Assembly (NCBI GenBank): GCA_025056215.1
Contig: JANWWC010000004.1
Coordinates: 1 to 64,000 of the forward strand
Source: Cytophagales bacterium
GTDB lineage: Bacteria; Bacteroidota; Bacteroidia; Cytophagales; Flammeovirgaceae
Direction of reading: 5' to 3'
DNA length: 64,000 bases
Shown: in pieces, positions 1 through 64,000 of the stretch
Position numbering within the stretch: the stretch's first letter is position 1
Layout: every line of letters starts with the position of its first letter
Position numbers and translations under genes: made by a program
The notes under the pieces: generated by a model
Seen by the model: only the letters and a program-made list of their open reading frames with translations
What the model was told of the DNA's origin: nothing
Databases searched by the model: none

Positions 1-136
1 AAAGCATCTAAGTGCGAAACCTACTCCAAGATGAGTCATCCTAGGTACGTGGGAGACTACCACGTGGATAGGCTGCAGGTGTAAATACGGTGACGTATGG
101 AGCTGAGCAGTACTAATGAACCGAATAGTTTCTGAT
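1..136 (+). rRNA. rrl: 23S ribosomal RNA, 3' end (partial)
   Basis: The window opens inside the last part of a 23S rRNA. The segment carries the typical closing region: a GGGAGACTACCACGTGGATAGG-like helix, then GCTGCAGGTGTAAATAC and the near-universal AGTACTAATGAACCGA. The 5' part lies outside the window. The 3' end is estimated from the conserved terminal region and may be off by several bases. A 5S gene follows on the same strand. Confidence 0.95.
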
Positions 137-176
137 CGTATTTTAGTTATAGTGCAACTTAAGTCAAGAAGAGATT

Positions 177-287
<111 letters not shown>

Positions 288-306
288 TATAAAATTAAAT
301 ACTTTA

Positions 307-337
307 ATGCCCTGAAATACATCCAGGGCTTTTTTAT
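307..337 (+). terminator. Intrinsic terminator of the rRNA operon
   Basis: The perfect inverted repeat GCCCTG (309-314) and CAGGGC (324-329) with a 9-nt loop is followed directly by a run of seven T. It lies about 20 nt after the 5S gene. No tRNA is found between the 5S gene and this hairpin. Confidence 0.9.
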
Positions 338-600
338 TTTATTGATTCGGAAAAACTTTTGAGATATTCTCTAGTTTTTTTAATAGAAGGAGTTAGAAAT
401 CTCTCTGTAAAATGCCAGGTAACTGATTAGACAAATTATTTAATTTTTGTCTTTTCTTTACATGCGAATTTTAATAATTTCAAAATTGCCGCCAAAAGAG
501 TATTCTCATTTTTTCTACAAGGCGTAAATAAATGATATGAAGAGCAAACTTTATAAGATTTTAGGAAATCAATAGGGATTTTAAAAGGCAACAAACAAAT

Positions 601-1023
601 TTAAGGCCTAGGCAATACATTTGCCTGAATTCGCAAACGTGCTTGTGGATTCACAGCGTTTGAAAACACAGTAATTACTTTATTCTGAATACCAGACTTT
701 CCACTGCTATTAAATTGAATATTAATCTCACCTGTTTTGCCAGGTAAAACTGGCTCTCGTGTCCAACTCGGCGCTGTGCATCCACAAGTTGTTTGTACAT
801 TCGTAAGAATCAGCGGCATATTGCCCGTGTTTTTGAATGTAAATACGTAGCTTACTACATCGCCTTGATAGATATCACCAAAATCATGTTCAGATTTGAT
901 AAATTCTATTTTAGAACCTTGTAGAGCAGTTGGCGGGTTATTAGAACTTTGAGCTAAAGCTTTCCAGAATAAACCTAAGAAAAGAATCGTTATTATCACT
1001 AATCTTTGTTTCATAATTTTCAT
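601..1023 (-). CDS. DUF1573 domain secreted protein
   Basis: A protein of about 140 aa. An N-terminal signal peptide (MKIMKQRLVIITILFLGLF then WKALAQS) is followed by one DUF1573 immunoglobulin-like domain. Typical family signatures are visible: EHDFGDIYQGD, FTFKNTGNMPLILTNVQ, TTCGCTAP and PGKTGEI. DUF1573 proteins are common in Bacteroidota as exported proteins of uncertain function, and the CGC motif is characteristic. The start is placed at 1023 (MKIMKQ), with 1014 (MKQR) equally possible, because the open frame upstream of these Met codons would put non-signal residues before the hydrophobic stretch. It stands alone, with no operon partner. Confidence 0.85.
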   Translation of the reverse strand: MKIMKQRLVIITILFLGLFWKALAQSSNNPPTALQGSKIEFIKSEHDFGDIYQGDVVSYVFTFKNTGNMPLILTNVQTTCGCTAPSWTREPVLPGKTGEINIQFNSSGKSGIQNKVITVFSNAVNPQARLRIQANVLPRP

Positions 1024-1866
1024 TTTTTGAAATGACAAATTAAATATAAAACAAGTCAATTCAAAAATGCTCTAAAATTTTGTTTGAAGTATTAGTTATC
1101 TTACCTACTCATTTTCGTGAAGATGATAATATAATTTAAGTTAGTATTTAATCTTGAGTTTGAAATCCAAGAAATTATACGAAACTGCTATGATACTGCA
1201 ATTTTGGTTTTTTTATTCAATTTTGTCTGGCATAGGCATCGCATTTACATCTACTTACGCTCGATAATACTTTAAAAAAACGCCCTAATGAATTTAAATT
1301 TTTGCGTTTGTAGTGCTTTATCCCAGAGAATGTGAGTTGTTTTTGCTTTCTTTCTCAGCCTGGAAAAAATTGCGGATAATGCTCTAACAATGCCTTGCAC
1401 ATTTAATTTTGAAGAGTCTACAAATCTACGAAGCGAGTAATTACTTTCGATGCGTCGTCGTTTTCAACGCTAAACTTTTTGATATTATTACTAAATAAAT
1501 GATTTTAATTATTAGTCTTTTGTTGATATTTGGCGTATCATCATTTGAAGGGTCGGACGCCAAATATGAGGATATATTCCACCTCACTTCTGATGAACTT
1601 TACATTATCGACAAACTTCTCACAGTATCAGGATTACCACGGCAACTTTCTGTTGCATTTCGGCGAAAACTTTTAGGTACACTCATTTATTGTTATGCTT
1701 TGAAATTACTAAGAGAAACTTGTTTGTATATCTTCTACGAACCTATCGTTATGATTTTATTTAAAAAACAGAGAAGACTGCATTTACAACGCTCTAAGCT
1801 ACTATCAAAAAGAAAATTGCTCAAGTTTCTAAGAGAGTTTCTGATGATTGGGAAATTAGGTTGCCA
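1024..1866. other. Gene-poor stretch, no convincing gene
   Basis: About 840 bases between the DUF1573 gene and the broken T9SS gene. A plus-strand open frame at 1499-1888 (129 codons, hydrophobic start) exists, but it runs into the downstream terminator hairpin and shows no domain. In a neighbouring frame the segment near 1800-1868 reads as a more protein-like peptide (KKKIAQVSKRVSDDWEIRLP), which hints at an eroded coding region with frameshifts. No transposase, tRNA or repeat was recognised. Confidence 0.4.
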
Positions 1867-1867
1867 T

Positions 1868-1897
1868 AAAAAAATGGCACTTCCCTAAGAAGTGCCA
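1868..1897 (-). terminator. Intrinsic terminator, minus strand
   Basis: An 8-bp perfect stem TGGCACTT (875-882) and AAGTGCCA (890-897) with a 7-nt loop has an A-run at 868-874 on the plus strand, which is a U-run for minus-strand transcripts. It lies 27 nt past the stop codon of the broken T9SS gene, so it was that gene's terminator and is still intact. Confidence 0.8.
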
Positions 1898-1923
1898 CGT
1901 TTATACCAACAACATACCAAACC

Positions 1924-3353
1924 TTACTCTACCAACACCTTTACCGTTTTTGTTCCGGTAGTCGTCTTGATGTGGACCAAGTAAATACCCGAACTTACTA
2001 CACTTACTTTCGCGCCACTGCCTACATGCACGCCCGTTGTAGTGTAAACCGATGCTTCAAAGGGTTCTGCACTTTCTGTTACGATGGTTTTGCCTACGGC
2101 GTAACAAACCACTTTCACGCTTTCTTCTTGCCAGGAAATCTCGTTATTTGCAGTGATGGGAGGCGCGTTAACTGTTAATACAGCGCTATCCGATGTGATG
2201 CTTCCGCAGAAGTTGGAGACGATGACAGCGTATTTTTTGCCATTGTCGGCTAAGGTGGTGGCAGGTGTTGTGTAAGTGCTGCTGTTCGTTCCCACGTTGT
2301 TCAAGCCTTGTTTTCCACTGATAATTCAGGCTACCGCCAGAAGCTGTCACATTAAACGTCGTCGTAGTAGTTTCAGTTACTGTTTGGTTAGATGGCTGCA
2401 CGGAAATGCTCGGACTGGATGCTGTTACGACGGCGTTGCCTGTTACGGTTCCTGTGATGGTGCCACCACACGAGCGTATTACGCCGTTGTTGGTAATGCC
2501 ATCGGTGGTGGTTACGCTGCCAGAGCTACCTAACAAGGTATCCCCAGAGTTGACTGTCAAGGCTTTGGCTGTGATGTTGCCGTTAACCGTTGTGCTATAA
2601 TTGCCATCTATCACAACGTTTCTTGTGGCATTGGGCGCACCGTTGCTCCAGCTACTGCCGTTCCATGTAGTCGGCATAATCTCGTTAAACTGCGCTACCA
2701 AAGCTTTGGAGCCGTAAACATTCTCCCTTACCACAAAACTACCCGAAGTGCCTATATAATCATAGTGTCCACGAAAGTATCCCAGCAGTACTTTCCCATT
2801 TTTTACGGCAACAGCAGAGCCGTAGTTGTCCGATTCTCCGCCAAACTTATGCGCCCACTGATATGCTCCGTTCGTATTTTACTTGGCTAAAAAAATATCA
2901 AAGCCGCCTACACTGCTCAAAAGGGCAATGCCTGTCCCTGGGTCAAAGTTTACGTTTGTTCCTTGAAAGAACCCCTGATATACACATTTCCGCTGCCGTC
3001 CACTGCTACGCCATTGCCTTCATCACGAGAAATTCCCCCTATGCGAAACGCCTACTGCAACACGCCACTTTTGTTGTACTTGGCTAAGAAAATATCACCG
3101 CTACCTGCACAAGTTAAAAACACACTATCTGAAGGGCGTATATCAAAATCAGTACGCCCCCGAAAATAGCCTGTTACACATTTCCGCTGCCATCTACCGC
3201 TACTTTTCTGCTCTCATCATCAGCATTAAAATGGAAACTGATCAACGCAAAACCGACATCAGGCTTTAGTTGCGCCCGCAAACTTGCGCTTAAAACAACA
3301 AAACCTACAGCTAAATGCCATACAAGACGATGCTTTGAAACTAACGTTCTCAT
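1924..3353 (-). pseudogene. Broken T9SS-secreted beta-propeller (SBBP-repeat) protein
   Basis: Remains of a secreted protein gene. The start (MRTLVSKHRLVWHLAVGFVV, then LSASLRAQ) is a signal peptide. SBBP-type repeats follow (VAVDGSGNV, TGYFRG, GDIFLAKYN, NFDPG). Then come a pectin-lyase-like segment (TTWNGSSWSNG), an Ig-like domain, and a C-terminal T9SS type A sorting domain (VYTTTGVHVGSG, SGIYLVHIKT, TKTVKVLVE). Lesions visible by comparing repeats: a 4-nt loss in the first repeat near 3171-3180 (GNVY...TGYF becomes a stop), a TAG in place of Trp at 3052-3054, a -1 shift at the G-run near 2972-2975, a TAA in place of Tyr at 2879-2881, and an extra base in the homopolymer at 2311-2314. Several independent lesions make a sequencing artefact unlikely. 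The terminator downstream is still intact. Confidence 0.85.
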
Positions 3354-3599
3354 CTCTTGAAAAAATATTTTAGAACGTTGAAAGAAAGTAAAAAATTCTT
3401 GTAAAGAAAAAAATACGTGAAATAACTTGAGCGCGTTAAACAAGAATGCAGGCAAGTATATGTCCGAATTGTTACGTTCACAACGGAATTTTTTTACAAA
3501 GAACTATAGTCAAACAGTTGTGAAAAGACAAAACGTTAGTTTTTTTGCTGAGATGTGAGAGAACTGAGTATATCATCGCTAAGAACATGAGCGAATTAA

Positions 3600-4790
3600 G
3601 GCTCTATTATTCGAACTAAATGTTTTCTGTTTTTCAGTTGTGGTGTGGTCACAAGCGGGATACACTTTTGATGTGATGCGCAAATTTCGATATTTGCTTC
3701 CAGAATGCCGACAAATTGACAAATTAGAACACGTGGTTTCCGCTTGTAGTCGAACTTTGAATAAAAGTTGCCTTGTCAACAATCGAGGAGGCAGCAATTC
3801 CTCTGCAAAGTGAAGCCAACTTGATGTCAGCCAAAAAGGGCAGCAGTACTCAATGAATTGTCAGGAATATAAAAGGCGTTTTTCGCACTGTTAAACAAAG
3901 GTTTCGCTTCTGAGACGTCGAGTGTATCCGAAATACACTAATGGATTTAGCTACTCGCTCCCAAAGCTAATCAACGGATGTAGCTCGTATTCAACTCACC
4001 CGCCGTTAGCACTTAATTTGGTGGTGTATTCAATCTCTGGTTATTTCCATAGGATTGCTCATAAACATTAAGAGTAAAATCTACTCACCCACTTTGTGTT
4101 GCCTGCTGTGCCAAAAATAGTAGTACTATTCGGCGGTAGTCCATTAGTGGAATGCAGACAATACTCGCATGGCTCGCATGAAAAGGGAGAGTGTGGGTAA
4201 GCCGAAAGTGCTCCCACTAAACATAAGAGTTCTTGTAGTAGTGTCGTCGCTGAGAGTAGCTCTACCGCTAAGTGAAGTTATTCACTACCCAGTTGAGTAA
4301 GTAGTTATTAAGCGGATTAAAAGCGTAGTTTGCACCATCTACAAAAGGTTTTACCATCCATGTTGTTTGTTGGACTAAACTGTTAAGTGCGAGTAGTGAT
4401 TAAATAGCTCCTGCTTGGAGTTCAAAAACTGCCTACTCCGCTGAATCTACCTGAATTAGTACCCCTTGTACGTTCAATTCGCATCCTCTTTTTATGAGAA
4501 GTCGATTTCGCTACTGTTGACTATAGTGAGCGTTATTCGCTATTTACCCATTTGTACCGCGATTGGGTCAGGAATGATGTTGGCAATAACAGCAGCGGTG
4601 CATCCGTTGCGCATAGTATAGTAACTACAACTGTAGTAGTAGTTCCCAAGCAATATCGTTGTAGCGTGGCCAGTTGGTAGCCGTTGCAAAGGCGATTGCC
4701 ATAACTGCTTGCAGTTTGAGAGAAACTTTTTAGGCAGAGAAAATTAAAAAGAAAAGTTAAAAAAACGGATTGCGTATAAGTTTTTTTCAT
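3600..4790 (-). pseudogene. Remnant of a second secreted protein gene
   Basis: A start with a good signal peptide (MKKTYTQSVFLTFLFNFLCL, then KSFSQT) lies at 4790, but its frame drifts within 30 codons and ends at 4533. Further along the minus strand, protein-like pieces appear in changing frames: IANIIPDPIAVQMG near 4540-4580, VKPFVDGANYAFNPLNNYLL near 4290-4350, ATLSDDTTTRTLMFSGSTFG near 4200-4260, FTLNVYEQSYGNNQRLNTPP near 4020-4080 and SDTLDVSEAKPLFNSAKNAF near 3880-3940. Stops and shifts separate them. The FNPLNNYLLNWVVNNFT segment recalls BspA/DUF285-type surface repeats, but this is weak. The 3' limit is uncertain. It is read as a decayed gene, older than its neighbour at 1924-3353. 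Confidence 0.5.
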
Positions 4791-5301
4791 CCTAAGAAGG
4801 TTTTGTAAAATTTAATCGCAATACGCCATAAAAGTAAATCAGAAAAATGAAAATTTTAGAAATTTCTCGTCGCGTTTGGTTTGAAAAAGTTCTCTCTCTT
4901 CGTTGTTATAAATGTGAAGCGTTATAAAGATGTTTTTCATGTCTGAACATGACATCTGTTAAATATTGAAAAAAATCTCAAAATATTTGTTGAAACTTAT
5001 TAATAACACACCAACTTTTTTCACCGTAAGTTTATTGATACTGCGATATTGATTCGGATGTTTAATAGGCTGTTTGCGGTGGGTGTTGTTGGAATAAGCT
5101 TCACTCGAGTTTTTCACCTATGAGTTGGGGAGCGCTCAAAGGTTAACAGTACTGAAAAGTAAATGATTCAAATACTCTTTTTTGAATCTAAAGCACATAA
5201 AATTTTTCTCTTAGCACTCAATGTATGGGAAATATCCCCTCGGAAAGTTATCAGATTATGCATTATTTTTGCTAAATTATAGTCAAATACTTTTCTTATA
5301 T
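4791..5301. other. Intergenic region, nothing recognised
   Basis: About 510 bases, A/T rich, between the eroded gene (divergent) and the giant secreted protein gene. No ORF, tRNA or clear hairpin-plus-T-run was seen. It must hold the promoter of the downstream gene, but no confident TTTG/TAnnTTTG pair could be picked out. Confidence 0.4.
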
Positions 5302-8300
5302 ATGCAACTTATTTTTATCTTATTGTTGCTTTTTTTATCGTACAACGTTGTTTGGGCACAAGAACCTGAAGAAACAACGTGGGAAACAGACACTACTGCC
5401 GAAACTATTTCGGAGGAAAAAGAAGTAATTGAAAAACCTGTTTTTTTGGAAGATGAACCTTCGAAAAAGCCCTCTTCGAAAGTGCGCTATATTCCTTTTT
5501 CAGATAAAAGTAACTTTCAAAAAGACCTTGAAAATTTTGCAAAAATAGTCGGAAAACAAGCTGAAGAAACCTTAAAAGGAGCTTTGATAAGCTTTCAATC
5601 GTTAACTGAAGAAAACCAGGAAATTTTTGTGAGGACCTTCCAGCAACTTGTAGGGAAGTCTCCTTATTTTGAGGTAGCTCAAGAATATTTAGAATGCGTA
5701 GCTTTATCAATTTCAAAATTTTCTACTGAAAAACTAACAGATTTTTTAAAAGTTACCGAAGCCTCTGCCACTCTCTACCGCCCTTGGATTACAAAACAAT
5801 TCTTACGCCTTGTCAAAAATCACTTGCAAGGAGAAATGATTGTAGATGCCAAAGGTGGAAGTATGATAGTAAAAGGAGGTACTATTTCGTTTAAACACGC
5901 AATAGATGAAAACTTAGCAGATAAGCAGGCGGCAAAAAATTTTTCGTCCGATGCACCTGTCAAAGAGGAATGGTACGAACATTTAGAAGATACTGCTAAA
6001 AAAGCAACAGAAGAAGATGAATTCCTCAAAGAAGAAGACATTCCAGCTATTACCTCTACTCCTGTAGATGACTGGGGAAAAGACCCTTATGCCGATGATT
6101 GGGGAGTAGATAAATATGCCTCTGAGAGCGAAGGAACTACTTCTTCATGGGAAACGGAATCCACTTCTACTCCTACTCCTTCTTTTGTGCCTGTGGTTCC
6201 TAAAAAGCAAGTAGAAGTGCCTTTACCGCCTCCTATTACAGGTCCATATTTAACAATCGAAAACGCTGACATAACAGTCTACACGCTGTACGACACCTTC
6301 ACTATCCAAGCCACCACGGGCGACTTATTAGCAAAAAATTTTTATTTTGTGGCAAAGGGCGGAAGATTTCATTTCGATGGTTTACTAGCTGAGGCTTATG
6401 TAGATCTAGATGCTTACTTTTTTAATGTGCGTCGCCCTAAAATATGGAGCGAGGGCGCAAAACTTACTTTTGCCAACAAAATTGAGTATCCGATAGAAGG
6501 AGAATTTTACTATGAGGTTTCCCCTCAAAACAATACACTTCATGCCTCTTTTCCTGCTTTTATTTCTTATAAAAACGATGTGAAACTAGAAGGATTTGCA
6601 CAAGGGGTAACTTATGAAGGAGGGTTTACGATCAAAGGGCGCAGCTTGTACGGAGGTTCTTTAGAAGGAGGAATTAATTGTTTGAAAGTAGAAAAGGACG
6701 GTGTTATAAAGTTTACAGCGCGTTCTTACTATCCATTTTTTCTATCTGACTCGCTCATTCGAAACTCTCACGCCCAACTTACTATCTATCATTCTGCAAA
6801 AGATTCTTTGTTTCATCCTGGTTTAAAAATCAAGTATTTGCCTAATTCGGGCTTTTTACAAGCCGACCGTGTGCGCGGTCCTACAGCAAGAGCGCTTTTT
6901 AACGATAATGCATTAAAAGTCAATATCGATGCATCGAGACTTACTTGGAACATTCATACAGATACAGCCGTTTTAAAAAATGTTTTTGCACCTGATATTG
7001 TACCAGCAATTGTCGAATCTGAAGATCGATTTGATGTAAATCTTTATAATCGCTTGCGGAGTTTATACGGTTTTCATCCACTGCGGTTGTTAGTAAATTA
7101 TTCTAAAATTATGCGAACTACGCGATTCTATGTGGATGCACTTTTACAATCTCCAGAACTAAAACGAATCAAAGAGTTAGATCGCAACCAGGTAGTAACT
7201 GCAATGCAAGCTCTTGCTAATTTAGATTTTATTTATTTTGAACCTCATACAGGGTATATCGAACTCAAGCGGAAAACATTTTTTTACGTTTATGCGAACG
7301 AACGTTATACTGCGATGAACGAAAAAATTGATTACGACCACATACATCTCAAATCTAGAGCAGAAGAAGGCAGTCAGCTCGATAATATGACTTTAAATAT
7401 TCCTGAAAAGGTTCTTACGGTTAGAGGAGTAAACAGTTTCTTTTTAAGCGACACTCTATTAGTGCGTATACGGCCTGAAAATAAGACAGTTCAAATACGC
7501 GCTAATCGCGATATGGTATTTTCGGGAGAAGTCAATGCTGGAAAGTTTATTCTTCGTGTAGATACTTTTTATTTTAACTATGACCAGTTTAGCTTATTTA
7601 TGAATGGCATTAAGCAGTTTTCTTTGTTAGTGCCAGATTCGATTACTGGAAAACCTAAAGAAATGCAAAACAGTATTCAGAGCACGGCGGGAGTGTTATA
7701 CGTAGGAGTTCCTAAAAACAAATGTGGGCTTATTCAAACGCCTACATATCCTCGTTTCGACGCAAGTTTAGGTGGTAGCATTAGCTTTACAGGAAAAGAA
7801 ATTCTCAACGGCGTATATGACCAGCGGATTAAATTTGAAATGCCTCCTTTCGATGTAGATTCGATTAATGCTAGTGACCCTGCTTCTATGAACTTCGTGG
7901 GTTCGTTCAGGTCGAGTGGAATGTTTCCCGATTTTGAAGAACGGGCTATGATTATGCCCGATCACTCCTTTGGTTTTGTGCATACCTTTGAGCCCGAAGG
8001 AGTTCCCTTATACAACGGAAAAGCGAGGTATTACAACCAAATCAGAATGGATAACCGAGGAATTAGGGGAAAAGGAGAAATCGAATATCTTACTGGAAAT
8101 TTTCAATCAGAAGATTTCATATTTTTTTCGGATTCTGTACACACACAAGGAAAAGCAGGCTCGATTGTAGCAAGTGAAAAATATCCAAATGTGGAACTTC
8201 CTCATTATTCTATGCGATGGCTTGTCAATGAAGATCGCATGGAACTTTCTACTACCGATACGGCGTTTTCAATTTTTGACAAACAAGACGAGTTTTGGGG

Positions 8301-10473
8301 TAAACTTTTTTATACTCCAGACTCTTTAGGGGGAAAAGGAAAATTTAAGACAGAAGGCGCAAGTATTGAATCTAACCGATTTAAGTTCCAGACGCAGTCT
8401 TTTGAAAGTCGAAATTCTATTTTCAAAATTGAATCTCCATTAGTCAACAAACCTTTTTTTACAGGTCTTAATACTCGGATTCAGTTCGATAAGTCCAGAA
8501 AAAAAGCATACATTTCTAATGAACACGACTCTGTACAAAGCTTTATTATTCCTTACTCCCGCTATAAGACAGGTTTAACTCAAGCTATTTGGGATGTTGA
8601 AAAAAAACGGATCGATATGCATACACCTCCTTTTGGAAAAGCAAAAGCTAGATTTTCTCCGATCGCTGGAGGGGATGGTCCTGAAATTGAAGGTAGTTCG
8701 GCTATGTACGATATTGATAAAGATAAACTTAATATCGAAGGCGTAGATACTATCACCTTATTAGGAGCGGCTATTTTGCCAGACAAGGGTAAAGTTTCAG
8801 TTGGAAATAATGGTAATATTGATTTGCTTACCAATGCAAAAGTATATTTAAACGGAACAACTAAGTATCATTTCTTGTACAATGCAGATGTAAATATTAA
8901 AAATCGAAATGCATTCTCAGGAAATGGAATATATGACTACGTCAATTCAGCAGGAGAAAAGTTTTCTATTCCGTTTACTTTAGGAGTTTCTCACCACATT
9001 TCAAAAAAAACGGGAACTACTGCTTTTACTGGGGCTTATACCACCATTCAAGAAGATGATAACATAAGAATTTTTCCGGGAATCAAATACCGAGGGTTAG
9101 CAATTTTAAAAGACAACGATCCTTTTGTGAACTTCGTTGGAGAAATAGCACTGGATATCGAACGCGAAAACAACACGTGGTACGCTGTTAAGACCACAAA
9201 CGACTCCTCTGCGGGTATTTTAGATACTGAGCAAATCCGAACAGCAGATATGCATAAGCCCAGAACTGGCATTTTTTACAACCCAGAAACCCACGACTTA
9301 GTGTTTAGTTTTGTGGAATACCGTTCTGGCTGCGAAATGCTAAAGCCTGTTTTTGAAGCGGATGGGCGTTTGTTCTTCGATACGAGAAAAAACATGTTTA
9401 GAATTGACCCTAAAGAACAAAAAGGAAAAAGTAAAGTAGCTGGAAATGAACTGGATTACTACGTCTTAGAAGATGAAATGACTATTGTAGGAGAATTTAA
9501 AATGATAGAGAATACTAAAGAGTTTACTCTTCTTACTGTAGGAGATGGACATGGCAACAACAAGAAGCAAAAATATGAACTCGACGTGTTTGTTGCTGCA
9601 AAAATGGATTTAAAAGAAGAAGCTTTCAAGTACATTATAAGCTCTTTTTTAGTGGATAGTAGCAGTTATGCTCCTACGAAGCTCGATTCATTAAAATTGT
9701 TTCGCAATTTAGCTGAAACTCTCAACGAACAAGATTATGAAGAAGCGCGTCAGGTAATTGAAGAAGGTGAAATCTTGAGTTTTGCCAAATATTTTGGCGA
9801 TTATACGTTTGTGTTTCCATACGTTCCGCTTCAATGGTCAGCTCAGCGGAAAGCGTTTTACTCTAAAGATTTGAAGGTAGAGCTCAGTAGTGTATATAAG
9901 CGAGATATTAATTTAAGTTTGAATACTTACATAGAAATTCCTAAAGTAGATGCTACAGATGGTACGCTTCTACCGAGTGCCTTCCGATTATTTATTTTTA
10001 ATGATAATTTATCGAATTGGCTTTACATAGGTTACGATGGAAAATCGCTGCATACACTTTCGTCGAGTAGTTATTATAACGGTGTGGTGCAGCATAAAAA
10101 GGGAGGAAAAAATACTCAATTAGTAGAAGCTCCTGAAGTAATGCAATTTGTAAATCAATATAGAAGTTATTATTTGAACAACAATCAGCCTATTGTACTT
10201 ATGGAGCCTGGCATTGCTTCTTTAGAGGAAATCAAACAAGAAGAAATTACTGTAAAAAATACTCTCAAAGCAGCTAAAAAGATCAAAAAAGCTTCTAATA
10301 CTACTACTACAGACGAATCTACTGCAAACGAATTCTCCGATAATGAAGAAAATGTAGCGCCAACTGTGTTGCCAGATGTTAAGGTTAAGAAAACAAAGCA
10401 TAAGAAAGATGTTCCTCAAGAAGATAATTCAAAGCCTTCTGAACCACAAGAAAAGGACTCCGATGGATGGTAG
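5302..10473 (+). CDS. Giant secreted protein of unknown function
   Basis: About 1,723 aa. The start at 5302 is chosen because it begins a clean signal peptide (MQLIFILLLLFLSYNVVWAQ); the frame is open 27 codons further upstream. After the signal come an acidic Glu/Thr-rich linker, a helical region of about 120 residues, and a Ser/Thr/Pro/Asp linker with the near-repeat DDWGKDPYADDWG (around residues 255-267). Then follow more than 1,000 residues rich in alternating hydrophobic and polar beta-type strands (for example KVYLNGTTKYHFLYNADVNI), and a lysine-rich, charged tail ending SDGW. No enzyme motif, T9SS sorting domain or OmpA domain was recognised. The beta-strand pattern would fit a large beta-solenoid or OstA-like fold in the envelope, but that is a guess. 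The VWA gene follows after 19 nt, so the two are probably co-transcribed. Confidence 0.8.
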   Translation: MQLIFILLLLFLSYNVVWAQEPEETTWETDTTAETISEEKEVIEKPVFLEDEPSKKPSSKVRYIPFSDKSNFQKDLENFAKIVGKQAEETLKGALISFQSLTEENQEIFVRTFQQLVGKSPYFEVAQEYLECVALSISKFSTEKLTDFLKVTEASATLYRPWITKQFLRLVKNHLQGEMIVDAKGGSMIVKGGTISFKHAIDENLADKQAAKNFSSDAPVKEEWYEHLEDTAKKATEEDEFLKEEDIPAITSTPVDDWGKDPYADDWGVDKYASESEGTTSSWETESTSTPTPSFVPVVPKKQVEVPLPPPITGPYLTIENADITVYTLYDTFTIQATTGDLLAKNFYFVAKGGRFHFDGLLAEAYVDLDAYFFNVRRPKIWSEGAKLTFANKIEYPIEGEFYYEVSPQNNTLHASFPAFISYKNDVKLEGFAQGVTYEGGFTIKGRSLYGGSLEGGINCLKVEKDGVIKFTARSYYPFFLSDSLIRNSHAQLTIYHSAKDSLFHPGLKIKYLPNSGFLQADRVRGPTARALFNDNALKVNIDASRLTWNIHTDTAVLKNVFAPDIVPAIVESEDRFDVNLYNRLRSLYGFHPLRLLVNYSKIMRTTRFYVDALLQSPELKRIKELDRNQVVTAMQALANLDFIYFEPHTGYIELKRKTFFYVYANERYTAMNEKIDYDHIHLKSRAEEGSQLDNMTLNIPEKVLTVRGVNSFFLSDTLLVRIRPENKTVQIRANRDMVFSGEVNAGKFILRVDTFYFNYDQFSLFMNGIKQFSLLVPDSITGKPKEMQNSIQSTAGVLYVGVPKNKCGLIQTPTYPRFDASLGGSISFTGKEILNGVYDQRIKFEMPPFDVDSINASDPASMNFVGSFRSSGMFPDFEERAMIMPDHSFGFVHTFEPEGVPLYNGKARYYNQIRMDNRGIRGKGEIEYLTGNFQSEDFIFFSDSVHTQGKAGSIVASEKYPNVELPHYSMRWLVNEDRMELSTTDTAFSIFDKQDEFWGKLFYTPDSLGGKGKFKTEGASIESNRFKFQTQSFESRNSIFKIESPLVNKPFFTGLNTRIQFDKSRKKAYISNEHDSVQSFIIPYSRYKTGLTQAIWDVEKKRIDMHTPPFGKAKARFSPIAGGDGPEIEGSSAMYDIDKDKLNIEGVDTITLLGAAILPDKGKVSVGNNGNIDLLTNAKVYLNGTTKYHFLYNADVNIKNRNAFSGNGIYDYVNSAGEKFSIPFTLGVSHHISKKTGTTAFTGAYTTIQEDDNIRIFPGIKYRGLAILKDNDPFVNFVGEIALDIERENNTWYAVKTTNDSSAGILDTEQIRTADMHKPRTGIFYNPETHDLVFSFVEYRSGCEMLKPVFEADGRLFFDTRKNMFRIDPKEQKGKSKVAGNELDYYVLEDEMTIVGEFKMIENTKEFTLLTVGDGHGNNKKQKYELDVFVAAKMDLKEEAFKYIISSFLVDSSSYAPTKLDSLKLFRNLAETLNEQDYEEARQVIEEGEILSFAKYFGDYTFVFPYVPLQWSAQRKAFYSKDLKVELSSVYKRDINLSLNTYIEIPKVDATDGTLLPSAFRLFIFNDNLSNWLYIGYDGKSLHTLSSSSYYNGVVQHKKGGKNTQLVEAPEVMQFVNQYRSYYLNNNQPIVLMEPGIASLEEIKQEEITVKNTLKAAKKIKKASNTTTTDESTANEFSDNEENVAPTVLPDVKVKKTKHKKDVPQEDNSKPSEPQEKDSDGW

Positions 10474-10492
10474 TAATTTTAAAAACATAAAA

Positions 10493-11875
10493 ATGAAATA
10501 TTTTTCAGCATTAGTCCTCTGCTTTGTATGTTATAAAGTACCTTCTCAAATCAAACCTAAAACACAAATGCCGGAACAAACGCGTATTTTGTTTGTGTTA
10601 GATGCTTCGGGAAGCATGCGTGCAGAATGGGAAGGACGCCAACGCATTGAGATTGCTAAAAAAATACTTACAGATTTAGTAGATTCGCTTCGCGCAAATA
10701 AAAATCTTCAACTAGGTTTGCGCGTCTATGGACATCAATACGACTATAAACAAAATAACTGTACTGACTCTAAACTGGAAGTAGGTTTCGGAAAAGAAAC
10801 TCATAACCAGATTATTGTAAAACTCAATCAACTCGTCCCGCAAGGTACCACTCCTATGGCATATTCTATGGAGAAAGCCACAGAAGACTTTCCTGCTGCT
10901 GATGGCTATAGAAACATTCTTATCATGATTACGGATGGAAAAGAAGAATGCAAAGGAGACCCTTGCGCAATCTCGAAAAACTTGCAAAAAAGGGGAATTT
11001 TTTTGCGCCCCTTTGTAGTCGGATTAGGTATTCCTCCTCAATATGAAAAAGACTTTGCTTGCATGGGAAAGTTTTATAATGCGCAAACCGTTTCCCAGTT
11101 TAAAGGATTTTTGGGAGAAATTATGAATCAAGCACTCGGAAAAACGACGGTTTCCGTAGAGCTTCTCGACATCAATGAACTTCCAAAAGAAAAAGATATT
11201 AATATTTCTTTTGTCAATCGAGTAACGGGAGAGACTGTATATGATTATGTTCATTATCGCGATAATACAGGCAAAACGGATACATTAAAGGTGGACGCAA
11301 TTCTCACGTATGATATTATCGCAAACACTATTCCGCGCACTATAGCAGAGAATATTAGTTTTGAAGGAGGAAAGCACAATGTAGTAAAACTTAAAGTACC
11401 TCAGGGAACGCTACAATTCGACTTTCCGGGATACACTCAATACAATACCGAACTTTCTGCTATTATTCGAGAAAGTGGAAAAAGCAAAACATTAGTATAT
11501 CAGAAAATTAAGCTTCCTCAAAGATACTTAGTAGGAAAGTACGATATTGAAATTCCGACGCTTCCTATTTCGTATGTAAGTGTCGAAATTAAAGCAGATC
11601 AAATTACGAGAGTTTCTATTCCTGCTCCTGGAGTGCTTAATATCAATAACCCTCGTTTGTTGGGCTTTGGAAGCATTTACCACATCACTCCTGAAAACGA
11701 ACATCTTTGGATTATGAACTTTGAAGGAAAAGAAGCCAAACAAAACATTACTCTTCAGCCAGGCACTTATAAAGTGGTTTTTCGGGCAGAAGATGCGTAT
11801 GGAAGTGAATATACTATTGTCAAAAAAGTAAAAATAGAGAGTGGAACCTCTGTAACTCTCAACTTAATTAACTAA
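10493..11875 (+). CDS. Secreted von Willebrand factor A (VWA) domain protein
   Basis: 460 aa. The start at 10493 gives a signal peptide (MKYFSALVLCFVCYKVPSQ). A VWA domain follows directly (residues about 25-210), with a complete metal-ion adhesion motif: DASGSM at its start, the threonine in GTTPMAYS, and the aspartate in IMITDGKEE. The remaining 250 residues are beta-rich and look like tandem Ig/fibronectin-like modules ending in a carboxypeptidase-regulatory-like repeat (LQPGTYKVVFRAEDAYGSEY). VWA domains bind protein partners through a divalent cation. The upstream giant secreted protein, 19 nt away, is the obvious candidate partner, though this is inferred from position only. A terminator overlaps the 3' end. 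Confidence 0.85.
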   Translation: MKYFSALVLCFVCYKVPSQIKPKTQMPEQTRILFVLDASGSMRAEWEGRQRIEIAKKILTDLVDSLRANKNLQLGLRVYGHQYDYKQNNCTDSKLEVGFGKETHNQIIVKLNQLVPQGTTPMAYSMEKATEDFPAADGYRNILIMITDGKEECKGDPCAISKNLQKRGIFLRPFVVGLGIPPQYEKDFACMGKFYNAQTVSQFKGFLGEIMNQALGKTTVSVELLDINELPKEKDINISFVNRVTGETVYDYVHYRDNTGKTDTLKVDAILTYDIIANTIPRTIAENISFEGGKHNVVKLKVPQGTLQFDFPGYTQYNTELSAIIRESGKSKTLVYQKIKLPQRYLVGKYDIEIPTLPISYVSVEIKADQITRVSIPAPGVLNINNPRLLGFGSIYHITPENEHLWIMNFEGKEAKQNITLQPGTYKVVFRAEDAYGSEYTIVKKVKIESGTSVTLNLIN

Positions 11876-11893
11876 GGTTCCGTCTCTATTTTT
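11836..11893 (+). terminator. Intrinsic terminator overlapping the VWA gene end
   Basis: AGAGA then GGAACC (836-848) pair with GGTTCC then TCTCT (876-887), leaving a 27-nt loop that contains the stop codon, followed by ATTTTTATT. It would stop plus-strand transcripts of the VWA gene before the convergent peptidase gene. The large loop lowers confidence. Confidence 0.55.
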
Positions 11894-11899
11894 ATTGTT

Positions 11900-12862
11900 C
11901 TAATCTCTATAAATGGCGACAAATTCCTTCTCTCCTACTCGTTTATAAGCTCTATACATTCCTTCTGAATTGAAGCATAGATCTACATTACCGTATTTAT
12001 CTACAGCAATAACGCCTCCACTCGCATTCATTTTGACTAACTTATCTAACACAACTTTAGAGGCTGCCTCTTTGAGAGACATTCCAGCATATTCCATTAA
12101 GCAAGCAATATCATGAGCTACTACCGCCCGAATAAAGAATTCTCCATAGCCTGTACAAGAAACGGCACAAGAAGCGTTATTCGCATATGTACCTGCTCCT
12201 ATGATGGGGCTATCGCCAATACGACCAAATTTTTTATTAGTGAGTCCTCCTGTAGAGGTGGCTGCTGCTAAGTTTCCTTCTGCATCAAGAGCTACTGCAC
12301 CTACTGTTCCGAACTTTTTATCTTTCAGAATAATCCCTTCTTCATCTTCAGCTGAATGGTCTAAAGTTGCCTGATTAGTTTTTTTGGCCTCCATCCATTG
12401 TTCGTAGCGAAATTGGTCAAAAAAGTAGTCGGGGGGCATAATAGGAAGTTCGTATAAGCGCGCAAATTTGACTGCATCCGGACCGCATAAAAAAACGTGT
12501 CCCGATTTTTTCATAACAAGTTTCGCCAAGCGAATTGGATTTTTTACCCCCTCGACACAAGCAACTGCACCTGCTTCGAGAGTTTTACCGCACATAATCG
12601 CCGCATCCATTTCATGTGTACCTTTATTGGTAAACACCGAACCTTTTCCAGCATTAAATAAGGGACAGTCCTCCAGAACTATTACAGCTGCCTCTACAGC
12701 TTCGATTGCGCTTCCGCCTTTTTCAAGAATTTGGCTTCCTTTCAAAACAGCTTCTCTTAAAGCAGATTTGTATTTGACTTCTTTTTCTGGAGTCATAGAT
12801 TCTCGTGAGATAGTTCCCGCGCCTCCATGAACGGCGATAATCGGTTTAGGTGTTGTATTCAT
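11900..12862 (-). CDS. iaaA: Isoaspartyl peptidase / L-asparaginase (Ntn hydrolase)
   Basis: 320 aa, normal family length. The precursor cleaves itself before Thr186 in GTVGAVALD to give alpha and beta subunits; the new N-terminal Thr attacks beta-aspartyl peptide bonds or asparagine. The N-terminal HGGAGTIS, the NAGKGSVFT segment, the T-S-T-G-G loop (ATSTGGLTNKKFGRIGDSP) and GAGTYA are all present. The start at 12862 (MNTTPKP) is preferred because the upstream open frame would add residues foreign to the family. Enzymes of this family repair or recycle isoaspartyl peptides and also split beta-Asp-Arg dipeptides from cyanophycin, which may matter given the cyanophycin-synthetase-like gene at 59609. 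It has no signal peptide and is predicted cytoplasmic. Confidence 0.93.
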   Translation of the reverse strand: MNTTPKPIIAVHGGAGTISRESMTPEKEVKYKSALREAVLKGSQILEKGGSAIEAVEAAVIVLEDCPLFNAGKGSVFTNKGTHEMDAAIMCGKTLEAGAVACVEGVKNPIRLAKLVMKKSGHVFLCGPDAVKFARLYELPIMPPDYFFDQFRYEQWMEAKKTNQATLDHSAEDEEGIILKDKKFGTVGAVALDAEGNLAAATSTGGLTNKKFGRIGDSPIIGAGTYANNASCAVSCTGYGEFFIRAVVAHDIACLMEYAGMSLKEAASKVVLDKLVKMNASGGVIAVDKYGNVDLCFNSEGMYRAYKRVGEKEFVAIYRD

Positions 12863-12989
12863 AACTGGCTTGGTTAAGATATAAATGCGACAAAAATAGA
12901 GCATTTTAACGAAACTACAATATATTTCAATCGTTTTCATTGTTTTTTTCTTATTTTTTTCTCCATTTTTAGTAAAAAATAAAATTTTT

Positions 12990-13760
12990 ATGAACTCACT
13001 TTTTGTGCAAGATTTATCCGTGAGCTATCAACGCAAGCCCGTTTTATGGAATATTAATTTAAAAGTTCCTACTGGAAAGCTCGTCGGGATTTTAGGTCCT
13101 AATGGCGCTGGGAAATCTACTCTTATTAAAGCTATCATGGGACTTATTCCAATCCAAAGTGGGCAAATCTTGATTTTAGAAAAACCTCTTTCTCAAGTCA
13201 GACAACAGATTAGTTACGTTCCACAGCGCGAAAGTGTAGATTGGGATTTTCCTGCATCAGTATTTGATGTAGTACTAATGGGACGATACGGAAAACTAGG
13301 GCTTTTGCAGCGTCCGCGAACTTCAGATAAAGAAATTGCTCTTGACGCAATTCGCTTAGTAGGTCTTGAAAATTATAAAGACCGACAAATTTCTCAACTT
13401 TCAGGTGGACAACAGCAGCGCGTATTTTTAGCAAGAGCATTAGCTCAAAAAGCAGATATTTATTTTATGGATGAACCTTTTGCGGGTGTAGATATTGCTA
13501 CAGAACAAGCTATTATTGCCATTTTAAGGCGAATGCGCGACGACGGAAAGACCATCTTTGTCGTTCACCACGATTTACAAACAGCTCCTAATTATTTTGA
13601 TTGGTTAATTTTACTGAATATGCATTTAGTAGCTTCGGGAGCAACCCATTCTACATTTACCTCTAAAAATTTAGAAGAGACTTATGGTAGTAAATTAACT
13701 ATTCTTTCTAAAATTGGAGAATTGCGCGATAAATCAGAGTTTCCTGCGCGAGAATCTTAA
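12990..13760 (+). CDS. Metal-type ABC transporter ATP-binding protein
   Basis: 256 aa, a single nucleotide-binding domain with all motifs: Walker A GPNGAGKST (36-44), Q-loop in YVPQRESVDWDFP, signature LSGGQQQ (137-143), Walker B with the catalytic Glu in DIYFMDEP (156-163), and a switch His in VVHHDL. The Q-loop sequence closely matches manganese/zinc/iron importers of the MntB/TroB/SitB type. These need a membrane permease and a substrate-binding protein, yet neither lies next to this gene; the neighbours are an asparaginase and an Hpt-like protein. It may serve a permease encoded elsewhere. Metal specificity cannot be told from the ATPase alone. Confidence 0.88.
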   Translation: MNSLFVQDLSVSYQRKPVLWNINLKVPTGKLVGILGPNGAGKSTLIKAIMGLIPIQSGQILILEKPLSQVRQQISYVPQRESVDWDFPASVFDVVLMGRYGKLGLLQRPRTSDKEIALDAIRLVGLENYKDRQISQLSGGQQQRVFLARALAQKADIYFMDEPFAGVDIATEQAIIAILRRMRDDGKTIFVVHHDLQTAPNYFDWLILLNMHLVASGATHSTFTSKNLEETYGSKLTILSKIGELRDKSEFPARES

Positions 13761-13835
13761 AAGGATTTTCGAGCTACTCTTGTTTGGGAATTCCAAGAAT
13801 GTAATTATTTTAGCATCCATAAAACGTTTGTTCCG

Positions 13836-14183
13836 ATGCCTGCAAACTCCCTTATCAATAAAGAGCATTTTCAGCAAGTTACGCTGAACAATCGAGACTT
13901 CGCCATAGAAGTGTTAGAAAAATCTCTTTTTCAAGCAGAAGTGTACGCTACCGCTCTTAATAAAGCGCTTGCTGAAGGAGATTTTATGGAAATCAAAAAA
14001 ATTGTTCAACAACTTAAGTCTACGGCTCTTATCTTTGGTATGAACGAATGGGCAGCAGATATTCGTAAAATTGAAATGGCTCATCGAGATAAGTTTGAAG
14101 AACACAAATCTATTATCTTGGCTACTCAAAAAATGCTTACAGAGTTTATTAGCGAAGCAAAGTTATTAAAGGCTTCTTTTTAA
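13836..14183 (+). CDS. Hpt-like four-helix protein lacking the phospho-accepting His
   Basis: 115 aa, all helical. It aligns with histidine phosphotransfer (Hpt) domains: an N-terminal helix with FAIEVLEKSLFQAEVYATAL, an acidic spacer, the core helix, and the following helix FGMNEWAADIRKIE. In true Hpt proteins the core reads H-x-L-K-[GS]-[ST]. Here it is VQQLKSTA, with Gln58 where the phosphorylated His should be. Function is therefore not phosphotransfer in the usual sense; a decoy or docking role with a receiver domain is possible. It lies 75 nt after the ABC ATPase gene, on the same strand. Confidence 0.65.
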   Translation: MPANSLINKEHFQQVTLNNRDFAIEVLEKSLFQAEVYATALNKALAEGDFMEIKKIVQQLKSTALIFGMNEWAADIRKIEMAHRDKFEEHKSIILATQKMLTEFISEAKLLKASF

Positions 14184-14703
14184 AATCTTTGCTACTTGTG
14201 ATTGAAACTATATTAAAGAGCGCAACAAAGTATTGAAAACCCTTATCAATCTGCCAAATCTAAAATGGCAAAGTTTATTATTTGCTGGAAACCTTCTGAT
14301 TGCTTTTTATCTCTTTATTTGGACCAAAGTTTTAATCAGACCTATGCTCATTTGGGATTTCTATGCCTTTGGAAAGTTAAGAAATAAATTTAAATGCGTT
14401 CATTCTCAAATAGATGATTAATTTCTTATCGGCGAGTATATATTGCCAGATAGGTCTAAATATAGGAAGCAAAGCATTGCGTTCGTTCAGATTATCCATG
14501 AATGCCGAAGTTATTTTAAAAAAACAAAAATCACATTACTCGCTGGCGCAATACTAGCTGATAACCTAACATTGCAATAGATTTTCAATAGAAGATGTTT
14601 GTTGGTTTCGTTTCCATTTGAAGCGGAGAAAAAGCCATGCTTATTAAGGGAAGCGTAGTATTTCTAAATTTTGTTTTTGAGTTTTGCCAAGGTTTAAATT
14701 AAT
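14184..14703. other. Intergenic region, no convincing gene
   Basis: About 520 bases between the Hpt-like gene and oligopeptidase B. A 62-codon frame with a TTG start (14233-14421) encodes one hydrophobic helix, but nothing supports it as a gene: it has no ribosome-binding site, recognisable family or adjacent partner. No hairpin with T-run and no tRNA were seen. Confidence 0.4.
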
Positions 14704-16809
14704 ATGAAAAGAAAATTAGGGTTAATTTTGGTAACTTTTTTATTTAGTTGTAATAACATGAATCAATTCAATCCTCCATTAGCGAAGCGGATTCCTAAGA
14801 TACTCGAAAAACACGGACATACACGCATAGATGACTTTTACTGGCTCAACGAGCGCGATAACCCCGAAGTGATTGCTTATTTGAAGGCTGAAAACGAATA
14901 CGCAGAAAAAGTTTTATCGCACACTAAAAAACTTCAGGAGCAATTGTATGAAGAAATGAAAGCGCGCATAAAAGAAGATGACGAATCGGTGCCCTTTCGC
15001 TTGGGGAATTACTATTACTATTATCGTTATGAAGTGGGAAAAGAGTATCCGATTCATTGTCGCAAAAAAGAGAGTTTGGAGGGAAAAGAAGAAATTTTAT
15101 TGGATGTTAATGAGATTGCAAAAGGACATAAATACTGCGTGGTTACTTCTCTTACGGTAAGCACTAACGAAAATTTACTTGCTTTTGCTGTGGACACAGT
15201 CGGAAGAAGGATCTTTTCTATTCGTTTTAAAAACTTGCGCACAGGTGAAATACTACCTTATCAAATTGAACATACCACGGGAAACGTAGTTTGGGCAAAC
15301 GACAACCAAACAGTTTTTTATACGGTGCAGGATAAACAAACTTTGCGCTCTTATCGAGTGTATCGCCACATTTTAGGAAGCGCACCATCAGAAGACGTTT
15401 TGGTATATGAAGAACAAGATGACGCCTTTTACGTGAGTGTTAATAAGTCTAAATCGAGGCAGTATATTTTTATTATCTCTAATGCTACTTTGAGTTCAGA
15501 AGTAAGGTATTTCTCTGCTGATGATCCTACTTCGCAACCTGTTCTTTTTCACCCTCGCGAACCCGAGCATGAATATGCTGTTTATCATTACAAAGATAAA
15601 TTTTACATTCACACCAATTGGCAAGCGCAAAATTTTCGTCTCATGGAGACATCTATAAACAATACAGACAAATCAAAATGGAAAGAAGTGATTCCTCATC
15701 GCAAAGATACATTGTTAGAAAGCGTAGAAATATTCGAGAATTATTTGGTATTAGAAGAACGAACAAGAGCTTTATCCTACTTTCGCGTAAGGCGCTGGGA
15801 GGACTCCTCTGAATATTACATTCCCTTTAATGAACAAGTATACAGCATAAGTATGGGAAACAACCCCGAGTTTCAGACAGACTTGTTTCGGTTTACTTAT
15901 AATTCTCTTACTACCCCTCCTTCGGTGTACGATTATAACATGAAAACGCAAACGCGCGAACTTAAAAAACGTCTTGAAATTCTTGGAGGATATAACCCTG
16001 AAGAATATTACGCTGAACGTCTGTGGGCTACAGCGCCCGACGGAGTGCAAGTTCCTATTTCACTTGTTTATAAAAAGGGAACTCTACTCGACGGCTCAGC
16101 TCCTTTATATCTGACAGGATATGGAGCCTATGGCATTTCTTATGATCCTTATTTTAGTTCTGCGAGAATTAGCTTGCTAAATAGAGGTTTTATTTTTGCT
16201 ATCGCTCATGTAAGAGGAGGACAAGAACTCGGAAGGCAATGGTATGAAGATGGAAAATTATTTAAAAAGAAAAACACTTTTACTGACTTTATTGCCTGTG
16301 CCGAAACGCTTATCAATAAACGTTACACTTCACCTGCTAAGCTCTGCATCAACGGTGGAAGTGCAGGAGGATTGTTGGTTGGAGCGGTCATTAACATGCG
16401 GCCAGAGCTTTTCAAGGCTTGTATTGCTGATGTTCCTTTTGTTGATGTTGTCACTACTATGTTAGACGAATCTATTCCTTTAACTACAGGCGAATACGAT
16501 GAATGGGGAAATCCTAACGAAAAAAGTTATTATGAATATATGCTTTCTTATTCTCCTTATGACAACGTCAGGCCACAAAATTATCCTCACCTTTTGGTGA
16601 ACGCTGCCTTACATGATTCTCAAGTGCAATATTGGGAGCCAGCGAAATGGGTAGCTAAGTTGCGGATTACTAAGACAGATAATAATATGCTTCTTCTTTA
16701 TACGAATATGGAAGCAGGGCATAGCGGTGTTTCAGGGCGATTTGCTCCATTAAAGGAAGTTGCTATGGAATACGCTTTTTTGTTTGAAGTTCTTGAAATT
16801 AAAGAATAA
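14704..16809 (+). CDS. ptrB: Oligopeptidase B-like S9A serine peptidase, lipoprotein
   Basis: 701 aa. A short signal with a lipobox (MKRKLGLILVTFLFSC, Cys16) predicts a lipid-anchored protein, unlike the cytoplasmic enteric enzyme. The N-terminal RIDDFYWLNERDNPEV motif, a seven-bladed propeller (about 100-420) and an alpha/beta hydrolase domain follow. The catalytic triad is Ser553 in NGGSAGG, Asp638 in LHDSQV and His673 in EAGHSG. The acidic residues that set basic-residue specificity in oligopeptidase B lie in and after the TTGEYDEWGNP segment. It would cut short peptides after Arg/Lys in the periplasm, fitting a protein-degrading lifestyle. It stands alone between two longer intergenic regions. 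Confidence 0.88.
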   Translation: MKRKLGLILVTFLFSCNNMNQFNPPLAKRIPKILEKHGHTRIDDFYWLNERDNPEVIAYLKAENEYAEKVLSHTKKLQEQLYEEMKARIKEDDESVPFRLGNYYYYYRYEVGKEYPIHCRKKESLEGKEEILLDVNEIAKGHKYCVVTSLTVSTNENLLAFAVDTVGRRIFSIRFKNLRTGEILPYQIEHTTGNVVWANDNQTVFYTVQDKQTLRSYRVYRHILGSAPSEDVLVYEEQDDAFYVSVNKSKSRQYIFIISNATLSSEVRYFSADDPTSQPVLFHPREPEHEYAVYHYKDKFYIHTNWQAQNFRLMETSINNTDKSKWKEVIPHRKDTLLESVEIFENYLVLEERTRALSYFRVRRWEDSSEYYIPFNEQVYSISMGNNPEFQTDLFRFTYNSLTTPPSVYDYNMKTQTRELKKRLEILGGYNPEEYYAERLWATAPDGVQVPISLVYKKGTLLDGSAPLYLTGYGAYGISYDPYFSSARISLLNRGFIFAIAHVRGGQELGRQWYEDGKLFKKKNTFTDFIACAETLINKRYTSPAKLCINGGSAGGLLVGAVINMRPELFKACIADVPFVDVVTTMLDESIPLTTGEYDEWGNPNEKSYYEYMLSYSPYDNVRPQNYPHLLVNAALHDSQVQYWEPAKWVAKLRITKTDNNMLLLYTNMEAGHSGVSGRFAPLKEVAMEYAFLFEVLEIKE

Positions 16810-16921
16810 TTTTAGATTTTGCATAACCCTTTTTTAAAGAGATTTTTGTAAAAAAAGGCGCAAGTATCTGATTTCTTGGAAAAAACAAGCAAAAAATCAA
16901 GCATAATAAGAAATTTTGCCG

Positions 16922-16929
16922 TAGATTTG
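16922..16929 (+). promoter_or_regulatory. Candidate -7 promoter element of arginine deiminase gene
   Basis: TAGATTTG matches the Bacteroidota -7 consensus TAnnTTTG and lies 35 nt before the start codon. No clear -33 TTTG was found at the expected spacing, so the call rests on the -7 box and position alone. Confidence 0.35.
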
Positions 16930-16964
16930 CGTAATTTTTTTACACCTTCAACCAGTAAATTACC

Positions 16965-18446
16965 ATGGAGACAACAACTCTTCAAACAACTAAAAAGCCG
17001 ATGACAGCATTAGAAATTCATTCCAGCTCTGAGGTGGGCAGATTGCGCCGCTTGATGATTCATAGCCCTGACGGAGGCTTAGGAAAAATCATACCGATTA
17101 AAGCACAAGAATGGCTTTTTGAAGATATTGTACATTTGGATACGATGCGCCGCAAAGAATACGACTATTATGTTAAAATTTTATTGTATTTCCTTGATCC
17201 AGAAAAAATAGCAGGACGCATCGCTGAAATTGATGATCCGCGTAACAATCGCAATTTTTATAAACCCACTCATCCTGATTATTTTAATTCTGATAAAGTC
17301 ATAGATCCGCAGCGGTTATTAATAGATATTCTTGACGATAGAGATTTGCGGAACAGAATCGTAGCATCGGTATGTGCGCACGAAAGAATTTCGTATACGA
17401 CGCAAGAAGCTCTTTATAAATTAAATTCAGCGCAATTGGCTACCACCTTGATTTCAGGCATTTTGCCCAACAAAAAAATTATTTTCGCCCCTATTCCTAA
17501 CTATATTTTCACTCGCGATATAGGAATTACAGTAAACGACCATATTATCCTTACGAAGTTTGCTAAGGAGGCGCGTTCTCGTGAAAATATTCTTACTAGA
17601 TATATACTCTTTAATCATCCTTATTTTGCGAATAACCGCGATAAAATTATTGAGATTACAGAAAACGAAGATTATTTCTTGTTAGAAGAGGACGAACAAA
17701 AAAATAAGCGCGTTTCTGTAGAAGGAGGCGATGTTATGACAGTAGCTCCTAATCATTTGTTGATAGGAGTAAGCGAACGCACTACTTTGCATGCAGTGAA
17801 TAAAGTAATCAAAGCACTTTTTGAACGAAACGTAGTAGAAAAAATTTCTGTTATTAAAATCCCGCCTCGCCGTGCTTATATGCATATCGATACAACATTT
17901 ACACAAGTAAAACGAAATGTATGGGTGATTTTTGCGCCTTTCTCTAGAGGAGGGAAAGACATAACCCAGCAAGATATTATTCCTGCATTAGGAGAAAACT
18001 TCCCATCTCCTTATGACTTAGAAATTCTTCAATTCCGCAAAGGAAATCTTACATCTCCGCGCCGATATGAATATTTAGAAGATTTGTTGGATGAAATCAG
18101 TCAGTTAGATCTCAAAAGTCGCAAGCCAACAGAATTTATTTATTCAGGTGATAACGTATTTCCACATGCTTCACGCGAGCAATGGACAGATTCTTGCAAT
18201 GTATTAGCACTAAAAGAAGGAGTAGTGATAGGATACGATCGGAATGATAAAACTGCAGATGCTTTTCGCAAAAAAGGCTTTGATGTGATTCATGCTGCCG
18301 ATCTTCTCGACCGATTTGAAAAAGGACTAACTACTCCAGAAGAAGTAGAGGACACGCTTATTTTGTTGCCTTCTGCTGAATTGTCGCGCGCTCGCGGAGG
18401 TTCTCATTGTATTAGTATGCCTCTTTGGCGCGATGCGATTGTATAA
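16965..18446 (+). CDS. Arginine deiminase family protein
   Basis: 493 aa. It belongs to the guanidino-group-modifying superfamily, and the arginine deiminase active-site set is present: Asp in FTRDIG, Glu and Asp in VEGGD, His in MHIDTTF, and the catalytic Cys482 in GGSHCISMPL near the C-terminus. The ARGGSHC ending resembles the R-x-R-G-G-P-R-C end of classical ArcA. Such enzymes convert arginine to citrulline and ammonia. At 493 aa it is longer than typical ArcA (about 410), mostly through an inserted N-terminal region (about 60-150), as in Bacteroidota homologues. No arcB, arcC or arcD lies nearby, so a full deiminase pathway is not shown here. A bidirectional terminator follows. Confidence 0.82.
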   Translation: METTTLQTTKKPMTALEIHSSSEVGRLRRLMIHSPDGGLGKIIPIKAQEWLFEDIVHLDTMRRKEYDYYVKILLYFLDPEKIAGRIAEIDDPRNNRNFYKPTHPDYFNSDKVIDPQRLLIDILDDRDLRNRIVASVCAHERISYTTQEALYKLNSAQLATTLISGILPNKKIIFAPIPNYIFTRDIGITVNDHIILTKFAKEARSRENILTRYILFNHPYFANNRDKIIEITENEDYFLLEEDEQKNKRVSVEGGDVMTVAPNHLLIGVSERTTLHAVNKVIKALFERNVVEKISVIKIPPRRAYMHIDTTFTQVKRNVWVIFAPFSRGGKDITQQDIIPALGENFPSPYDLEILQFRKGNLTSPRRYEYLEDLLDEISQLDLKSRKPTEFIYSGDNVFPHASREQWTDSCNVLALKEGVVIGYDRNDKTADAFRKKGFDVIHAADLLDRFEKGLTTPEEVEDTLILLPSAELSRARGGSHCISMPLWRDAIV

Positions 18447-18448
18447 TT

Positions 18449-18490
18449 AAAAAACCTATAAGAGAATATTTCAAGTTCTTATAGGTTTTC
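18449..18490 (+). terminator. Intrinsic terminator, usable from both strands
   Basis: AAAACCTATAAGA and TCTTATAGGTTTT form a long near-perfect stem with A-run before and T-rich tract after. It sits between the convergent arginine deiminase gene and the 110-aa protein gene and can end transcription from both sides. Confidence 0.85.
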
Positions 18491-18496
18491 TTTTTA

Positions 18497-18829
18497 TTAG
18501 AGTTTGATTTCTTTTCCGCCTACGATTCCGTCGGCTTGATTGAGTGTCATATCATTATCTACTAACTTGCTGTTATCGGGCGTAGCTACTTGTACTTTGA
18601 TTCCCATTTCTTCGCGAAATTTCTTTTCGAAGTTTTCTACTTTCATATTGCCGTGTATTTCTATTTCTGCAACACCTTTGTATCCTTCATCGCGGATAGA
18701 AGCAAGAGTGGCATCGTCATCAGCAAACTTTTGACCGTTGTATACGCGCAGAGTTGCACCAAAAGCGTCTTTAAATTGTTGTTTAAGAGTAGCAACTTTC
18801 ATGTTGCCTGTAACGCGAAGTGTTTTCAT
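18497..18829 (-). CDS. Small protein with internal duplication
   Basis: 110 aa, soluble, without signal peptide. The sequence is a tandem duplication: residues about 7-46 (TGNMKVATLKQQFKDAFGAT, then LRVYNGQKFADDDATLASI) align with about 58-97 (HGNMKVENFEKKFREEMGIK, then VQVATPDNSKLVDNDMTLNQ). Each half has the pattern strand, amphipathic helix, strand, D-x-x-T-L loop, suggestive of a small ubiquitin-like alpha/beta unit. The conserved GNMKV motif opens each unit. Proteins of this form occur in other bacteria, but no function is known to me. It is monocistronic, with a terminator at its 3' end. Confidence 0.75.
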   Translation of the reverse strand: MKTLRVTGNMKVATLKQQFKDAFGATLRVYNGQKFADDDATLASIRDEGYKGVAEIEIHGNMKVENFEKKFREEMGIKVQVATPDNSKLVDNDMTLNQADGIVGGKEIKL

Positions 18830-18935
18830 GTGTAAAAACTTTAGATGTTAAAAAATTTTACGTAAGTTAAAAAATTAAATCAAAATAAAAAAGCATTTGC
18901 CTCTTAATCAAATTGGCAAATGCATATTATGGCAC

Positions 18936-21900
18936 TTATTTTATAGAAATCTTTTGCGTAATTACTCGACTTCCCATTACGATCTTTGCAAGATACATTC
19001 CTGAAGGAAGTTCTAGAAGAATTGACTGAGTACCTTCCTCGAGGTTATAAACTTTTAGTTGTTCTCCTGTAAGGCTCCAGATTGAGAGAGTCGTTTTCTC
19101 AGGCGTTCTTACAAAAATGTTTCCGTCATAAGTAGGATTAGGATATATAAGTGCACTTGCTGTTATCTCGTTGTTCAGCCCTAAAGGAGCAGGATTTACT
19201 GTAAAATTCACCATTGCTGTTGTGAGTTTCTCTGTACTCGGAAGGATTGTATTAAACACATCTGCATATAATTTGTAAGAGCCTGCACTTACGTTCGGAA
19301 TCATTGCTACTACATTGTTGTTTAAAGCACTTCCTATTAAAACAGGATTTCCACCCAAAGAATCTGCCAAATACAAGTAAATATTTAAATCGCCACTTCC
19401 CTTCCAGTCGAAAGAACCTGTAACCGTTACGGCAACTGTTATACTTTCGCCTGTACCTGCAGAAGAAGGTGAAACGCTTGTAATCACGGCTTGTGTTGGA
19501 GAAAAATTGTAAGGTTCAGAAAGTTCTGATGTACAACCATTATTTGTAACACTTACTCGATAGCTACCAGCAGTGCTCACGGTAATAGGATTTCCAGTAG
19601 CGCTATTGCTCCATGAAAAGGTGCCTGTTCCGCTTGCCTGAAGTTGATTTTTAGAAATTTGTGTAATCACAGGCTTGGCGGGGCGTGCGACAATTGTAAG
19701 AAGAGTAAAATTAGAAATTGTGTCAGCTACTATAGGAGTACCTGAAGCCACTACACGCACTCGATATCCTGTACTACCCACAGCGTTAGCAGGGATTATA
19801 GCATTAAAATTGCCAAAGTGGTTAGAAGTACCGATTACTGTAGGAGTTGCAAATGAGCCTGATGCGTTAGAGAGTTCTGCGCGCAAAGATACAGTCATAA
19901 AAGTATCTTCATTAGTGTAATTTACACTTACCGTAAAGCTGTCACCTGCACATAATGAGCTTGTTGAGGTACTATGCGAAAAAGAAATCAGAGGTACGAG
20001 ATGAAAATCGTTTGAGAAAGGTGTCGGACAGCCGTTAATGATAGCTCTTACTTTGTAGGTACCGTAGCTTTGTGCTTTGAACTTTCTTGTAGTGACGCTT
20101 AAAGAACTGTTGTTAAAAAACCAGCTATAACTATCTCCCACAATCGACGCGGTAAGTGTGTCCAAAGCATCTTTGGTAATGGTAGGAGCAGTGTTACTTC
20201 CCACAGCGCTTATATTGCTCGAAACTACAAAGAAAGAATCTACCATTGTATTGTCATTCACTGAAACTCCGATTTTGTATTGAGTGCTGTTAGAAATCAT
20301 AGGAGTAGCTACTGAAATAGAAGTGGTGTACGTATTTGTCATTGCTAATAAGGTGGGAGAGCTGAAACTTCCGCTTGCATTCGAAAGCATCACTCGAACA
20401 ATAGCATTCGTACTAAAATTATCTGTCCCTGTAGTAGAAAGTGAAACAGTTAAAGAATCTCCTCCTACGCAAATACTTGATTTATTTGTACTTATGCTAA
20501 GAGTCAAATTTGGAGCGTTGATGTGAAGAAATCCGGTGTTTTGCCCTATTGTCTCTGAAAGGTTAGAAGACAATCCACCAAATACAACTGTAGAAGAATC
20601 TCCAAACTTTCCTGATGCGTTTAGTGTCAAGATGAGCAATGTATCATTATTGGCTAAGTTAGTAGGAGCTCCATTGTATGAGAACGAAATTTGTCCTATT
20701 GCACTTGTGATATTGAGTCCAGCGAGTTTAGGCGTAGTACTTGCTACTGAAAATACATTGCTGTTCCAGTTCATGGTTCCTGAAAGGGAGCTTACGTTTG
20801 AAAACCCTTGTACAGTTACAGCTACTTGAAGGTTAGAATTTCTGTTTACATTGATTTGCAAAGGTTCTGCTTTTAAGGTAAGAATTCCTGTAGGCATGGT
20901 AGTATCTCGCATCGTTACCCTATAAAGATGTTGTGTTGTACCGCTGTTTACAGGCGTCCATGTTTGCCCACCATCAGTGGTTCGAACGATAGTACCGTTG
21001 TTTCCTACTGCTACCCCGATCTGAGGTCTAGAGAAAAAGACATCGTTTAAAGTTTGGGTAGTATTAGAATTTCGCGGCGTCCATGTTAATCCTCCGTTGT
21101 TAGTGGTATAGATAACTCCATTTTCTCCTACTACTACACCTGTATCAGGATGTGTAAAGAATACAGCATTCAAGTTATCGGTTACACCCGCAGGGCTGAT
21201 ATTTTGATAAAATGTGTTTGCATAACCATAGTTAGCGGGATCTGTAGCATTCGCATTTGTCGATTTGTAGATAATGCCATTAGTTCCTACGGCGTATACA
21301 ATGGTGTTAGTAATGGCAAAAATATCTCGGAATCTTCCGTAGCGACGGGGATCGGGCATTATTTTGACCCAGTTAGTATAAGTTCCGTCTGTTTTATACA
21401 AGGAGCCTGGGTCATTAGAGACAACCCAATTTCCTGAAATTGAAATAAATACTGTTTTTTGAGAAGTTTCTATAGGATTAGCAGCTGCAGCGCTACTTCC
21501 CCAAGAGTTTCCTCTATCATTGCTGAACCAAATTCCTCCGTTGCCTACTGCGTAAAAGTTAGTGCCATTAGGCGAAAATAAAGCGTACTTTCCCCAGTCT
21601 ACGCCTGTACTGAACACATTCACTACAGCCCAACTTAAAGTATCGTTTACACCATCGTAAATGCCGCGTACGATTCGCCCTTCAAAGAAAGAACCTCCTA
21701 AAGCAAATAAAACAGTATCTGGACCTACTGCCCAAATATCTTGAATTTGTCGAGAGGTTACATTCGGACTTCCAAAAGAGGGGTAGTAATTTTTCCAAGT
21801 AGCTCCTCCATCGCTTGTCCTTAAGATAAAATTTTCATTGGGGTTGCTTCGTCCTATTACAGCGATGTATCCTACTTGTGAGTTAGCAAAATGCACGCGA

Positions 21901-22994
21901 TGGGTATGACTAAACTGTAAAGTGCCTGCTTGCTCAATATTAGTAGAAGATACTCTTGTGAAAGAAACGCCTCCATTAGTAGAACGATAAATGGTCAAAT
22001 CTCCTTGAGGTGAGAATTGAGTAAATCCCGTACCACCAAATCGCAATCCGACTAGTATGATTGTGTCGTTATTAGCAAATCCAATTCCTCGGAATGAGGT
22101 GGTAGTAGCAGGACTTAAGATCGATTGTGTCCATGTATTTCCTCCATTTGTAGAGCGTGCTACATATCCACTATCGCCGCAGACGAGCATAATGTTTCCA
22201 TTAGGAGAAATAGCACAATATTTTAAGTTCTTAAATGAAACATTTGCGGGGCGTAGAGAGCCTGTATCGACTCGTGTATCGTTCAAGTTTCTCCACGTAT
22301 TTCCGTTGTCATGAGAAAGAAAAGCAGTTCCCCAGTCTCCAACTGCTAAAACTGTGTTGGCTCGGTTTGCTACACTTCTAAAAACGGGTTGTATTCCAGG
22401 AATTGAGCGAGAATAAGAAACAGACCCTCCTTGTGGGTTAATGTTTTGATCTACTCGTAAGATATAGTTTGCATCAGTTCCTTCGAGCATATAACCAATG
22501 TTCGTAGAGGTAGGTGCAATACTTACAGAGGGAAATGCAAGAATGCGTTGAGAAGGAGTAGCTTTTGTCCATGTTTGTCCGAAGTTAGTAGTTCTCATCG
22601 CAAAAATAGAAGTAGCAGAAGGAGTACCTGCCTCTAATTCGTTGGTTACTACTCCATGGTTTTGGTTTGATCCGCTAAAAAAGGCAATATCTGCTATGTT
22701 TTCTTGTGAGGGTTGGTTACTACTAAGAGAATCCATAAAACGAACATCGCTCGTATCGGAGCGCCAGAAAAAAAGGTTTTGACCTGAACCCAATAAAAGA
22801 GTATCTTTTCCGCGTTGCCATATAGCTCGAATGTCTTGACTAATACTGGTAGAAATGGGTTGCCATGAAGCGCCTTGCGTAGTAGTGCGCAAAAGAGTCC
22901 CATTAGCCCCGACTGCATAATTTTGAGAGTAACAATCGAAGTTTACAATAAAGAGAAATGCTCCGATGCCTATTTTTAGAATTTTCATTTTCAT
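18936..22994 (-). CDS. T9SS-secreted protein with YCF48/BNR-like repeats
   Basis: 1,352 aa. It starts with a signal peptide (MKMKILKIGIGAFLFIVNFD, then CYSQ). The first 660 residues hold repeated Asp-box/BNR-type units (STNGGNTWTQS, TSDGGATWKNY, TNNGGLTWTPR, TTDGGQTWTP), of the kind found in YCF48/HCF136-like photosystem-assembly propellers and sialidases. A cohesin-like segment with LQINVNRNSNLQVAVTVQGF and several Ig-like domains follow. The C-terminus (YPNPTYDGNIFV, IWSLTGEQLKVYNL, SGMYLAKIVMGSRVITQKIS) is a type A T9SS sorting domain, so the protein should cross the outer membrane by type IX secretion and be surface-attached or released. It likely binds or senses an extracellular polymer; no enzyme site was seen. 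Confidence 0.9.
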   Translation of the reverse strand: MKMKILKIGIGAFLFIVNFDCYSQNYAVGANGTLLRTTTQGASWQPISTSISQDIRAIWQRGKDTLLLGSGQNLFFWRSDTSDVRFMDSLSSNQPSQENIADIAFFSGSNQNHGVVTNELEAGTPSATSIFAMRTTNFGQTWTKATPSQRILAFPSVSIAPTSTNIGYMLEGTDANYILRVDQNINPQGGSVSYSRSIPGIQPVFRSVANRANTVLAVGDWGTAFLSHDNGNTWRNLNDTRVDTGSLRPANVSFKNLKYCAISPNGNIMLVCGDSGYVARSTNGGNTWTQSILSPATTTSFRGIGFANNDTIILVGLRFGGTGFTQFSPQGDLTIYRSTNGGVSFTRVSSTNIEQAGTLQFSHTHRVHFANSQVGYIAVIGRSNPNENFILRTSDGGATWKNYYPSFGSPNVTSRQIQDIWAVGPDTVLFALGGSFFEGRIVRGIYDGVNDTLSWAVVNVFSTGVDWGKYALFSPNGTNFYAVGNGGIWFSNDRGNSWGSSAAAANPIETSQKTVFISISGNWVVSNDPGSLYKTDGTYTNWVKIMPDPRRYGRFRDIFAITNTIVYAVGTNGIIYKSTNANATDPANYGYANTFYQNISPAGVTDNLNAVFFTHPDTGVVVGENGVIYTTNNGGLTWTPRNSNTTQTLNDVFFSRPQIGVAVGNNGTIVRTTDGGQTWTPVNSGTTQHLYRVTMRDTTMPTGILTLKAEPLQINVNRNSNLQVAVTVQGFSNVSSLSGTMNWNSNVFSVASTTPKLAGLNITSAIGQISFSYNGAPTNLANNDTLLILTLNASGKFGDSSTVVFGGLSSNLSETIGQNTGFLHINAPNLTLSISTNKSSICVGGDSLTVSLSTTGTDNFSTNAIVRVMLSNASGSFSSPTLLAMTNTYTTSISVATPMISNSTQYKIGVSVNDNTMVDSFFVVSSNISAVGSNTAPTITKDALDTLTASIVGDSYSWFFNNSSLSVTTRKFKAQSYGTYKVRAIINGCPTPFSNDFHLVPLISFSHSTSTSSLCAGDSFTVSVNYTNEDTFMTVSLRAELSNASGSFATPTVIGTSNHFGNFNAIIPANAVGSTGYRVRVVASGTPIVADTISNFTLLTIVARPAKPVITQISKNQLQASGTGTFSWSNSATGNPITVSTAGSYRVSVTNNGCTSELSEPYNFSPTQAVITSVSPSSAGTGESITVAVTVTGSFDWKGSGDLNIYLYLADSLGGNPVLIGSALNNNVVAMIPNVSAGSYKLYADVFNTILPSTEKLTTAMVNFTVNPAPLGLNNEITASALIYPNPTYDGNIFVRTPEKTTLSIWSLTGEQLKVYNLEEGTQSILLELPSGMYLAKIVMGSRVITQKISIK

Positions 22995-23115
22995 AGAAAA
23001 TTTGGATTGATTTTAAGAACATTTCCAAATATAAAAACTTTTAAGAAATTTAACCTTGAGTAGATGAAAAATTCTTTTGAATGTCATACTAAGTTTCTGA
23101 AAATTAAAATTTTAC

Positions 23116-23123
23116 TATTTTTG
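23116..23123 (+). promoter_or_regulatory. Candidate -7 promoter element
   Basis: TATTTTTG fits the Bacteroidota TAnnTTTG -7 box and lies 23 nt before the ATG of the parvulin lipoprotein gene. No good -33 TTTG was found, so support is partial. Confidence 0.3.
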
Positions 23124-23146
23124 AAAGAGCAAATCGTGTGAAAAAT

Positions 23147-25447
23147 ATGAAAAATTACTACGCTTTCTTATTGGTAGCCTTATTAGGATGTTCTCCTCAG
23201 CAGACGCGCAAAATAGCATCAAATTCTTCTACACCCATTATTTTGACAATCGGCGATAGAAACATCTTTTTAAAAGATTTTGAGTATTTGTACAAAAAAA
23301 ACTACGCTCATTCGGATAGCGCTTACACAGAAAGCAGTTTGCGCAATTATTTAGATTTGTATACGAAATTCCAACTTAAAGTAACTGAAGCACTTGCACA
23401 AAAACTGGATTCTACGGCAGAATTCCAAAATGAATTTAATTCCTATCGAAAGCAACTTGCGGCGCCCTATCTTACAGATAAAAACGTGACCCAAGAAATC
23501 GTTCGTCAGGCATATGAACGTCTGAAAGAAGAAATTCGAGCTTCTCATATTCTGATTCGCTGCGGACTTACTGACCGCCCTGAAGATACACTAAAAGCAT
23601 ATCGAAAAATTCAAGAAATCCGACAGCGCGCTCTTAAAGAAGATTTCGGACAACTAGCTTATGAGCTTTCTGAAGATCCTTCTGCTCGCGAAAACCGAGG
23701 CGATTTAGGGTATTTTACAGCCTTGCAAATGGTATATGAATTTGAAAATGCTGCTTACAATACTCCCCAAGGAGAAATTTCACTGCCATTTCGCACTCAA
23801 TTTGGGTATCATCTTGTAAAAGTTACTGATAGGCGCCCTTCAAGAGGTACGGTTCGCGTAGCGCACATTATGATACGCACTTATCCAGGAATGGCAGAAG
23901 ATGAGCAAAGAACTGCTTACGATAAAATCATGGAAATCTATCAACGCGTAACTTCTGGAGAAGACTGGAATACGCTCTGTGCGCAGTTTTCGGAAGATGG
24001 AGCTACTGCTGCCACCGGAGGGGAATTACCTCCTTTTACTGCTGCAGGAATGATAGAATCTTTTGCAAACGCTGCTTTCGCTCTCAATACCCCAGAAGAA
24101 ATTTCTTCTCCTGTTCAGACTCCTTTCGGCTGGCATATTATTAAACTAATTGAAAAAAATCCTCTTGAGCCCTTTGAAAAATTAGAGCCTCAGCTAAGGC
24201 AACGCATTTCCCGCGATTCGCGTGCACAAGTAACTCAGCGAAAATTTCTTGATAGAATCAAAAAAGAAAATGCTTTTTCGGAAAATTCTAAAGTACAAGC
24301 CAATGCTATTGCTTATTTAGATACTTCTCAAAGCTTACTCAAAGGGGAATGGAAAGCGCCCTCTCATACTGATTTGTTGCAAAAAGTTCTTTTTACAATC
24401 GGAAATCAGTCTTATAGTGTTCAGAACTTTTATGATTTCGTGTTAGCTCAGCAAGGTCCTCAACCTGAAAACGTTTCTGCTTCTGCTTATGCTCAAACGC
24501 TTTATCATCAGTTTGTAGATCAATCTCTTTTACAATACGAAGAAGCAAATCTTGAAAAAAAATACAGTGAATTCGCTCAACTCGTGCAAGAGTACCGAGA
24601 TGGTATTTTGTTGTTTAAAATCATGGAAGACAATGTTTGGAACAAAGCCGTGCAAGACACAGTAGGTTTGCGCAATTTTTATTTGCAAAACAAGTCTAAT
24701 TATATGTGGAAAGAACGCGCTCAAGCTATCATTTTTGATGTAGCTTCTTTGGAATTACTCGATTCCCTTAAAAAAGAGCTAAAACGAGGAGAGTATCCAG
24801 TTTTAAAAATTCCTGCCAAAGAAATATTTTATAGCGTCGGACAAACATTTTTGCCACAAGAATCAAAAAGCTGGCTTGCCGATTTTGCCAAGCAGCTTAC
24901 TCGCAACCTTAATTATAAACTTTATATTTACACCTATTTAGGAGAAAAAAATGAAAAACCTTCGCTCACCGAACAACGTCTTCAAGCAGTTCGCAAGTAT
25001 TTGGATTCGCTCAACGTATATCCTTCCCAAATTATAGTACAAGACAAAGGAGTTTCTCCTTTCAAATATGACCCCAAAAAGAAAAACGGAGGTCATTTTC
25101 AATTTGCATTATTTTCAAGTTCGTATAAAACCCTAGAAGCAAATTTTAATTTGCAAAACCCTTTGAATTTGAAAATTTTACAAGGAAAATTTGAGCAAAA
25201 GGATCATAAAATTTTTGAAAAAATCGCCTTCGAAAAAGGAAGATATGAAACAGATTTAGACGGCAGATTTTACTATATTATAATTGATGAAATTCTACCT
25301 CCTCAACCTAAGGCTATTGAAGAAGCAAGGGGCGCTGTCGTATCAGATTATCAAAATTACTTAGAAGAGAAATGGATAGAAGAATTAAAAAAACGATACA
25401 AAGTAATCGTGCATGAAGATGCTCTGAGAACGCTTATTAAAAAGTAA
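23147..25447 (+). CDS. Lipoprotein with two parvulin (PpiC) peptidyl-prolyl isomerase domains
   Basis: 766 aa. A lipobox signal (MKNYYAFLLVALLGCS) predicts a lipid-anchored periplasmic protein. The ATG at 23147 is preferred over an in-frame GTG at 23138. A SurA/PrsA-like helical N-terminal region is followed by two parvulin domains, about residues 131-229 (RASHILIRC to FGYHLVKV) and 238-336 (VRVAHIMIR to FGWHIIKL). Both have the closing F-G-[YW]-H strand; the first also has the GDLGYF motif, while the second has GGELPPF. A helical region of unknown type follows, with a C-terminal OmpA-like or Psd-like segment not clearly assigned. It is probably a chaperone for outer membrane or secreted proteins, fitting the many exported proteins nearby. 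Confidence 0.88.
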   Translation: MKNYYAFLLVALLGCSPQQTRKIASNSSTPIILTIGDRNIFLKDFEYLYKKNYAHSDSAYTESSLRNYLDLYTKFQLKVTEALAQKLDSTAEFQNEFNSYRKQLAAPYLTDKNVTQEIVRQAYERLKEEIRASHILIRCGLTDRPEDTLKAYRKIQEIRQRALKEDFGQLAYELSEDPSARENRGDLGYFTALQMVYEFENAAYNTPQGEISLPFRTQFGYHLVKVTDRRPSRGTVRVAHIMIRTYPGMAEDEQRTAYDKIMEIYQRVTSGEDWNTLCAQFSEDGATAATGGELPPFTAAGMIESFANAAFALNTPEEISSPVQTPFGWHIIKLIEKNPLEPFEKLEPQLRQRISRDSRAQVTQRKFLDRIKKENAFSENSKVQANAIAYLDTSQSLLKGEWKAPSHTDLLQKVLFTIGNQSYSVQNFYDFVLAQQGPQPENVSASAYAQTLYHQFVDQSLLQYEEANLEKKYSEFAQLVQEYRDGILLFKIMEDNVWNKAVQDTVGLRNFYLQNKSNYMWKERAQAIIFDVASLELLDSLKKELKRGEYPVLKIPAKEIFYSVGQTFLPQESKSWLADFAKQLTRNLNYKLYIYTYLGEKNEKPSLTEQRLQAVRKYLDSLNVYPSQIIVQDKGVSPFKYDPKKKNGGHFQFALFSSSYKTLEANFNLQNPLNLKILQGKFEQKDHKIFEKIAFEKGRYETDLDGRFYYIIIDEILPPQPKAIEEARGAVVSDYQNYLEEKWIEELKKRYKVIVHEDALRTLIKK

Positions 25448-25454
25448 TTACCTT

Positions 25455-26114
25455 TTATTGCTTAGACATTTCCGGTGTAGAGTTGGAAGTGTTTTTTTTC
25501 TTTTTTCTTTTTTTGCTTTCTTGAATCAAAATATTATTCATGAAGTTTTGTGCAACTGGTTGCCATTTTTCTTGTTGAGATGCAGGGCAGCTAAAGCCAA
25601 AAATAAACAACCGAGAGCCAAACTTTACATAATTTATATAGTTGTAAACTATTTTTTCCTTTTCAAAGGATGAAATATCATCCTCTCTTACGAATCTTCC
25701 TATGAATTCGAACTGGATTGCTTTCCGCCCACAGATAGAAACTGTATCTTCTCTTAAAAAATTAGTTTCTTGATACATATTTTGGATATTACTTTTATAA
25801 ATTTTTTGAATGATATCCATTTGAGAAGCATCAAAAAACATGCGGCTTTCGCTGTCGTTAATTGTGATGTAGATGGGAGAAGTGCCGTACTGGTAGGCTG
25901 CAATAGGTGCGCGATACGATAAGAAAGTTCCTTTTACAGCAGCTTCTTCCATACGACTAAAGCCTTCAGGTATAACTATAGAAATGTTAGGATGTATTCT
26001 TGTGCGAATCAGTTTAAGAGGTTTTTGTGCGTGTACTCCACTCATGGAAGCTACCACAAATAAGCTTAGTAAGTTGCTAACGCAATACTTGAAGTGCTTT
26101 TTGATAAATTTCAT
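25455..26114 (-). CDS. Secreted protein of unknown function
   Basis: About 219 aa. The start at 26114 gives a signal peptide (MKFIKKHFKYCVSNLLSLFV, then VASMSGVHA); this start overlaps the end of the S41 protease gene by 38 nt, which points to translational coupling. The mature part is one alpha/beta domain (IVIPEGFSRMEEAAVKG, YGTSPIYITIND, CGRKAIQFEFIGRF) of the PsbP/DUF1795-like general shape, followed by a lysine-rich tail (KKRKKKK) and a short Ser/Thr end. The role is unknown. Its position last in a unit with nuoH and an S41 protease suggests envelope maintenance. Confidence 0.75.
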   Translation of the reverse strand: MKFIKKHFKYCVSNLLSLFVVASMSGVHAQKPLKLIRTRIHPNISIVIPEGFSRMEEAAVKGTFLSYRAPIAAYQYGTSPIYITINDSESRMFFDASQMDIIQKIYKSNIQNMYQETNFLREDTVSICGRKAIQFEFIGRFVREDDISSFEKEKIVYNYINYVKFGSRLFIFGFSCPASQQEKWQPVAQNFMNNILIQESKKRKKKKNTSNSTPEMSKQ

Positions 26115-27693
26115 CTTTTTGATGATATACTTTATAAAATCCTTCATCTTTCCAAATGTTTCTTGCTACAAAAGCTTTAAGAAGCCAATGAATTCGAGCC
26201 TGAGAGCGCAATTCATCTTTTGAAATTTTTAGGCCTGCATTCACACAAAATTGCCAAAAATTTTGCATAACATTATCATCTAACTCAAATTGACTAACGA
26301 ATCTATCTAAGGAATAACTTTCGAGTAGCTTACGGTTTTCGTTGGTGTATTGAATAGCAAACTCGCGTATGATTTCTTTGGAAGAAAGTTCTTGCCACCA
26401 TCTTGATTGAAACAACGTATCTTCAGGCACGAAAATATCAGGTATAATACCTCCGCCGCCGTAGACGGTTTTTCCTGATAAGGTTTTATAAACAGTAGTA
26501 TCTGAAATAGTAATTGCCGATGAATCGAAATATTCTCCCTTGTGATAGCGCTCTTCCAGTTCGTTTGCATAGGCTTGAATGTTATGGGAATAAGCTTTTT
26601 GGATACAACGCCCACTCGGAGTATAATAGCGCGAGATGGTCAGACGCAATTCAGAACCATCTGACAACTGGAAGGGGCGCTGTACTAAACCTTTCCCATA
26701 AGAACGCCGTCCGATAATAATAGCACGATCGTTATCTTGAAGAGCTCCCGCTAAAATCTCTGATGCTGAAGCACTTGCTTCATTCATAAGAACTACGAGT
26801 GTTCCTTTTTCGAAGTCTCCTGGGGTTTTGGCGTAGTATTTTTCATCGTATCGGCTGCCTTTGCCATCTGTATAAACGATAAGTTTGTCATCATCTAAAA
26901 ATTCATCGGCAATACTAATAGCTTTGTCTAAGTAACCTCCGCCGTTATTGCGAAGGTCAAAGATAAGCTTTTTCATTCCTTTGTTAAGCAGAGTACTTAG
27001 CGCTTCTGTAAATTCTTCATAACTGGTGTTAGTAAAGCGCGATAGCTTGAGATAGCCGATACTATCATCTACCATATAGAATGTTTCTACGCTACGAGTA
27101 GGAATTTTATCTCTTGTAATTGTAAAGAATAATTTTTCTGGAATGTTCCTTCTGATGATGCCGACTGTAACTTTTGTCCCTTTTTCACCTCTTAACAAAT
27201 CCATCACTTGGCGAGAGGTAATGCGAATCCCTGCTACATTTTGCGTATCTACTTGTACGATTTTATCTCCAGCTAACAAGCCTGCTCGCTCTGACGGTCC
27301 ACCTGCAATTACTGCTACTACTTCAATTGTATCTCGCAGAATTAAAAATTCCACGCCAATTCCTTCGAACTCACCTTGTAAGGCGGCGTTAGCTAATTTG
27401 ACATCCCGAACGTCAATATAACTGCTATGAGGGTCGAGTTGTTGGAGAAGTTGTTCAAATGTTTTTGAGGCGATAGCCTCTATTTTAACAGAGTCCACGT
27501 AATACTCTTCGATATAAGAAAGAATTTCTTTGAATTTCTTTGCATTTTGATGAATGCTATTCGATTTGAAAATATGGATTCCGCCACCTCCTAACCAATA
27601 ACCTAAAAAGATACCTATCGAAAACACTAAAGCTATTAACATCGGCAGCCTGACTTGCCACAAATGGTTACTAGAATTGAATTGCTGGTTCAT
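26077..27693 (-). CDS. C-terminal processing peptidase, S41 family
   Basis: 538 aa. A membrane-anchor helix (about 15-35, MLIALVFSIGIFLGYWLGGG) precedes an N-terminal helical domain, a PDZ domain (about 108-195, with EFEGIGVEF and AGDKIVQVD), and the S41 catalytic core. The catalytic Ser309 in SASASE and Lys334 in SYGKGLVQ are 25 residues apart, as in Tsp/CtpA. The C-terminal 130 residues (from about 400) contain YGGGGIIPDIFVP and a helical extension typical of Bacteroidota members. It cleaves proteins from their C-terminus in the periplasm. It starts 6 nt after nuoH and overlaps the next gene, so the three are likely one transcript. Confidence 0.93.
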   Translation of the reverse strand: MNQQFNSSNHLWQVRLPMLIALVFSIGIFLGYWLGGGGIHIFKSNSIHQNAKKFKEILSYIEEYYVDSVKIEAIASKTFEQLLQQLDPHSSYIDVRDVKLANAALQGEFEGIGVEFLILRDTIEVVAVIAGGPSERAGLLAGDKIVQVDTQNVAGIRITSRQVMDLLRGEKGTKVTVGIIRRNIPEKLFFTITRDKIPTRSVETFYMVDDSIGYLKLSRFTNTSYEEFTEALSTLLNKGMKKLIFDLRNNGGGYLDKAISIADEFLDDDKLIVYTDGKGSRYDEKYYAKTPGDFEKGTLVVLMNEASASASEILAGALQDNDRAIIIGRRSYGKGLVQRPFQLSDGSELRLTISRYYTPSGRCIQKAYSHNIQAYANELEERYHKGEYFDSSAITISDTTVYKTLSGKTVYGGGGIIPDIFVPEDTLFQSRWWQELSSKEIIREFAIQYTNENRKLLESYSLDRFVSQFELDDNVMQNFWQFCVNAGLKISKDELRSQARIHWLLKAFVARNIWKDEGFYKVYHQKDEIYQKALQVLR

Positions 27694-27699
27694 TCTTTT

Positions 27700-28785
27700 T
27701 CAAATTATCATAAGCACTCTCCAAACAGAGGCTAAAATTACGAATCCTAAGGCAAAAGGAGTGAGATATTTCCAACTTAAATCGGTAAGTTGATCTACTC
27801 GCAATCGTGGAAACGTCCAACGGATCCACATTTGTAGAAAAATGAGAAGAAAAGATTTGCTTATCAACCAAAAAGCAGACCAGATATTTCCAAGGAACGT
27901 GCCAGGAGTTCCTGTAGTCCAAGCAGCGAATTTCCAACTTCCTATGTTGGGCAACGGCGTGTTCCACCCTCCTAAAAATAGAATTGACGTAAGCATACAA
28001 ACTAATAGCATCATGGCGTATTCTGAAAGCATTACGACAGCCCATCGAAACCCAGAATACTCTGTATGAAATCCGCCAATAATTTCCGACTCCGATTCTG
28101 GCAGGTCGAAAGGGGCGCGATTCGATTCAGCTAATCCTGCAATAAAAAAGATGAGCATCACAAAAATAGAAAGCGGGAACCGAACAATATTCCAACATAA
28201 AAAACCTCCGATAGAGTTAGTAGGGATTCCCAGAAATTTAAGTCCAAATAAATATTGCGTTTGCTCCGATAAGATACCTTGCTGTTTGCAAATCTCTTGT
28301 AAGTTAAGTGATTGACTAATAATTACTATCGAAAGCACCGAAAGACCTAATGGAACTTCGTAAGAAACAATTTGGGAAACAGAGCGCATAGCACCGTACA
28401 ACGTAAATTTACTATTAGCCCCCCAGCCTGCCATAAAAATTCCTATAATATCGAGCGAGGTAATAGCTAATACATAAAAGACACCTGTTGCAGTTTCTGA
28501 ACCAATGATAGAAGAAGTAAGCGGCACCACGGCAAAACCCGCAAAAACAGCCATGAAAATGATAAAGGGCGCACTTAAGAAAAAAAAGCGATGGGCTTTT
28601 TGTGGAATAATATCTTCTTTTTGAATAAGTTTCAATCCGTCTGCAATCATAACGAAAATTCCTTTAGGACCCATTTCAGTAGGCCCTAACCTATCCTGAA
28701 TGAAAGCAGCCGTTTTGCGCTCTGCATAACCTGCCAGAAGGATGTAGATTAATAAAAGTCCTAAACTGATTAAAAAAGCCGTCAT
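27700..28785 (-). CDS. nuoH: NADH-quinone oxidoreductase subunit H (complex I)
   Basis: 361 aa, eight or more transmembrane helices. NuoH signatures are clear: ERKTAAFIQDRLGPTEMGPKG near the start, DGLKLIQKEDIIP, the loop segments AGWGANSKFTLYGAMRSVSQ and SYEVPLGLSVL, and AESNRAPFDLPESESEIIGG with the acidic cluster near the quinone site, then FHTEYSGFRWAV. NuoH forms the proton channel and quinone-binding heel of complex I. No other nuo gene is adjacent; it is followed after 6 nt by an S41 protease, so here it is separated from the usual nuo operon, or the operon is dispersed. Confidence 0.95.
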   Translation of the reverse strand: MTAFLISLGLLLIYILLAGYAERKTAAFIQDRLGPTEMGPKGIFVMIADGLKLIQKEDIIPQKAHRFFFLSAPFIIFMAVFAGFAVVPLTSSIIGSETATGVFYVLAITSLDIIGIFMAGWGANSKFTLYGAMRSVSQIVSYEVPLGLSVLSIVIISQSLNLQEICKQQGILSEQTQYLFGLKFLGIPTNSIGGFLCWNIVRFPLSIFVMLIFFIAGLAESNRAPFDLPESESEIIGGFHTEYSGFRWAVVMLSEYAMMLLVCMLTSILFLGGWNTPLPNIGSWKFAAWTTGTPGTFLGNIWSAFWLISKSFLLIFLQMWIRWTFPRLRVDQLTDLSWKYLTPFALGFVILASVWRVLMII

Positions 28786-29238
28786 TTGAGATGATATTTT
28801 GCTTATTCTCGAAAGATAAAAGACTTTAATTTAATTCGCACCCTCGAAGGTTACTTTTAGTCAAACAAAGAATTTTCAACCAACGGTATTTGAACGTTAA
28901 AGCTACGAATATTCTGGATATTCACACAAACCAAAACTAATTCTAGTTAGAATTATTCTAACCAGCAGAGCTCTTATTTTTTCAATGTGAAAATTTTTAG
29001 TGAGTTTGCTAAACACAAGATAAAAGTTGAGATTTGTTTCGTTTAGAGTTACTTATAGAGTATGGCTTACCGTGCCGTTTAGTTCTTTTGAATTGTCATT
29101 CTTGCTCTGGTTGAATTTCTTGAGAATTTTTATTGTTTTGATTACGAGGTTTGTTGAATTGCTGCGCAACAAATGAAAGCGAAGAATTCGAAAAATTATT
29201 GTGTATGAATCTTTTTAAAATAGAAGAGTCTTGTTGTA
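28786..29238. other. Divergent intergenic region with a 17-nt palindrome
   Basis: About 450 bases between divergent nuoH and the class IV aminotransferase gene. It holds the perfect inverted repeat GTTAGAAT-T-ATTCTAAC at 28946-28962, with no T-run after it, more like an operator or short hairpin than a terminator. Otherwise it is A/T rich, and no ORF with signals, tRNA or -7/-33 pair was confidently seen. Confidence 0.45.
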
Positions 29239-30006
29239 ATGGATAGAGCATTTTTGTATGGCGATCGGTTTTTTGATACAATTATTTATCGAAATAGGCA
29301 AATAGAGTTTTGGAAATACCATTTAGAAAGAATTCGGGCTTCTGCTCAAGTGCTTTATTTCGAAAATATTGCAACAAAATCGGAGCATGAGTGGCTTCAA
29401 GAAATTGATTGTATTTTAGAATTACGCCATTTAAAAAACCAAACTTGCCGCATTCGGATAGTAGCTTTTAGAGAGGAAGGAGGATTCTACCGACCTGAAA
29501 AGAAACAAGCTCGCTATTTAATAGAGATCCAAGTAATGGATTTTTTTCCGTCTTCGATTGTAGAGAAAGTGGATTTTGCTCGCACAGTTCAGACTTATTA
29601 TACTTGTTATTCGCCTTATAAAATTCATACAATCCCTTACGTTTTGGCGGGCATAGAAGCTAATGAGCGTAATTTAGACGATCTAATATTAACTTCTCCG
29701 CAAGGATATATTAGCGAAGCGATCAGTAGCAATCTATTTTGGTATTACAATGGAATTTTTTACACGCCTTTACTCGAAACAGGATGCGTGGCAGGAGTAG
29801 TTCGAAGAGCTATTTTAGAATACTTCAAGAGTAAAAAAATACCCTTTCAGGAGATTGCTTGTAAAAGAGATTTTTTTTTAAATGCAGAACATATTTGGTT
29901 TGTAAATGTGACAGGCATTCGCAATGTGCGTCGAATAATGGAATGCGAGTACACTGTAAAGCCTTTTCCTATACAGTTTGGTGAATTGTTAGCCGCGCTT
30001 TCTTAA
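29239..30006 (+). CDS. Class IV (fold type IV) PLP-dependent aminotransferase-like protein
   Basis: 255 aa, near the length of aminodeoxychorismate lyases (PabC) and short of branched-chain aminotransferases. The N-terminal GDRFFDTIIYRNRQI, the PYVLAGIEANERNLDDLIL segment, ISEAISSNLFW and the C-terminal LETGCVAGVVRRAILEY (PLP-phosphate binding) are fold type IV signatures. The PLP lysine normally sits in K-[ST]-L-N-x-x-x-x-V-L-A; here the only candidate is Lys128 in SPYKIHTIPYVLAG, one residue closer to VLA than usual and without the Asn. It may be a PabC for folate synthesis, as no other candidate lies in the window, or a diverged relative. It is monocistronic. Confidence 0.75.
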   Translation: MDRAFLYGDRFFDTIIYRNRQIEFWKYHLERIRASAQVLYFENIATKSEHEWLQEIDCILELRHLKNQTCRIRIVAFREEGGFYRPEKKQARYLIEIQVMDFFPSSIVEKVDFARTVQTYYTCYSPYKIHTIPYVLAGIEANERNLDDLILTSPQGYISEAISSNLFWYYNGIFYTPLLETGCVAGVVRRAILEYFKSKKIPFQEIACKRDFFLNAEHIWFVNVTGIRNVRRIMECEYTVKPFPIQFGELLAALS

Positions 30007-30067
30007 CAATAAGAAAACTTAATATGCAAATTTTTTAACATCAAAAATTTATATGTAAAATTGTAGA

Positions 30068-30242
30068 ATCCTTGTCGCGGAAAAAGCAGAAAAGCAGGCA
30101 AGGCCAAAAGACTTCGAAATGTGAATCAATTTCAAGCATAATTAGTTGCTTGCAATATAAATTTTAGAGTATTTTTTGTTGAAAGGCTCATTGCTTTTTT
30201 GGTTTTCCGCGTTTAGAAAGACATGGCGAAGGTTGCAAGGAT
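30068..30242 (+). ncRNA. Candidate structured RNA (possibly 6S-like) upstream of rny
   Basis: A region of about 175 nt folds by long-range pairing: ATCCTTG (30068-30074) with CAAGGAT (30236-30242), CGCGGAAAA (30076-30084) with TTTTCCGCG (30203-30211), and AAAAGCA (30090-30096) with TGCTTTT (30192-30198). Inside are local hairpins (CTTCGAAAT with ATTTCAAG near 30111-30135; AGCA with TGCT after it) and a large internal loop. A long bulged rod of about 180 nt is the general shape of 6S RNA. The position before rny also fits, since zapA, 6S RNA and rny tend to be near neighbours in some bacteria (from memory). No tmRNA tag or SRP loop was seen. It could also be the rny leader. Confidence 0.45.
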
Positions 30243-30284
30243 CGCTGTCGCCGCATTGGTCTAACTTCTAAATATTTTGTAAAT

Positions 30285-31880
30285 ATGATTTATATTGCCA
30301 TTGGAGTGGTTTCACTTACGATAGGCGTTTTCATAGGAAGGTTTCTATTACAACGCTTATTTCAAGAATGGGAGACAAACGCACGTAGTAAAGCTGATTT
30401 AATCATTAAGCAAGCTGAAGTAGAAGCTGAGCGTTTGAAAGAACAAAAGTTGCAAGAGTCTAAACAAAAATATTTGCAACAGCGCGAAGCCCTTAAAGAA
30501 GAAGTCAATAAAAAGCGCAAGGAACTTCAAGAAGAAAAACGGCTGTTAAATGAAGAACGCCAAAAGTATGAAAAATTAGAAAAAAAACTTAAAGAACGCG
30601 AGCAAGCAGTCGGAAAACAGCAAGAACTCAACAGAAAAGAGAAAGAAGAAATTGAACGTGCTCGCGAGCAAGTAAAAATACAATTCGAAATTGCTTCTAA
30701 ACGCTTAGAAGAAGCTGAAAAGTATCGCAAAGAGCAAATCGAAAAGTTAGAAAATATTGCGAACTTGCGCGCCGAAGAAGCTCGAGAGCAACTGATTGAA
30801 GCTGTAAAAGATGAAGCACGTGCTAAAGCATCTGCTTATATTAAGCAAATTATGGATGATGCTAAGCTCACTGCTACTAAAGAAGCTAAGAAAATTATTA
30901 TTACAACTATTCAACGCACAGCAGCGGAGCAAGCTATTGAAAACTGTGTTTCCGTTTTTAATATCGAAAGTGATGATATTAAAGGAAAAATCATCGGGCG
31001 CGAAGGGCGCAATATCCGAACCTTGGAAGCTGCTACTGGCTGTGAGATTGTAGTAGACGATACGCCAGAAGCTATTCTTATTTCGGCATTCGATCCTGTT
31101 AGAAGAGAGATTGCGCGCATGGCTCTTCACCGATTAGTGATTGATGGAAGGATACATCCGTCTCGCATTGAAGAAATTGTAGCCAAAACGCGCAAAAACA
31201 TTGAAGATGAAATCATCGAAATCGGAGAACGCACCGTAATTGAATTAGGAATTCATGGACTTCATCCTGAACTTATCCGCTTAGTAGGGCGTATGCGTTT
31301 TCGTTCTTCTTATGGACAAAATCTCTTGCAGCATTCGCGTGAAGTAGCAAACTTGTGCGCTACGATGGCAGCAGAATTAGGCCTGAATGCTAAGTTAGCT
31401 AAACGAGCGGGCCTGTTGCACGACATCGGAAAAGTGCCAGAAGAAGAGTCAGAATTGCCTCACGCCCTGTTAGGGATGAAGTGGGCAGAAAAATACGGAG
31501 AACACCCTGACGTCTGTAACGCTATCGGAGCGCATCACGACGAAATCGAAATGACAAGCCTTATTGCGCCTATTGTGCAGGCATGTGACGCTATTTCAGG
31601 CTCTCGCCCAGGAGCGAGACGAGAAATGATCGAATCGTACGTGCAGCGTCTCAAAGATTTAGAAAATATTTGTATGGGCTTTGAAGGAGTGAACAAATGT
31701 TATGCTATGCAGGCGGGAAGAGATTTGCGCATCATGGTAGATGCTGAATCAGTAAGTGATAGCCGCGCTAACGATTTGTCGTTTGAGATTGCTCAAAAAA
31801 TTGAAAAAGAAATGCAATATCCCGGTCAAATCAAAATTACGGTTATTCGTGAGAAAAGAGCGGTAAGTTATGCCAAATAA
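30285..31880 (+). CDS. rny: Ribonuclease Y
   Basis: 531 aa, typical length. An N-terminal membrane helix (2-22) is followed by a coiled coil of about 170 residues rich in Lys/Glu, a KH RNA-binding domain with GREGRNIR (238-245), and an HD nuclease domain with metal ligands His350 (LLQHSREV), His379-Asp380 (LLHDIGKVP), and the later His/Asp pairs (AHHDEIE, QACDAIS). RNase Y starts mRNA decay at the membrane. It is followed by an intrinsic terminator that overlaps the stop codon. A candidate structured RNA lies upstream. Confidence 0.97.
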
Positions 31881-31910
31881 CCTATAAAGCCTCGGGCTTT
31901 GTAGGTTTTA
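31879..31910 (+). terminator. Intrinsic terminator after rny
   Basis: AACCTATAAAGCC pairs with GGCTTTGTAGGTT (13 bp with one wobble, 3-nt loop TCG), followed by TTAATT. The short U-tract weakens it, but the stem is strong and begins at the rny stop codon. Confidence 0.8.
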
Positions 31911-31941
31911 ATTCTTGTAAAGAATCTTATTTTTTATTCTT

Positions 31942-32880
31942 ATGGCTATTAAAGAAACACACTACCAATTTCCGAAGCAAAAAGGTTTTTATCGCGGGAA
32001 GGTGCGAGATCTCTATTTTTTAGAAAATCACAAGCTTATTATGATTGCAACCGACCGTATATCAGCTTTTGACCACATTTTACACCGTCCTATTCCCTAC
32101 AAAGGACAGGTTCTTAACGGGATTGCTTACGAATTTTTGAATGCTACTTCTGATATAGTGCCGAATTGGTTAGAGGCTATGCCTCACCCTAATGTAATGA
32201 TAGGGAAAGAATGTGAGCCTTTTAAAGTAGAAATGGTAATTCGGGGGTATTTATGCGGACACAGTTGGCGCGAATATAAAGCTGGAAAGCGGATGCTTTG
32301 CGGCGTAAAATTACCCGAAAACATGCGTGAAAATCAAGCTTTTCATCAACCTATTATCACGCCCACTACAAAAGTGGCTAATGGACATGATGCTGATATT
32401 TCAAAAGAAGAAATTATTCAGCAAGGCATTGTCTCAAAACAAGATTATGAAGAACTAGAAGCTTACACGTACGCTCTTTTTGAAAGAGGTTCACAAATGG
32501 CTCGCCAACGCGGACTTATCCTAGCAGATACTAAATATGAATTTGGGAAATATGAAGGAAAAATCTATCTGATAGATGAAGTACACACTCCTGATTCGTC
32601 GCGTTACTTTTATGCGGATGATTACGCTGAACGCATGGCAAATGGAGAAACTCCTCGGCAGTTGTCTAAAGAGTTTGTGCGTCAGTGGCTTATAGATCGC
32701 GATTTTATGGGAAAGGAGGGACAAACCCAACCTGATATGCCAGATGTTTTTGTGGAAAATGTGAGTCAACGTTATATCGAATTATACGAAAGATTGCTTC
32801 AGAAGCCTTTTGTAAAAATTCCAGAGCTTTACAATGAAATTGCTATTAAACAAGCTATCCAATCATATTTTGGATTGTAG
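31942..32880 (+). CDS. purC: SAICAR synthase (phosphoribosylaminoimidazole-succinocarboxamide synthase)
   Basis: 312 aa, the longer form common in Bacteroidota and eukaryote-like PurC. It joins aspartate to CAIR with ATP in de novo purine synthesis. Signatures: GKVRDLYFL with the nucleotide-binding loop, [12 protein letters not shown], the [19 protein letters not shown] segment, [11 protein letters not shown] and VLTPDSSRYW-like text [15 protein letters not shown]. No other pur gene is adjacent, so it is a lone gene, with a terminator of rny upstream. Confidence 0.96.
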
Positions 32881-32935
32881 AAATCCTATTTGCTTGACTA
32901 CTAATAATATTTGCCGTAAATAGCATTATATTTTA

Positions 32936-33328
32936 ATGCCTAAAACTATGAAATATAGCATTCAAAAAAGTGAAAAGCATACTATTCTTAAGCTAGAGGA
33001 AGAAAAATTAGATACGCTTCTTGCTCCTAAAATTAAATCAGAGTTCGTTACTTTATTTCAGGCAGGGCTCACTAATTTCATTTTAGATATTTCGCAAGTG
33101 AAATATGTAGATTCTTCTGGGTTGAGCGCCTTGTTAGTAGCTAATCGATTAGCAAAAGAAAATAATGGCTTATTCATTGTAGTAGGAGCAAGCGATCATG
33201 TTAAAAAATTGCTTTCTATTTCTAAACTTGATGCTGTGATTCGTGTTTTAACAAGTGTAGAAGAAGCAGTAGACGCTATTTTTTTGCATGAAATTGAAAA
33301 AGATTTAAATGAAGATTCTGACGAGTAA
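32936..33328 (+). CDS. STAS-domain anti-anti-sigma-like protein
   Basis: 130 aa from the first Met; an alternative start 12 nt in (MKYSIQ) is as likely. One STAS domain with the phosphorylation-site motif VDSSGLSALL, in which Ser61 (second Ser) corresponds to the phosphorylated Ser of SpoIIAA. STAS proteins are switched by a kinase and a PP2C phosphatase and bind a partner when unphosphorylated. The acidic tail (EIEKDLNEDSDE) is extra. pdxH starts 5 nt after the stop, so the two may be co-transcribed. SiaB/SiaC, a related kinase/substrate pair, lie about 30 kb away; a link is only a guess. Confidence 0.88.
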   Translation: MPKTMKYSIQKSEKHTILKLEEEKLDTLLAPKIKSEFVTLFQAGLTNFILDISQVKYVDSSGLSALLVANRLAKENNGLFIVVGASDHVKKLLSISKLDAVIRVLTSVEEAVDAIFLHEIEKDLNEDSDE

Positions 33329-33333
33329 TAACT

Positions 33334-33981
33334 ATGGAAGAAAAACTATCAATTGCTGATTTAAGAAAAGAGTATTCTCTTCAAACACTTGATATTCAAG
33401 ATGTTGATCCGAATCCTTTTAAGCAGTTTGAAAAATGGCTGTATCAAGCAATCAACTCTCAGTTGCTTGAACCTACTGCGATGGTTTTATCGACAGCTAC
33501 TCCTGATGGCAAGCCATCTGCAAGAGTTCTTTTATTAAAAGGAATAGAAAACGATTCTTTTATATTTTATACTAACTATCAGAGTCGTAAAGGGAAAGAG
33601 ATTGCTTCTAATCCGCATGGAGCTATTACTTTTTATTGGGCAGAACTCGAGAGACAAGTTCGTATTGAAGGAAAAATTTCTTTTATTTCAGAGGCTCAAT
33701 CAGAAGCTTACTTTGGAAGTCGCCCTCGCGCTAGTCAAATAGCTGCTTTGGCTTCCCCTCAGAGTCAAAAAATTGAGTCGCGCGAAGATTTAGAAAAGAG
33801 GTTTGAACAACTTCGCGAGCAATATCAAAACCAAGAAGTTCCTAAGCCTAAAGAATGGGGAGGTTACGCACTCTCACCTACTTATTTTGAATTTTGGCAA
33901 GGGAGACCTAGCCGCCTGCACGATCGCATCGCATATGAACTCATTGAAAATACTTGGAATGTATATCGGCTTGCTCCTTAA
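33334..33981 (+). CDS. pdxH: Pyridoxamine 5'-phosphate oxidase
   Basis: 215 aa, normal length. FMN-dependent oxidation of PNP/PMP to pyridoxal phosphate. Visible family motifs: ATPDGKPSARVLLLKG, FYTNYQSRKGKEI, ERQVRIEGKI, FGSRPRASQIAALASPQSQ, and the C-terminal WGGYALSPTYFEFWQGRPSR then LHDR. Its stop codon overlaps the stop codon of the convergent sensor-like gene by 3 bases (TTAA). Confidence 0.96.
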   Translation: MEEKLSIADLRKEYSLQTLDIQDVDPNPFKQFEKWLYQAINSQLLEPTAMVLSTATPDGKPSARVLLLKGIENDSFIFYTNYQSRKGKEIASNPHGAITFYWAELERQVRIEGKISFISEAQSEAYFGSRPRASQIAALASPQSQKIESREDLEKRFEQLREQYQNQEVPKPKEWGGYALSPTYFEFWQGRPSRLHDRIAYELIENTWNVYRLAP

Positions 33982-34925
33982 TGGTTGATAACGAACTTAA
34001 AAGCAAGGCTCAAATAAAGTGTTAAGATAACTGAAAAGGTAACTACAATTGCCATAACAACCTGCAGACGGCTAATAATTTGATTTTTTCGTTTTTTAGC
34101 TAAATCATCAATTTCTGACACAATTGCATCAATTACTTCGACAGCTATTTTGAGTTGAAAACTAATTCCAGTTTGGGTGCGGTAACCTGTTTGGGCATCA
34201 ATTAATACGATTTGTTGAAAATTTTTTTGATAACTGCTAAGATGTGAAATAAGTTCTTCCTTTGTGCTTTGAGAGAAACCAGGATGTTTTAGGATTTCTT
34301 CTTTCAATTTCGAGCACTCTGCTCTGACTAAGTTTAAATAAAAAGAGTCTTGTTTGAGGTCGTACTCTTTTTCGTATTGCTTGATGGTTTGGAGCCTTGC
34401 AATAAGAGGGGTATTCACAATTCGATTTGCTACTTGGTGAGTGTGAATTACCATTTCGCCGTGGAGTCCAAACTCGTCGATTCCGCGCTGTCGAATTTTA
34501 TCAGTAACTAAGTTATAGAGAGAATCATAATCTTTTAAAATTCTATTGAGACTAAATAAATACTGGTCGATTGCGAAGCTTTTGGTTTTATCTTTAAGTT
34601 GGTTAAGTTCGTCGGCAATTTTTCGCACTTCGTATAGCATCTTATCGTGTGAAGCTAATGAAGGACTCATACCCGACTTATAAAAATCGTGATTCAAAAT
34701 ATCGTATACAAAAAAATCCTGACCGTATTTAAGTGCATGCAACGTTTTGATAAACAAATCGTTCACTTTTGAAGTTTGATTTTCTATTTTTTCCATTTCT
34801 CTAAATAGAAAAAAACTCAGCACTGCTATCAAAAACGAAACAGTAGAATAGATAAAAAAGGCAATCAGGATTTTTTCTTTGACGGTTCGCTGCTTGAAAA
34901 AAGAGTCGAAAAAGCGAATTTTCAT
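33978..34925 (-). CDS. Membrane sensor-like protein without an output domain
   Basis: 315 aa. Two membrane helices (about 19-41 and 289-309) flank a periplasmic, entirely helical region of about 245 residues, the layout of HBM or four-helix-bundle chemoreceptor/kinase sensor domains. A linker, HAMP, kinase, PP2C or cyclase domain should follow the second helix, but the protein ends six residues later (FKFVINH). The stop overlaps the convergent pdxH stop, and no matching coding sequence continues in any frame, so it is either a complete short sensor or a truncated relic. It sits 60 nt after the DUF1599 gene on the same strand. Confidence 0.7.
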   Translation of the reverse strand: MKIRFFDSFFKQRTVKEKILIAFFIYSTVSFLIAVLSFFLFREMEKIENQTSKVNDLFIKTLHALKYGQDFFVYDILNHDFYKSGMSPSLASHDKMLYEVRKIADELNQLKDKTKSFAIDQYLFSLNRILKDYDSLYNLVTDKIRQRGIDEFGLHGEMVIHTHQVANRIVNTPLIARLQTIKQYEKEYDLKQDSFYLNLVRAECSKLKEEILKHPGFSQSTKEELISHLSSYQKNFQQIVLIDAQTGYRTQTGISFQLKIAVEVIDAIVSEIDDLAKKRKNQIISRLQVVMAIVVTFSVILTLYLSLAFKFVINH

Positions 34926-34985
34926 GATTAGAAGTATTATCTACTTTTCCAAAACGAAAAGGCTTAAAGAAAGTTAAATTTTTGT

Positions 34986-35525
34986 TCACGTCGAAAGAAT
35001 CAGTGCAAAAACGGCATAGTTGATAATATCTCGATAATTGGCTTCTACTCCTTCTGATGCGAGAGTTTTTCCTTGATTTTCTTCAATTTGTTTTATGCGC
35101 AAAATTTTCATAAGAATAATGTCTGTTATGCTGCTGATTCGCATGTCGCGCCATGCTTCTGCGTAATCATGATTTTTGCGGAGCATCAAATCTCGCGTGG
35201 CTTCAATGTGTTTTTTGTACAATTGGAGAGTTTCCTCCAAAGAGAGTTCTAAACGATTTTCGTTTTGGCGGATAAGATCAATTTGCATTAGCGCAATTAC
35301 TGCATAATTAATAATGCCTATAAATTCAGTTTGGGTATCATCAGCGATTTGCTGTTTTCCTGTTTCTTGAATTTGTCTGATTCTTTTTGCTTTGATGTAG
35401 AGTTGATCGGTGAGCGAAGGAAGTCTTAGAACACGCCAAGACGTTCCGTAGTCAATGGTTTTCTTTTCAAAAATTTGAAGGCATTTTTCCACCACCTGGT
35501 TGTATTGTGCAACGGTATTGCTCAT
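34986..35525 (-). CDS. DUF1599 tandem-repeat protein
   Basis: 179 aa made of two copies of the DUF1599 domain: KKTIDYGTSWRVLRLPSLTD to FIGIINYAVIAL (about 21-80), and KKNHDYAEAWRDMRISSITD to YRDIINYAVFAL (about 117-175). The family is found mainly in Bacteroidota and has been linked by others to nucleotide-modification enzymes; its biochemical role is unproven. It starts 3 nt after the TrpF-like gene stop, so they share a transcript. Confidence 0.88.
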   Translation of the reverse strand: MSNTVAQYNQVVEKCLQIFEKKTIDYGTSWRVLRLPSLTDQLYIKAKRIRQIQETGKQQIADDTQTEFIGIINYAVIALMQIDLIRQNENRLELSLEETLQLYKKHIEATRDLMLRKNHDYAEAWRDMRISSITDIILMKILRIKQIEENQGKTLASEGVEANYRDIINYAVFALILST

Positions 35526-35528
35526 AAA

Positions 35529-36137
35529 TTACTCTTCTTCTAAAATTTCTAAGATTTCAGCAAGTCTGTCTATTTCGTTGATGCCAGTGCGAATTTCAGT
35601 ACTTCCGTCGATTGCAAAGCCTACAATAGGAATTTCTTGTGTAATCTCTGCGATTTGAGAGGCATTGTAATTAAAATTGAGTAAAATAGGAATATGGCAA
35701 GCCAAATCAGAAATTGATTTTTTCCAAGCTTGATTCCACAATGGGGCGGATGCTTTCAGAATAAGCATTTCTACATTTTCTAAAGGGATTTCTGCTAAAT
35801 ATTCTAAATGGGCAGGTAGTGCTACAGTTTTTTCTAAAATAATAGGTTTTAGGTATTGAGATGAAATTCTTTCGAGCATCGTTTCGTCGTCGGTTTGTAC
35901 GTATTCAAAAAAATTTTGGTATTGAGAAGGAATAGGCAAAAGATTTTCATCAAGTTCTGCAACAAAAGAAGGCCCTGTTATCCATTGAATAATTTCGTAT
36001 AGTTTATCAGGATTTTGAACGTACATACTATCTTTTTTCCATGAAAATCCTAATAAATCTACTGTCATGCCTGCTCCGTAGCGTGCATCATGCAAGTTTG
36101 TGATGTTATTGATTTTTACACGTGTCCGCAAAGCCAT
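35529..36137 (-). CDS. TrpF-like TIM-barrel protein lacking the catalytic Cys
   Basis: About 202 aa from Met at 36137 (MALRTRVKINNI), chosen since the upstream frame adds non-family residues. It resembles phosphoribosylanthranilate isomerase (TrpF): VKINNITNLHDARYGAGMTV, LLGF, and the C-terminal FAIDGSTEIRTGINEID. However the TrpF signature K-I-C-G-I-T reads K-I-N-N-I-T, with Asn10 where the general-acid Cys should be, and the S-P-R phosphate-loop text is absent (KKDSMYV). It is therefore unlikely to isomerise phosphoribosylanthranilate. trpC is encoded at 45626 in this window. The first gene of a likely unit with DUF1599. Confidence 0.7.
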   Translation of the reverse strand: MALRTRVKINNITNLHDARYGAGMTVDLLGFSWKKDSMYVQNPDKLYEIIQWITGPSFVAELDENLLPIPSQYQNFFEYVQTDDETMLERISSQYLKPIILEKTVALPAHLEYLAEIPLENVEMLILKASAPLWNQAWKKSISDLACHIPILLNFNYNASQIAEITQEIPIVGFAIDGSTEIRTGINEIDRLAEILEILEEE

Positions 36138-36211
36138 GGTTCGCTTGAAAGTTTGCGCAAACAATAAAAATAATTTTTAAAAATCATAACTTCGTTGCAA
36201 TCTTTAAAAAA

Positions 36212-37396
36212 ATGACACATCTCTATCGCAATAAAATGATTTATAAGGCTATTGTGATTGTAATAGCCTTTTTGATCGCTGCTTTTTCGATATATTATAC
36301 AAATCAATTGGTCAAAGAGCTTCAAAATAGCGAGTTGCGTCAGATAGATTTGTTTGCTAAGGCACAAAAAGCCATCGTAAGTCCTGATAGTCATGACGGA
36401 TTGAGTTTTCTACTTACCGAAATTATTGAAACTAATCGTACTATTCCTGTAATTCTTACTGACGAGTTGGGAACTCCAATAGCTTATCGAAATATTCAGG
36501 TACCTTCTCATCTATCTAAAGAAGAAAAAGATGCTTTTTTGCGAAAAGAATTGACCTCTATGCACGATAAACCTGCGATTGAAGTAAATTTAGGAGATGG
36601 TTGGAAGCAGTACATTCACTATACTGATTCACTGGTATTAAAAAAATTGAGATATTATCCTTATATTCAGTTGAGCGTTATCACCATATTTGGAATACTT
36701 ACCTACCTAATTTTTAGTTCAGTAAGACGAGCAGAGCAGAACCGCATATGGGTGGGCTTAGCCAAAGAGACTGCTCATCAACTTGGTACACCTATTTCTT
36801 CACTAATGGCTTGGGTAGAAGTTTTAAAATCAGAAGAAACTTTAGATAAGTCAATCATCGAAGAAATTACCAAAGATATTCAACGGCTCCAAACGATTAC
36901 ATCGCGATTTTCAAGCATCGGTTCTGAGCCTATGCTTTCGGTTTGTAACCTTATCGAAATCACAGAAAAAGCAATTGAATACCTTCGCAGCAGAATCTCC
37001 CAAAAAGTGAGCATATCTTTAGAAAAGCCTTCTCAGCCAATTATGGTAGCTCTCAACGCTTCTCTTTATGAGTGGGTTATTGAAAATCTTTGCAAGAATG
37101 CTGTAGATGCTATGAATGGGATTGGTAAGATTCAGATCTCTATTTGTCCTAATTTCTCAAGGTCGATTGCAGAAATTTGTGTTACCGATACTGGAAAAGG
37201 AATTCCTTCTTCTAAGTTTAAGACAATTTTTAAAGCTGGGTACACTACTAAAAAAAGAGGATGGGGGCTCGGATTGACGCTCGCAAAGCGAATTATTGAA
37301 GAATATCATCGAGGAAAAATTTATGTAAAACAATCTGAGTTAAATGCTGGTACAACTTTTTGTATTGAGTTACCGCTTGACATTCATGACAATTAA
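36212..37396 (+). CDS. Membrane sensor histidine kinase
   Basis: 394 aa. Two membrane helices (about 10-30 and 150-170) flank a small periplasmic sensor domain of about 120 residues. The kinase core has the variant H-box AKETAHQLGTPISSL with phospho-accepting His189 (typical of the Bacteroidota subgroup with AHQLGTPISSL instead of SHELRTPL), N-box ENLCKNAVDAM, G1 DTGKGIP and G2 GWGLGLTLAKRI. No HAMP domain is visible. No response regulator gene is adjacent; a membrane protein gene follows after 2 nt, so it may be the second gene of this unit. It starts divergently from the TrpF-like gene. Confidence 0.9.
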   Translation: MTHLYRNKMIYKAIVIVIAFLIAAFSIYYTNQLVKELQNSELRQIDLFAKAQKAIVSPDSHDGLSFLLTEIIETNRTIPVILTDELGTPIAYRNIQVPSHLSKEEKDAFLRKELTSMHDKPAIEVNLGDGWKQYIHYTDSLVLKKLRYYPYIQLSVITIFGILTYLIFSSVRRAEQNRIWVGLAKETAHQLGTPISSLMAWVEVLKSEETLDKSIIEEITKDIQRLQTITSRFSSIGSEPMLSVCNLIEITEKAIEYLRSRISQKVSISLEKPSQPIMVALNASLYEWVIENLCKNAVDAMNGIGKIQISICPNFSRSIAEICVTDTGKGIPSSKFKTIFKAGYTTKKRGWGLGLTLAKRIIEEYHRGKIYVKQSELNAGTTFCIELPLDIHDN

Positions 37397-37398
37397 AA

Positions 37399-39201
37399 AT
37401 GAAATGGTTGACTAACATCTTTGCAATAAGTGCTTTAATAGTTTCTGTCGAACTTTTTCCTTTGTGGTATCATGCCATAAAAAGAATTACATTTTCAGAA
37501 AATGAACGAAAAACAGTTTTAAACAATGGAAAAATACCTACGTTGAATGGTTTTTTTATAGAACCTCATCATTTGTTTGCTGAAAATTTTTATTTGTATA
37601 AAGTAAGGGCTAAGCGCTTGTTAAAACATAAATGGCAAAATGATATTTTACGACCTTCTCTTTCGAAGTACAAAGACTTGAGAAGTGCTCTAAGTGTCCT
37701 TGTATTATATCCTTCTGTAGAATGGGGTAATTCTATCTTGATGGAACTTATAATTCTTCAAATGGGTTTTACCTTCTCTGTCTTTTTGATGTACGGGGCA
37801 TTATATAAACTATTTAATGATTATAGATTGGCAATTTTCGCACTTTTTATGATTCATCTTTTTACAGAGGGTCGAGTTCTTCGGGAAGCTACTACCATGT
37901 GGAGCTACTCATTATTTGTGTTATTGATAACCGTATTGAATCACTCCCAGATAAATCGCTCTCGAAGATTAGTTCTCCTCGTTTGGTTATTGATTTTCTT
38001 GATAGCAGGAATAGACTTTAGATTTCTTACTTTTTTGTTTATTTTTTTAAGTGCTTACTTGGCGTATCTATGCTTTGCTCATCGCATTCATTTTATTAAA
38101 GTTATTCAGTGGGGGAGCATTTGGGCAACAGCAATTGTTGTATGGCTGGTACCTAATTTCGTGGCTCAACGATATGATTCTCCTGATACAATCATTAGAG
38201 CAGGATTCTTATATCCGCAATTCGATGCTATTCTTGAACTAAAAATTTGGTTGGGCTTTATCATCAAGTATTTTTTTGATGAAAAGTTTATATTGCTTTT
38301 AGGATTAGGAATTTTTTTCTTTTTTAAAAAATCTCTTAAAAGAACTCTACAGCCTCTTTTAGTGCTCGCTTTCTTCTTAGTAATCAATTTGTGTATTTCT
38401 TTGGTTAATCGACAACAAACTTATGCTAATTATCACTATTTACTTTCTGTTAAAATACTTTTTATTGTACAGTTGCTTTGCAACTTACAGAAGCTTATTG
38501 AACAACATCGCAAGAGACTTCTATTAGTGCAGGCTTTAACAGTAATGAGTTTGTTGTACAATGTTACGATAAATTGGTTTCCTTTGCAACTATACAAACA
38601 AATGGCAGTTTCTCAAGAATCAGAGCAGCTTATTCAATATTTGAAAAGTCAAAATACAAACTCTAAAACATTAGCTACTCTTTCTTTTGAATATAATTAT
38701 TTATTAGCATATCATACAGACTTAGAACTACTTTTACCTTCTGGTTTCCCACTTCACAACGGAAACTCTAATTATGAAATTGTAGCGCAGTTTTTAGGAA
38801 TTTGTGATTTGCTAAAAGTAAATGTTTTGCCTGCTTTAGAGTGGTGCTTTCCTATGGAAGCTTATACAGCTTGGCAAACCAAAGGAAAAACGTATGCTCA
38901 AATTAATATGATACCTTATTTGCTTTTGCATTGTGCAAATATTTGGCAGCCTTTTTTTATTGAAAACGTGTCTTTCGTTCAAAAGTGGACTCATAAAGCT
39001 ACTTGGATAGTAAATCCGGTTATAAAATCACTTTTTGAGCATTCTGTTTCTTTTTCTGACTGTTATTCTCAAAAGCCGGATTTTATTTTATTAGAAGAGA
39101 TAAGCAGTTTTTTAGGGGCTCAGGTTCCTGATGGATATCAACTTGTTTTTAAGGCTCAACACTTGAAACTCTATCGAATCATAAGCCATAGTAAAAAATA
39201 A
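37399..39201 (+). CDS. Polytopic membrane protein of unknown function
   Basis: 600 aa with about ten to twelve hydrophobic helices and soluble loops, followed by a C-terminal soluble region. The layout (N-terminal helix, loop of about 100 residues, then many helices, then a soluble tail) resembles GT-C glycosyltransferases such as the GT39/GT87 type, but no D-D/E catalytic motif was pinned down. It begins 2 nt after the histidine kinase stop, so the pair is co-transcribed, and its 3' end overlaps the convergent SLC13 gene by 23 nt. Family not identified with confidence. Confidence 0.6.
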   Translation: MKWLTNIFAISALIVSVELFPLWYHAIKRITFSENERKTVLNNGKIPTLNGFFIEPHHLFAENFYLYKVRAKRLLKHKWQNDILRPSLSKYKDLRSALSVLVLYPSVEWGNSILMELIILQMGFTFSVFLMYGALYKLFNDYRLAIFALFMIHLFTEGRVLREATTMWSYSLFVLLITVLNHSQINRSRRLVLLVWLLIFLIAGIDFRFLTFLFIFLSAYLAYLCFAHRIHFIKVIQWGSIWATAIVVWLVPNFVAQRYDSPDTIIRAGFLYPQFDAILELKIWLGFIIKYFFDEKFILLLGLGIFFFFKKSLKRTLQPLLVLAFFLVINLCISLVNRQQTYANYHYLLSVKILFIVQLLCNLQKLIEQHRKRLLLVQALTVMSLLYNVTINWFPLQLYKQMAVSQESEQLIQYLKSQNTNSKTLATLSFEYNYLLAYHTDLELLLPSGFPLHNGNSNYEIVAQFLGICDLLKVNVLPALEWCFPMEAYTAWQTKGKTYAQINMIPYLLLHCANIWQPFFIENVSFVQKWTHKATWIVNPVIKSLFEHSVSFSDCYSQKPDFILLEEISSFLGAQVPDGYQLVFKAQHLKLYRIISHSKK

Positions 39202-40960
39202 TAAATGCTACTGATATTGTAGTGTAGAGCAGAGTAAAAGGGATTCCTATGCGAAAGAAGTCTTTGAATTCATAACCGCCAGGTCCGTATATAATGAGAT
39301 TTGTTTGGTAGCCTACTGGCGTAAGAAAAGCAGCAGAAGCAGCATAAGCAATCGTTACATAGAGCGCCGGCGATTGGATTTGCAAATCGTTAGAAAGGGC
39401 TTGCGCAATTGGAAACACAATCGAAACAGCAGCAGCGTTTGTAATAAAAGAAGTGAGCAACACTGTCACAACAAAAAGCGCTATTACAATTCCTTTAGTG
39501 CCAAATTTGCCAATTTGGGTAATTACAAAAGAAGCTACATTTTGTGCAGCTCCCGAATTAACCAACGCTGTTCCTACCGCTAAGGCACAGACCAATATTA
39601 TTACTAAGTTGAAATCTGTTTCGCGTTTCAAATCCTCTATTTGTAATAAACCTAAGGCAAACAGTCCGGCTGTTAAAAGTAAAAGACCTTTAAACAAACT
39701 AATGGATCCGCTGATAAGGCAGCCGATTACGATTGCAAAAAGTAACAAAGTAATGCGGCTTTTAAGAAGATTCACCTGTTTTTTGGGCGTTTCCAATTGA
39801 TTGACTACGTAAATATCCTGTGAGGCAGCTGCGTTAGCTTTAAAATTTTTTCCGATAGTGAGCAAAAGCAAATCCCCTGGCATGAGTCGAATTTGCCCGA
39901 TTTTTTCTTTCAGTTTTTCTCCGTTTCGATGGATGGCTAAAATAGCCGCATCGAAGCGTTTTCTGAAATTGGTTTCTTTTACGGTTTTTCCTGTAAGAGA
40001 AGAATTCGCGGGGACGACCGCCTCACAAATTCCATCAGCGTTTTTGAGATGTGCGCTTGTTTTGGTGGGAAGTTCTAATCCGTTATCTTCATTGATAAGG
40101 TCTATAATAGTTTCAGTATTACCTGCAAAAATCAGAATATCGTGAGGTTGTAGAACTTCTTCAGGCGATACAGGCGATATCCTGGTATTTCCTCTCAAAA
40201 GTTCTGCCAAAAAGACCCCTCTTAAATTTCGCAGGTTAGCTTGGGCGATACTTTTTCCTATAAGTTTGGAATGTGGCTGTACCACCGTTTCTACTACGTA
40301 CTCGCGCGTTTGGTTTTTTATTGTATCGAGTGCATCAGGGTGATTGGGTAGCAGCTTTTGCCCGATAGTGGCTAAAAAAGCTACTCCGCAAACAGTGAGC
40401 AAAGCTCCTAAATACAAAAAATCTGTGAATTTCAAAGGTGTTGCGTGATTCTGACGAATGAAGCCGTCCAGTACTAAATTTGTAGAAGTACCGATTACGC
40501 TCATCATCCCGCCTAAAATGGTAGCAAAAGAAAGTGGTATGAGCAACTTAGAAGGAGCTACATGATTTCTTTTTCCCCAACTATGTACGTAAGGTGTCAT
40601 GACTGCTACCAAAGGCGTATTATTCACTACCGAAGAAAGCAAACTAATTGACATCATCATTTGCCATAAAAATGCAGTTTTGGTTTTGGCTTTTCGGTAC
40701 AATTTGTCGAGCCAAAGTTCTACGGGAAAATGATGACGAAGAGAAGAAGTGATAAAAATTAATAAAAATATGCTAATAATTTGCTCATTTGCAAAACCCG
40801 CTACTAATTCTTTGGTAGTAATTATACCGATGATGGTATAAAATACAGAAATATACAAAAATAAAATAGCGGGCTTCACTAATTCTTTGTACAAACCGTA
40901 AATGAGAAAAACGATAGAAATGAGAACAATTTCTTGGTGATAGGGCTGTAGAAGATTCAT
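39179..40960 (-). CDS. SLC13-type anion permease with two RCK_C domains
   Basis: 593 aa, start at 40960 ([10 protein letters not shown]), 5 nt after the MscS gene stop. The N-terminal half has CitT/DASS-like helices with the SNNTP-like text [14 protein letters not shown] and [17 protein letters not shown], then two TrkA-C/RCK_C soluble modules (about 200-290 and 300-375, with [18 protein letters not shown] and [15 protein letters not shown]), then helices with [15 protein letters not shown] and [19 protein letters not shown]. This SLC13 plus RCK_C layout is common for sodium-coupled sulfate, dicarboxylate or other anion transporters; the substrate is not told by sequence. Likely co-transcribed after the MscS gene. 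Confidence 0.88.
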
Positions 40961-40965
40961 AAGTT

Positions 40966-41868
40966 TTAAGATTTTGCTTGATGAATTACCCTTTGTGGGA
41001 GAGGAATTTCGATACCCTCTCGATCGAAAGCAATTTTTAGTCGTTTGCGCAATTCTCCCGCTACCTCCCATTGACGAAGAGGTTTCGTATCTCCCAATAT
41101 TTTAATGATAATTGCTGAATCAGAAAATGATTCTACGCGCAAAAATTGCGGAGGAGTAATGAGAGCTTCCTTCCAAAATTCATCTTGCATCATTTCTTGT
41201 CCTACTCGGTTCACTACTTGAATAACGTGTTCTAGATTAGATTTGTACGAAATTCCTATGTCGATATTCACGCGAGAAAAAAACTTAGACAAATTAGAAA
41301 CTCTTTTAATTTCGCCGTGCGGAATGTGATGTACGGTTCCGTTTAGGTCGCGCAAAGTAGTCATACGCAAGCTGATATCTTCTACTAATCCAGAAGTTCC
41401 ATCTAAGTTGACTACATCTCCAATTCTATATTGATTTTCTAGAATGATAAAAAAGCCTGAAATCATATCTCGAATGAGATATTGTCCTCCAAAACCAACT
41501 GCTAATCCTACGATGCCTGCTCCTGTGAGCAATGGCATAATCGGAACTCCGATTTCTTGTAAGAGCATAAGGGAACCTGTTAAAATAATTGCAATGCTAC
41601 TTGTCCAACTAAATATTCGTGAAAGAGTATCTTCTCTTTTTTTGAGTGCTTCTTCTGATACAGATTTATCTACTACCAATAACACATGAACAAGGTTTTG
41701 GACTGATTTGACGACTACTTTTCTAAGCAAATAAGTTCCTCCTATAATTAGAAGAATTTTTAATCCGTGTTCGCCAATCCAGTTGAGAGCTGTTTCATAG
41801 AACTTAAAAAGAGTAGGCTGAATATGGTTCAAAGAAAAGTTCTCTAAAGTAATTTGTGCGAGGTTCAT
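40966..41868 (-). CDS. Small-conductance mechanosensitive channel, MscS family
   Basis: 300 aa, start at 41868 (MNLAQITLENFSL). Three membrane segments precede the pore-lining helix with GAGIVGLAVGFGGQYLIRDM, then the beta domain GFFIILENQYRIGDVVNLDG, the typical TTLRDLNGTVHHIPHGEI segment, and the alpha/beta C-terminal domain. It opens under membrane tension to release osmolytes. The SLC13 gene follows 5 nt later. Confidence 0.93.
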   Translation of the reverse strand: MNLAQITLENFSLNHIQPTLFKFYETALNWIGEHGLKILLIIGGTYLLRKVVVKSVQNLVHVLLVVDKSVSEEALKKREDTLSRIFSWTSSIAIILTGSLMLLQEIGVPIMPLLTGAGIVGLAVGFGGQYLIRDMISGFFIILENQYRIGDVVNLDGTSGLVEDISLRMTTLRDLNGTVHHIPHGEIKRVSNLSKFFSRVNIDIGISYKSNLEHVIQVVNRVGQEMMQDEFWKEALITPPQFLRVESFSDSAIIIKILGDTKPLRQWEVAGELRKRLKIAFDREGIEIPLPQRVIHQAKS

Positions 41869-42365
41869 GTGGACAAATTTTTGAGCAGCCAAATTTAGCA
41901 CACGAAATAGGAGTGCGAAAATTTATTAATAGATTTCTAAGCACTTATCAAAATAAGCATATTTGGAATGTAATTTTAAAAGATTTGTAAGAAAGGCATG
42001 GAGCGTATTTATATTTCAAACAGAGGGATATGTACATTCATTGTAGCGTTATTTGATTTGGAGTGTGTAATAAGCGCTTAATGGGTCATATTTTGTTGTT
42101 ATCATGACTGGCATAGGTGGTGAGATGAATGAATTTGTCAGTTGTCTTTTTCGATTACTGAAAGAGTGGGTAGCGCAGAAAGGATGTTGGCTAGGTTTGG
42201 GCTTTACGGCAGATTTGACGAAGGTTTATGGGAAGACAAAAACTTCTTTATTATTGTTCATCATATTGCCAAAAATTACATAAAAGTCAAACATGTTCAT
42301 AACTTTCTTTTGCCATCCGTTGTTCGATTTGTTATTTTTACTTGTTCAAAGGCAACCGAACGCTT
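41869..42365. other. Divergent intergenic region, nothing recognised
   Basis: About 500 bases between the divergent MscS and hybrid-kinase genes. A 75-codon frame at 42142-42369 exists, but its composition and lack of any family similarity argue against a gene. No hairpin with a T-run or tRNA was seen. Confidence 0.4.
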
Positions 42366-44366
42366 ATGAAACTTCTGAACTTTCCTCATTCCTCTATCCG
42401 CGTGAAGTTGATTACCATTATTATGGCGACTTCTACTATCGGATTGATGTTAGCGCTCGGTACTTTTTTAAGTTACGATTATTATTTTTATCAAGAGTCT
42501 TTTATTAAAGATTTACAGAGAAGAGCAGCACTTTTAGGAAAAAATGGACAAATCGCTATTTCTTTTCGCTACACTAAAATTTTGACATTAGACTTGTATT
42601 CTAGTTTGACTTCAGAGGAAAATATTCAACAAGCTATTTTCTTTGATAGTCAGGGCAACATGTTAGCTTGTTTTGATAGAAAAAACCTAGAAGATATTCC
42701 AGAACAGGAATGGGATGAGCACATCGAGCGCATTGTGAACGATACTATTTTTCATTGGAATACTGGGCAAGTACCTTTTTACAAAGAAGCTCATTTTTTT
42801 AGACTATCTCAAAATATAGTAGATGTTTATGTGCCTATTTATGAAGATAAGCTAATTGGAGTAGTATATCTACGTTCTGATTTGTCTAAGTTCAAAGAGC
42901 GCTACACAAAATATAGTTGGACGTTGTTCTCTATTTTAAGTACTACGTTATTAGTTTTGTACTTGATAAGTGTCCGCTTTCAGAAATTAATTTCTCAACC
43001 TATTTTGTCTTTAGCGAAAGCAATGAAGCATGTTTCAGATACACAAGACTATTCCATTCGGCTGTCTCATGATGCTAATGATGAAATAGGAACAGTAGTG
43101 CAAGGATTTAACGAAATGATTGCTCAAATTGATAGGCAAAAGCGCGACTTATTATCTGCCAAAGAAACAGCCGAAAAAGCCAAAGAGCTCGCAGAAAATT
43201 CTGCTAAAGTAAAAGAGCAGTTTTTGGCTAACATGAGTCATGAAATTCGTACTCCAATGAATGGCATTGTAGGCTTTACAAATATGATGCTTGAAGATGA
43301 AAATATCGATGAACGCGTAAAGTATTATTTGCGCTATATTAAACAGTCGGCAGATTATTTGTTAGTGCTTATCAACGATATTTTAGACTTTACTAAAATT
43401 GAAACTGGAAAAATTGTGTTCGACGAATCTGAAATTGATTTGAATGCTATTTTAGATTCTATTATTTCTTGGTGTAAAGAACAAACAGATCGGAAACAAC
43501 TGCGCGTCACAATAGATATTGCCCCTGATGTTCCGACGATTTTTATAGGAGATCCTGTTCGGTTCAATCAGATATTGCTTAATTTGTATTCTAATGCTGT
43601 AAAGTTTACTGAAAAGGGAGGAGTTACTATTGGAGGGCGCAAATTGGAAGAAGATGAAAAAACGATTTTGCTCCTTTTTTATGTTGCCGATACAGGTATT
43701 GGTATTCCAGAAGATAAGTTCGATTATATTTTTCAAATTTTTACACAAGCTTCTAGCGATACAACGCGGCGCTTCGGAGGAACTGGCCTGGGGTTAGCCA
43801 TCAGCAAGCAATTAGTAGAACTTCAAGGCGGAAAAATTATGGTAGAAAGCAAGGTAGGTGTTGGCAGCAAGTTTAGCTTTCAACTTCGATTTAAAAAATA
43901 TTCATCTCCAGCTGAACAACCTGTTAAATCTCCTCAAAAAGAGGAGGTAACTGCTCAAGCGCCTCCTAAAAATCTTTCGCACTTACACATTTTAGTAGCA
44001 GAAGATAATGAAGTAAATGCAATGCTCATCACTAAAATTTTGGAGCGTTGGCAAGCAAATATTTCTTATGTTACGAACGGAAAGGAAGTATTAGAAGCGC
44101 TTGCTTCCCAACATTTTGACATTTTATTGTTAGATGTTCATATGCCCGAAATTGATGGATATGAAGTAACGCGCACTATTCGAAGCCAGAAAGACCAATC
44201 GTATTGTCAGTTGCCTATTATTGCAATGACTGCTTCTGCTTACAACGGAGAGCGTGAAAAGTGCCTTTCTGCAGGTATGAACGGTTATATTGCTAAGCCT
44301 TTCAATTTAGATGAGCTCTACCACACTATTTGTGTGCTTACCACACGAGAACTTTTACAAAATTAA
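42366..44366 (+). CDS. Hybrid sensor histidine kinase / response regulator
   Basis: 666 aa from Met at 42366 (MKLLNFPHSS). A membrane helix (about 14-38), a periplasmic CHASE8-like sensor (about 40-180), a second helix (about 182-205), HAMP (to about 258), a short coiled coil, then HisKA with phospho-His292 in SHEIRTPMNGIVGFTNMM, HATPase_c (NLYSNAVKFT, DTGIGIP, GTGLGLAISKQL) and a C-terminal receiver with Asp590 in LLLDVHMPEIDG, together with the AEDN acidic pair and the Lys in IAKPF. Autophosphorylation then relay through its own receiver to an Hpt is expected; the Hpt-like protein in this window lacks the His and cannot be that partner. No other regulator is adjacent. Confidence 0.95.
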   Translation: MKLLNFPHSSIRVKLITIIMATSTIGLMLALGTFLSYDYYFYQESFIKDLQRRAALLGKNGQIAISFRYTKILTLDLYSSLTSEENIQQAIFFDSQGNMLACFDRKNLEDIPEQEWDEHIERIVNDTIFHWNTGQVPFYKEAHFFRLSQNIVDVYVPIYEDKLIGVVYLRSDLSKFKERYTKYSWTLFSILSTTLLVLYLISVRFQKLISQPILSLAKAMKHVSDTQDYSIRLSHDANDEIGTVVQGFNEMIAQIDRQKRDLLSAKETAEKAKELAENSAKVKEQFLANMSHEIRTPMNGIVGFTNMMLEDENIDERVKYYLRYIKQSADYLLVLINDILDFTKIETGKIVFDESEIDLNAILDSIISWCKEQTDRKQLRVTIDIAPDVPTIFIGDPVRFNQILLNLYSNAVKFTEKGGVTIGGRKLEEDEKTILLLFYVADTGIGIPEDKFDYIFQIFTQASSDTTRRFGGTGLGLAISKQLVELQGGKIMVESKVGVGSKFSFQLRFKKYSSPAEQPVKSPQKEEVTAQAPPKNLSHLHILVAEDNEVNAMLITKILERWQANISYVTNGKEVLEALASQHFDILLLDVHMPEIDGYEVTRTIRSQKDQSYCQLPIIAMTASAYNGEREKCLSAGMNGYIAKPFNLDELYHTICVLTTRELLQN

Positions 44367-44374
44367 AAATGTGT

Positions 44375-45010
44375 TTAGTCCAAAAAGTTTTGTTGAATTA
44401 GTGGAATTGTGTCGTTGATTCGTTTAGAAGGCAGGGGAGCGCCGATAGCTTTAAAATTCCATTGATTTTCGTTAGTACGGAATAATTTTCCTAACACCAT
44501 TGAAACATATCCTCGGAAAGAAGGCTCAGCCGAAAGATTAAAAGTGCAAAGCACATCGCGAAGGTCTTGGCGTATTCCTTCAAAAACGCGAATTTTAGAA
44601 TATGGAATTTCGCTAAAGTCTTGCCCTTTGTAAGAATTAAGGTAAAAAACAATCTGGTGTACGGCAGGATTGATTCTGTGTAAATGAATCTCGATAAGTT
44701 CATTGTCTTGTCCGTCGTCTCCTTCTACATCTCCTGCTCTATCATCTCCGCTGTGAAAAATGGCATGATCGTTAGAAATCAGGTGGTTGTAATAAACGGT
44801 TTCAATTGGGTTTTTGTGCTTATCAAAGAGAGTAAGGCTTCCATCTAAATCTACTGCAATGGTTTCTTCGAGAAGTCCTAAGAATGTCTTTTTTTTGATA
44901 ACTCCCCAATTAAGGCCTACACAAATCTCATCATAATTTTTGCCATTTTTCATCAAATTGATTGAATCTCCTTTGCCTAGTTCTATACCCGTTCTCTTTT
45001 TGACTTCCAT
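44375..45010 (-). CDS. TerD-family protein
   Basis: 211 aa. A TerD domain with the opening TGIELGKGDSINLMKNGK, DEICVGLNWGV, VDLDGSLTLFDKHK, and the acidic calcium-site text HSGDDRAGDVEGDDGQDNE, then the later EPSFRGYVSMVLGKLFR segment. TerD proteins bind calcium and are linked to tellurite resistance and stress and phage responses; the exact role here is unknown. The ends overlap nothing, and it is convergent with the hybrid kinase gene (8 nt apart). A second TerD gene lies at 46500. Confidence 0.92.
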   Translation of the reverse strand: MEVKKRTGIELGKGDSINLMKNGKNYDEICVGLNWGVIKKKTFLGLLEETIAVDLDGSLTLFDKHKNPIETVYYNHLISNDHAIFHSGDDRAGDVEGDDGQDNELIEIHLHRINPAVHQIVFYLNSYKGQDFSEIPYSKIRVFEGIRQDLRDVLCTFNLSAEPSFRGYVSMVLGKLFRTNENQWNFKAIGAPLPSKRINDTIPLIQQNFLD

Positions 45011-45081
45011 TTGACATGTTGATTTTTGATTCTGTAATTAATAACGCATCTGAAAGAAATAAATTTTAAGATAACAGAAAT

Positions 45082-45561
45082 TTATAGATTGTTTTTGTCG
45101 AATTTCAAAGGTAGTAAGTCTGAAAGAGACTGAACGATATGAATTTTGTTATGAAACGTGCGCATGATAAGTTTAATAGGGTGGTTTTGTTTGTTTTCGT
45201 ATTCTAACATTACTTGTCGGCACGCTCCGCAGGGAGAGATAGGCAAGAAAATCGTCTGATTAGCTCTTCTGGCTGCAATCGCTACGGCTTTAATTTTTAT
45301 AGTTGAATAAAATGTTCCATAATGAAAGAATGCTGTTCTTTCTGCGCATAAACCCGAAGGATAAGCGGCATTTTCTTGATTAGCTCCTCCTATAATAGTG
45401 CCGTTTTCCAACAGAATAGCGCAACCTACCCAAAAGTGAGAATAAGGAGCGTAGGCATTCGAGGTAAGCTGCTCGGCACGTTGCAAAAGCTCGCGCTCTT
45501 GAAAAGGAAGTTCCTCGAAAAAGCATTCTTGAATAGCAATTGAAACAGTAATACTTTGCAT
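45082..45561 (-). CDS. cdd: Cytidine deaminase
   Basis: 159 aa, homotetrameric short form. The zinc-binding active site is complete: Cys72 with catalytic Glu74 in CAERTAFF and the pair Cys111 and Cys114 in PCGACRQ. Also present are APYSHFWVGCAIL and GANQENAAYPSG. It deaminates cytidine and deoxycytidine in pyrimidine salvage. It lies divergent from trpC and in the same direction as the upstream TerD gene, with 71 nt between them. Confidence 0.95.
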   Translation of the reverse strand: MQSITVSIAIQECFFEELPFQERELLQRAEQLTSNAYAPYSHFWVGCAILLENGTIIGGANQENAAYPSGLCAERTAFFHYGTFYSTIKIKAVAIAARRANQTIFLPISPCGACRQVMLEYENKQNHPIKLIMRTFHNKIHIVQSLSDLLPLKFDKNNL

Positions 45562-45590
45562 ATAACTTTTTATTTGAGAGACGTAAAGTA

Positions 45591-45598
45591 TAATTTTG
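45591..45598 (+). promoter_or_regulatory. Candidate -7 promoter element of trpC
   Basis: TAATTTTG fits TAnnTTTG and lies 27 nt before the trpC start. A TTTG (45573-45576) lies 14 nt upstream of it, shorter than the usual 17-23 nt spacing, so this is a weak pair. Confidence 0.35.
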
Positions 45599-45625
45599 TT
45601 AAAATACTTCCAATTTTAAAAAGAA

Positions 45626-46432
45626 ATGAAAAATATTCTTACCACAATCCTGCAGCGAAAGAGGGAAGAGATAGCACAAAGAAAAATTTCCACACCTTTA
45701 GAAATACTCCAAACAAATCCTCATTATTACCGAAATGTATTTTCATTACGAACCCAGCTTACACAGAATCCGCTTGGAGTTATTGCTGAGTTTAAAAAAA
45801 AGTCACCTTCTAAAGGAGTTCTGCACGAGAGTGCTGATATAAAAGATACAGTGAAAGGATATCAGCAATATGGCGCTGCAGCCATTTCTTGCCTTACAGA
45901 TATGGAGTTTTTTGGTGGTTCTGATGAAGATTTTATTCAAGCGCGTGCTATACTCAATATACCCCTGTTGCGCAAAGATTTTATAATAGATAACTATCAA
46001 TTGCACGAATCTAAAGCTCTTGGTGCTGATGTTATTCTGCTTATTGCTGCGGCCTTGGAACCTATTTATTTAAAGGAACTCGCTCATGAAGCTAAAACGC
46101 TTGGGTTAGAAGTGCTCCTTGAAGTGCACGACGAAGAAGAGTTAGAAAAAAATTTAAATCAGTATATAGATGTGGTGGGTGTGAATAACCGAAATCTAAA
46201 AACATTTGAGGTAGATCTTCAAACTTCTTATCGTTTGGCTCGACAGATTCCACTAAGATATGCAAAAATTTCTGAGAGCGGAATCTCATCGCCTTTTACA
46301 GTTTTGGAACTCAAAAAACACGGCTTCGATGGATTCTTAATAGGAGAAAATTTTATGAAAACTTCGTATCCGACGCAAACCTTTAAAAACTTTATGCAAG
46401 AATTGCAGCAACTTTTGAGCTCAAACCAATGA
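45626..46432 (+). CDS. trpC: Indole-3-glycerol phosphate synthase
   Basis: 268 aa TIM barrel of normal length. Converts CdRP to indole-3-glycerol phosphate in tryptophan synthesis. Signatures: VIAEFKKKSPSKG, KDFIIDNYQLHESKALGADV, VLLEVHDEEEL, GVNNRNLKTFEVDL and SESGISSP near the phosphate site. No other trp gene is adjacent; it sits between cdd and a TerD gene. Confidence 0.96.
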   Translation: MKNILTTILQRKREEIAQRKISTPLEILQTNPHYYRNVFSLRTQLTQNPLGVIAEFKKKSPSKGVLHESADIKDTVKGYQQYGAAAISCLTDMEFFGGSDEDFIQARAILNIPLLRKDFIIDNYQLHESKALGADVILLIAAALEPIYLKELAHEAKTLGLEVLLEVHDEEELEKNLNQYIDVVGVNNRNLKTFEVDLQTSYRLARQIPLRYAKISESGISSPFTVLELKKHGFDGFLIGENFMKTSYPTQTFKNFMQELQQLLSSNQ

Positions 46433-46499
46433 GAACTTTTTGAGTGTTATAGAATTCAAAAAATTTTTTATAAATTGAAAACTTGAAAACTAAAGCTTT

Positions 46500-47060
46500 A
46501 TGTCAATTTCTCTGCAAAAAGGTGAAAACATTAATCTTTCTAAACAATCGCCTCGGCTGCGGGAGGTTATGGTAGGATTAGGCTGGGAACTCAAGCCTGG
46601 CGAAACACTCGATTTAGATGTGTCCGTGTTTATGTTGAATGCTAATGGAAAAATTCCGGCTGATGAATATTTTGTTTTTTATAACAATCTTAAGTCGCCT
46701 GATGGCTCTGTTCAACATACAGGCGATAATCGAACAGGAGCAGGGGACGGAGATGATGAAATCATCTTAGTGAATTTAACAAAGATACTACCCATCATTC
46801 AAGAAGTGATTTTTGTAGTGTCTATTTATGAAGCTTCGACACGTGTTCAAGATTTTGGAGCTCTTAAAGAAGCCTATATTCGTTTGGTTAACGTAGAGAA
46901 CGGAGAAGAATTGGCTATCTTTGATTTAGACGAAGAATTTACTTTTTATACAGAAATGGAATTTGGTAGGCTCCACCGCATCGGAAATGAATGGCATTTT
47001 AAAGCAACAGGTATCGGCTCTAATATAGGATTACAAGGGTATATCAACAAATTTGTTTAG
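46500..47060 (+). CDS. TerD-family protein
   Basis: 186 aa, canonical length for TerD/TerE. It begins MSISLQKGENINLSKQSP and has the VMVGLGWE, LDLDVSVFMLNANGKI, VFYNNLKSPDGSVQHTGDNR, acidic TGAGDGDDE calcium motif and GRLHRIGNEWHFKATG ending typical of the family. It is nearer to the standard TerD/E sequence than the longer paralogue at 44375. Function is only known as calcium-binding and stress-linked in other bacteria. It ends convergent with dxs; only about 40 nt separate them. Confidence 0.94.
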   Translation: MSISLQKGENINLSKQSPRLREVMVGLGWELKPGETLDLDVSVFMLNANGKIPADEYFVFYNNLKSPDGSVQHTGDNRTGAGDGDDEIILVNLTKILPIIQEVIFVVSIYEASTRVQDFGALKEAYIRLVNVENGEELAIFDLDEEFTFYTEMEFGRLHRIGNEWHFKATGIGSNIGLQGYINKFV

Positions 47061-47103
47061 AAATATATGCTTTTCTCCAAATTATGAATTACAGGTAATT
47101 AAA

Positions 47104-49059
47104 TCACGATTTGGAAAGGTTGTTAAAAAATAGATGAGTGCTACAGCTTTCTAGTTTGTATCCTAGTAAATCACAAACAGCTTTTGTAAGCCCTTCTTTA
47201 TCAATTCCGCATTCGTGATAAAGCTGATAAGGTTCTCCATGTTCTACAACTTTGTCTGGAACTCCTAAGCGCACTATTTGTGCATGATATTCATGGTCTG
47301 CTGCAAATTCTAATATTGCTGAGCCAAAGCCCCCTTGTAAGCAGCCGTCTTCTATGGTAAGTACTTTGTCGAATTGGCTAAATACGTGATGTAATAATTT
47401 TTCATCGAGAGGCTTTACAAAGCGCATATCGCAATGAAAGACGCTAATTCCTACACTTTGAAAATACTCGTCGGCTTCCACTACTGTATTTCCGATATGT
47501 CCGATAGAAAGGATTGCAATATCTTTTCCTTCTCGTATGATTCTTCCTTTTCCGATAGGAATTTCCTGCATAGGAGTTCTCCATTCTGGCATAACTCCAT
47601 TTCCTCGTGGATATCGAATCGTAAAAGCTTGATTTCTTGGAAGTTGAGCAGTAAACATCATATTGCGAAGTTCTGCTTCGTTCATAGGAGCAGCTACAAT
47701 CATGTTGGGTAAGCATCGCATATAAGCAATATCGTATAAGCCGTGATGTGTAGCACCATCGGCGCCTACTAAGCCAGCGCGGTCTAAACAAAACACCACA
47801 TGCAATCCTTGCAGGCAAACGTCATGGATAACTTGGTCGTAGGCTCTTTGCATGAAAGTAGAATAAATGTTACAGAACGGAATAAGTCCGTCGGCTGCCA
47901 TACCAGCAGAAAGCGTAACAGCGTGCTGTTCGGCAATTCCTACGTCGAAAGCTCGATGGGGCATAGCTTTCATCATAATATTCATAGAACTGCCACTCGG
48001 CATGGCAGGAGTAATCCCTACAATTTTAGGATTCATTTCAGCTAATTCCACCAAGGTATGTCCGAAAACATCTTGGTATTTAGGAGGTTGTGGCGTTGAT
48101 GAAACGCTTTTTTGAATTTCTCCTGTGATTTTGTCGAACTTGCCAGGTGCATGCCATTTGGTTTGGTCTTTTTCAGCAGGAGGATATCCTTTTCCTTTTA
48201 TTGTGACGCAGTGCAATAACTTAGGTCCTGGAATGTGCTTTAAATCCTCTAAAACTGCCACTAAATGGTCTACGTCGTGCCCATCAATAGGTCCGAAGTA
48301 GCGCAATTTGAGGGCTTCAAATAAGTTGCTATGTTTTACGAGCAGGTTTTTGATAGCATGTTCGATTTTAGAGGCTAATTGCCTGGCAACAGGTCCGAAC
48401 TTGTTCAGTTTTCCAAGTGCGTGCCAGACTTCTTCTTTCATTTTGTTATAAAAGTGCGAAGTAGTAATGTCAGTTAGATAATCTTTAAGCGCGCCTACAT
48501 TGGGGTCTATCGACATGCAATTGTCGTTGAGTATGATTAAAATATTGGTATCAGATACTCCTGCGTGGTTCATTCCTTCGAAGGCTAATCCTGCAGTAAG
48601 GGCGCCATCTCCAATCACGGCGACATGTTGCCTGGTAGTGTTGCCTTGTAGTTTGGAGGCGATTGCCATTCCTAATGCTGCTGAAATAGAAGTAGAAGAA
48701 TGTCCTACTCCAAAACAATCGTATTCACTTTCGCAGCGGCGTGGGAATCCTGAAATCCCTCCGTACAATCGATTGGTATGAAAAATATTGCGTCTGCCAG
48801 TGAGAATTTTATGGCCGTATGCTTGGTGTCCGACATCCCATACCAAGCGGTCATCTGGAGTGTTGAACACGTAATGAAGCGCTACAGTAAGCTCTACTAC
48901 ACCCAGATTAGCACCAAAGTGCCCTCCCATTACCGATACATGGTCTACAATAAATTGACGAAGCTCATTACAAACTTGTGGAAGTTTTTCTTTTGGAAGA
49001 GCACGCAAGTCTGCTGGACTATTAATGCGCGCTAAAAGTTCACCAGCTTTTATTTCCAT
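47104..49059 (-). CDS. dxs: 1-deoxy-D-xylulose-5-phosphate synthase
   Basis: 651 aa, normal length. Thiamine-diphosphate enzyme that condenses pyruvate and glyceraldehyde 3-phosphate, the first step of the MEP isoprenoid pathway. It has the N-terminal DVGHQAYGHKILTGR, the ThDP/Mg site GDGALTAGLAFEGMNHAG to NDN (150-180), the FGPIDGHDVDHL segment, the RAGLVGADGATHHGLYD loop and a C-terminal transketolase domain. It stands alone, between a TerD gene and a TauE/SafE-type gene. Confidence 0.97.
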   Translation of the reverse strand: MEIKAGELLARINSPADLRALPKEKLPQVCNELRQFIVDHVSVMGGHFGANLGVVELTVALHYVFNTPDDRLVWDVGHQAYGHKILTGRRNIFHTNRLYGGISGFPRRCESEYDCFGVGHSSTSISAALGMAIASKLQGNTTRQHVAVIGDGALTAGLAFEGMNHAGVSDTNILIILNDNCMSIDPNVGALKDYLTDITTSHFYNKMKEEVWHALGKLNKFGPVARQLASKIEHAIKNLLVKHSNLFEALKLRYFGPIDGHDVDHLVAVLEDLKHIPGPKLLHCVTIKGKGYPPAEKDQTKWHAPGKFDKITGEIQKSVSSTPQPPKYQDVFGHTLVELAEMNPKIVGITPAMPSGSSMNIMMKAMPHRAFDVGIAEQHAVTLSAGMAADGLIPFCNIYSTFMQRAYDQVIHDVCLQGLHVVFCLDRAGLVGADGATHHGLYDIAYMRCLPNMIVAAPMNEAELRNMMFTAQLPRNQAFTIRYPRGNGVMPEWRTPMQEIPIGKGRIIREGKDIAILSIGHIGNTVVEADEYFQSVGISVFHCDMRFVKPLDEKLLHHVFSQFDKVLTIEDGCLQGGFGSAILEFAADHEYHAQIVRLGVPDKVVEHGEPYQLYHECGIDKEGLTKAVCDLLGYKLESCSTHLFFNNLSKS

Positions 49060-49212
49060 GATTATTCTTGCAAAAATTGCGTGAACATAGCAACATATCG
49101 CTTAAATAACAACATTCCTTTCTATTCTTTTGTTTTGAATTTGAAAAAGGAAATTAGTATTTATTAGCCTATAAGCAACTTTTGCAGGAATTTTCTATAA
49201 GATACAAGTTTT

Positions 49213-49905
49213 CTATAATGATTTCTTTGAGCAACAAGAAACGCCCTGTTTTTCTTGAACTTTAGGACTTAGGTAAGGAATTCCTAAATTGAGACCTCTT
49301 ACGAAAATAAAAATTCCGATTATAAGACTAGTAGCAGGCAACATATATTTTAGATTGATATTTTTTAAGCGTGTAACAATTATTTTTTTTGTTGTATGAA
49401 TCGCAAGCAACATTGGTGTTGTTCCTAATCCAAATATAGTCATATAAAGCGCTGATTCTCCGAAAGATGCCATCGTAGTAGCTCCTAACAAAGCTGTATA
49501 TACTAAACCACAGGGTAAAAAGCCGTTTAAAACTCCTATCATTAAAGTAGAAAAAGCATTTTCTTGAGAAAAGAACTTACTAAAGTAAGGTTTCATTTTC
49601 GTAAAGAAAAACCATTCAAATTTCATTACTGGTTTGGAAGAAATCATTGGAAGAATTGCATAAAGGATTAAAAGAGTTCCTGTGAGAATAGAGATTTTTT
49701 GTTGCAACCCTGCTGCTGCGAGGCTATATCCTATAAAACCACTCAAACTCCCTAAGAAACTATAAGAAAATAAGCGTCCTATTTGATACATCAGGCGCTG
49801 TTTCCAACGCTGAGAAGGAACCATAAAGGCAATCGGACCACACATTCCTAAGCAGTGGAAACTGCCTATCAGACCTGTTAAAAATGCTAAGTAATACATA
49901 TACAA
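49213..49905 (-). CDS. TauE/SafE-type (CcmH/DsbD-like) membrane protein
   Basis: 230 aa, six to seven hydrophobic helices. The N-terminal SFHCLGMCGPIAFMVP motif and NGFLPCGLVYTALLGATT are the signatures of the sulfite exporter TauE/SafE and cytochrome biogenesis (UreH/DsbD-like) group. The conserved CxxxC-type cysteines and the C-terminal SCCSK tail suggest a metal or thiol role. In Bacteroidota such genes often lie near cytochrome oxidase (cco) genes, but none is present here. Substrate unknown. Confidence 0.8.
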   Translation of the reverse strand: MYMYYLAFLTGLIGSFHCLGMCGPIAFMVPSQRWKQRLMYQIGRLFSYSFLGSLSGFIGYSLAAAGLQQKISILTGTLLILYAILPMISSKPVMKFEWFFFTKMKPYFSKFFSQENAFSTLMIGVLNGFLPCGLVYTALLGATTMASFGESALYMTIFGLGTTPMLLAIHTTKKIIVTRLKNINLKYMLPATSLIIGIFIFVRGLNLGIPYLSPKVQEKQGVSCCSKKSL

Positions 49906-50029
49906 ATGATTTGTAAACTAAAAAAAGAGGTCTTCCTTTTTTAAACAATGATTTTTATCATAGAGGTTAGTTTTAGATAACCTCTTTTAGATGCTCACAA
50001 AGAATTTTTTAAATAGCAATGAAACTTTG

Positions 50030-50037
50030 TAAGTTTG
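50030..50037 (+). promoter_or_regulatory. Candidate -7 promoter element of alaS
   Basis: TAAGTTTG matches TAnnTTTG and lies 34 nt before the alaS start codon, a sensible distance. A clear -33 TTTG at the right spacing was not found. Confidence 0.4.
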
Positions 50038-50070
50038 CGCCCAAATTCCGGATAGTATTCTTTTTCATTT

Positions 50071-52692
50071 ATGATGACTTCTACAGAAATTCGCAAAGCA
50101 TTTTTAGATTTTTTTGCCTCAAAGCAGCATCAGATTGTACCCTCTGCGCCTATTGTTGTAAAAAATGACCCTACTTTGATGTTTACTAATGCAGGCATGA
50201 ACCAGTTTAAAGATTTTTTTTTAGGCAACAAAGTTCCTACTTATAAGCGAATTGCAGACACTCAAAAATGCTTGCGTGTTTCAGGAAAGCACAACGATCT
50301 AGAAGAAGTAGGGATAGATACTTATCATCATACGATGTTTGAAATGCTCGGCAATTGGTCTTTTGGTGATTATTTTAAGAAAGAAGCAATTGCATGGGCA
50401 TGGGAATTACTTACAGAAGTGTATCGTTTGCCTATCGAAAGGCTCTATGTTACTGTTTTTGAAGGAGATGCTCAAGAAGGTCTTGAACCTGATTCAGAAG
50501 CTTATGAGTTTTGGAAAGAGCACATTAGCCCAGATAGAATTTTGTTTGGAGGCAAAAAAGATAATTTTTGGGAAATGGGGAATACAGGTCCTTGTGGTCC
50601 TTGTACAGAAATCCATATCGATTTACGCCCACAAAGTGAGGTTGAAATAATTCCTGGAAAACAACTTGTCAATGCTTCAAATCCGCAAGTGATTGAAATC
50701 TGGAACTTAGTATTCATTCAGTTTAACCGAAATGCGTCTGGCATTTTAGAACCCTTGCCCGACAAACACGTTGATACTGGCATGGGCTTTGAGCGCTTGG
50801 TAAGAGCTATCCAAGGAAAAAATTCAAATTATGACACAGATATTTTTTTACCTCTAATTCAATTTATCTCCTCGCGAACTGGAATAGCTTACGGCACCTC
50901 TGAAAAAACTGATATTGCCACTCGTGTGTTAGCCGATCATATTCGTGCGGTGACTTTTGCTATTGCTGACGGACAACTGCCTTCTAATTCGGGAGCGGGT
51001 TATGTAATTAGAAGAATTTTGCGCCGCGCAGTTCGCTATGGATACACATTTCTAAACAGAAAAGAACCTTTTTTGTATCAACTAGTAGAAGTAGTAGCTA
51101 CTCAGTTTGCTGATGTGTTTCCAGAAGCTAAAGCTCAGCAAGCTTTTATAGAAAAAGTGATACAAGAAGAAGAAAGTGCTTTTTTAAGGACTTTAGAGAA
51201 TGGATTAAGAATTCTTGATAATGTCATTAAGGCTGACAGAGGCTCTAAAATCATTTCTGGCGATACGGTTTTTGAACTCTTTGATACTTTTGGATTTCCA
51301 GTAGATTTAACGCAACTCATCGCTCGTGAACATGGTTTTGAAATTGACCAGAAAGGATTTGAAAAAGCAATGGAACTCCAAAAAGAGCGCTCTCGCAGCG
51401 CTGCTGCATCAGAAAAAGGAGATTGGATAATCGTTCACGAAGGCATTAACACAGATTTTATTGGATATGACTACACCGAAAGTGTTTCCAAAATTTTGCG
51501 CTATCGCCAAGTAGAAGAAAAGAAAAAAAAGCTTTATCAAATTGTATTCGATAAAACGCCCTTTTATGCAGAAAGTGGCGGACAAGTAGGAGATACTGGT
51601 TATTTTGAAGTTCATGGTGAAAAAATTCAAGTATTAGATACTCAAAAAGAAAATGATTTGATCGTTCATCTTGTTGAAAAGCTGCCTAACCACTTGCAAG
51701 CAGAAGTAAAGTGTCAGGTTGATGTAAATAGAAGAAGGATGATTATGGCTAATCATACTGCTACTCATCTTCTGCAGGGCGCACTTCGACAAGTGTTGGG
51801 CAATCATGTTCAGCAGAAAGGTTCGCTTGTGAGTCCGGATTTGCTTCGCTTTGATTTCTCACATTATGCCAAACTTACTGATGAAGAAATTCGAAAAGTA
51901 GAAGCTCTTGTGAATCAAAAAATTCGCGAAAATATTTTGCTCGATGAAAAGCGAAATGTGCCGATAGAAGAAGCTAAAAAAATGGGAGCTATGGCGCTAT
52001 TCGGTGAAAAATATGGCGATTTTGTGCGCGTGATTACATTCGATGAGAGTTTTTCGCGAGAGCTATGTGGCGGAACCCATGTTCCTTCTACAGGACATAT
52101 CGGCTTGTTTAAGATCATTAGCGAAAGTTCAGTAGCGGCAGGAGTAAGGCGTATTGAGGCGCTGACTGCTCTCAAAGCCGAAGAATATGTAGTTCAAAAT
52201 GAGTTGCTTCTTAAAGAACTCTCTGCTATTCTTAAAGAGCCTAAAGATTTGTGCAAATCTGTTCGGCAACTGGTAGAAGAAAAAATCAAACTCGAAAAAG
52301 AAATTCAGCATCTTCAACTTAAAGAAATTTCGCAGCTGAAAGAAACTCTTCTGACAGAAATCAAAGTAGTTCGAGATATTAATTTCATTAGTAAAAAAGT
52401 GAATGTTCCGAATACAGATTTGCTCAGGCAACTCGCTTTCGATTTGAAGCATAAAGTGTCGAATCTTTTTTGTGTGCTTGCAGCTGAAATAGAAGAGAAA
52501 CCTCATATAGCTGTCATGATCTCAGAAAATTTAGTGAAAGAAAAAGGGTTAGATGCATCTAAAATTGTGCGAGAACTTGCTAAAGTCATCAAAGGAGGAG
52601 GGGGCGGACAGCCTTTTTTTGCTACCGCTGGAGGAAAAGATGTGAACGGTTTGCAACAAGTGATTGAATTATCAGAAAGTCTTCTTTCATAA
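50071..52692 (+). CDS. alaS: Alanine--tRNA ligase
   Basis: 873 aa, full length. Class II synthetase core with LMFTNAGMNQFKDFFLG, motif 2 RVSGKHNDLEEVG, motif 3 GLGFERL-like GMGFERLVRAIQG, then the editing domain with the zinc ligands HTATH (His562, His566) and Cys666-His670 in CGGTHVPSTG, then a C-Ala region with GGGGGQPFFATAGGKD. The start is one of two adjacent Met codons. pyrG starts 9 nt after the stop, so alaS and pyrG are one transcript. Confidence 0.98.
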   Translation: MMTSTEIRKAFLDFFASKQHQIVPSAPIVVKNDPTLMFTNAGMNQFKDFFLGNKVPTYKRIADTQKCLRVSGKHNDLEEVGIDTYHHTMFEMLGNWSFGDYFKKEAIAWAWELLTEVYRLPIERLYVTVFEGDAQEGLEPDSEAYEFWKEHISPDRILFGGKKDNFWEMGNTGPCGPCTEIHIDLRPQSEVEIIPGKQLVNASNPQVIEIWNLVFIQFNRNASGILEPLPDKHVDTGMGFERLVRAIQGKNSNYDTDIFLPLIQFISSRTGIAYGTSEKTDIATRVLADHIRAVTFAIADGQLPSNSGAGYVIRRILRRAVRYGYTFLNRKEPFLYQLVEVVATQFADVFPEAKAQQAFIEKVIQEEESAFLRTLENGLRILDNVIKADRGSKIISGDTVFELFDTFGFPVDLTQLIAREHGFEIDQKGFEKAMELQKERSRSAAASEKGDWIIVHEGINTDFIGYDYTESVSKILRYRQVEEKKKKLYQIVFDKTPFYAESGGQVGDTGYFEVHGEKIQVLDTQKENDLIVHLVEKLPNHLQAEVKCQVDVNRRRMIMANHTATHLLQGALRQVLGNHVQQKGSLVSPDLLRFDFSHYAKLTDEEIRKVEALVNQKIRENILLDEKRNVPIEEAKKMGAMALFGEKYGDFVRVITFDESFSRELCGGTHVPSTGHIGLFKIISESSVAAGVRRIEALTALKAEEYVVQNELLLKELSAILKEPKDLCKSVRQLVEEKIKLEKEIQHLQLKEISQLKETLLTEIKVVRDINFISKKVNVPNTDLLRQLAFDLKHKVSNLFCVLAAEIEEKPHIAVMISENLVKEKGLDASKIVRELAKVIKGGGGGQPFFATAGGKDVNGLQQVIELSESLLS

Positions 52693-52701
52693 AGTTTTTT
52701 T

Positions 52702-54318
52702 ATGGTATCTTCTCCTAAATACATATTTGTTACAGGAGGTGTGACGTCTTCCTTAGGAAAAGGAATTATTTCTGCTTCGTTAGCCAAACTTTTGCAAGCT
52801 AGAGGCTATCGCGTGACAATTCAAAAACTCGATCCTTATATCAATATAGACCCTGGCACCATGAACCCTTATGAACATGGAGAATGCTATGTAACCGACG
52901 ACGGAGCAGAAACAGACCTCGATTTAGGGCACTATGAACGCTTTTTAAATCAGCCAACTTCCCAAAGTAATAATATTACTACGGGAAGAATTTATTACAA
53001 TGTTATCATGGCTGAGCGCAGAGGTGACTATTTAGGAAAAACTGTGCAAGTAGTTCCTCATATTACTGATGAAATCAAACGAAATATTTTTTTACTCGGA
53101 GAAACAGGAAAATACGATATTATCATTACAGAAATCGGAGGTTGTGTCGGAGATATCGAGTCGCTTCCTTTTTTGGAGGCTGTTCGGCAAATTCGCATGG
53201 ATAAGCCTCATGAAGATGTAATCGTAATTCATCTCACTCTTATTCCTTATCTAAGTAAAGTAGGAGAACTCAAAACAAAACCTACACAGCACTCTGTGCG
53301 CGATTTGCAGGAATCTGGTATCTTGCCCGATATCCTAGTTTGCAGAACAGAGCACGACTTGCCTATGGACATTCGCCAAAAAATAGCGCGCTTTTGTAAT
53401 GTAAATCTAAATGCTGTTATCGAAAGCATCGATGCAGAAACCATTTACGACGTGCCTCTTCTTATGAAAAAAGAAAAGCTCGATGAGATTGTGCTTCAGA
53501 AGTTGCATCTTTCTGCTGAAAGGGAACCTGATTTAGAATCGTGGAAAGCTTTTTTAGGAAAACTTAAAAACCCTACTACCGATGTCGAAATTGCTTTGGT
53601 AGGAAAATATGTGGAACTGAAAGATTCCTATAAATCTATTGTAGAAGCTTTTACGCATGCAGGTGCTGCTAACGAAGCGAAAGTAAAAATTCGGTGGATA
53701 CAATCAGAGCGCTTGGCGGAATCTGAAGAATTGCTTAACAATGTACATGGCATTCTGGTAGCACCTGGATTCGGAGAAAGAGGCTTTGAAGGAAAAATCA
53801 AAGCCGTAAAGTATGCTCGAGAAAGGAAAATCCCTTTCTTTGGAATTTGTTTAGGCATGCAGTGCGCTGTAGTGGAGTTTGCTCGAAATGTTTTGCATTG
53901 GGAAAATGCTAATTCTACCGAAATGGATAAAAATACTCCTTATCCTGTAATTGACATTATGGAAAATCAGCGCAACTTGGAAAATAAGGGAGGTACTATG
54001 AGACTGGGAGCACAGCCCTGCAAGATTCGTAAAGCTACTTTAGCTTATCAAATCTATCAGAAAGAGATGATTAGCGAACGTCATAGACACCGATACGAAT
54101 TTAACAGTCAATATTTAGAAGATTTTGAAAAAGCGGGAATGATTGCCTCAGGTAGAAATCCAGATTCTAACTTAGTAGAAATTACGGAGCTCAAAAATCA
54201 TCCCTTTTTTATTGGAACCCAATTTCATCCGGAGCTTAAAAGTACAGTTGAAAGTCCACATCCACTTTTTGTGCACTTTGTAAGAGCAGCTATTGCTCAC
54301 AAAAATTCGAGATTATAG
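52702..54318 (+). CDS. pyrG: CTP synthase
   Basis: 538 aa, normal length. Makes CTP from UTP and glutamine. The N-terminal synthetase domain ([37 protein letters not shown]) and the C-terminal class I glutaminase with Cys383 in GICLGMQ and the His-Glu pair in QFHPELKS are complete. Likely co-transcribed with alaS; a terminator follows. Confidence 0.98.
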
Positions 54319-54343
54319 ATTTTCAATTGCGATGTTCATTCTC

Positions 54344-54376
54344 TTAAGCATAAACTTGCTTAAACAAATTTTTTAT
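54344..54376 (+). terminator. Intrinsic terminator after pyrG
   Basis: TTAAGCA (344-350) and TGCTTAA (357-363) form a 7-bp stem with a 6-nt loop, followed by ACAAATTTTTTATTTTT. The T-run begins a few bases after the stem, so it is reasonable but not ideal. Confidence 0.6.
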
Positions 54377-54475
54377 TTTTAGCAAAACAACATAGTAAAA
54401 AAACAATTTTCTGAAAAGAAGGGGAACTTTTCATAACTTTTCCGTAAAATAGTAGAAAAAAGACATTTTAAGCGA

Positions 54476-55213
54476 ATGTTTGTAGATTTTGCATTAGTAG
54501 GACTTGTGGCAGCCCTGATGATACCAACCCTCAGCGGATACTATGCGTACACGCATGGACGTTCTTTTTGGTTGTGGTTCGGTTTAGGGATTTGTTTCCC
54601 TGTCGTTTCTTACATCATTCTGCTTATTTTGCCCGACAAGTCAGATAATGCAGAAGCAGAAATTCAAAAGTTGCGATTACAATTAGGTTTGCTTGGAACA
54701 AAGTCTGAAATTGCTTATCACGACCGTTCTCTTCGGAAAGCTTTGCAAAAACCTAAAAACAAAATTTCGTTTGAAGTGCGCCACATGAATGATTATGTTG
54801 AAACTGAGATTATAATAGATGGAAAAAATTTGAAAGAAATCTTGTTTGTTCATGAGCTCAATTACGCTTTGCGTGAAAAAAACAGTTTACTTGCTTGTAA
54901 CTATAGAGGGTTACCTCCCGAGGTAATTTATCTCCCTTCTCGCCATTTATTAGGCGAACCTATTGCTCCTTGGCTATCGCCTGCCCGTAATCCTCTTCTT
55001 TATATCGATAAAACTACTGGAAATCCCCATACTTGGGCACTAGCTGTTAGAATAGAAGAATATTCGACTTATGTAGTGTGGCGCTGCTTTTGGAATGTTG
55101 CCAGAATAGGAAAGTGGAAATACGATAAACTCGGAATTTTTGTTTTTAACAAATTAGAATACCTTTCTGCCTTAGAAACATTAGAAAAAAAAGCCAAACA
55201 GTTAAACTTATGA
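54476..55213 (+). CDS. Membrane-anchored protein of unknown function
   Basis: 245 aa. Two N-terminal hydrophobic segments (about 3-22 and 28-52) precede a soluble region of about 190 residues with no domain I can name; it contains VETEIIIDGKNLKEILFVHE and LPPEVIYLPSRHLLG. The stop overlaps the rdgB start (ATGA), so it is translationally coupled to rdgB and heads a four-gene unit of unknown, rdgB, outer membrane protein and glycosyltransferase. Confidence 0.7.
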   Translation: MFVDFALVGLVAALMIPTLSGYYAYTHGRSFWLWFGLGICFPVVSYIILLILPDKSDNAEAEIQKLRLQLGLLGTKSEIAYHDRSLRKALQKPKNKISFEVRHMNDYVETEIIIDGKNLKEILFVHELNYALREKNSLLACNYRGLPPEVIYLPSRHLLGEPIAPWLSPARNPLLYIDKTTGNPHTWALAVRIEEYSTYVVWRCFWNVARIGKWKYDKLGIFVFNKLEYLSALETLEKKAKQLNL

Positions 55214-55791
55214 AAGTTTGTGTTGCCACCAACAATTTTCATAAACTTCAAGAAATTCAGCAAGCAATAGGAAGCCGAATCACTTTGCTTACGCTCCGTG
55301 AGATTGGTTGCTATGACGAATTGCCAGAAACCTCTGATACATTAGAAGGGAATGCTATTCAAAAGGCGCAATTCGTAGCACAGCGATATCAAATTCCTTG
55401 CTTTGCAGACGATACAGGATTAGAAGTAGAAGCCCTAAATGGTGCCCCTGGCGTGCATACAGCTTATTACGCAGGCAAAGAGCGAGATGCTCTTAAAAAT
55501 AATTTGCTCTTATTAAAAAATTTGGAGGGTTATTCTAACCGCAACGCGCAGTTTCGAACGGTGATTGCTTGGGTTTGGCACAATGAGATCTCTCTTTTTG
55601 AAGGAGTTGTGAGAGGAAAAATTGCTACTCAACTTGATAGTGGCACTCAAGGATTTGGATATGACCCTTTATTTATTCCAGAAGGATTCGATATCCCTTT
55701 TTCGCAAATGGATATCGCAACTAAAAATGCAATTAGCCATCGCGGAAAAGCATTAAAAAAGTTGATTGAGTTTCTAAACCAAAGGCTATGA
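55210..55791 (+). CDS. rdgB: Non-canonical purine NTP pyrophosphatase (RdgB/HAM1)
   Basis: 193 aa. Hydrolyses XTP, dITP and ITP to keep them out of nucleic acids. It begins MKVCVATNNFHKLQEIQ, and carries FADDTGLEVEALNGAPGVHT, GYDPLFIPEGF and the C-terminal SHRGKALKKL. Both ends overlap neighbours by 4 nt (ATGA), showing tight coupling in this unit. Confidence 0.96.
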   Translation: MKVCVATNNFHKLQEIQQAIGSRITLLTLREIGCYDELPETSDTLEGNAIQKAQFVAQRYQIPCFADDTGLEVEALNGAPGVHTAYYAGKERDALKNNLLLLKNLEGYSNRNAQFRTVIAWVWHNEISLFEGVVRGKIATQLDSGTQGFGYDPLFIPEGFDIPFSQMDIATKNAISHRGKALKKLIEFLNQRL

Positions 55792-56369
55792 AACTACTTT
55801 TGATGGGATTGTTGTTGTTACCTTGTTTTGTCTTATTAGCGCAAGACCATTTTTATGATGAACCATTACTAGACTCATCTTTTCAAGAAAAAGCTCCATC
55901 TTTAGCAACTACTCGAACTTTAAAAGAAAAGTTGATGATAGGGGTAGGAGGAGCTGCTTCTTTTCATCTTAATTACAACTACTGGAGCATTACACCTTTG
56001 ATAGGCTATCGTTTTTCTCAACGTTGGCTTACTGGATTGCAGTTTTCTTATGCTCGCCTTCAGGAAGCTCTTAACTTACAACAGCGTTTTACTGCCTGGG
56101 GAGTAACTACTTTTATTAATTTCTTCTTAGCAGAAAATTTATTTTTGCAGCCAGAATACCAATATTCTGTTTGGATGCTACAAGATACCCGCACTGGAAA
56201 ATCTCGTTATACATTTGGAGTACCTTTTATAGGAATAGGGTATGCAATTCCAATGGGAAGAAGGCTTCGCATTATAGGTCTTGTTAAATATACTATTTCA
56301 GACCTTTCTAATCCGCGCAATCCTTATAGAAACACTCCTTTGCAATATAGTATTTTTTTCCAATTCTGA
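55788..56369 (+). CDS. Predicted secreted/outer membrane protein
   Basis: 193 aa. Signal peptide (MKLLLMGLLLLPCFVLLAQD) then a linker and beta-strand-rich text (LIGYRFSQRWLTGLQFSYAR, FLQPEYQYSVWM, IGIGYAIPMGRRLRIIGLVK, LQYSIFFQF) ending in Phe, the pattern of a small outer membrane beta-barrel. Its start overlaps rdgB by 4 nt, and a glycosyltransferase follows 1 nt after its stop. Family not identified. Confidence 0.75.
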   Translation: MKLLLMGLLLLPCFVLLAQDHFYDEPLLDSSFQEKAPSLATTRTLKEKLMIGVGGAASFHLNYNYWSITPLIGYRFSQRWLTGLQFSYARLQEALNLQQRFTAWGVTTFINFFLAENLFLQPEYQYSVWMLQDTRTGKSRYTFGVPFIGIGYAIPMGRRLRIIGLVKYTISDLSNPRNPYRNTPLQYSIFFQF

Positions 56370-56370
56370 T

Positions 56371-57468
56371 ATGGACGTTATCATATTGAGCTATTTGTTA
56401 TGCTTTTTTCCTTTTTTGCAGACAATAGTCGCCGCAGCTAATTGGATAATAGGAGTAAAATTGCCAGCAGATGAGCCTCAAAAAAAAGATTCTCTTGTAT
56501 CTGTTCTGTTTCCAGTCAGAAATGAAGCTAGCAACATTATTAAAGCTTTAGAAACCATTAGCCAGCAGAATTATCAAAATATTGAAGTTATTGTATTAGA
56601 TGATGCTTCAGAAGATGAAACACTTGCTCTTGTGCAAGATTTTTGTCGTCATCATCAAAATTTTAGGTGGATATGTGGTGAACGCCTTCCAGAAGGATGG
56701 TTAGGAAAGAACTGGGCTTGTTATCAACTCGCTCAGCACGCAAAGGGGGAATATTTTTTATTCTTAGATGCTGATATACAAGCTAATCCTTTATTGTTAG
56801 ATTCATTGCTTGCTACTCTTCAAAAGCAGCAACTTGATGCTGTTTCTGTATTTCCCGATCAGATTATGTATACTATTGGAGAAAAGATGGTTGTTCCTAT
56901 AATGCATTACATTTTGCTAACGCTTCTTCCCTTAGCTTTTATTCGATGGTGTAAAAATGCTGCCTTTGCTGCTGCTAATGGACAATGTATGTTCTTAAAA
57001 GCATCTGTTTATAAAAAGTGTCAACCCCACCAGGCAGTCAGAAATAAGATTACGGAAGACATAGAAATATTCAAGTATCTCAAAAGAAATGGTTTTCGAA
57101 CATCTACTTACACAGCTAATGGCTTGATATATTGTCGAATGTACAGTAATTATACCGAAGCTGTTCATGGTTTCAGTAAGAACATAATATCAGGATTTGG
57201 TTCAGAGATCGGTTTGTTATTATTTCTTCTGCTTACTACCTTATTGCCTTTGACAAGTTTGATGATATATTTTCCTGTTGCAACCCATTTATTGCCCTGC
57301 TTGGCGTTGATACATTTTTTATTGGCAGACATGAGTAATCAATCTTTTCGGCGATATTGGTATTGGATAAGTGCATTTTTTATGTATGGAGTCCTTTGGC
57401 ATATTGGGATTTTAGCTATTTATAAAAAATGGACTGGCTCGAATGTTTGGAAAGGAAGAAAAATATAA
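56371..57468 (+). CDS. Family 2 glycosyltransferase
   Basis: 365 aa, start at 56371 (MDVIILSYLL), one base after the upstream stop. An N-terminal membrane helix, the GT-A domain with SVLFPVRNEASNI, VLDDASEDETL, the LPEGWLGKNWAC segment, the metal-binding FLDADIQ, and a KITEDIEIFKYLKRNGFR acceptor motif, then three C-terminal membrane helices. The GWLGK-W text is shared with HpnB-like and carotenoid (CrtQ-like) glycosyltransferases, so a lipid or isoprenoid acceptor is likely. It ends the rdgB unit. Confidence 0.88.
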   Translation: MDVIILSYLLCFFPFLQTIVAAANWIIGVKLPADEPQKKDSLVSVLFPVRNEASNIIKALETISQQNYQNIEVIVLDDASEDETLALVQDFCRHHQNFRWICGERLPEGWLGKNWACYQLAQHAKGEYFLFLDADIQANPLLLDSLLATLQKQQLDAVSVFPDQIMYTIGEKMVVPIMHYILLTLLPLAFIRWCKNAAFAAANGQCMFLKASVYKKCQPHQAVRNKITEDIEIFKYLKRNGFRTSTYTANGLIYCRMYSNYTEAVHGFSKNIISGFGSEIGLLLFLLLTTLLPLTSLMIYFPVATHLLPCLALIHFLLADMSNQSFRRYWYWISAFFMYGVLWHIGILAIYKKWTGSNVWKGRKI

Positions 57469-57488
57469 GAGCCTATTAATAGGCTCTC
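57468..57488 (+). terminator. Hairpin between glycosyltransferase and lysC
   Basis: AGAGCCTATTAATAGGCTCT is a perfect 20-nt palindrome at the convergent junction, overlapping the glycosyltransferase stop. Only a short T content follows (CATTAGG), so as an intrinsic terminator it is weak, but its place fits. Confidence 0.5.
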
Positions 57489-57489
57489 A

Positions 57490-58809
57490 TTAGGTAAGAG
57501 ATTTTTTGAGAAAAATACCTTCATGAATAGCGATAAGTGCTTTTTCTTTGAAAGAAGTAGGAACTAACATCGAGATATTATTTTTGCTTCCTCCAAAAGA
57601 AACCATTCTCACTGGAATAGACTTGAGTTGATCTAAGATAGTAAAAGAAAGCTCTGTATTTTCTGCGATGTTCTGACCCACTGCACAAATGATACTCATT
57701 TCATGTTCTACTTCAACTGTACAAAATTGTTCTAAGGAAGCTACAATTCTATCTAAGTTTGCAGTGTTATCTATTGTGAGGGAGACAGCTACTTCTGAAG
57801 TTGTAATCATATCGATAGGAGTCTTGTAAGCCTCGAAGATTTCGAATACTTTTTTTAAAAATCCATATGCCAAAAACATTCTAGTAGACTTGATGCGAAT
57901 CACGGTGATTCCATCTTTAGCAGCAATTGCTTTAAGTCCCTCAGGAGCGTTTTGTGTAATAGTGGTTCCACGCGCTTCTGGGTGCATTGTGTTAAGCAAC
58001 TTGACTGGAATATTGCATTTCATAGCAGGTAAAACGGAACTGGGGTGCAAAATTTTTGCGCCGAAATAAGCTAATTCTGCGGCTTCCTCAAAAGTAATTT
58101 CGTGTACAGGAACAGTATTTTTAACAACGCGAGGATCATTGTTATGCATTCCATCTATATCTGTCCAGATTTCTACTACATCAGCTCGAACAGCTGCACC
58201 TATAATAGAGGCAGTGTAATCAGAACCTCCTCTTTTTAGGTTATCAATTTCTCCGAACTCATTTAAACAAATATATCCTTGGGTGAGAATAATGTTTTCT
58301 TTAGATTTTTCTAAAAATTTCGCCAAATTTTTTTCGATATAGGGCATATCGGGCTCTCCTTCTTCAGTTCGCATAAATTCGAGAGCAGGAATTAGAGTAG
58401 CTGAAATTCCTTGTTCTTGCATGTAATAATACATCAAGTGTGTAGAAATGAGCTCACCTTGTGCTAAAAAGATGCGTTCTTCTTTGGAGGAGAATCCTTT
58501 AGAAGAAAAGGAATTTAGGTAATCAAAAATCTGATTTACATATGAGAGCCCTTTTTCTTTAGAAGATGAAGTAGTATAGAGCTTTTCTACAAAATCGTAA
58601 TAAAACATTCTAAGTTCTTTGATGAGTTGTTTGGCTTCATCTTCTTTTCTTTCTAAAAATGTGGAACTAATTTTTACTAAGGTGTTAGTAGTGCCAGAAA
58701 CAGCCGATAAAACTACAATTTTTTTGTTTCCATCATTTACCAATCTGGCTACATGATGCATGCGCTCAGGTTTTCCCACTGAGGTACCCCCAAATTTTTG
58801 GACTATCAT
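57490..58809 (-). CDS. lysC: Aspartate kinase
   Basis: 439 aa, monofunctional form. Phosphorylates aspartate in the lysine, threonine and methionine pathway. It begins IVQKFGGTSVGKPERM and has the FLAQGELIS loop, LTQGYI, RGGSDYTASIIGAAV and EIWTDIDGMHNNDPRVV of the kinase core, followed by two ACT domains (about 300-435) that would bind a feedback inhibitor. secG lies 31 nt upstream on the same strand, so both may be on one transcript. Confidence 0.95.
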   Translation of the reverse strand: MIVQKFGGTSVGKPERMHHVARLVNDGNKKIVVLSAVSGTTNTLVKISSTFLERKEDEAKQLIKELRMFYYDFVEKLYTTSSSKEKGLSYVNQIFDYLNSFSSKGFSSKEERIFLAQGELISTHLMYYYMQEQGISATLIPALEFMRTEEGEPDMPYIEKNLAKFLEKSKENIILTQGYICLNEFGEIDNLKRGGSDYTASIIGAAVRADVVEIWTDIDGMHNNDPRVVKNTVPVHEITFEEAAELAYFGAKILHPSSVLPAMKCNIPVKLLNTMHPEARGTTITQNAPEGLKAIAAKDGITVIRIKSTRMFLAYGFLKKVFEIFEAYKTPIDMITTSEVAVSLTIDNTANLDRIVASLEQFCTVEVEHEMSIICAVGQNIAENTELSFTILDQLKSIPVRMVSFGGSKNNISMLVPTSFKEKALIAIHEGIFLKKSLT

Positions 58810-58840
58810 AGTTTAAATAATAGATGATTTTTTGTTAAAC

Positions 58841-59212
58841 TTACTGACTAGGTTTTTTATCAAAAAGCTCGTCGTTATTTTTTGTTTCGTTAGAAGTGGA
58901 TTGTTGGTTTGAAGGTGTAGTAAGTTCAGGTAAAGCACTTTCTTTAGCGCGTTCTACGTTAGGAGAGGAAAATTCATTTTCTGAAGAGGTATTTACACTC
59001 ACAAAAATAGTGGAAAGTAAACATAGGAAAATCAAAGCGCCTGCCAGTATCCATGTAGCTTTTTCGATTGTGTCAGCAGTACGTCTTGTTCCCATAAGTT
59101 GAGTAGCACCTCCCATTCCTGTTGCCAAGCCTCCTTTAGAATTTTGAGCTAAAACTACTAACACCAGTAAAACACATACAAATAGTGTCAATATAATTAC
59201 AAAATAAAGCAT
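58841..59212 (-). CDS. secG: Preprotein translocase subunit SecG
   Basis: 123 aa. Two membrane helices (about 1-22 and 50-72) joined by the SecG loop QNSKGGLATGMGGATQLMG, then a Ser/Asn/Glu-rich tail of about 50 residues ending in DKKPSQ. SecG assists SecYE during export across the inner membrane, needed for the many secreted proteins here. It is followed after 31 nt by lysC. Confidence 0.92.
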   Translation of the reverse strand: MLYFVIILTLFVCVLLVLVVLAQNSKGGLATGMGGATQLMGTRRTADTIEKATWILAGALIFLCLLSTIFVSVNTSSENEFSSPNVERAKESALPELTTPSNQQSTSNETKNNDELFDKKPSQ

Positions 59213-59263
59213 AACTCTTAATATTTAAAGCTCAGCGAATTACTTATTTTTATTTTGATTTTC

Positions 59264-59298
59264 AAAAAAATACCCCCTCACTTTTAAAGAAAGGGGGC
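59264..59298 (-). terminator. Intrinsic terminator, minus strand
   Basis: CCCCCT (59273-59278) and AGGGGG (59292-59297) pair with a 13-nt loop; an A-run at 59264-59270 becomes the U-run for minus-strand RNA. It lies 23 nt after the stop of the small Cys-rich protein gene. Confidence 0.8.
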
Positions 59299-59320
59299 AA
59301 CTTGTGTTTTTGCCTTAAAG

Positions 59321-59515
59321 CTATTGCGCAGGCTGGTCTGTTTTTGCACTTCCGCACGGCCTAGAGCAAGATGATTTTTTTTCAGTTGTCTCTTTTGTAC
59401 AAGATTTTTCACACTTCCCCTTTTTACCTTTTTCTTTATCTTTGTCAAAGGAAACTCCATAAGAGAAAGAACCTAACAAACCTAATAACAAAAAGGTCGC
59501 AATTATTTTTTTCAT
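59321..59515 (-). CDS. Small secreted Cys/Lys-rich protein
   Basis: About 64 aa, start at 59515, where a signal peptide begins (MKKIIATFLLLGLLGSFSYG). The mature part of about 45 residues is rich in Lys, Ser and Cys with CEKSC, SCSRPC and a Pro-Ala-Gln end. No family is recognised; the paired cysteines could form disulfides or bind metal. It is monocistronic with its own terminator. Confidence 0.6.
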   Translation of the reverse strand: MKKIIATFLLLGLLGSFSYGVSFDKDKEKGKKGKCEKSCTKETTEKKSSCSRPCGSAKTDQPAQ

Positions 59516-59608
59516 AAGTTCTCTGAATTTTGGGTGAAACCATGCCTTTATAAGAAATTTTTCATCAAAGAAGTTCTCATAATTAAAACATTTTAACAAA
59601 CATTAACA

Positions 59609-61663
59609 CTACTCGAATCTAGGCACTTTAATTTCATATTTATTGATGAGAGGCTTGAGCAATGGCGTAATTGCTTTTAATAAAATTTCGTCTTTTTGTT
59701 CTATATTATCGATATCATAAGAAGCAATTACTTGTTCATTTTGGATAATATCGATATTATTATCGTATAGTTTGACTATATAACCTCCTGGCAATACATC
59801 GGTTGCTAAAGTAGTTTCAGCGTAATAAGGGTCTTCTAAAATTACAATATCAGCACCTGTGTGATAAGTTCCAAAGTCGTGGATGTCGTCTTTTGTGTGT
59901 TGAATGAGCGCAAAATCCAGTTCAATATGCCTTAAAATGATTTGCACGTTGATATCGTGGCGAGGGTTTTTGGTGAAAAAGACGTCATTAAAATAAATTC
60001 CTTCATCAGTTAAACTACCGAATCTCTTCAAGTCAGGGTGGATTTCTTTAAGTTTTTTGTACAAAAGAGAACTAAACTGGTAAGAAATTTTATTACCTAC
60101 GATAATCGGGATTCGCGAATATTCTGGGGTAGGAAAGAAATGCTCAATGAGACGTCCTGGCACATCAATAGGTTCTCCGATAGCTGGGCAAAGGTGCATA
60201 AATACGCCTGGGCCCGCATTGATTTCAATAATTCCAAAATTTCCATCTGTCCAAGGTTTAGAAATATCTGCAGTTAGCACATCTATTCCCATCGCCGTAA
60301 CTCGGAAGAAACTAGCGATATTTTCTACTAAGCGCACATTTTTAGGGTGGATTTTATGAGTAACATTAATAGAAACCCCTCCTGCAGAAATATTAGCTAC
60401 TTTTCTCAAGAAAACTTGCTTTCCTTGCTCTGGAACTGATTCAAGCGTCAGATTTTGTGTTGCCAAATAGGCAATCATATTATCATCGATTACAATCTGA
60501 GAAAGTGGAGAGCGTAAACTTGGGTAGCGTTTAGGATTAGTTTCATTTTCTATCTTTATAAGTTCAGCAATTGTATGCACACCATCGCCAATCACATAAG
60601 GGGGTACACGCTCTAAAGCAGCTACGAATTTTCCACCAATTGCTAAAAGGCGGTGGTCATTCCCGTAAATCTGTTGTTCCACAATTGCTCCTTGGAATTC
60701 GGTTTGGTGTTCTTGGTGGTGCTTTAGAATGCGTTGAAAAGCTTCTTTAACACCTGTCAGGGTTTCTATGTTAGTAGTGACACCTTCTCCTTTATGACCA
60801 GCTAACGGTTTCACAACCAAAGGGAAGCCTAAGCGAATAGCTTCTTGGATTGCTTCTTCTTCTGTAAAGGTATTTTTTCCGCGAGGTGTAGGGAAGCCAC
60901 ACATCAACAGAAAATCTTTGCAAGCGTCTTTATAAGTAGTAAATTCCGTATCTTTGATGCCATCTACATCCAACACTGTGGAAGAGCCTCTGATTTGTTT
61001 TTTTCCGTAGCCCCATTGAAATTGCCGTTCGACCTCCAAAAAATTTACAGGAATATTTCGTTTCAGAGCAGCTTCAATCATAGAATAAATTGTTGGTCCT
61101 CCATAGGGGCTTCTATCGAACATCTTTTGAAGCTTGGCAAATTCTGTGTCTATATCAAATTCAAAACCACTTTCTGGCGTTGCAATGGAATAAAACCAGT
61201 CTGCTACTAAGTAGACAGCTTCTTCAGTAGTTATATCGTCGAGGTATTCTACAGCAATTACGTAGTCTTCCCCATCCATCGTAATATCGTAGCGATTGAT
61301 ATAAAGGTCGATATCCATTTTGAGCACTTCAATGAGAGCAGCAGCAAAGAGCTGTGCTACGTTCTGATAAGATTTTTGTGCAATACGAGGAAATTTGCGT
61401 GTAACCTCGGGTAGGAATGCCTCTACAGGGGGGGTGTTCGGAAAAATACTTAAATTAAAAACATAAGCATTGGTCCCTAAGTAGTAGTTAGGACCAGTAT
61501 AAGCATATTTCTTGCTAATCTTGAAGTTTTCATTTAAAAATACTTCGCTTTGCTTGCTTTCTTCTTTTCGTTGTTGAGTTTGATTAGTAGGAGAATCGGG
61601 AGAAGCAAACAGTCTTTTTAACTCTTTTTTAGAAATAGATTTTTTTTTGTTGCGAACAGGCAT
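59609..61663 (-). CDS. Cyanophycin-synthetase-like ATP-grasp protein with degenerate Mur-ligase domain
   Basis: 684 aa. After a basic, disordered start comes an N-terminal domain (about 50-220) like CphA1's, then an ATP-grasp (G) domain (about 245-505) with FPLVVKPLAGHKGEGV, IVEQQIYGNDHRLLAIGGK, VIGDGVHTI and NAGPGVFMHLCP. In CphA the third, Mur-ligase (M) domain starts R-I-P-I-V-A-V-T-G-T-N-G-K-T-T. Here RIPI is kept, but then reads IVGNKISYQFSSLLYKK, so the P-loop is gone. The rest still resembles the M domain (GSLTDEGIYFND, FALIQHTKDDIHDFG, ADIVILED) and is short. CphA adds Asp with G and Arg with M; so this enzyme might lengthen a peptide with one amino acid only, or be a regulator. No cyanophycinase is adjacent. 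Confidence 0.82.
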   Translation of the reverse strand: MPVRNKKKSISKKELKRLFASPDSPTNQTQQRKEESKQSEVFLNENFKISKKYAYTGPNYYLGTNAYVFNLSIFPNTPPVEAFLPEVTRKFPRIAQKSYQNVAQLFAAALIEVLKMDIDLYINRYDITMDGEDYVIAVEYLDDITTEEAVYLVADWFYSIATPESGFEFDIDTEFAKLQKMFDRSPYGGPTIYSMIEAALKRNIPVNFLEVERQFQWGYGKKQIRGSSTVLDVDGIKDTEFTTYKDACKDFLLMCGFPTPRGKNTFTEEEAIQEAIRLGFPLVVKPLAGHKGEGVTTNIETLTGVKEAFQRILKHHQEHQTEFQGAIVEQQIYGNDHRLLAIGGKFVAALERVPPYVIGDGVHTIAELIKIENETNPKRYPSLRSPLSQIVIDDNMIAYLATQNLTLESVPEQGKQVFLRKVANISAGGVSINVTHKIHPKNVRLVENIASFFRVTAMGIDVLTADISKPWTDGNFGIIEINAGPGVFMHLCPAIGEPIDVPGRLIEHFFPTPEYSRIPIIVGNKISYQFSSLLYKKLKEIHPDLKRFGSLTDEGIYFNDVFFTKNPRHDINVQIILRHIELDFALIQHTKDDIHDFGTYHTGADIVILEDPYYAETTLATDVLPGGYIVKLYDNNIDIIQNEQVIASYDIDNIEQKDEILLKAITPLLKPLINKYEIKVPRFE

Positions 61664-61796
61664 AGCTTTAAAGAATTGAATAACCGGTTGAACTTACATT
61701 AAAAATTAAAAACAAAAAAATTCATGTTTACAAAACAAATATTTTACTTTTTAGATACTATTTCAAGAAAAATTTCAAAAAACTACGCTATTCAAT

Positions 61797-62798
61797 TTAC
61801 CAGCGAATCAGAGCACTCGCCCACGTAAAACCACTTCCGAAAGCAGCCAAGCAAACCAAATCTCCATCCTTAATATTTCCCGCTTCCCATGCTTCTGTAA
61901 GAGCAATTGGAATAGAGGCAGCAGTAGTATTTCCGTATTTTTGGATGTTGTTAAAAACTTTGCTGTCGGGAAGTCCTAATTGTTTTTGAATAGCTTGTGA
62001 AATGCGCAAATTTGCTTGGTGAGGAACTAACAAATCAATATCTTCGACACGCAACTGGTTTGCTTGAAGTGCTTCTAATATTACTTCGCAAAATCGCTGA
62101 GTTGCATTTTTGAAAACAAAGGGTCCATCCATAACTGGGTAAAAACTACCGCCAGGAGACAGCATTTCTTCTGTGATGCGAGGAGGTTTACAACTAAAAC
62201 TAGGAGAAAGAAGAGCTAATTTTTCTGCAAATTCCCCATCTGAATGAAGATGTGTTGAAAGAATTCCTTCTTGAAGATTATCAGTAGCTTTTAATACAGC
62301 TGCTCCTGCACCGTCTCCAAAGATTACAGCAATATGCCTTCCGTAGTCTGAGTAATCTAATCCATAAGAATGTATCTCAGAGCCTACTACAAGAGCATTC
62401 TGGTACATTCCTGTTCGAATGAATTGGTCAGCTACAGAAAGCGCATAAACAAAACCAGAACATTGAGCTCGAATATCAATTGCCGGAATAGTTCTGCATT
62501 TTAATTCTCGCTGGAGTAAAACACCAGAGCCCGGAAATTGATAGTCCGGGCTTAAAGTAGCATACACAATAAGTTCGAGTTCGTAGGGGCTTATGCCTGC
62601 GCGTTCCAAGGCAGTCTTGGAGGCTTGAGCTGCCATCGTGTAGTTTTTATCTTCCTCTGAAACATAACGCCTTTCTAGAATACCCGTTCTTTCTACAATC
62701 CATTCATGAGTGGTGTTCATGATTTGCACTAAATCGTGATTAGTGACCACTCTTGAAGGGACGTAGTAGCCTAAGCCTGCAATTTTTGACCTTTTCAT
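61797..62798 (-). CDS. fabH: Beta-ketoacyl-ACP synthase III
   Basis: 333 aa, normal length. Starts fatty acid synthesis by condensing acyl-CoA with malonyl-ACP. The catalytic triad is Cys113 (DIRAQCSGFVYAL), His260 (LVPHQANLRI) and Asn290 (QKYGNTTAAS). The start MKRSKIAGLGYYVPSRVV is typical. siaC ends 8 nt upstream, so fabH is last in the siaB-siaC-fabH unit. Bacteroidota often have several FabH copies, so the substrate may not be acetyl-CoA. Confidence 0.94.
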   Translation of the reverse strand: MKRSKIAGLGYYVPSRVVTNHDLVQIMNTTHEWIVERTGILERRYVSEEDKNYTMAAQASKTALERAGISPYELELIVYATLSPDYQFPGSGVLLQRELKCRTIPAIDIRAQCSGFVYALSVADQFIRTGMYQNALVVGSEIHSYGLDYSDYGRHIAVIFGDGAGAAVLKATDNLQEGILSTHLHSDGEFAEKLALLSPSFSCKPPRITEEMLSPGGSFYPVMDGPFVFKNATQRFCEVILEALQANQLRVEDIDLLVPHQANLRISQAIQKQLGLPDSKVFNNIQKYGNTTAASIPIALTEAWEAGNIKDGDLVCLAAFGSGFTWASALIRW

Positions 62799-62806
62799 GC
62801 CTAGTT

Positions 62807-63190
62807 TTATTCGTTGTGGAGTACTTTCATGTTGATAGGCAAGTTGATGATTTCCTTAAAATCCATACCCGATTCGAGCATGTCTTCGTCGTCTTCTTCG
62901 TAGTACCAATCTACTTCTACTTTGTAACCTTTTTGTTGGATTTCTTCTAAACGACGAAACACTTCAACTAGGCATTTAGAAGAGCTTGTGTTAAAATATT
63001 CTAACTTTACTTCGAAAACAGTAACAGCGCGAGGTTGTTTCATGTATTGTTCCAGCCAATCGTAGAGAGGTTTGTAAAACTCTATTGAATTTTCTGGAAT
63101 AGAACGCCCTGCTAAAATCAATTTTCCTGCTTTGGCATCAAAAAATACCAAAGGTGTTTTAGATGTTTCAGCTAAATGAAGATTCTCCAT
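62807..63190 (-). CDS. siaC: SiaC-family regulatory phosphoprotein
   Basis: 127 aa, DUF1987. In Pseudomonas, SiaC is phosphorylated by SiaB and dephosphorylated by SiaA, and the unmodified form activates the cyclase SiaD. Here the modification site is kept: YFNTSSSKCLVEVFRRL, with Thr68 in NTSS. It is 17 nt after siaB and 8 nt before fabH. Neither SiaA nor SiaD is adjacent, so the target is unknown. A STAS protein (32936) in this window is another candidate member of such circuits. Confidence 0.9.
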   Translation of the reverse strand: MENLHLAETSKTPLVFFDAKAGKLILAGRSIPENSIEFYKPLYDWLEQYMKQPRAVTVFEVKLEYFNTSSSKCLVEVFRRLEEIQQKGYKVEVDWYYEEDDEDMLESGMDFKEIINLPINMKVLHNE

Positions 63191-63207
63191 CTTTCAAATA
63201 TTTTTAT

Positions 63208-63780
63208 TTATTCTGAGCTTAACGATATTTTTACCTTTAAAGTAAAAAAAGAGAAATCACGATCTGGAACTTTCTCAAACTGATATTCTAATTGTTTGCC
63301 AGATCTGCGAGCAATATCTAAAAATCCGAGCCCTGCGCCTCCTTTTGCCGAAAATTCTCCGTTATTGAGCGCCTCTCTGTAGGTATTTTTGATTTCCTCG
63401 AGCGACATGCGACAAATACTCTCTAAGCGCGATTTTAATGCTATGGTGTCTTTTTGGGCAATATAATTTCCGATAATAATTTCGTAGCCTTCGTCAGTTT
63501 TTAATAGCAAAAATAAGATAGCATCTAAATCTTCTAAGATGTACTCTTGCAAGGTTTTAATATCAAGGTGATGATAAATATTTTGCAACAATTCAACTAC
63601 AATCGTGTATACTTTTCTTCTTAGCTTGGCATGAGGCTCTAAGTATTTTATTTTGTTATCCACAATAGAAAGTATGGTGTCTAACAATTCGTTAGATGCC
63701 GAACCCTTATAAGCCAAAACAATGTTTTTTGACTGTAGAGACCGATAGTGTTGAATTGAATTGTCCAATATAGAAATCAA
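63208..63780 (-). CDS. siaB: SiaB-family protein kinase
   Basis: 190 aa, DUF6272, a GHKL-type ATPase/kinase related to anti-sigma kinases. The N-box is VVELLQNIYHHLD (about 61-73, Asn67) and the glycine-rich lid is GGAGLGFLDIARRSG (147-161). It phosphorylates SiaC, the next gene. siaB heads the siaB-siaC-fabH unit; the region upstream (63781-63851) is short and holds the promoter. The preceding gene, a glycosidase, ends 71 nt upstream on the same strand. Confidence 0.9.
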   Translation of the reverse strand: MISILDNSIQHYRSLQSKNIVLAYKGSASNELLDTILSIVDNKIKYLEPHAKLRRKVYTIVVELLQNIYHHLDIKTLQEYILEDLDAILFLLLKTDEGYEIIIGNYIAQKDTIALKSRLESICRMSLEEIKNTYREALNNGEFSAKGGAGLGFLDIARRSGKQLEYQFEKVPDRDFSFFTLKVKISLSSE

Positions 63781-63851
63781 TTTAAACCTACTTTATTTCT
63801 CCTACAATTATAACACCAAAACAATTTTTAATCTTAAAAAAATATAAATTT

Positions 63852-64000
63852 TTATTGTAATAATTTGAAGCGAATTTTTTGATTGCCCACCATTAGAGTA
63901 AAATAACCTTCCTCGAGTAGATGTCTGCCTTTTTCGTCAGGGAAGCTTAGTTCTTTCGCTGTGATTTGAAAATGAAAAACCTGTGCTGAAGAAGCGCGAA
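63852..64000 (-). CDS. Probable beta-glucosidase (GH3), C-terminal end (partial)
   Basis: The window ends inside a minus-strand gene, of which only the last 49 codons are seen. The reading (FHFQITAKELSFPDEKGRHL, then LEEGYFTLMVGNQKIRFKLL) fits the fibronectin III-like C-terminal domain of GH3 beta-glucosidases, which ends with L-x-P-G-x-F-x-V-x-V-G. The stop is TAA at 63852-63854. The catalytic domains lie outside the window, so the assignment is tentative. Confidence 0.6.
   Translation of the reverse strand, partial: RASSAQVFHFQITAKELSFPDEKGRHLLEEGYFTLMVGNQKIRFKLLQ

Follow-up and report, generated by a model that had tools for sequence, protein, structure and literature searches.

Introduction

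The primary papers on cyanophycin synthetase 2 (CphA2) are reportedly Klemke 2016 and Sharon 2022. In the accessible parts of the articles cited here, CphA2 is presented as a cyanobacterial relative of CphA1 that possesses a single active site (PMC10206079) and joins beta-Asp-Arg dipeptides, such that the product is Asp-Arg cyanophycin (PMC9427784, PMC10206079). It is described there as recycling the dipeptides of degraded cyanophycin, and its N domain lacks the Cx19HxxEH motif (PMC9262961). For TeCphA1 a contact of R458 with the incoming Asp is described (PMC9427784). An operon of cphB and cphA2 (cphBA2) is named in the cyanobacterium Planktothrix (PMC9398003).

With respect to the use of cyanophycin, a "cyanophycin utilization locus" is attributed to Ben Hania 2017 in PMC10206079, and Citromicrobium, where a cyanophycinase adjoins a TonB-dependent receptor (PMC3400609), provides a precedent for a SusC-type locus. 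The text available to us further describes Bacillus horikoshii synthetases that lack arginine-site residues and are "similar to CphA2 and CphA2 prime" (PMC5532821), as well as a CphA1/CphA2 pair in Sideroxydans and Gallionella (PMC5178258). Four further articles (PMC9723704, PMC10943155, PMC10687191, PMC8560796) name no CphA2 outside cyanobacteria in their accessible parts. For Bacteroidota, Cloacimonadota, Chlorobiota and SAR324 we found no published CphA2 in literature whose coverage lacks most subscription papers, so that this is weak evidence of absence.

Here we analysed a protein encoded within 64,000 nucleotides of a Cytophagales bacterium (contig JANWWC010000004.1, positions 1 to 64,000), in the following called the window. 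A first-pass annotation of this DNA had described a G-domain-only enzyme with a degenerate Mur-ligase (M) domain, and had proposed an undescribed enzyme with a homopolymer or single-residue product.

Results

Domain layout of the window protein

The protein is encoded by an intact open reading frame (ORF) with an ATG start. Its features are as follows:

59609..61663, minus strand: cphA2-type gene, 684 aa, judged from sequence and model most likely a beta-Asp-Arg (cyanophycin) polymerase
61529..61663, minus strand: N-terminal extension, residues 1-45, of low model confidence and without a match in the solved CphA2 chains
61109..61528, minus strand: CphA2-type N domain, residues ~46-185 (boundaries approximate), without the CphA1 zinc motif
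60116..61108, minus strand: ATP-grasp G domain, residues ~186-516, with the tested catalytic positions intact and a CphA2-type H290-K291
59612..60115, minus strand: remnant of the Mur-ligase M domain, residues 517-684, without P-loop and lid
60071..60094, minus strand: place of the lost P-loop, residues 524-531, by alignment to CphA1

The M domain begins with the RIPI text at residues 517-520, from which 168 residues extend to the C-terminal end, close to the approximately 165 residues estimated previously. At the columns of the CphA1 motif GTNGKTT the protein reads K-I-S-Y-Q-F-S (525-531), retaining none of the seven motif residues, and the alignment stops ahead of the lid module, which is absent. 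In a Pfam search at E <= 1, the 684 aa protein matched neither Mur_ligase_M nor the N domain typical of CphA1 (PF18921). The search returned general ATP-grasp matches only, which are misleading if used alone. The best NCBIfam matches were two cyanophycin synthetase models, one with 336 bits (cut-off 877) over residues 117-599 and the other with 321 bits (cut-off 850) over residues 130-566, both far too low to pass.

The ATP-grasp ligands K245, K285, R338, D461, E480 and N482 are retained, and no P-loop was found further along the protein. Intact ATP-grasp module, kept RIPI text, replaced P-loop and shortened M domain had all been described correctly, and the reading as a G-domain-only enzyme held. 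The likeness to cyanophycin synthetase claimed for both the N and the G domain held for the G domain; the N domain has neither a PF18921 match nor the zinc motif, and CphA1 models cover only residues ~117-599.

Just downstream of cphA2 lies a 92 aa ORF (window 59321-59599) that by eye seems to start with a signal peptide and to end in a charged tail containing cysteine; it gave no Pfam match. A DUF6272 and SiaC gene pair is found near cphA2 as well (window 62807-63780), and a paralogous pair follows directly after the cyanophycin transporter of the same genome (L151:10247-11249, see below). If the genome contains many such pairs, their presence near both cyanophycin loci may be due to chance.

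Similarity to solved CphA2 structures

Among the sequences of solved structures, two matched the window protein end to end: 7TA5 with 483.7 bits (query 46-670, 43% identity) and 8FXH with 482.8 bits (query 47-667, 41% identity). Solved CphA1 chains reached 210-228 bits over shorter stretches. While the depositors' molecule names for 7TA5 and 8FXH read "Glutathione synthase" and "RimK domain-containing protein", the entries are titled "cyanophycin synthetase 2 from Gloeothece citriformis" (7TA5) and, for 8FXH/8FXI, "Stanieria sp. CphA2".

We modelled the window protein with AlphaFold2 using 40 sequences as input (the window protein, 21 non-cyanobacterial loci and 18 of 59 cyanobacterial loci, see below). 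The model had a mean pLDDT of 86.3 and a pTM of 0.79. Confidence was low for the first ~43 residues, with pLDDT <50 across most of residues 1-43; the solved-chain matches begin at residues 46-47. The model superimposed on 7TA5 with a Foldseek E of 9.7e-65, Z 39.0 and an rmsd of 2.8 over 582 residues, and on 8FXI with Z 37.2 and an rmsd of 3.8 over 622 residues. CphA1 structures gave Z 24-29, the best one Z 28.6 with an rmsd of 4.6 over 601 residues. No family ranked above CphA2 and CphA1 for the model in Foldseek and VIA-align.

By sequence, fold and tree (see below) the window protein is nearer to solved CphA2 than to CphA1, and it has none of the CphA1 hallmarks (P-loop and lid in M, PF18921 N domain). 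The occurrence in a cyanobacterium given for CphA2 in the accessible part of PMC10206079 does not apply, judging from the Bacteroidota-type genes of the own genome and the grouping with non-cyanobacterial MAGs (see below); this concerns distribution and not mechanism. Family, fold, residues and gene content of the window CphA2 are direct observations. The suggestion of an undescribed enzyme has to be dropped, since the architecture is already known as CphA2, solved as 7TA5 and 8FXH/8FXI.

Catalytic and marker residues

SuCphA1 positions were mapped by alignment and counted over 9 CphA1, 61 cyanobacterial CphA2 (59 loci and the two solved chains), 22 non-cyanobacterial CphA2 (including the window protein) and 17 copies of a degenerate CphA1 relative, called partner B below. 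The duplicate protein copies L129, L134 and L137 were left out. K220, K261, R309, R323, N394, S396, D431, E450 and N452 are retained in all 83 CphA2-type proteins, and the window protein retains these together with G398 and G399, i.e. 11 out of 11 G-domain positions. The P-loop motif is lost throughout: no Thr occurs at the second motif column in any of the 83 proteins, and G[ST]xGK[ST] was found in 0 of the 80 locus proteins. The same holds for the zinc motif of CphA1, where position 57 is never His and position 59 never Cys (83/83). In the window protein both of these columns are gaps and H79, E82 and H83 are replaced by N, Q and L, such that the Cx19HxxEH motif is absent.

Position 267 is Lys in 83/83 CphA2-type proteins (K291 in the window protein), compared to His in eight and Gln in one of the nine CphA1. 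Position 458 is Arg in all nine CphA1 and Phe in 22/22 non-cyanobacterial CphA2 (window F488); in cyanobacterial CphA2 it varies between F (20/61), Y, L, S, M and N. These exchanges bear on the earlier idea that the G domain alone uses free amino acids, resulting in a homopolymer or a single-residue addition. Such an activity would fit the one ATP-dependent active site that is left. However, H267->K and the loss of R458 separate the window protein from the Asp-adding CphA1, and the end-to-end match to the solved CphA2 chains, described as dipeptide-joining, disfavours it further; we consider it hardly credible. As CphA2 links beta-Asp-Arg dipeptides according to the accessible text of PMC9427784 and PMC10206079, the expected product would be Asp-Arg cyanophycin and not a homopolymer.

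Position 215 is Glu in 9/9 CphA1 and in 22/22 non-cyanobacterial CphA2 (window E240) but Asp in 60/61 cyanobacterial CphA2. Among the 18 G-domain positions checked, it is the only one that sets the window protein apart from nearly all cyanobacterial CphA2. Together with the uniform Phe at 458, which is variable in cyanobacterial CphA2, it would suit a polymerase of the CphA2 fold with a different isoaspartyl dipeptide (e.g. beta-Asp-Lys) or a mixture as substrate, and hence a cyanophycin variant as product. Glu215 is, however, also the CphA1 state, where it meets the Arg side chain (PMC9427784, accessible part). A substrate other than beta-Asp-Arg appears unlikely to us.

Distribution and phylogeny

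From a genome contig scan with a three-sequence alignment we took the best 80 of 148 relatives. By record title, 59 of these 80 are cyanobacterial and 21 non-cyanobacterial. The latter are loci of metagenome-assembled genomes (MAGs), 18 from Bacteroidota and one each from Cloacimonadota, Chlorobiota and SAR324; since L042 and L046 belong to the same MAG, the 21 loci correspond to 20 genomes. Over the best segment, identity to the window protein was 47-55% for the non-cyanobacterial members and 38-42% for the cyanobacterial ones. The expected family of proteins with intact ATP-grasp module and no P-loop does exist, its non-cyanobacterial members being 631-721 aa long at 21/21 loci.

A CphA2 tree of 49 rows (the window protein, the 21 non-cyanobacterial loci, a random 18 of the 59 cyanobacterial loci, two solved chains and 7 CphA1) was built by a quick method without bootstrap. 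The non-cyanobacterial CphA2 formed a 22-row clade (support 99*) whose stem measures 0.96 changes per column, a length that would also agree with another dipeptide substrate. The window protein is the deepest branch of this clade, sister to the other 21 (support 94, not starred).

Close to the host, the gene is rare. No second genome with a CphA2-type match was seen among 58 relatives, the own genome included; the 19 other matches in this set comprised 8 CphA1-like ones (frames of 876-931 aa), 10 partial ones (764-782 aa) and one marginal one. Likewise, only one of 395 genomes of the class gave a CphA2 match at E <= 1e-90, namely the own genome. The partner B profile matched 158 of these 395 genomes at E <= 1e-120, with a shortest frame of 803 aa among the matches listed; CphA1-type proteins are common there. 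The GC content of cphA2 is 0.382 compared to 0.375 +- 0.019 for its surroundings, such that base composition gives no sign of recent transfer. A plasmid search returned 131 records. Among the 30 listed, 19 were cphA/cyanophycin synthetase, 3 N-acetylglutaminylglutamine synthetase and 8 other, and two of those listed, both annotated cphA, spanned 80% of the query.

A gene that stands alone, is the sole such match both in the 58 relatives and in the 395 class genomes, and encodes a degenerate M domain may alternatively be a catalytically silent remnant, either retained in a scaffolding role or in the course of being lost. We regard this as very unlikely given that the G domain has kept every tested position for ATP, magnesium and substrate, that the ORF is intact with a GC content like its surroundings, and that 48-54% identity to the 21 other non-cyanobacterial members is kept.

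Gene neighbourhoods in relatives

Neighbouring genes of the 21 non-cyanobacterial loci were clustered by blastp and one member of each cluster was checked with NCBIfam, giving 207.9 bits for cyanophycinase (cut-off 126.6) and 492.3 bits for isoaspartyl dipeptidase (cut-off 331.25). The counts that follow leave L051 unscored, and at several loci the contig stops a short way from CphA2. At 6/21 loci (L041, L045, L048, L053, L056, L061) the ORF directly upstream of CphA2 is of cyanophycinase type. An isoaspartyl-dipeptidase-type ORF is found downstream at 8/21 loci (L041, L045, L046, L047, L048, L050, L052, L053), in L052 one gene further off. Either or both occur beside CphA2 at 10/21 loci. The cyanophycinase-type genes adjoining 6/21 of the family's genes argue against a dipeptide other than beta-Asp-Arg.

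Eight loci (L042, L043, L044, L049, L055, L058, L059, L060) encode a CphA2 with an N-terminal extension that looks coiled-coil-like by eye. In five of these (L043, L044, L055, L058, L059) a clustered, exported-looking ORF of 267-410 aa lies directly upstream of CphA2, and none of the eight loci has a cyanophycinase-type ORF.

A degenerate CphA1 relative accompanies CphA2

CphA1 above the TIGR02068 cut-off was found in one of the 20 genomes of the non-cyanobacterial CphA2 loci (G065, 1274 bits). Alongside CphA2, 18/20 genomes contain a CphA1-like protein that scores under this cut-off and is in some cases in pieces. In G061, neither CphA1 nor this protein was found in the same search. We call it partner B:

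L041:3895-5991, L048:13158-15365, L061:11913-13445, L122-L128, L130-L133, L135, L136, L138: partner B

It lies directly beyond CphA2 or beyond the isoaspartyl dipeptidase in L041, L048 and L061. In a tree, partner B formed one clade beside CphA1 (15 rows, 99*; the fragmentary rows L123 and L138 were left out).

In 16/18 cases the partner B match extends no further than position 717 of the 862-position model and so lacks the lid, although in one of these, G058, the lid may merely be cut off by the contig end; for G062 and G076 it extends to 795-797. A loss of M activity is suggested mainly by the missing lid, as the P-loop often still reads GSxGK[ST]. Residues were examined in 17 of the 18 proteins, with G074 left out. 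In the G site R323 is lost (16/16), S396 is not Ser (15/17) and G456 is Asp or Asn (16/16). Against a dead G site, R309 is retained in 16/16 and the magnesium ligands D431, E450 and N452 in 14, 14 and 13 of 16. The SAR324 partner B (L061) is only 510 aa long and its G domain is missing entirely. The N-domain zinc site (H57, C59, H79, E82, H83) is retained in 15/15 proteins having the region. From these sequence features we infer a role in primer cutting or chain opening. No report of partner B was found in the literature, with the same limited coverage lacking most subscription papers, which makes this weak evidence.

Cyanophycin genes in the own genome

The own genome has 2.83 Mb and is 99.52% complete. 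Nothing in it scored above the TIGR02068 cut-off for CphA1, the best match being the window gene itself (321 bits). The next one, a 491 aa frame with 122 bits, was also the best Mur_ligase_M match. PF18921 gave no match in the own genome at E <= 1, the control being positive in 1 of 14 genomes, and no partner B was found in it.

Two proteins scored above the cyanophycinase cut-off (TIGR02069, 126.6). One has 393 aa (209 bits) and no evident signal peptide, such that it looks cytosolic; the other has 302 aa (164 bits) and by eye a lipoprotein-like start of the exported type. The gene for the 302 aa protein precedes that for a DcuC-family transporter (PF03606, 377 bits; YfcC model 398 of 500, under the cut-off) and adjoins divergent SusC (TIGR04056, 897 bits) and SusD (PF07980, 108 bits) genes. 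SusC/SusD genes, as well as those with T9SS sorting domains, are marks of Bacteroidota. Two features are of interest here:

L151:3172-10229 (own genome, contig C9): locus of SusC/SusD, exported lipoprotein-like cyanophycinase and DcuC transporter
11900..12940 (window), minus strand: isoaspartyl-peptidase family gene (PF01112, 382 bits), candidate for the last step of cyanophycin use

The isoaspartyl-peptidase gene reached 381 bits with PRK10226, under the cut-off of 567; we infer a link between it and CphA2. A similar exported-type cyanophycinase was found at E <= 1e-30 in 11/57 other relatives. In the ~17-18 kb stretches around these genes DcuC occurred in 10/11 and near-full-length SusC (31-39% identity) together with SusD (27-32%) in 7/11, while two further relatives had only a partial SusC match near the stretch edge. 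None of the 11 relatives gave a CphA2-type match. Uptake locus and CphA2 are therefore separable, and the former does not require the latter.

The own genome has seven PF08245 matches. The one viewed, a 562 aa ORF in a 586 aa frame, carries GTHGKTT and is presumably Mpl-like. A free-standing Mur ligase as dipeptide maker was set aside on this reading of one of the seven.

T9SS sorting domains are also present in three large proteins resembling S51 peptidases (L038:10-2283, L153:3190-5694, L154:2686-5169). These are weakly cyanophycinase-like, their scores of 56-65 bits being under the cyanophycinase cut-off. A 493 aa arginine-deiminase-family protein (window 16965-18446; 240 of 414 bits, under the NCBIfam cut-offs) is a possible route for arginine use.

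Discussion

The window protein is probably a CphA2 that catalyses the same reaction as its cyanobacterial counterparts, i.e. the ATP-dependent joining of beta-Asp-Arg. Reaction and substrate are taken over here from what is known of the CphA2 family. At the single ATP-grasp site, ATP would activate the C-terminal carboxylate of the cyanophycin chain, which would then be coupled to an entire beta-Asp-Arg dipeptide through the amino group of the latter; the M remnant would be structural.

For the cell, we tentatively propose a cycle in which the bacterium harvests foreign cyanophycin and stores its dipeptides again. External cyanophycin, acquired via SusC/SusD, the exported cyanophycinase and the DcuC-type transporter, would supply the dipeptides. 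CphA2 would re-store them inside the cell, from where the cytosolic-looking cyanophycinase and the isoaspartyl peptidase could release them. Several observations count against the proposed function. In its own genome cphA2 adjoins no recognised cyanophycin gene, and the isoaspartyl peptidase is ~47 kb away. This peptidase and the transporter both score under NCBIfam cut-offs, relatives use the uptake locus without CphA2, and position 215 carries Glu where nearly all cyanobacterial CphA2 carry Asp. As neither CphA1 nor partner B was found in the own genome, there is also no evident source of primer.

A broader and somewhat more doubtful view is that cyanophycin storage may be run by CphA2 without a working CphA1. 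In the window bacterium, scavenged dipeptides would be re-polymerised. In the Bacteroidota, Cloacimonadota, Chlorobiota and SAR324 MAGs, primer cutting by the endo-cyanophycinase site of partner B and dipeptide joining would be split over two proteins. If true, cyanophycin would be stored without being made de novo by a CphA2 clade in whose genomes CphA1 above the cut-off occurs in 1/20, and its scavenging would be linked to storage in heterotrophs. Further one-site polymerases would also become available for making cyanophycin from dipeptides.

Comparison with known systems

What the Bacillus horikoshii and the Sideroxydans/Gallionella "CphA2" have in common with the window protein is the name and the descriptions given in the respective papers; they may belong to the same family. 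With the cyanophycin utilization locus the own genome shares an exported cyanophycinase with transporter, SusC and SusD; it differs in that the isoaspartyl peptidase is located elsewhere and a polymerase is carried as well. With CphA1 the window protein shares a related G domain (210-228 bits), in which K220, K261, R309, R323, N394, S396 and the magnesium ligands are common, whereas P-loop, lid, PF18921 N domain and the usual zinc site (present in 7/9 CphA1 here) are all missing. Compared to the solved CphA2 of Gloeothece citriformis (7TA5) and Stanieria sp. (8FXH/8FXI), it differs by belonging to a separate deep clade, by Glu instead of the usual Asp at 215, by a ~45-residue N-terminal extension and by an own genome in which no CphA1 was found. 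It agrees with them in domain order, in the loss of P-loop and lid, in the intact G domain with its GHKG loop, in the absence of the N-domain zinc motif and in the fold over 582-622 residues.
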